From Pseudomonadota bacterium (GTDB lineage: Bacteria; Pseudomonadota; Gammaproteobacteria; Halothiobacillales; Halothiobacillaceae), in contig JAJYPA010000133.1 in the NCBI GenBank assembly GCA_021795795.1, positions 1 to 16,543 on the forward strand: a DNA stretch of 16,543 nucleotides, read 5' to 3'. The notes below the pieces were generated by a model, which was given only the letters and a program-made list of their open reading frames with translations, had not been told where the DNA came from and searched no databases. Positions within the stretch are counted from its first letter, which is position 1. The number at the start of each line of letters is the position of its first letter. Made by a program: the position numbers and the translations under genes. Positions 1 to 16,543 of the stretch are shown in pieces.

Positions 1-1777
1 TCGCGAGGCGGTTGATGTCTTTGCCGTGGGCCTCATGGACCTGACCGCATTTGAGACAAAAGCGGAATTTGCCGGGGATGTGCCAGTAACGCTCGCCATG
101 CCCTTCCTGTCCCTGGGCATTGACGAGCACCGGTTGCGGGATCGCCTTTTTGTAGTTTTGCCGGACCTTGACCTCGTCACGGGTAAAATCGAGCCAGTTT
201 TCCGGCAGGTCCTCCAGGTGACCTTGGTATTGCTGATCGTCGCGGATCGGGCAAAGAAAGCCATAGGCGGTATCTTCATTATCGTCGGCAGTGATGTCGT
301 CAATTTCGCGGGGCCGATAGCCTGCCGAATCATTTTTGGAATGCCAGACCGGGTGGTATTCCTGACCGCAGTCCCGGCAAAAATGGGCCGGATAGAGTTC
401 CACCCCTTCCGCTTGCCGGTCGGGGGCGAAGCGCTGGGCGTCGAGGGTGACGTGGCGGGTACCAGGGGCTTCCAATGTAGTGAGCACCTTGCCGGGGCCG
501 CTGATGAACTGATGCAGCTTGAAGGCGAAGGGGGGGCGCCCTTGAGGAGTATTGATCTCATGGGCAGCCAGCAGAAATCGCTGTAAGGCGCTGCGGCTTT
601 CCTCCACGGAACAGCCGCTGTCTGCCGCCAGCTTTTCGCTGGCCGTTTTAACATTCATGGGTTGTGCGCGGCGCGGGGGTTCATTTTCACGCAGTTCGAT
701 ACCCAGATTCAGTTCCACCCAAATGGCCAAGGGGTCTGCCTGAAAAGCGGGGAAATCGGCCCAGCTATGGTGTTCCCGGCGTATGGCGGCAGGCAATGCG
801 GCTTGAATGGCGGCGACGTCCTTGAGGGGGTCCGTCACCCGTTCCAGCGTTTCGCCAATCACGTCATGCCCTGATATCCGGGTGCCAAAGAGCTTGCTGG
901 CCACGGTGGCCACGGTGTTGTTGCGATCTGCCTGGGCGTCCATGCTGGACATGGTGGCGGAAGTGCCGATGCACACGAGGTGATGGGCCTGCAGTCGTTC
1001 GCGCAGGCGGCGCACCAGCAGAGCCACGTCGGCGCCCTGACGCCCCCGATAGGTGTGCAGTTCGTCGAGAATCAAAAACTCCAGCCCGTGGCAATGCTCG
1101 ACGACGCGGCGGTCGTCCTGATCAAAACGGGTGAGGATGAGCTCCAGCATCATGAAGTTGGTGAGGAGAATGTCGGGCGGGTTGTCCGCTATGTTTTGGC
1201 GTTCAGCAGAGGATTCTTGTCCTGTGTAACGGGCGACGGTGAAGGGCTGCTGGTCGGCGGCATAGCCGTACAGGAATTTGTGGAGCTCTTCCAACTGGCT
1301 GTTGGCCAGCGCGTTCATGGGATAGATGACGATGGCGCGGGTGCGCGCAGGCGTATTTTCCTCTTCCGCCTCCTTCTCCTTCAGTATCCGGTCGATGACC
1401 GGGACGAAGAAGGAGAGGGATTTGCCGGAGCCTGTGCCCGTCGTGACCACATAGCTTTGCCGCTGTTGGCCTTTGGCCAGTGCCTGCTCCTGATGGGTAT
1501 AGAGCTGGAGCGGCTGTGGCCGACCTTCCGCTTTGTCCACCTGGAAAATTTCGGCGCAGCCCCGGTGCAGAAGACCTTCTTTGACCAGCTCTTGGACCGA
1601 GTGTCCGCGCTTATAGTTGGGGTTGATCTGGATGAGAGGGTCCGGCCAGTAGCGGCCCTGGTCATATTCGCGCTGCACCGTTTCGCGGATGTCTGCGGCG
1701 TCAATACGCGCAAAACTGCGGGAAAAGGTACTGTACTCTTCTATGAGTTGTTCGCGAAAACTGAAGACGTTTTCCAT
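1..1777 (-). CDS. DExH-box helicase with Cys-x-x-Cys zinc motifs (N-terminal 592 residues; gene runs off the left edge)
   Basis: The frame is open from an ATG at 1775-1777 to the window edge, with an in-frame TAA two codons upstream, so the start is well fixed. The N-terminus reads MENVFSFREQLIEEYSTFSR. Motif I (VVTTGTGSGKS, about residue 110), motif II (LILDELHTYRG, DExH type) and motif III (GTSATM) give a superfamily 2 helicase core. Further on, CRDCGQEY and FCLKCGQ are Cys-x-x-Cys pairs suited to zinc binding. This mix is typical of the large helicases related to YprA/MrfA, DrmA and DruE (DUF1998-associated) that are common in defence islands. The second helicase domain and C-terminus lie outside the window, so the exact family is open. 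It is divergent from the WYL regulator across a 744-bp gap. It most likely acts on foreign or damaged DNA, but that is inference. Confidence 0.85.
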   Translation of the reverse strand, partial: MENVFSFREQLIEEYSTFSRSFARIDAADIRETVQREYDQGRYWPDPLIQINPNYKRGHSVQELVKEGLLHRGCAEIFQVDKAEGRPQPLQLYTHQEQALAKGQQRQSYVVTTGTGSGKSLSFFVPVIDRILKEKEAEEENTPARTRAIVIYPMNALANSQLEELHKFLYGYAADQQPFTVARYTGQESSAERQNIADNPPDILLTNFMMLELILTRFDQDDRRVVEHCHGLEFLILDELHTYRGRQGADVALLVRRLRERLQAHHLVCIGTSATMSSMDAQADRNNTVATVASKLFGTRISGHDVIGETLERVTDPLKDVAAIQAALPAAIRREHHSWADFPAFQADPLAIWVELNLGIELRENEPPRRAQPMNVKTASEKLAADSGCSVEESRSALQRFLLAAHEINTPQGRPPFAFKLHQFISGPGKVLTTLEAPGTRHVTLDAQRFAPDRQAEGVELYPAHFCRDCGQEYHPVWHSKNDSAGYRPREIDDITADDNEDTAYGFLCPIRDDQQYQGHLEDLPENWLDFTRDEVKVRQNYKKAIPQPVLVNAQGQEGHGERYWHIPGKFRFCLKCGQVHEAHGKDINRLA

Positions 1778-2521
1778 AGGTTACCGTTGTTTGTAGCGCG
1801 CCCGGATAGCGGCATGGAGAAGGATTGTAATGCCAGAAGCCATTCATTGCGCCCTTTTCACGATCATATCCCAGGTGGAGCACCCATACGCGGGACTGTG
1901 AGGGGGAGGACTGCTGGATGTCAACCATCACCTTGACCGACGGCGGATGACGAACAGAATGGCTGAGTGATTGATACCGCATTCAGGCGACGCAGTCAGT
2001 GCGTACGAATGTCCTGGCGGTTCATGTTGGGGTTATTCGAGATTATCTGAATATCCGATTCGGATCATAGGCTAGGCGCGGGCCAACTTTGCGTTGACCA
2101 TGATGGCGGTTACCTAACAACATCAAGCGCCTGGTGCTTCTCGAAGCGGGTCCTATCAGGGCGGTAGCATGCCCGTAATGCGCCAAATTATGGGAAAATG
2201 GCCATAAAAAATGACATTCGGTATCAAACTAGCGAGAAAAACCCCTGAATGCTGATTTCGCAGAACGTTTCTCGTTTTAAGCTCCGGTTTTTAGAAGTGC
2301 CCAACCGTAACTCATTGTTCCTGATTCCCGGAATGCCATGCCACTCGTTGCTAACAATCTGTTTCTGTTTATTATTACCATTGGTTACTCTGTGGACAGC
2401 ATCCAACAATTTGTTTTTATTTAAATATGTGTTCAGGACAAATCTACCGTGGTGCGTGGTGCTTGCGCCCCTCCCGTTGATCCAATAATATCGCACGCAG
2501 AATAAATGGCCGAGGCCACGC
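1778..2521. other. Divergent intergenic region without a supported gene
   Basis: No ORF here has convincing composition, ribosome site or recognisable protein. It separates the leftward helicase from the rightward WYL gene and so should hold both promoters, though I cannot assign -35/-10 boxes with confidence. A 13-bp dyad (ATCCGA-T-TCGGAT) lies at 2053-2065 and could be an operator. Roughly 2245-2445 is visibly richer in A and T than the genes around it. Confidence 0.5.
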
Positions 2522-3499
2522 ATGCCCCAGAATACTGCCTTGGAGACCGCTGTTGTCATTCTGGAAGTTCTGCGGGCGATTCCCCGAAGGCGCTTCACCA
2601 CTGCGGTGAAGGTCTTGCGTAGCCTGCAGGCGGCGGGGTATCCGCGTAGCATCCGCTCGGTGCAGCGGCTCTTGGACCAACTCAGCGCCCATTTCCCCAT
2701 CGAATGCGATATGCGCAGCAAGCCATTTGGCTATCGCTGGCGTGACGATGGCCAGAACTTTCATTTGCCTCTGCTTTCGCCCGCCGAGGCGGTGCTCTTG
2801 CGGCTGGCTGAGAGTCAGGTGAGTGCCTTTCTACCCAGTAGCATAGACCCCCTGATCACCCCCCTCTTCGCCGCTGCACGCCAAACCCTGGAGGGAAGCC
2901 CGAAGCAATCCTTGTATCGCCGCTGGTTGCGTAAGGTCCGGCGTATCCCGACCAGCCAACCCCTTTTGCCGCCGAAGATTCAGCGGAGCGTCATGGAGGC
3001 GGTATCCAGCTCCCTGTATCACGAAAGGAAACTCCGCGTGCGCTACGTTAACGTCCAGGGCAAGCGACAGGAGGCTGTGGTTTGGCCGCTGGGACTGGCT
3101 TTACAGGAGCCAAGGCTCTATCTCGTCTGTCGTTTCGAGGGCTACGACAACGAGCGCATCCTGGCGCTGACCCGTATCGAGCGGGCGGAGGTCCTTGATG
3201 TCGGTTTTCGCTATCCCTCCGACTTCGACCTCGCCCGTTACGATGGAGAAGGACGTTTTGCCTTTGGCGAGGGGAAGCAGGTACGGATCGCCTTTCGTAT
3301 CGACAAGGCTGCTGGCTGGCACCTTACCGAATCGCCACTGTCTGCGGACCAGGAAGTCGAAATCGGCGAAGACTCGCTTTGCATCCGCGCGACCGTTACC
3401 GACTCCCATCTGCTCCATGCCTGGTTGCGCGGCCTGGGTCCGGCACTCTTGGATCTGGAGATAGTGCCGATCACCTCCGGAGATCCTCATTCGATGTGA
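2522..3499 (+). CDS. WYL-domain transcriptional regulator
   Basis: This 325-aa protein has the length and layout of HTH-WYL-WCX regulators. Residues about 8-75 form a winged helix-turn-helix (AGYPRSIRSVQRLLDQL is the recognition-helix region). Residues about 168-228 are the WYL domain (RVRYVNVQGKRQE, then RLYLVCRFEGYDNERILALTRI, with Leu replacing the Trp of the motif). Residues about 240-325 fit the WCX extension. The ATG at 2522 is the only start available: an in-frame TAA lies at 2486-2488. No good ribosome-binding site precedes it, so the mRNA may be leaderless or the gene poorly translated. Such regulators often control phage-defence loci (BrxR/CapW type) and sense nucleic acid or nucleotide ligands. 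Here it heads a rightward operon and may also control the divergent helicase (inference). Confidence 0.85.
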   Translation: MPQNTALETAVVILEVLRAIPRRRFTTAVKVLRSLQAAGYPRSIRSVQRLLDQLSAHFPIECDMRSKPFGYRWRDDGQNFHLPLLSPAEAVLLRLAESQVSAFLPSSIDPLITPLFAAARQTLEGSPKQSLYRRWLRKVRRIPTSQPLLPPKIQRSVMEAVSSSLYHERKLRVRYVNVQGKRQEAVVWPLGLALQEPRLYLVCRFEGYDNERILALTRIERAEVLDVGFRYPSDFDLARYDGEGRFAFGEGKQVRIAFRIDKAAGWHLTESPLSADQEVEIGEDSLCIRATVTDSHLLHAWLRGLGPALLDLEIVPITSGDPHSM

Positions 3500-3565
3500 C
3501 GTATGTTGACGTATGAGGGCGTTAAGCTCGTTCTTGTTGATCCGAGAAATGGAAAGGAGGACCCG

Positions 3566-4168
3566 ATGACCAGCGGCTGGCAAGAACGAGTGGAACTGGA
3601 ACGGCAGTGGCTACAGGGCTTGCGTGCGGACGTACCGGCGCTTGCCCAGACCGTCGCCGAGGATGTGGTTGACGCCTTGGAGAGCGAAATCGACAAAGAG
3701 ACCGAGGATGGCCTGATCTGGGATGTGGCCGATGGACTGCAGAGAGCCTTGCTGCTGAACCTTTCCGACCAGTTTGAAAAGGCGGTGGAACAGGCGGTGC
3801 TGAAGAGCATGGATGCACGTAGCCGGCAACTGGCGGCAGCCTTGGGAGGGGACTGGGCCTTTGATACAGATCGGGCCGCCCTCGACAACTTGCGCAAGAG
3901 TCTGCGCCTGGTTCAGCGCCTGCTCCCTTACCTGGAGCGGATTTTTCAGCGGGCCAAGCCTGGCGTTCTGACCCAGCTCTTTCGTGCTGTGGGGGACGAT
4001 CTCGACCGTATGAAAAAGCAGTGGCAGGACGATGGCGAAAGGCTGCGCTCGGTCTTTCGGCAGGAGCGTCCAGCACTGCAGAAAGAAATCGTCAGCATCG
4101 CCGAAGAGCTGATCCAGCGCCTGCGCCTGTATTACCAGCAAGCCTTGGAACAGGTTGGGGTAGGGTAA
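3566..4168 (+). CDS. All-helical protein upstream of a GTPase remnant
   Basis: I chose the ATG at 3566 because a strong GGAGG (3556-3560) sits five bases upstream. An earlier ATG at 3503 is in frame but lacks a comparable site. The 200-aa product has no transmembrane segment and is rich in Glu, Leu, Gln and Arg in helix-forming patterns (for example LNLSDQFEKAVEQAVLKSMD and the C-terminal IQRLRLYYQQALEQ). It resembles a helical stalk or partner subunit, as found with bacterial dynamin-like GTPases. It lies 66 bp after the WYL gene and 46 bp before the GTPase remnant, so a role as partner of that GTPase is likely but inferred. I do not recognise the family. Confidence 0.75.
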   Translation: MTSGWQERVELERQWLQGLRADVPALAQTVAEDVVDALESEIDKETEDGLIWDVADGLQRALLLNLSDQFEKAVEQAVLKSMDARSRQLAAALGGDWAFDTDRAALDNLRKSLRLVQRLLPYLERIFQRAKPGVLTQLFRAVGDDLDRMKKQWQDDGERLRSVFRQERPALQKEIVSIAEELIQRLRLYYQQALEQVGVG

Positions 4169-4214
4169 AAGAGAAGTTTCGCCTAATCATTATTCATCAA
4201 CTAGGAGGAAAACA

Positions 4215-4650
4215 ATGAGCCATGTTCCCACCTTTCCCCTGCAGCAGTGGCTGGGGACCACCTTGCCGGAAGTCGCGGCACTTGCCGAGCGGCATGGATT
4301 GAGCGGTGGCGACTGGAAAAGGCGCTTGGCCGAGGTGCAGGAATTCCGGTTGCGGATTCCCATCCTCGGCGATTTTTCTGCTGGGAAAACGAGTCTTATC
4401 AATGCCCTGCTGGGGGAGCCGCTTTTTTCGATGGACGTGACCCCGGAGACGGCGGTCGCCGCGGAGATGCCGGTGGGTACTCTCCGGCAGCGACGACAAG
4501 ACCCTCAGGCTGTGGGGTCTGGAGAAGGGGCAGTGTCTGCGCACTCTGGAGGGGCATTCGGACTCTGTAAATTCGGTAGCCTTCAGCCCCGACGGCCAGT
4601 GGGCACTCTCGGGCAGCGGCGATCATGGCGTCTGGCTTTGGGCACTTTGA
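4215..4650 (+). pseudogene. Dynamin-like GTPase, truncated and joined out of frame to a WD40 tail
   Basis: A fine ribosome site (AGGAGG, 4203-4208) precedes ATG 4215. The first 80 or so residues are a normal GTPase N-terminus: a helical lead, then the G1 P-loop GDFSAGKTSLINALLG starting at residue 52, then a switch-I-like VTPETAVAAEM. After that the frame reads nonsense to a stop at 4668-4670. In another frame, from about 4471, the DNA encodes the end of a WD40-repeat protein that stops at 4648-4650. The G3 and G4 motifs and the rest of the GTPase are missing. The change looks like a deletion with an endpoint near 4465-4480, so no working GTPase is made. Whether GTPase and WD40 were one protein or two neighbouring genes cannot be told from this window. 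Confidence 0.8.
4471..4650 (+). pseudogene. WD40-repeat C-terminal remnant
   Basis: Read in the frame starting at 4471, this stretch gives RWVLSGSDDKTLRLWGLEKG, then a GHSDSVNSVAFSPDGQWALS repeat core and a last half blade ending in LWAL and TGA. These are unmistakable WD40 blades (GH...SPDG...SGSxD...LW). Only about one and a half blades remain of a propeller that needs about seven. The frame differs by one base from that of the GTPase start at 4215. A single missing G where a blade would usually read GATGGCCGG (here GATGCCGG, at the start of the remnant) is consistent with a junction at that point. Confidence 0.8.
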
Positions 4651-4666
4651 ATGTAGTGAGCCCCTC

Positions 4667-4858
4667 ATGATCAAACCTGAGCCCCAAACCTATCGCTGTC
4701 CAGCCTGCAAATGGCAACATCGGGTAGCCCCCCGCAGTGATGCCCTGATCGAGGGAACCGATGTCTTCCGCATTTGTCCCCGCTGTGGCCACGCGCCCCT
4801 GGAAGTCTATCGGGAGAATTCTGGTCTCAGCGCTTGGTGGTCGCGCTGGCGCCGTTAA
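4667..4858 (+). CDS. Small zinc-ribbon protein
   Basis: This 63-aa product carries two Cys-x-x-Cys knuckles, C11/C14 (CPAC) and C37/C40 (CPRCG), spaced as in a zinc ribbon, with a basic Trp-rich tail (WWSRWRR). ATG 4667 is preferred over the in-frame ATG at 4625, which lies inside the WD40 remnant. The ribosome site is weak, so translation may once have depended on coupling to the upstream gene, whose stop is 16 bp away. Function unknown; nucleic-acid or protein binding is usual for such folds. Confidence 0.65.
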   Translation: MIKPEPQTYRCPACKWQHRVAPRSDALIEGTDVFRICPRCGHAPLEVYRENSGLSAWWSRWRR

Positions 4859-4883
4859 ATTATCACAATTGTTGGGAGGAATC

Positions 4884-5114
4884 ATGTCAGAGCAGCATCC
4901 CGAAACCACGTTCGCCTGGCAAGCCATTTTGCAAACGGAGTTTCCCCATATTGCCTACGGAAACTCTGACCTAGCAGAAAATTGGCCCCAGTTTCGAGCG
5001 AAAAACATGACTGGCACTCCTCCGACGACAAAAATCTCGGTTTTTAGCCCTCGGAGGCACCCAAAATCGGCTTTTGGCGGCAGGCGTACACTCCGATTGG
5101 ACAGCACCATTTGA
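4884..5114 (+). pseudogene. Short ORF, probably a truncated gene
   Basis: A good ribosome site (GGGAGGA, 4874-4880) precedes ATG 4884, so a gene really starts here. The first 35 or so residues (MSEQHPETTFAWQAILQTEF onward) look protein-like. From about 5000 the reading frame passes through two hairpin-forming stretches and has unnatural composition, ending at 5114 after 76 codons. I read it as the start of a longer gene cut by the rearrangement that placed the ATPase operon next to it. It could instead be a genuine short protein. No family recognised. Confidence 0.45.
5019..5077. other. Two adjacent inverted repeats upstream of the ATPase operon
   Basis: The first dyad pairs CCTCCGA (5019-5025) with TCGGAGG (5051-5057) and has an inner A5/T5 pairing (5030-5034 with 5041-5045). 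The second pairs CCAAAA (5061-5066) with TTTTGG (5072-5077). They lie 60-120 bp before the ATPase start. They could be regulator sites, a terminator for the broken upstream operon (though no T-tract follows), or marks of a recombination junction. Confidence 0.4.
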
Positions 5115-5136
5115 AAAAGGCCCGCAGGAAAAACTC

Positions 5137-8100
5137 ATGAGCAACACACCGACACGAGAAATGATTGTGCCCGTCATCGACAATCGGGTTTGGGATGCGC
5201 CCAGCTTTACGGCCAACTTGATGCAAGAGGTACCTGATAAAGCAGAGCACGGTTATCGTCTTTTTCGCATTACCGAAATCGGGGAGGGCAAGGCTGCCGC
5301 CTATCGCCTGGCCATGGCCAATGTCATGGCTGGCATGGATGATCCGCGTTGCCGGGCCATCTATATCCTGTCGGGCACACCGGAAGGCGTGAACCTGTAT
5401 GTCGGCATTTCCAGCTCGGGAGTCAATGATGACGATCTGCACGATATGGCCAAAACGCTCAAGGCTTCCTTCGAGGGCAATTTTCTTGGTGCACAGTTGG
5501 CCGATGTGAAGTCGGGCGATCAGCCGGTCGAGGATATGCTGGCCTCCGTCAAGCATCTCGGGTTGGTCACCGGCGTACCGTCCTTCAACGAGGAAGAGGC
5601 CCATACGGGCGACGAGGATTTCCAGGGCATCGAGCGTCTCGCCAATAGCATGGCGGGCGAAACCTGGCAACTCATCATCGTGGCTGAACCGGGACGGGAT
5701 GAAGATGTACGGGATACCCTGCAACGCATCTACGAGTTTTCTACCGAACTATCCCAACACCAGAAGCAATCCGTGCAGAAGTCGGAAAACACAAGTTGGA
5801 ACAAGTCTGTCGCGGATGGCACCAGCACCTCGGATACCCATGGCACCAATACCTCGGATACTCGTGGCAGAAGCGAAGGCGCCAACAAGGGAACTGGCAA
5901 AAATCACAGCACCAGTTCCGGTTCATCCGAATCGCGTTCACAGGGCACCAGCTCCAACAAAGGCACAAGTGTTGGTACCAGTGAGAGCAAAACCACGGGC
6001 TCCAGCGACTCTCGTACCACCGGTACATCCGCGACCCGCACACAGGGCGAGAGCGGTGGGCAAAGCCTGTCCTACACCACCGAGCGCACGGACAAGTATG
6101 TGGAAGAAGTGCAAAAGCACCTGAGCGAAAACCTCATTCCGCGCTTCCAGCAAGGGCGCAGCAAAGGCATGTTCCGCACGGCCATCTATGTCAGTGCCAT
6201 GGAAAAGGCCACCTACGAACGCCTCACTCGCGGTGTGTTGTCGATCTTTCAGGGCAACGAATCCACCATGACCCCGCTGCGTGTGGACAAACTCAGTGAA
6301 GTACCCACCACTTTCCCACTGCGTGTCCGTCAGTTCATCAAACCCTCTCGTGAAAGCGGACGATATGATCGCGAACTGGCGCACAGCATCCCGTTCGACC
6401 CAAATGCTCGTCATGTCTGGGGCGGCACTTGGCTGACCACGCGGGAGCTTTCCCTGCTGGCTGGTCTGCCGACCAAGGAACTGCCGGGTATCAAGATTCG
6501 CAAGAGCGTCGACTTCGCCCTCAACACCACCAGCGATCATCTACCGTCAGAAGATGTGCTCGAACTCGGGCATCTGGTGCAGCATGGCCGCAAACTGGAA
6601 CACAAGCAGGTGCGTCTTTCCAAAACCGACCTGAACAAGCACGTCTTTGTGACCGGCGTTACCGGCGCGGGCAAGACCACCACCTGCATGAAGCTGCTGC
6701 TGGAGTCCGGCATGCCGTTCATGGTTATCGAACCGGCCAAGACTGAATATCGCGCATTGCATGGGGTTTGTGACGATGTCGAATCCTATGTGCTTGGCCG
6801 CGAGGACATCACTCCCTTCCGCCTCAACCCCTTCGAACTGGTCTCGCCGTACGAAAGCCTGTCCGGTCACATCGACAACCTCAAGGCCACCTTGAGCGCC
6901 GTGTTCCCCATGGAAGCCTCCATGCCGTATATCGTGGCCGAAGCCATCATCAACGCTTACAAAGCCAAATGTTGGGACATCCACAGCGGCGAAAACCACC
7001 TGCATGACGACCCTTGGGCGCTGGGCAGCAATGCCTGGCCCATCTTCAGCGACATGATCGCCGAGTTGGACGGCGTCATCAAAGCCGCAGGGATGGGGCG
7101 TGAATTTGAAGAGAAATACAAAGGCTCGCTGGTCTCTCGTCTGAACGACCTGACCCTCGGCACCAAAGGGCGTATGCTCAACACCCGCTATTCGCTGGAC
7201 TTCGATCAACTGCTGGACAAGAAAGTCATCATCGAACTGGAAGAACTCAAGGATGAGCAGGACAAGGCCCTGTTCATGGGGTTCATCTTGCAACGACTGG
7301 CCGAATGCATGAAACACCGCCACCGACGTGACAAGGAATTCAAGCACCTCACTCTCGTGGAAGAGGCGCACCGTCTGCTGTCGCGTCCTGAACCGGGCGA
7401 GTCCAATTCCAAGAAACAGGGCGTGGAAACCTTCGCCAACATGCTGGCCGAAGTACGCAAATACGGAGAAGGTCTCATCATCGCCGACCAGATTCCGAAC
7501 AAGCTGGTCAGTGATGTCATCAAGAACACCCATACCAAGATCGTTCATCGCCTGTTCGCCGCCGATGACCGCAACACCATCGGCGACGCCATGGGCCTGA
7601 CCGACGATCAGAAAGACTTCCTCCCGCTGTTGCAGCCGGGCGAAACTGTCATGTTCTGTGGCGGCTGGCACGCGGCCGTTCGCGTCAAGGTGCAGGAACT
7701 GGTCAATACCGCCATGGACGAAATCTCCGAAGATGACATGAAGGTCAAAGGTCTCGCCCTGATGTGGGAGCAAAGACACCGGCTGTACCCGCGCCTGGCC
7801 GCCGCGCCTGAAATGAATGCGCTGGAAACGCTTGGCCGGTTTGTCGAGAGGGCGATGCCCCTCATCAACATGCTGCTGCGCATCAATCGCTCGGTGGAAG
7901 CCAAGTTCCTGTCGGACGACATGAGAGAAAAGATGCAGACAAGATTCGCCCGCCTGCTGGGCGAGGTGCAGGGCGAATTTTCCATGGACATGCCGCATCT
8001 GACGCAACGGATGACCGATCTGTTCTTTGATGCTTCAGGCTTCATGAAGAGCGCCAAAACGGACGCGATGATACGGGAACAGATGCTTGTCGCCATCCCA

Positions 8101-8208
8101 GCGCTTGCGGAGGGAGTGAGCACCTTCCTTGAACTGCGTAAATCGAACGAAGGCAAGGCCATCTTCGAAAGAGAGCTTTCCGTGATCAGAAAGCTTGAAT
8201 CCATCTAA
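5137..8208 (+). CDS. HerA/DUF87-type P-loop ATPase with Ser/Thr/Gly-rich linker
   Basis: Start ATG 5137 has an AGGA eight bases upstream; in-frame TTG codons further up are less likely. The 1023-aa protein has an alpha/beta N-terminal domain (about 1-205), a low-complexity Ser/Thr/Gly linker (about 212-315), a second domain (about 316-500) and a RecA-like motor. Walker A is GVTGAGKT (507-514). Walker B is LTLVEEAH (about 738-745). Downstream, EVRKYGEGLIIADQIPNKL and the PGETVMFCGGW region match the HerA/VirB4/FtsK branch of hexameric DNA or protein pumps. A helical C-terminus follows. The gene is first in the operon with the two paralogous proteins. By family it should form a ring and translocate DNA or protein, or act as the motor of a defence complex; the substrate is unknown. 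It is much longer than the usual HerA (about 500-600 aa). Confidence 0.85.
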   Translation: MSNTPTREMIVPVIDNRVWDAPSFTANLMQEVPDKAEHGYRLFRITEIGEGKAAAYRLAMANVMAGMDDPRCRAIYILSGTPEGVNLYVGISSSGVNDDDLHDMAKTLKASFEGNFLGAQLADVKSGDQPVEDMLASVKHLGLVTGVPSFNEEEAHTGDEDFQGIERLANSMAGETWQLIIVAEPGRDEDVRDTLQRIYEFSTELSQHQKQSVQKSENTSWNKSVADGTSTSDTHGTNTSDTRGRSEGANKGTGKNHSTSSGSSESRSQGTSSNKGTSVGTSESKTTGSSDSRTTGTSATRTQGESGGQSLSYTTERTDKYVEEVQKHLSENLIPRFQQGRSKGMFRTAIYVSAMEKATYERLTRGVLSIFQGNESTMTPLRVDKLSEVPTTFPLRVRQFIKPSRESGRYDRELAHSIPFDPNARHVWGGTWLTTRELSLLAGLPTKELPGIKIRKSVDFALNTTSDHLPSEDVLELGHLVQHGRKLEHKQVRLSKTDLNKHVFVTGVTGAGKTTTCMKLLLESGMPFMVIEPAKTEYRALHGVCDDVESYVLGREDITPFRLNPFELVSPYESLSGHIDNLKATLSAVFPMEASMPYIVAEAIINAYKAKCWDIHSGENHLHDDPWALGSNAWPIFSDMIAELDGVIKAAGMGREFEEKYKGSLVSRLNDLTLGTKGRMLNTRYSLDFDQLLDKKVIIELEELKDEQDKALFMGFILQRLAECMKHRHRRDKEFKHLTLVEEAHRLLSRPEPGESNSKKQGVETFANMLAEVRKYGEGLIIADQIPNKLVSDVIKNTHTKIVHRLFAADDRNTIGDAMGLTDDQKDFLPLLQPGETVMFCGGWHAAVRVKVQELVNTAMDEISEDDMKVKGLALMWEQRHRLYPRLAAAPEMNALETLGRFVERAMPLINMLLRINRSVEAKFLSDDMREKMQTRFARLLGEVQGEFSMDMPHLTQRMTDLFFDASGFMKSAKTDAMIREQMLVAIPALAEGVSTFLELRKSNEGKAIFERELSVIRKLESI

Positions 8209-8228
8209 ATCATCAGGAGAATCACAAC

Positions 8229-8912
8229 ATGGGTTTGTGGAGTTCAATTGGCAGCGCATTCAGCAGTGCATGTAGTTGGGTCAGCAACGCAGTCAGCAGC
8301 GCCGCATCCTGGGCGGGCAATGCGCTTAGCACCATGGTCAGCGTGGGAGGAAGTCTCTTGGGCGGCTTGGGCACGATGGCGAGCAATTTGGTCAAGGGGT
8401 TCGGCTTTTTCAGGGATGAAGACCCGCCCACTCCGGAGTGGGGCGACCGCGCTATGCAGGCCGAAGAGCAGAATATCCATCCAGACCAGTTTGAAAATTT
8501 CGACGATTATCTGGATTCATTACGCAATTTTGATCTGGATCCGGAAAAGTCCAAGGAAAGCACGGTCGATCAAAAAACCTTCAAGGGCCTGGAAGTGGCT
8601 GGCCGAACGCTGGAGCACAAATTCGGTGCGCCCGAAGGCAGCATGGCCAATGTTTTCGTCCTGGCCGGGGCGAATCCTGACTACTTCACCAGTGAGCGTT
8701 TTCAGATGCTGCTGGGCAGCGGCATGGACATCACCTCGATAGCCGACTACTTCGAAGGTCGTTTGGGTGGTGCCGAATCCCTGGACATCGAAAATGAACT
8801 GATCGATCTCGACCAGAAAACGAATCCCGGAAAGGACGAACTTTCTAGCCGGGAGGAGATTTACCAAGCCGCCAGTGTCACGCAGGAAAATCTGCGCAAC
8901 ATCCTGTCCTGA
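8229..8912 (+). CDS. Paralogue A: hydrophobic small-residue N-terminus plus conserved acidic domain
   Basis: A good AGGAGA site (8215-8220) lies eight bases before ATG 8229, 20 bp after the ATPase stop. Of 227 residues, the first 60 or so are rich in Ala, Ser, Gly, Leu and Trp with almost no charge (begins MGLWSSIGSAFSSACSWVSN), as in membrane-inserting or amphipathic helices. From residue 73 on comes a soluble acidic domain containing DRAMQAEEQ, LRNFDLDPEKS, KFGAPEGS, ADYFEGRLGGAESL and LDQKT. All of these blocks recur in the next gene. No signal-peptide cleavage site is obvious. It could be a membrane anchor, pore-forming effector or scaffold for the ATPase. I do not recognise the family. 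Confidence 0.85.
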   Translation: MGLWSSIGSAFSSACSWVSNAVSSAASWAGNALSTMVSVGGSLLGGLGTMASNLVKGFGFFRDEDPPTPEWGDRAMQAEEQNIHPDQFENFDDYLDSLRNFDLDPEKSKESTVDQKTFKGLEVAGRTLEHKFGAPEGSMANVFVLAGANPDYFTSERFQMLLGSGMDITSIADYFEGRLGGAESLDIENELIDLDQKTNPGKDELSSREEIYQAASVTQENLRNILS

Positions 8913-8933
8913 TCTGCATAAGGAGTCATCACC

Positions 8934-9599
8934 ATGGTTTTTCCCATAATCGGCGCAGCCGTCAGCGCCATAGGCGCAACCCTGGCCTCCATCGGCCCCG
9001 CCGCCGCCAGCTTTGCAACCACGGTACTGCCCAGGCTCTTGCCCTATATCGGCAAGGGGCTGGAGGTCATACAGGCCATCGGGCAGGTCGCCCAGTTGGT
9101 GGCCCAAGTTCTGGGCATATTCAAGCCCGGAGAAAAAATCGACGAGATGGGCGCGCGCGCCATGCAGGCCGCAGAGCAAGGCATCACACCGGATCGTTTC
9201 GACACTCACGACGACTACATGAACGAATTGCGTAATTTTGAACTGGACCCCAGCAAGAAGGCCGATCCCATCGCCAAGATCATCGCCGGGCTTGCCGTGG
9301 CCAGCCATGGCCTGGACGAAAAGCTTGGCGCACCGGAAGGCACGGCCGGGCAGCTCTGGCCATTGGTGGCGGCAGATGGGGGGTATTTCACGGCTGAAAG
9401 GCTGATTCAGTATGTGCAAACCGGCCAGAACCTGGCCGATATTGTCGATTACTTCACCGGCAAGCTAGGAGGTGCAGAATCGCTGGAAGTGGAAGACAAA
9501 CTCGTCAAACTCGATCAGAAAACCCATCCGGAAATTGATGAGAATTCGCTACGCGAAGCGCTTTACAAACATCAGGAACAGGTTCAGTCCCAGCCGTAA
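8934..9599 (+). CDS. Paralogue B of the preceding gene
   Basis: AAGGAG (8920-8925) precedes ATG 8934, 21 bp after paralogue A. The 221-aa product repeats the architecture: a nearly uncharged N-terminus of about 68 residues (MVFPIIGAAVSAIGATLASI onward, ending at about GIFKPGEK) and a domain with ARAMQAAEQ, LRNFELDPSKK, KLGAPEGT, VDYFTGKLGGAESL and LDQKT. The C-terminal domains of the two paralogues align nearly end to end, while the N-termini share only composition. This suggests tandem duplication followed by divergence of the membrane-seeking part, perhaps to make a two-component complex. Function unknown. Confidence 0.85.
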   Translation: MVFPIIGAAVSAIGATLASIGPAAASFATTVLPRLLPYIGKGLEVIQAIGQVAQLVAQVLGIFKPGEKIDEMGARAMQAAEQGITPDRFDTHDDYMNELRNFELDPSKKADPIAKIIAGLAVASHGLDEKLGAPEGTAGQLWPLVAADGGYFTAERLIQYVQTGQNLADIVDYFTGKLGGAESLEVEDKLVKLDQKTHPEIDENSLREALYKHQEQVQSQP

Positions 9600-9722
9600 A
9601 CCGGACGCCTCTCGTTCCCCGGTGGCAAAAACAAGTGCCAAGGCCATATACTGTCAACCGTTTGACCAAACGGCTGACGATCCGGCCGTTTCCCAATAAC
9701 CTCACAGATATGGCCAAGCACC
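9600..9722 (+). promoter_or_regulatory. Intergenic gap with a palindromic site between the two gene sets
   Basis: This is the largest gap in the central gene set, 123 bp. It contains a 26-bp dyad at 9653-9678: CCGTTTG and CAAACGG face each other across AC (9658-9673), with GTCA/TGAC as outer arms interrupted by one mismatch. No T-tract follows, so an operator or mRNA hairpin is more likely than an intrinsic terminator. The gap may divide the set into two transcription units or tune expression of the downstream genes. Confidence 0.45.
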
Positions 9723-10637
9723 ATGACGATCAAACCCGATACACCGCAACTCGTCATTTTTATCGAAAACCATCAGGCTGCCTGTTTTAGCTACGAACCT
9801 AAGGGTGATTGGGCATTGAAGCCCATCAAGGGCGAGGCGCTGACCCCGCTCAAACGGCGTGGCAAAGCGATGGAACCCTTGAAACCATTGTTAAATGAAC
9901 TGAGCGAAAGGCTCAATCGAGCACAGAAGCTGGATGGCGTGCCGGTGCATCTGTTCTGCGATGTTGCCAGCATGGATCTCATGGCAGAGGTGCCTGCCAA
10001 CCTGGCTGCCCTGCAATGCGGCATCTGGCAGATCCTGAGTCTGGAAACCCTGTATACGCGCGCTGCCGCCCAACAGTCGGTGCCGATGGAATTCAGCCTG
10101 AACACACTGAGCATCGAATCATCTCCTGGTGCGCGCTGGGTATCGGATGTGTTAATCCCCGTGATGGCCAAAACCCTGTGGGATGATCTGGTCGATCCGC
10201 CCGAGCGTGCCGCTACGCAGGATGAAGAAGCGATTGAAATCCCCAAAGTGGTCAACCCCGAAGACTACGCCCGGCAGACCAAGCGACTGAACGCCATTGA
10301 ACGGCGCAATGCCGAACTGGAAGCCCGGCTGAGCGCTGTCCGCCCCCCGCTGGATGGCGAGCAGTTGCTGACTTTCCTGCCCGCCTTGTATGCCCAGGCC
10401 TTTACCGTGCTGAGCGGCGCGGACCTGGCCCTGCTGGTCGGGCGCGTCGAGCCGTTCGATATTCCCTCTCCCTACCCAGAACCTAGTCCCGAGGCTTTGC
10501 ACAGGAAACAGCGCGAACTCATCGCCCTGCCCTTGGCACAGCAGCAGGAGATTCTCGGCTTTGCGCACAGCGTTACCCATCGTTTGAAGTTGCGACCGGA
10601 GATGCAACCCCATGTTCTCAGAATTCAGGAGGCGTGA
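9723..10637 (+). CDS. Unknown 304-aa protein of the ATPase/Hsp70-like gene set
   Basis: ATG 9723 is the only ATG start in this frame after the in-frame stop at 9675-9677. It has no clear Shine-Dalgarno site. The N-terminal 170 residues look alpha/beta (starts MTIKPDTPQLVIFIENHQAA). A charged helical segment at about 179-212 (LNAIERRNAELEARL) suggests a short coiled coil, and the C-terminal third is helical. No motif allows a family call. Its stop overlaps the GTG start of the Hsp70-like gene (GTGA, 10634-10637), so the two products are probably translationally coupled and may act together. Confidence 0.8.
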   Translation: MTIKPDTPQLVIFIENHQAACFSYEPKGDWALKPIKGEALTPLKRRGKAMEPLKPLLNELSERLNRAQKLDGVPVHLFCDVASMDLMAEVPANLAALQCGIWQILSLETLYTRAAAQQSVPMEFSLNTLSIESSPGARWVSDVLIPVMAKTLWDDLVDPPERAATQDEEAIEIPKVVNPEDYARQTKRLNAIERRNAELEARLSAVRPPLDGEQLLTFLPALYAQAFTVLSGADLALLVGRVEPFDIPSPYPEPSPEALHRKQRELIALPLAQQQEILGFAHSVTHRLKLRPEMQPHVLRIQEA

Positions 10638-13600
10638 GCATCGAACGTGGCCATCAGCAAAACGCGCATTGGGCGCCACAGACTCTGCGCACGGCAGACA
10701 TGCTCAGGGAGCAGGCTATCGTGCGGCTGATCGAAACGCTGCATCAGGTCTATCAAAAAACGAAGGGAAGCCATCATGTCCAGAAAAACCCGGTTCAAAC
10801 AACCCAGTACAAATCACTCCAGTACCAATCAATCCGGTCCCAATCAGAACAATCCGGTCCCAATCAGAACAATCAGGCCATGAGTACCCCCATGAACGAC
10901 AATGCTTCTTTTCTTCAACAGGTTGAACGGGCTGCCCAGCAAAGGGCCGAGCAAATCTATCTTCGGTATCCGGTATGGAACGTCATGCAGGGCGACAAGC
11001 TGCGCTGGTATCTGGATCGCAAGAGTGGCCTGCGCTATGCGCCGGGCAAACGTCCAAGGGATGTTCAGACTGAAATTCAAAAGCGCTATGCCGATTTTGA
11101 AAAAATATTGTCTGCAAAACCCTTCTGGGAAGTGGGTACGAATTTCACTCGCAAGGATGGCTTGCTGTTCAAGGGCAGGTCTTCCTTTGACAAGGACGTG
11201 ACTCGCACATTGTATGACTCGGCCAATCGGCGTCTCTGGGTCTGGTTCGACGATTTCAATCGAATGGAATGGAATCAAGCCCAGGCCCGTTTGAATCAGG
11301 CCGAACGCGAGATCGGGCTGGGGCCGTGGACTTTACCAAGCAAGGATGTGCTGTTGGCCTTTAGAAATGCCGCAGACAACCCCGCACGGTATGGCTCATA
11401 CAATCGTCTATTCGATATCGAATATTGGCTTTGCCAACAAGGTCGAATGGATTTTGATTATTCAAGTCCATCGGTGGCAGCTGGCGCTGGCGACGTCATG
11501 GCCTATCTCGACCTGCCTGCCGCCCCGGCGGAGGCATTCTGGGCGCATTTACAGCAACAGGGACTCAAGCTGGCGCATGGTCATTCGCATTCGCTGCCGG
11601 ATATACCCGCTCCCGATACCGCGCCGCTGGAGCGCCATGCCGATCAAGCCTGGAAGGGCAAGGACTTCGCCGGGCTGTGGGCTGCGCTGAAGGCTGAGCG
11701 CTGCACCCTGGTGGCAAAGGATGCGCCGACCGTGGTGATCGATCCGATGGTCACGACGCAGGATGGCCTGCTCAATCTGGACTACACCCCCTGCCGTTTG
11801 CCCAAACTGGAAAACGCCCAACTGACCGATCTCAACCAGGGCCTGTGGGAGCTGTGGGGCGAAGATGCGGCGTTGCTGGATACCTTGGGCCTGCGTGCAC
11901 GCAACCCGGAGCGCGATGTGCGCGACGAATGGGTGGCCATGGATTTTGGCACCAGCAGCACGGTGGTGGCGGTGGCCACGCAGAACGGCGGCAAGCGGTT
12001 GCTGCGTGTGGGCGCGCGTGACTACAACGCGCCGGTGCTGCCCAAGCACTACGAAAACCCCACCGTACTGGAGTTTCTGGACCTGGAGGCCTTCCTGAGC
12101 GTGTGGAACCGCCAGGTCTATCGCCCGCAACTGGATTGGGACTGGGTGAAGGCGGCGCATGAGGCGCTGCACAATTTCCGCAGCGATGCGCGCAATCCGC
12201 GCAAGGTCAACAGCGTGATGCTCTACCTCAAGCGCTGGGTGCTGGAGGCCGAGCGGCTGGAGTTCCGTCTGGTCGATCAAAAACAGGGCCTTGAATACCG
12301 CCTGAGCCCGCCGAAAGAGCAGCATCCGGTGCGCGGGCAGGCTATGCAGGCCCACCCGGATGCGCCACTGGACGTGATCGAGCTGTACGCCTGGTATCTG
12401 GGCATGGCAATCAACTGGCGTCAGCAGGGCATTCACCTGAAATACGCCATGACGTTTCCGGTGAAATACACTCAGGACGTACGCAACAAGATGCTGGCCT
12501 CGTTCAGCCGGGGGTTGCAGCGCAGCCTGCCATCCACGCTGCTGAACAGCACGCGGATGAACGAGTTCGAGGTGCGCGAGATCGCCACCGAGCCGATGGC
12601 CTATGCCGTGGCGACCCTGCCGCAGGCGGGCTTGCAGCCGAACCAGGAAGGCTTGGCCTATGGGGTCTTCGATTTCGGCGGCGGCACCACGGACTTCGAT
12701 TTTGGCCTGTGGCGTTTGCCCACGCCGGAAGAGATGGATGAGGACGGCGCGGAAAGCGTGTTCGAGCGGCTGGGCTCGGGCGGAGACCCGTATCTGGGCG
12801 GCGAGAACCTGTTGGCGTTGCTGGCCTATCAGGTGTTTCAGGACAACCTGCAAACTGCTTACGACAAGAAGCTGATCTTCACCCGCCCCCTGTCCGAACC
12901 GGCCTTCCCCGGCAGCGAGGCGGTGGTGGATCAGAGTGCGCTGGCGCAGGCCAATACCGCCATGCTGATGCACGAGCTGCGTCCGCTGCTGGAGCGCCCG
13001 GAATCCTTTGACGAGGAGAACAAACTGCAACTGGACATGCTGAACCGTTCGGGCGAGGGCGTGTCCGTGACCTTGAATATCGACATCGAGGCCTTGCAGG
13101 CCTTGATTCAGGCGCGGGTGGAACGCGGGGCGGAAGGGTTCCTGTCGGAAATGCACGCGGCCTTCGAGACGCTGGCCCCTCGCCAGATTCATATTCTGTT
13201 GGCGGGCAATGCCAGTCGCGGGCGCTGGGTGCGAGAAGCCTTCACCACAGAGGGCGAGGCCTGGGCCGACAAGGTAGAGCGTTCTTTCGGACTATACGCG
13301 CTGGAGTTCATCGTTCATTTCGCCGTGGGGGCGGAAGATGCGTGCTCCGAGGCGCCCAACTGCAAGACGGCCGTGGCCCTGGGGGCGCTGGATCTGGTGC
13401 CGGGCAGCCCGTTCATTCAGAAAGATCGTCAGCAGGCCCGTTCGATGGGTGATGCGCCGTTCAAGTATTTTGCGGGTCCGCTTTCCAATATGCAGTTGCA
13501 ACCGGTGTTGACGCCGGGGGCGGCCTACAACGAGTGGCATGAATTCGGCATTGTCCGTGATGGGGTGTTCGTACTGGCCTGGTCGGCCAGCCCGCGTGCG

Positions 13601-13798
13601 CGTTCCGGCATGAAGCAGGGCGACGCGGAATTGCTGGTGAAGCGCGTCTCCATGCCCGGCGCAGGCAAGGGCTATCGCTGCTTCGGGCGGGTGGTGTCGG
13701 CCGGCGCGATCGAACTGGCGGCGGCGGCTTCCCGCGAGGCGTTCGATGCCCAGGGGCCGGGGGTGACGACGCGGAGTCCTCTGGATGATAGGGAGTGA
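10634..13798 (+). CDS. Hsp70/actin-superfamily ATPase with long N-terminal extension
   Basis: As given, the frame starts at GTG 10634, overlapping the previous stop, just after AGGAGG (10627-10632; the one-base spacing is unusually tight). An alternative start is ATG 10880. The 1054-aa frame holds about 430 residues of unrecognised sequence and then the ATPase core. Phosphate-1 motif is VAMDFGTSSTVVAVA (D437), a connect-like ATEPMAYAVA follows (about 651-660), phosphate-2 is FDFGGGTTDFDFG (D680), and the adenosine-type motif is LLAGNASRGRW (about 856). These are the nucleotide-binding signatures of Hsp70, actin and SrfB-like proteins. There is no clear classical Hsp70 substrate-binding domain at the C-terminus. 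It likely remodels or gates partners by ATP hydrolysis (inference). The first 82 residues depend on a 20-bp duplication, described separately. GC is visibly lower before about 11490 than after. Confidence 0.85.
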   Translation: MSIERGHQQNAHWAPQTLRTADMLREQAIVRLIETLHQVYQKTKGSHHVQKNPVQTTQYKSLQYQSIRSQSEQSGPNQNNQAMSTPMNDNASFLQQVERAAQQRAEQIYLRYPVWNVMQGDKLRWYLDRKSGLRYAPGKRPRDVQTEIQKRYADFEKILSAKPFWEVGTNFTRKDGLLFKGRSSFDKDVTRTLYDSANRRLWVWFDDFNRMEWNQAQARLNQAEREIGLGPWTLPSKDVLLAFRNAADNPARYGSYNRLFDIEYWLCQQGRMDFDYSSPSVAAGAGDVMAYLDLPAAPAEAFWAHLQQQGLKLAHGHSHSLPDIPAPDTAPLERHADQAWKGKDFAGLWAALKAERCTLVAKDAPTVVIDPMVTTQDGLLNLDYTPCRLPKLENAQLTDLNQGLWELWGEDAALLDTLGLRARNPERDVRDEWVAMDFGTSSTVVAVATQNGGKRLLRVGARDYNAPVLPKHYENPTVLEFLDLEAFLSVWNRQVYRPQLDWDWVKAAHEALHNFRSDARNPRKVNSVMLYLKRWVLEAERLEFRLVDQKQGLEYRLSPPKEQHPVRGQAMQAHPDAPLDVIELYAWYLGMAINWRQQGIHLKYAMTFPVKYTQDVRNKMLASFSRGLQRSLPSTLLNSTRMNEFEVREIATEPMAYAVATLPQAGLQPNQEGLAYGVFDFGGGTTDFDFGLWRLPTPEEMDEDGAESVFERLGSGGDPYLGGENLLALLAYQVFQDNLQTAYDKKLIFTRPLSEPAFPGSEAVVDQSALAQANTAMLMHELRPLLERPESFDEENKLQLDMLNRSGEGVSVTLNIDIEALQALIQARVERGAEGFLSEMHAAFETLAPRQIHILLAGNASRGRWVREAFTTEGEAWADKVERSFGLYALEFIVHFAVGAEDACSEAPNCKTAVALGALDLVPGSPFIQKDRQQARSMGDAPFKYFAGPLSNMQLQPVLTPGAAYNEWHEFGIVRDGVFVLAWSASPRARSGMKQGDAELLVKRVSMPGAGKGYRCFGRVVSAGAIELAAAASREAFDAQGPGVTTRSPLDDRE
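10776..10883 (+). CDS. 35-codon ORF: possible original N-terminus of the Hsp70-like protein
   Basis: ATG 10776 follows GAAGGGA (10762-10768) and reads MSRKTRFKQPSTNHSSTNQS, then further Asn/Gln/Pro-rich sequence, to TGA at 10881-10883. That TGA overlaps ATG 10880 (ATGA), which is in frame with the Hsp70-like gene. Removing one copy of the 20-bp repeat joins this ORF directly to the main frame. It may therefore be the true N-terminus in a one-copy form, or a leader peptide coupled to the main gene in the present form. Confidence 0.4.
   Translation: MSRKTRFKQPSTNHSSTNQSGPNQNNPVPIRTIRP
10831..10870 (+). repeat. Perfect 20-bp tandem duplication
   Basis: Bases 10831-10850 and 10851-10870 are identical (AATCCGGTCCCAATCAGAAC), followed by four bases of a third copy. 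The unit length is not a multiple of three, so gain or loss of a copy changes the reading frame that joins the downstream Hsp70-like gene. Confidence 0.97.
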
Positions 13799-14634
13799 TG
13801 GATATGGGTAAGAAAGACGATGCGGCTTTGGATGAGTTCAAACAAAATCTGCGTAAGGCGCTGGAGGATGAGGCGATGCTGAAGTGGTTGCTCAATAAGT
13901 TGAACGGGGTGTTTGCAGGCTTCGCTTCTATGGATTCTGGCGTTTCTTCGCTGACTCATTCTGGGGATGCTGTTTCCCCGCGTGAAAGGGATTTGGAGCG
14001 CAAGCTGTCGGATGCGCTTGCGCAGGTCTCGCACCTTCAGCAGCAGGTCTCTCGTTTCGAAAGCGAATCGAAGCAGGCTCAGTCCGATGCGAGGTCGCAG
14101 GAGGCTCATGCGGCGCAGCAGGCGCGCGAGCTGGAGGATGTGCGCAAAAAGCTCGACGCCAGTCGCAAAGAGGCCAAGCAATGGAAACAGGAATGCGAAA
14201 CCATGCAACATCGCGGCCTGTTGCCGCCTGATCTGGCCGATTTGATGGCGCGGGTACGTGACGATGCCGAGTTGGCCCGACGCTTCTCCCTGAGCGCGGA
14301 ATGGGACGATCTGAAGTTGTTGATGAGCACGGTGGCAGTGTTGTCCGATGAGGGGAACATCAAACGTCTGTGGGATTTGTACAAGAAACGCTGCGAAGAC
14401 CAGTGCGGGCCGCTTGGTCACAACGACAAGCTCCTCTATGGAGCGGCCTTGAACTGGTACAACTACAAATGGCCCAGCAAACTGCTAAGCAGCGATTGTC
14501 CGGCGCCCGATAGCGCTTATAACTACGAAATACACATGCGCCCGGCCATTGGCATGACCGGGGAGACCATCGCTGCCGTTTGGCTTCCCGGCATCCCAGG
14601 GTTGAAATTGAAAACCCTGGTGGCTACGAGATAG
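13798..14634 (+). CDS. Coiled-coil protein, last gene of the set
   Basis: ATG 13798 overlaps the previous stop (TGATG), with GGGAG just upstream; GTG 13795 and ATG 13804 are alternatives. Of 278 residues, about 60-145 form a long charged coiled coil (ERDLERKLSDALAQVSHLQQ region, then KKLDASRKEAKQWKQECE). The C-terminal part is globular, with LYGAALNWYNYKWPSKLL and a final PGIPGLKLKTLVATR. It has no membrane segment. Overlap with the Hsp70-like gene argues for a direct partner, for instance a GrpE-like nucleotide-exchange or oligomerising subunit. That role is only a guess from coiled-coil content and position. I do not recognise the family. Confidence 0.8.
   Translation: MDMGKKDDAALDEFKQNLRKALEDEAMLKWLLNKLNGVFAGFASMDSGVSSLTHSGDAVSPRERDLERKLSDALAQVSHLQQQVSRFESESKQAQSDARSQEAHAAQQARELEDVRKKLDASRKEAKQWKQECETMQHRGLLPPDLADLMARVRDDAELARRFSLSAEWDDLKLLMSTVAVLSDEGNIKRLWDLYKKRCEDQCGPLGHNDKLLYGAALNWYNYKWPSKLLSSDCPAPDSAYNYEIHMRPAIGMTGETIAAVWLPGIPGLKLKTLVATR
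14596..14620 (+). other. Perfect 8-bp hairpin at the end of the last gene
   Basis: CCAGGGTT (14596-14603) pairs with AACCCTGG (14613-14620) around a 9-base loop, inside the last codons of the coiled-coil gene. No T-run follows, so it is at best a weak terminator or an mRNA 3'-end stabiliser. Confidence 0.35.
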
Positions 14635-14884
14635 CTGATCGATGAGGCATGTGTTCTTCCAGACATTCTGATTGGATGACCGATCTCCACTGAATGAACC
14701 TGCGGCCAGGAACCTGTGCGCGCCAGCAAGCGTTGAAACGATTGATTTCTATTGGTTTGAATGCCTGCGCCTTGGAGACTCACAATGCAAGCAGTTTATC
14801 CCGCGCCAACACTGTTATGCCATCAATCGTGTCTACCTGCGCAACACTGAAAACTGCAGAACTTCTGTCATGCTCCCGGCGCCA
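14635..14884. other. Non-coding stretch between the gene set and the transposase remnant
   Basis: I see no gene or clear terminator in these 250 bases. The part next to the transposase stop probably includes the non-coding end of the IS110-type element. In that family such ends can encode the bridge RNA, but I cannot define the element's boundary here. Confidence 0.4.
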
Positions 14885-15454
14885 TCAAGCAGCAGCCTCC
14901 GCATGGAGCTGATAGCGTGGGTCATATTGCCTGTTCTTAGCCAGCAGTGCCCAGATGGTCCGCGCCATCTTGTTGGCCTGCGCCACGACGACCACGTTGT
15001 GGGGTCGCCGACTGAGCAGGTGGTCAATCCAGGGATTGCGATGCTTGATCTGGAAGTTCACCACGGCCCGCGCCCCATGGGTCAGCAATGATCGGAGATA
15101 GGCGTCTCCTCGCTTGCTGATGCCCAGTAGCCGGACCTTTCCTCCCGTTCCACTCTGGCGGGGGACCAGCCCCAGGAAAGAGGCGAATTCCCGCCCGGAA
15201 CGGAAGGACTTCATGTCGCCCACGGTGGCCAGTATGGCCGTTGCCGTAAGCAGCCCCACCCCAGGGATCGCCATCAGCCGGGACACTGCTTCCTGATCCT
15301 TTTTCCAGAGCGTCAGACGTTTCTCGATATCGGCAATATCCTGATCAAACTCTTCCAGTCGCTTGATCTGACGGCGAAAGGTCTCCAGCGTCATGGCCGG
15401 TATCCGGTCTTCCAGCGCGGTAAGCGCTTCGGGGTAACCGTCCAAGCAACCCAC
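14885..15454 (-). pseudogene. IS110/IS1111-family transposase, C-terminal remnant
   Basis: The 189-aa frame (nominal GTG start at 15454) carries the Transposase_20 signature: AIPGVGLLTATAILATVGD, FRSGREFASFLGLVPRQSGT, then LLGISKRGDAYLRSLLTHGA, including the conserved Ser region. A helical segment (QDIADIEKRL) precedes it, as in full-length relatives. Complete proteins of this family are about 320-400 aa, so roughly 150 N-terminal residues with the DEDD (RuvC-like) catalytic domain are missing. The sequence becomes unrelated at about 15450, exactly where a 9-bp inverted repeat begins. Not active on its own. Confidence 0.9.
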
Positions 15455-15562
15455 CTTCCCAAATTTTCTGACCTGACCGATCCTGACCCGCGTTCAGCGA
15501 GGAGGGGATGGCTATGACGAAGGACGGAAGACCGCTTATTGGCGGCAACAAGTAGGTGGGTT
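15448..15562. mobile_element. Segment of about 115 bp bounded by 9-bp inverted repeats (possible MITE or excision scar)
   Basis: AACCCACCT (15448-15456) and AGGTGGGTT (15554-15562) are perfect inverted repeats, and the left one marks the point where the transposase frame is cut. Inside, AGGAGGGG (15500-15507) abuts ATG 15508, which opens a 15-residue peptide (MAMTKDGRPLIGGNK) ending at 15555. This may be the remnant of a gene or an inserted small element. The repeats are short, so chance cannot be excluded. Confidence 0.3.
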
Positions 15563-16095
15563 CACATCAGCGCTTGATGCATTCAGACTGTCCTTTCAGT
15601 GGGAAACCGCTTCCATCGATCCATCGCTGGATTCTAGCAGGCGGCAGGGTATCTCGGTACCATGCCCCCCAGAGGGCGGCATGTGTGATCCGCCCTACGC
15701 ATCGGCAGAGCGTCTACCGGGTAGACGGTCGGCGCGTGCTCGGTTTTCTTCCAAAATGGTCCCGTCTTCCCGGAAGACGCCCGCATTACCCCTTCTTTAT
15801 CTTGCGTTCCGCTTTTCTTTCGGTAGACGCTTTTTTGGGCGTTTTCGTCTACCGGGTAGACGTTTTTTTGGGCGTTTTCGTCTACCGGGTAGACGTTTTT
15901 TTGGGGCGGCGTTTTCCGGGAAGACGCTTTTATTTGCCGATTCTGGGGCCATCGTCTACCCGGTAGACGGGTTGCAGAGGGGAAACTGGGGGTGGCGTCT
16001 ACCCGGTAGACGACATTGGAGCAGCAAATCGGCGGGTGTCACTACGGTATGGACGCGCATCCCGGCGATCCCTGTCGACCGAGCAGCTTTGTAAT
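15563..16095. other. Non-coding region carrying the palindrome array
   Basis: The open frames here are created by the palindrome itself, which reads VYRVD or RLPGR, and do not look like genes. Besides the array there is a near-perfect hairpin at 15661-15683 (CATGCC paired with GGCATG, 8 of 9 pairs). Confidence 0.6.
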
Positions 16096-16417
16096 ATGGT
16101 GAATCATCAGATGATCGGGGATGCCCCCGACTTCACCGTCTACCGGGTAGACGCCTGCCGGGCGCAGATTGCCTCGGCCCTCGGCATCCATTGCTCAGAC
16201 ATCTCCGCGAAACGTGGTAAGGCCGCGCATGAGATTGACCATAGAAAGTTCAGATACAGTATCGAATACCTCACACGAGGCGAAGCGAAGTCGGGATCAT
16301 CGTTAAGCCCATTTTATTTGACCAGCGCCGAAATCAAATCGCAGCAGAAAGAGATGTATGCGGTTGTTAAAGAAAGAAGCACTCAGTCCCTGAAGATGCA
16401 TCGTCTACCGGGTAGAC
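15712..16417. repeat. Array of a 15-bp palindrome, seven perfect copies plus variants
   Basis: Perfect copies of GTCTACC-(G or C)-GGTAGAC lie at 15712-15726, 15847-15861, 15880-15894, 15954-15968, 15997-16011, 16138-16152 and 16403-16417. Six of the seven are flanked by C on the left and G on the right; the last is followed by T. Degenerate copies include GTCTTCC-C-GGAAGAC (15764-15778), where both arms changed to keep pairing, GTTTTCC-G-GGAAGAC (15911-15925), and a half site at 15821-15829. Copies 15954 and 15997 have central C, i.e. the opposite orientation. No such sites are seen in the rest of the window. They could be REP-like elements, terminators, iteron-like origin sites or protein-binding sites. 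Confidence 0.95.
15804..15933 (+). terminator. Tandem hairpin plus T-tract units (33-bp repeat)
   Basis: Units 15837-15869 and 15870-15902 are identical 33-mers: GGGCGTTTT, the palindrome, then seven T. A degenerate unit on each side (15804-15836 and about 15903-15933) also has a stem followed by a T-run. The palindrome can fold as a 6-bp CGTCTA/TAGACG stem with a CCGGG loop, so each unit has the form of an intrinsic terminator for rightward transcription. Four in a row is unusual, and no gene directly upstream on this strand needs one. Confidence 0.55.
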
Positions 16418-16473
16418 TGAGTACGGTCAAAGATATTGATGGCGTTGGATACGCTGACGGTCACGTAGCGTGA
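16096..16473 (+). CDS. Small hypothetical protein with two embedded palindrome copies
   Basis: ATG 16096 opens a 125-aa frame; an earlier in-frame ATG at 16036 gives 145 aa. Neither has a good ribosome site. The middle part (IASALGIHCSDISAKRGKAA, then IDHRKFRYSIEYLTRGEAKS) has protein-like composition. The palindrome occurs at 16138-16152 read as VYRVD and at 16403-16417 read as RLPGR, i.e. in two different frames. It may be a real small gene invaded by the repeat, or a chance frame. No family recognised. Confidence 0.35.
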   Translation: MVNHQMIGDAPDFTVYRVDACRAQIASALGIHCSDISAKRGKAAHEIDHRKFRYSIEYLTRGEAKSGSSLSPFYLTSAEIKSQQKEMYAVVKERSTQSLKMHRLPGRLSTVKDIDGVGYADGHVA

Positions 16474-16543
16474 GGGGCTGGGAGTAAACCCCCTCGAAGA
16501 ACTTGAACAAACGCGCCTGTTGGGGGAATGTCACTTTCCGACC

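Follow-up and report, generated by a model that had tools for sequence, protein, structure and literature searches.

The locus raises the question of whether six neighbouring genes, which the initial annotation had grouped around two different ATPase machines, belong together as one system, and what such a system might do. In the window (the whole analysed stretch of 16,543 nucleotides), all six are intact, co-directional open reading frames on the + strand between positions 5137 and 14634, exactly where they had first been placed. Upstream of them lies a candidate regulator.

5137..8208, + strand: HerA/VirB4-type ATPase (P0001, 1023 aa), identified by profile, PADLOC and motif conservation
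8229..8912, + strand: small paralogue 1 (PAR, P0002, 227 aa), N-terminus MGLWSSIGSAFSSACS
8934..9599, + strand: small paralogue 2 (PAR, P0003, 221 aa), N-terminus MVFPIIGAAVSAIG
9723..10637, + strand: P4 (P0004, 304 aa), proposed adaptor (alignment A4)
10880..13798, + strand: Hsp70-like ATPase (P0005; ORF 10634-13798, from GTG 10634), identified by HscA/DnaK profile matches
13798..14634, + strand: coiled-coil protein, probably GrpE-like (CC, P0006; ORF from GTG 13795), identified by structural match
2522..3499, + strand, upstream: candidate WYL-domain regulator (PF13280, E 4.8e-10), not part of the core

Organization and recurrence of the gene set

Re-measurement gave the same gaps of 20, 21 and 123 bp between genes 1/2, 2/3 and 3/4 as reported initially. 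The stop/start overlaps described for the remaining genes held for genes 5/6 (TGATG), whereas genes 4/5 overlap only if the latter starts at GTG 10634. Because the closest homologue, P0011, begins near the position of the in-frame ATG 10880, and because the 22 other rows of alignment A2 match the first 82 codons of the P0005 reading frame hardly or not at all, the Hsp70-like gene likelier spans 10880-13798 (972 aa) and lies about 240 bp behind gene 4. For gene 6 the most likely start is ATG 13798, within the TGATG overlap.

The initial annotation had proposed looking for homologues in the same order in other genomes, and homologues do lie together elsewhere. In a genome scan based on the Hsp70-like protein, the order HerA-PAR-P4-CC-Hsp70 occurs at 24 of 78 loci, mostly in Proteobacteria, and every HerA gene in that scan (24/24) belongs to the full set. 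Since the set recurs in order at this many of the scanned loci, its composition goes beyond chance, and the six-gene locus is part of a real, conserved multi-gene system. The same five-gene order is present on an Acinetobacter plasmid, and a search started from PAR alone led to six genomes, with HerA adjacent in all of them and Hsp70 and CC in all four whose contigs reach far enough. The form with HerA and PAR is rare and patchy; PAR occurs in 3 of 398 Pseudomonas genomes, which marks it as accessory. One Photobacterium locus (L002) carries HerA-PAR without chaperone genes, directly behind a DUF2357 (McrC-type) gene. The gene set was not found in phage records, and IMG/VR returned one weak Hsp70 match.

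The setting had been described as typical of a genomic island, and for some related loci defence-type neighbours are indeed present: a WYL gene lies upstream on the same strand at L001, L011, L031, L039 and L052, type I restriction genes flank L033 and L077, a GajB-like helicase neighbours L017, and WYL, HEPN and restriction genes accompany the HerA-PAR form in several loci. The flanks of related loci hold housekeeping genes too, and the link to defence islands is suggestive only.

A HerA-type motor with two small helical partners

Both ATPase machines of the initial annotation are supported at the domain level. P0001 combines its own N-terminal domain, a Ser/Thr/Gly/Asn-rich linker of about 115 residues and a C-terminal HerA-like motor with intact motifs (Walker A GVTGAGKT and EEAH). 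Its family profile (A6) matches solved HerA proteins in the C-terminal part only (4d2i, E 1.5e-15; 8xau, E 1.8e-14), PADLOC HerA models match as well, and the Pfam DUF87 match falls just below threshold (23.0 versus 23.2 bits). The Walker A residues and E742-H745 are invariant across 19 aligned HerA rows. P0001 shows the Walker A and B motifs and the HerA similarity of a HerA/FtsK motor, and the Ser-rich linker recurs in 29 of 29 HerA relatives, the window counted. Known HerA proteins form a hexameric ring.

The two proteins encoded next are paralogues, as had been thought (39% identity over 214 residues, E 2e-52), and a further 54 homologues of paralogue 1 were found. Their N-termini, initially called hydrophobic, are charge-poor: paralogue 1 has no charged residue among its first 55, with a hydropathy of 1.23 that is low for a transmembrane segment, and paralogue 2 reaches a 19-residue hydropathy maximum of 1.96. 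The AlphaFold2 model of P0002 is all-helical (pLDDT 89.2, pTM 0.85), and structure searches with it gave no significant match. With a confidently predicted helical fold past the first nine residues, PAR could exist in a soluble state, and the small proteins are possibly membrane-seeking.

A probable Hsp70-GrpE pair and its putative adaptor

P0005 comprises an N-terminal Lcl_C-like region, an Hsp70 nucleotide-binding domain and a conserved C-terminal region, the last 130 residues being partly conserved across the family. It matches the HscA model (E 9.2e-06), its family profile matches DnaK 1dkg_D across 87 positions (E 3.2e-4), and it carries the motifs DFGTSST and DFGGGT. Among 78 Hsp70-like relatives longer than 800 aa, the phosphate-1 pattern is present in 72 (missed in six Bacillus-group rows), the phosphate-2 pattern in all 78 and the adenosine pattern in 64 (missed in 14 rows); the family thus has the nucleotide-binding domain and two phosphate motifs of Hsp70/actin-like ATPases. 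Lcl_C, a lectin-like fold, was detected (PF07603) in 10 of 23 Hsp70-like members, P0005 itself not being one of them.

The coiled-coil protein of the initial annotation, P0006, is present as a reading frame and looks like a GrpE. Its predicted structure (pLDDT 87.5, pTM 0.55) has the GrpE arrangement of a long helix, a helical bundle and a C-terminal beta domain. In a Foldseek search of 350,542 PDB chains, the two best matches were the GrpE chains A and B of 3a6m (E 0.11 and 0.27), and among the 50 matches listed by VIA-align, GrpE entries alone reached the C-terminal beta domain. Profile comparison did not single out GrpE: hhalign of the P0006 family against GrpE scored 17.3 (P 0.05) where an unrelated family scored 18.4, and the alignment at the expected C-terminal place (P 0.03-0.11) did not rise above that unrelated family. 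Pfam GrpE did not match P0006, was absent from the 25 listed of 169 families for 33 CC members, and GrpE was not among the 12 PDB profile matches of the P0006 family. On its modelled fold, P0006 is probably a divergent GrpE and the putative exchange factor of the Hsp70-like ATPase, with which it would then form one chaperone pair. Six Bacillus-group loci carry CC and Hsp70 without HerA, PAR or P4, the pattern expected of a chaperone with its exchange factor.

P0004 consists of an N-terminal domain, a coiled coil and a conserved helical C-terminal domain with the motif PSPYPEPS. In alignment A4 (32 rows), its N-terminal domain is missing from six rows, all from dynamin-type loci. Taken together, these parts suggest a dedicated Hsp70-GrpE pair, accompanied by an adaptor and a client module.

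Exchange of the HerA module for dynamin-type partners

The client module is exchanged: elsewhere, dynamin-family partners replace HerA. Eleven Hsp70 loci, among them that of Acidithiobacillus ferrivorans, the nearest relative of the window, contain dynamin-type genes but no visible HerA gene, and Dynamin_N was detected at ten of them, the eleventh gene being cut by a contig end. The Hsp70 tree requires four changes between HerA and dynamin, and its well-supported (starred) branches force at least two under strict coding. PADLOC models of LeoA or LeoBC, which belong to the dynamin-based Eleos defence, were matched weakly by three of four tested dynamin proteins from the Hsp70 loci. The likeness to Eleos-type systems ends with the client, which in the window is HerA-PAR, its own dynamin gene being a remnant.

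Relationship to described systems

As the initial annotation had supposed, no published system with the complete gene set was found among the matches listed from an open-access library, for several queries the best 15-20 of many. SIR2-HerA and DUF4297-HerA have a HerA-type motor in common with the window; the window motor has an additional N-terminal domain and the Ser-rich linker, and neither a SIR2 nor a DUF4297 partner was found among the nine window proteins scanned. SrfABC is likewise a small operon (PMC6950479). Its large protein SrfB is Hsp70-like, which makes for the likeness to the window, but among 23 Hsp70-like members none matched a SrfB Pfam family at E 0.01, Lcl_C alone reaching that threshold.

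Closer parallels come from NTP-driven conflict systems. Type III-A CoCoNuTs can be extended by an FtsK/HerA ATPase in which a VirB4-like motor is combined with a separate N-terminal domain and an insertion that varies in length; this ATPase is operonically associated with a small helical protein, and Hsp70-like proteins also occur in CoCoNuTs (PMC11090510). This ATPase architecture and small helical partner resemble the HerA and PAR of the window, and in Photobacterium (L002) the HerA-PAR pair has a DUF2357 gene in front of it; compared by description, the CoCoNuT ATPase and helical protein would belong to the same families as HerA and PAR. The apparent match of motor and paralogue makes the locus a variation on known modular NTP-driven conflict systems. 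However, the McrB GTPase and the DUF2357 protein CnuC that define Type III-A were not matched among the nine window proteins scanned, and the window combines the motor pair with P4, a GrpE-like protein and an Hsp70 whose phosphate motifs are conserved. DO-GTPase conflict systems, built on DO-GTPase and GAP1 proteins, of which none was noticed here, share with the window dedicated HSP70 and GrpE genes within an NTP-driven operon; unlike the window, their excerpted description includes no HerA-PAR pair (PMC7159879).

Models for the function of the locus

Our preferred reading, to which we assign a probability of roughly 40%, is an accessory, modular, chaperone-gated system that would act at the membrane against invaders. 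P0005 and P0006 would form a dedicated Hsp70-GrpE pair, coupled by P0004 as adaptor to a client made of the HerA-type motor ring and the two small helical proteins, whose N-termini are poor in charge. In the resting state, the chaperone would keep these small proteins in solution and the module inactive. Once an invader is sensed, for which the Lcl_C-like front of the Hsp70 or contact of the HerA motor with DNA are candidate means, the nucleotide cycle, accelerated by the GrpE-like protein, would release the small proteins or assemble them on the HerA ring; they might then enter the inner membrane, stopping the cell or blocking the invader. In favour of this reading are the recurrent gene order, the GrpE match of P0006, the CC-Hsp70 pair on its own in Bacillus-group loci, the partner exchange, the accessory distribution of PAR and the defence-type neighbours. 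Against it stand the Foldseek E of 0.11 and the profile comparison for GrpE, the low hydropathy and confident helical fold of paralogue 1, the Photobacterium HerA-PAR pair that has no chaperone genes, the housekeeping genes in the flanks and the outcome of the phage and IMG/VR searches.

A bolder generalization, which we consider somewhat improbable, is a family of immune devices that has had no name so far. Here a private Hsp70-GrpE pair with an Lcl_C front would serve as both invader sensor and safety catch for a plug-in membrane effector. This effector would be either dynamin-like GTPases or the HerA ring carrying the small helical, membrane-seeking proteins, and it would be swapped while chaperone core and adaptor stay. 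If true, a housekeeping-type chaperone pair would have been recruited to control a modular conflict system in which HerA-type and dynamin-type effectors are interchangeable, linking HerA motors and dynamin-like proteins, lines of immunity now treated apart. It would also assign a role, the first, to an Hsp70-like family whose members mostly bear the name ‘hypothetical protein’ in the database records consulted, and provide a small gene set testable in Pseudomonas and Shewanella relatives, among other hosts.

Three other models can be envisioned. Under the first, an unlikely one, the locus is a translocation machine whose HerA/VirB4-type motor exports or injects the paralogues (or DNA), with Hsp70-GrpE as an export chaperone keeping the substrate unfolded. 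For a similar ATPase, the CoCoNuT authors propose a model that combines an EccE3-like with a VirB4-like part, and they raise a role in secretion or conjugation (PMC11090510). On plasmids of E. coli and Lactococcus, HNH-type nuclease genes follow related HerA genes, with an SMI1/KNR4 gene coming next in E. coli, and a Helicobacter plasmid (L004) joins a distant Hsp70-like gene to a colicin-DNase-like HNH protein, an FtsK ATPase and a protein with a weak WXG100 match (E 4.6e-05, below its cut-off). Yet the nine window proteins scanned include no WXG100 (type VII-like secretion) or toxin domain, and no channel or outer-membrane component was recognised among the window proteins.

Still less probable is DNA capture, in which HerA would pull in the DNA of an invader while the ring is held at the membrane by the paralogues, Hsp70-GrpE would assemble the complex, and a nuclease partner encoded elsewhere would bring about interference. 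HerA/FtsK capture systems have been proposed (PMC12839542), and the DUF2357 gene in front of the Photobacterium pair fits this model, but the conserved five-gene set holds no recognised nuclease and the partners of SIR2-HerA and DUF4297-HerA lack a counterpart in the window. The least probable model is a horizontally spread chaperone system dedicated to some task in stress or at the cell envelope: the Hsp70-like gene of many Magnetococcales loci occurs without recognised CC, P4, HerA or PAR, so an older role need not be defence, but the HerA-PAR form is rare and patchy, has WYL, HEPN and restriction genes for company at several loci, and belongs to a chaperone whose partners have been exchanged.

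Gene content and predicted products

All six co-directional genes proposed by the initial annotation proved intact on the plus strand in an ORF check, and the paralogy that it assigned to the two small products holds at 39% identity.
5137-14634, + strand: six genes, encoding a HerA-type ATPase (P0001), two small paralogues of the PAR family (P0002 and P0003), the proposed adaptor P4 (P0004), an Hsp70-like ATPase (P0005) and the coiled-coil protein CC (P0006), by predicted structure probably a divergent GrpE
10880: likely ATG start of the Hsp70-like gene
13798: probable ATG start of the CC gene

Although the Hsp70-like frame could be read from GTG 10634, the in-frame ATG 10880 is preferred because the closest homologue begins near it and the 82 extra codons are matched poorly or not at all in 22 other aligned Hsp70-like rows. 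By inspection, a small open frame at 10777-10884 carries a ribosome-binding-like site and ends in an ATGA overlap with this likely start; it is a candidate, and possible, short coupled peptide.

A profile built on P0001 and its relatives matches solved HerA proteins in its C-terminal part (4d2i, E 1.5e-15), with Walker A residues and an EEAH motif invariant across 19 aligned relatives, and a Ser/Thr/Gly/Asn-rich linker precedes the motor in all 29 HerA relatives, the window counted. In a Pfam scan, P0002 and P0003 matched no family above its cut-off. Among 31 PAR members, the first 55 residues hold a mean of 3.5 charged residues and are 42% Ala/Gly/Ser, and 30% of residues beyond position 55 are charged. 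AlphaFold2 models P0002 as entirely helical, with high confidence beyond the first nine residues (pLDDT 89), and a structure search with this model gave no significant match. On an Acinetobacter piscicola plasmid, a 78-residue protein (L001:18009-18245) shares the N-terminus MGFWSSIGSAIGSS with the paralogues and has no PAR body; judged from sequence, this motif might serve for targeting on its own.

P0004 combines a coiled coil with a C-terminal domain that is helical and conserved across the alignment. By its family profile, P0005 matches DnaK (E 3.2e-4 across 87 positions); an Lcl_C domain (PF07603) occurs in 10 of 23 Hsp70-like members scanned, P0005 itself being without a match. The predicted model of P0006 combines a long helix, a helical bundle and a C-terminal beta domain.

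Conservation and distribution

When the Hsp70 alignment was scanned against genome_contigs, stated as 84,980 species genomes, the best 80 of 342 relatives fell into 78 distinct loci. Co-occurrence elsewhere in the same order was borne out in part: HerA, PAR, P4, CC and Hsp70 come in this sequence in 24 of the 78 loci, but the window departs from this order in placing Hsp70 before CC, as does Acidithiobacillus ferrivorans (L006). These 24 include L014, whose CC frame was found though masked by overlap in one tabulation. They account for every HerA gene among the 78 loci (24/24), and each of them has between one and three copies or pieces of PAR and likewise of Hsp70. Most hosts belong to the Gamma- and Betaproteobacteria, alongside an alphaproteobacterium, Robiginitomaculum, and a single MAG under the label Acidobacteriota; the A. 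piscicola plasmid also carries the full set.

When PAR was searched for without requiring Hsp70, it was found in 3/398 Pseudomonas genomes and 4/398 genomes of a phylum-wide sample, one genome (G003) being common to both, hence six genomes. HerA adjoins PAR in all six; the four with long contigs all have Hsp70 and CC, P4 being recognised in three, and the remaining two contigs span only 3.3 and 5.3 kb. The HerA-PAR form is rare and accessory. Within the genus of A. ferrivorans, 1 of 17 genomes has the Hsp70-like gene. The Hsp70 query gave two plasmid matches, one weak IMG/VR match and none among phage records. Many Magnetococcales contigs (L040-L076) bear the Hsp70-like gene with no recognised CC, P4, HerA or PAR alongside, and its ancestral role may therefore have been other than defence.

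Exchange of HerA and dynamin as proposed clients

Eleven Hsp70 loci carry dynamin-type genes and have no visible HerA gene. Ten of them gave a Dynamin_N match (L006, L012, L015, L016, L019, L025, L029, L035, L036 and L038); the gene in L068, broken off by the contig end, gave no Dynamin_N match. A long dynamin gene pair occurs in at least four (L015, L016, L019 and L029). Among four dynamin proteins submitted to PADLOC, both from L016 weakly matched LeoA and that from L038 weakly matched LeoBC, and the L006 protein matched no model.

On a tree of 44 Hsp70 proteins, the HerA/dynamin state requires four changes, also with five doubtful dynamin rows omitted; well-supported branches force at least two with those rows omitted and three in a looser coding. 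The HerA-type window and dynamin-type A. ferrivorans, its nearest named relative among the best 80 of 342, are sister Hsp70 proteins with full support, and neither HerA nor PAR was found in the ~9 kb upstream of the A. ferrivorans P4. The P4 N-terminal domain is present in HerA-type loci, L006 and L038, and its absence from six dynamin-type loci (L015, L016, L019, L029, L035 and L036) suggests that P4 may dock the client.

HerA relatives on Escherichia coli and Lactococcus plasmids follow a dynamin pair, one or two small genes intervening, and precede a nuclease gene. With such swaps across loci and plasmids, a single exchange network seems to link HerA, PAR, dynamin and the Hsp70 core. In these plasmid sets (L003:6740-15139 and L005:4236-13019, respectively) the HerA-like ATPase is Ser-rich, the nuclease HNH-type and the closing gene a candidate immunity gene, SMI1 in E. 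coli.

Proposed mechanism

The best-supported reading is that a private Hsp70-GrpE pair controls a plug-in client through P4 as adaptor. The client would be the HerA motor with putative small membrane-seeking proteins in the window, and dynamin-like GTPases elsewhere. Dynamin-like GTPases, as a class, act on membranes, and a common membrane end-point would be the simplest reason for one control unit to serve both clients. The HerA cargo could be DNA, protein or PAR.

Genomic neighbourhood

The left-hand helicase gene (1-1777) shares 83.5% identity with two Acidithiobacillus caldus plasmids; it is related to DruE and DpdJ models. Taken with A. ferrivorans as the nearest named Hsp70 relative, this makes a host of the Acidithiobacillus type likely. 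The degraded WYL/GTPase locus noted alongside was recovered as an upstream remnant at 2522-5114, holding a WYL regulator, the helical protein P0008 and a shortened Dynamin_N gene; by its appearance, this would be a dynamin-type relative in decay, adjoining the HerA-type system. A zinc-ribbon-like stretch follows the WD40-like sequence by inspection.
4215-4670: shortened Dynamin_N gene, running on into WD40-like sequence (by inspection)
15708-16417 (~700 bp): a 19-nt direct repeat, present nine times and built around a palindromic core, CGTCTACCGGGTAGACG and variants

In sequence, the repeats recall the iterons or partition sites of plasmids. By profile, a WYL gene lies upstream on the same strand in 6 of 26 complete loci (the window, L001, L011, L031, L039 and L052). 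A survey of 88 flank ORFs, selected out of 205 and spread over 21 loci, covered the 25 most frequent families and gave, among the matches listed, three type I specificity subunits, four DEAD helicases, three WYL, two HEPN and two integrases, as well as Fe-S and antiporter families. Individual matches were a GajB-like helicase at L017 and restriction enzymes at both L033 and L077; L052 gave none.

Comparison with known systems

No description of the full gene set was found among the matches listed from an open-access library. DO-GTPase systems include HSP70 and GrpE within conflict operons (PMC7159879). In PMC11090510, the third Type III-A extension of CoCoNuT comprises a small helical protein and an EccE3-like/VirB4-like HerA-superfamily ATPase that carries a variable insertion, and by their description these two appear to correspond to the window motor and paralogue. 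The first such extension (EssC, WXG100 and a nuclease; PMC11090510) resembles the neighbours of a Helicobacter plasmid Hsp70-like gene. In that region (L004:5115-13810) the distant Hsp70-like gene, annotated as two ORFs, lies beside a protein weakly matching WXG100, a colicin-DNase/WHH protein, SMI1 and an ATPase of FtsK type.

An exception to the pairing of HerA-PAR with Hsp70 is a Photobacterium damselae plasmid (L002:8104-15509), in which a DUF2357 protein is directly followed by a HerA-like ATPase and PAR, and no Hsp70 core was found at the locus; the setting is CoCoNuT-like. Genes for an SF1-type helicase and for a coiled-coil protein precede the set.
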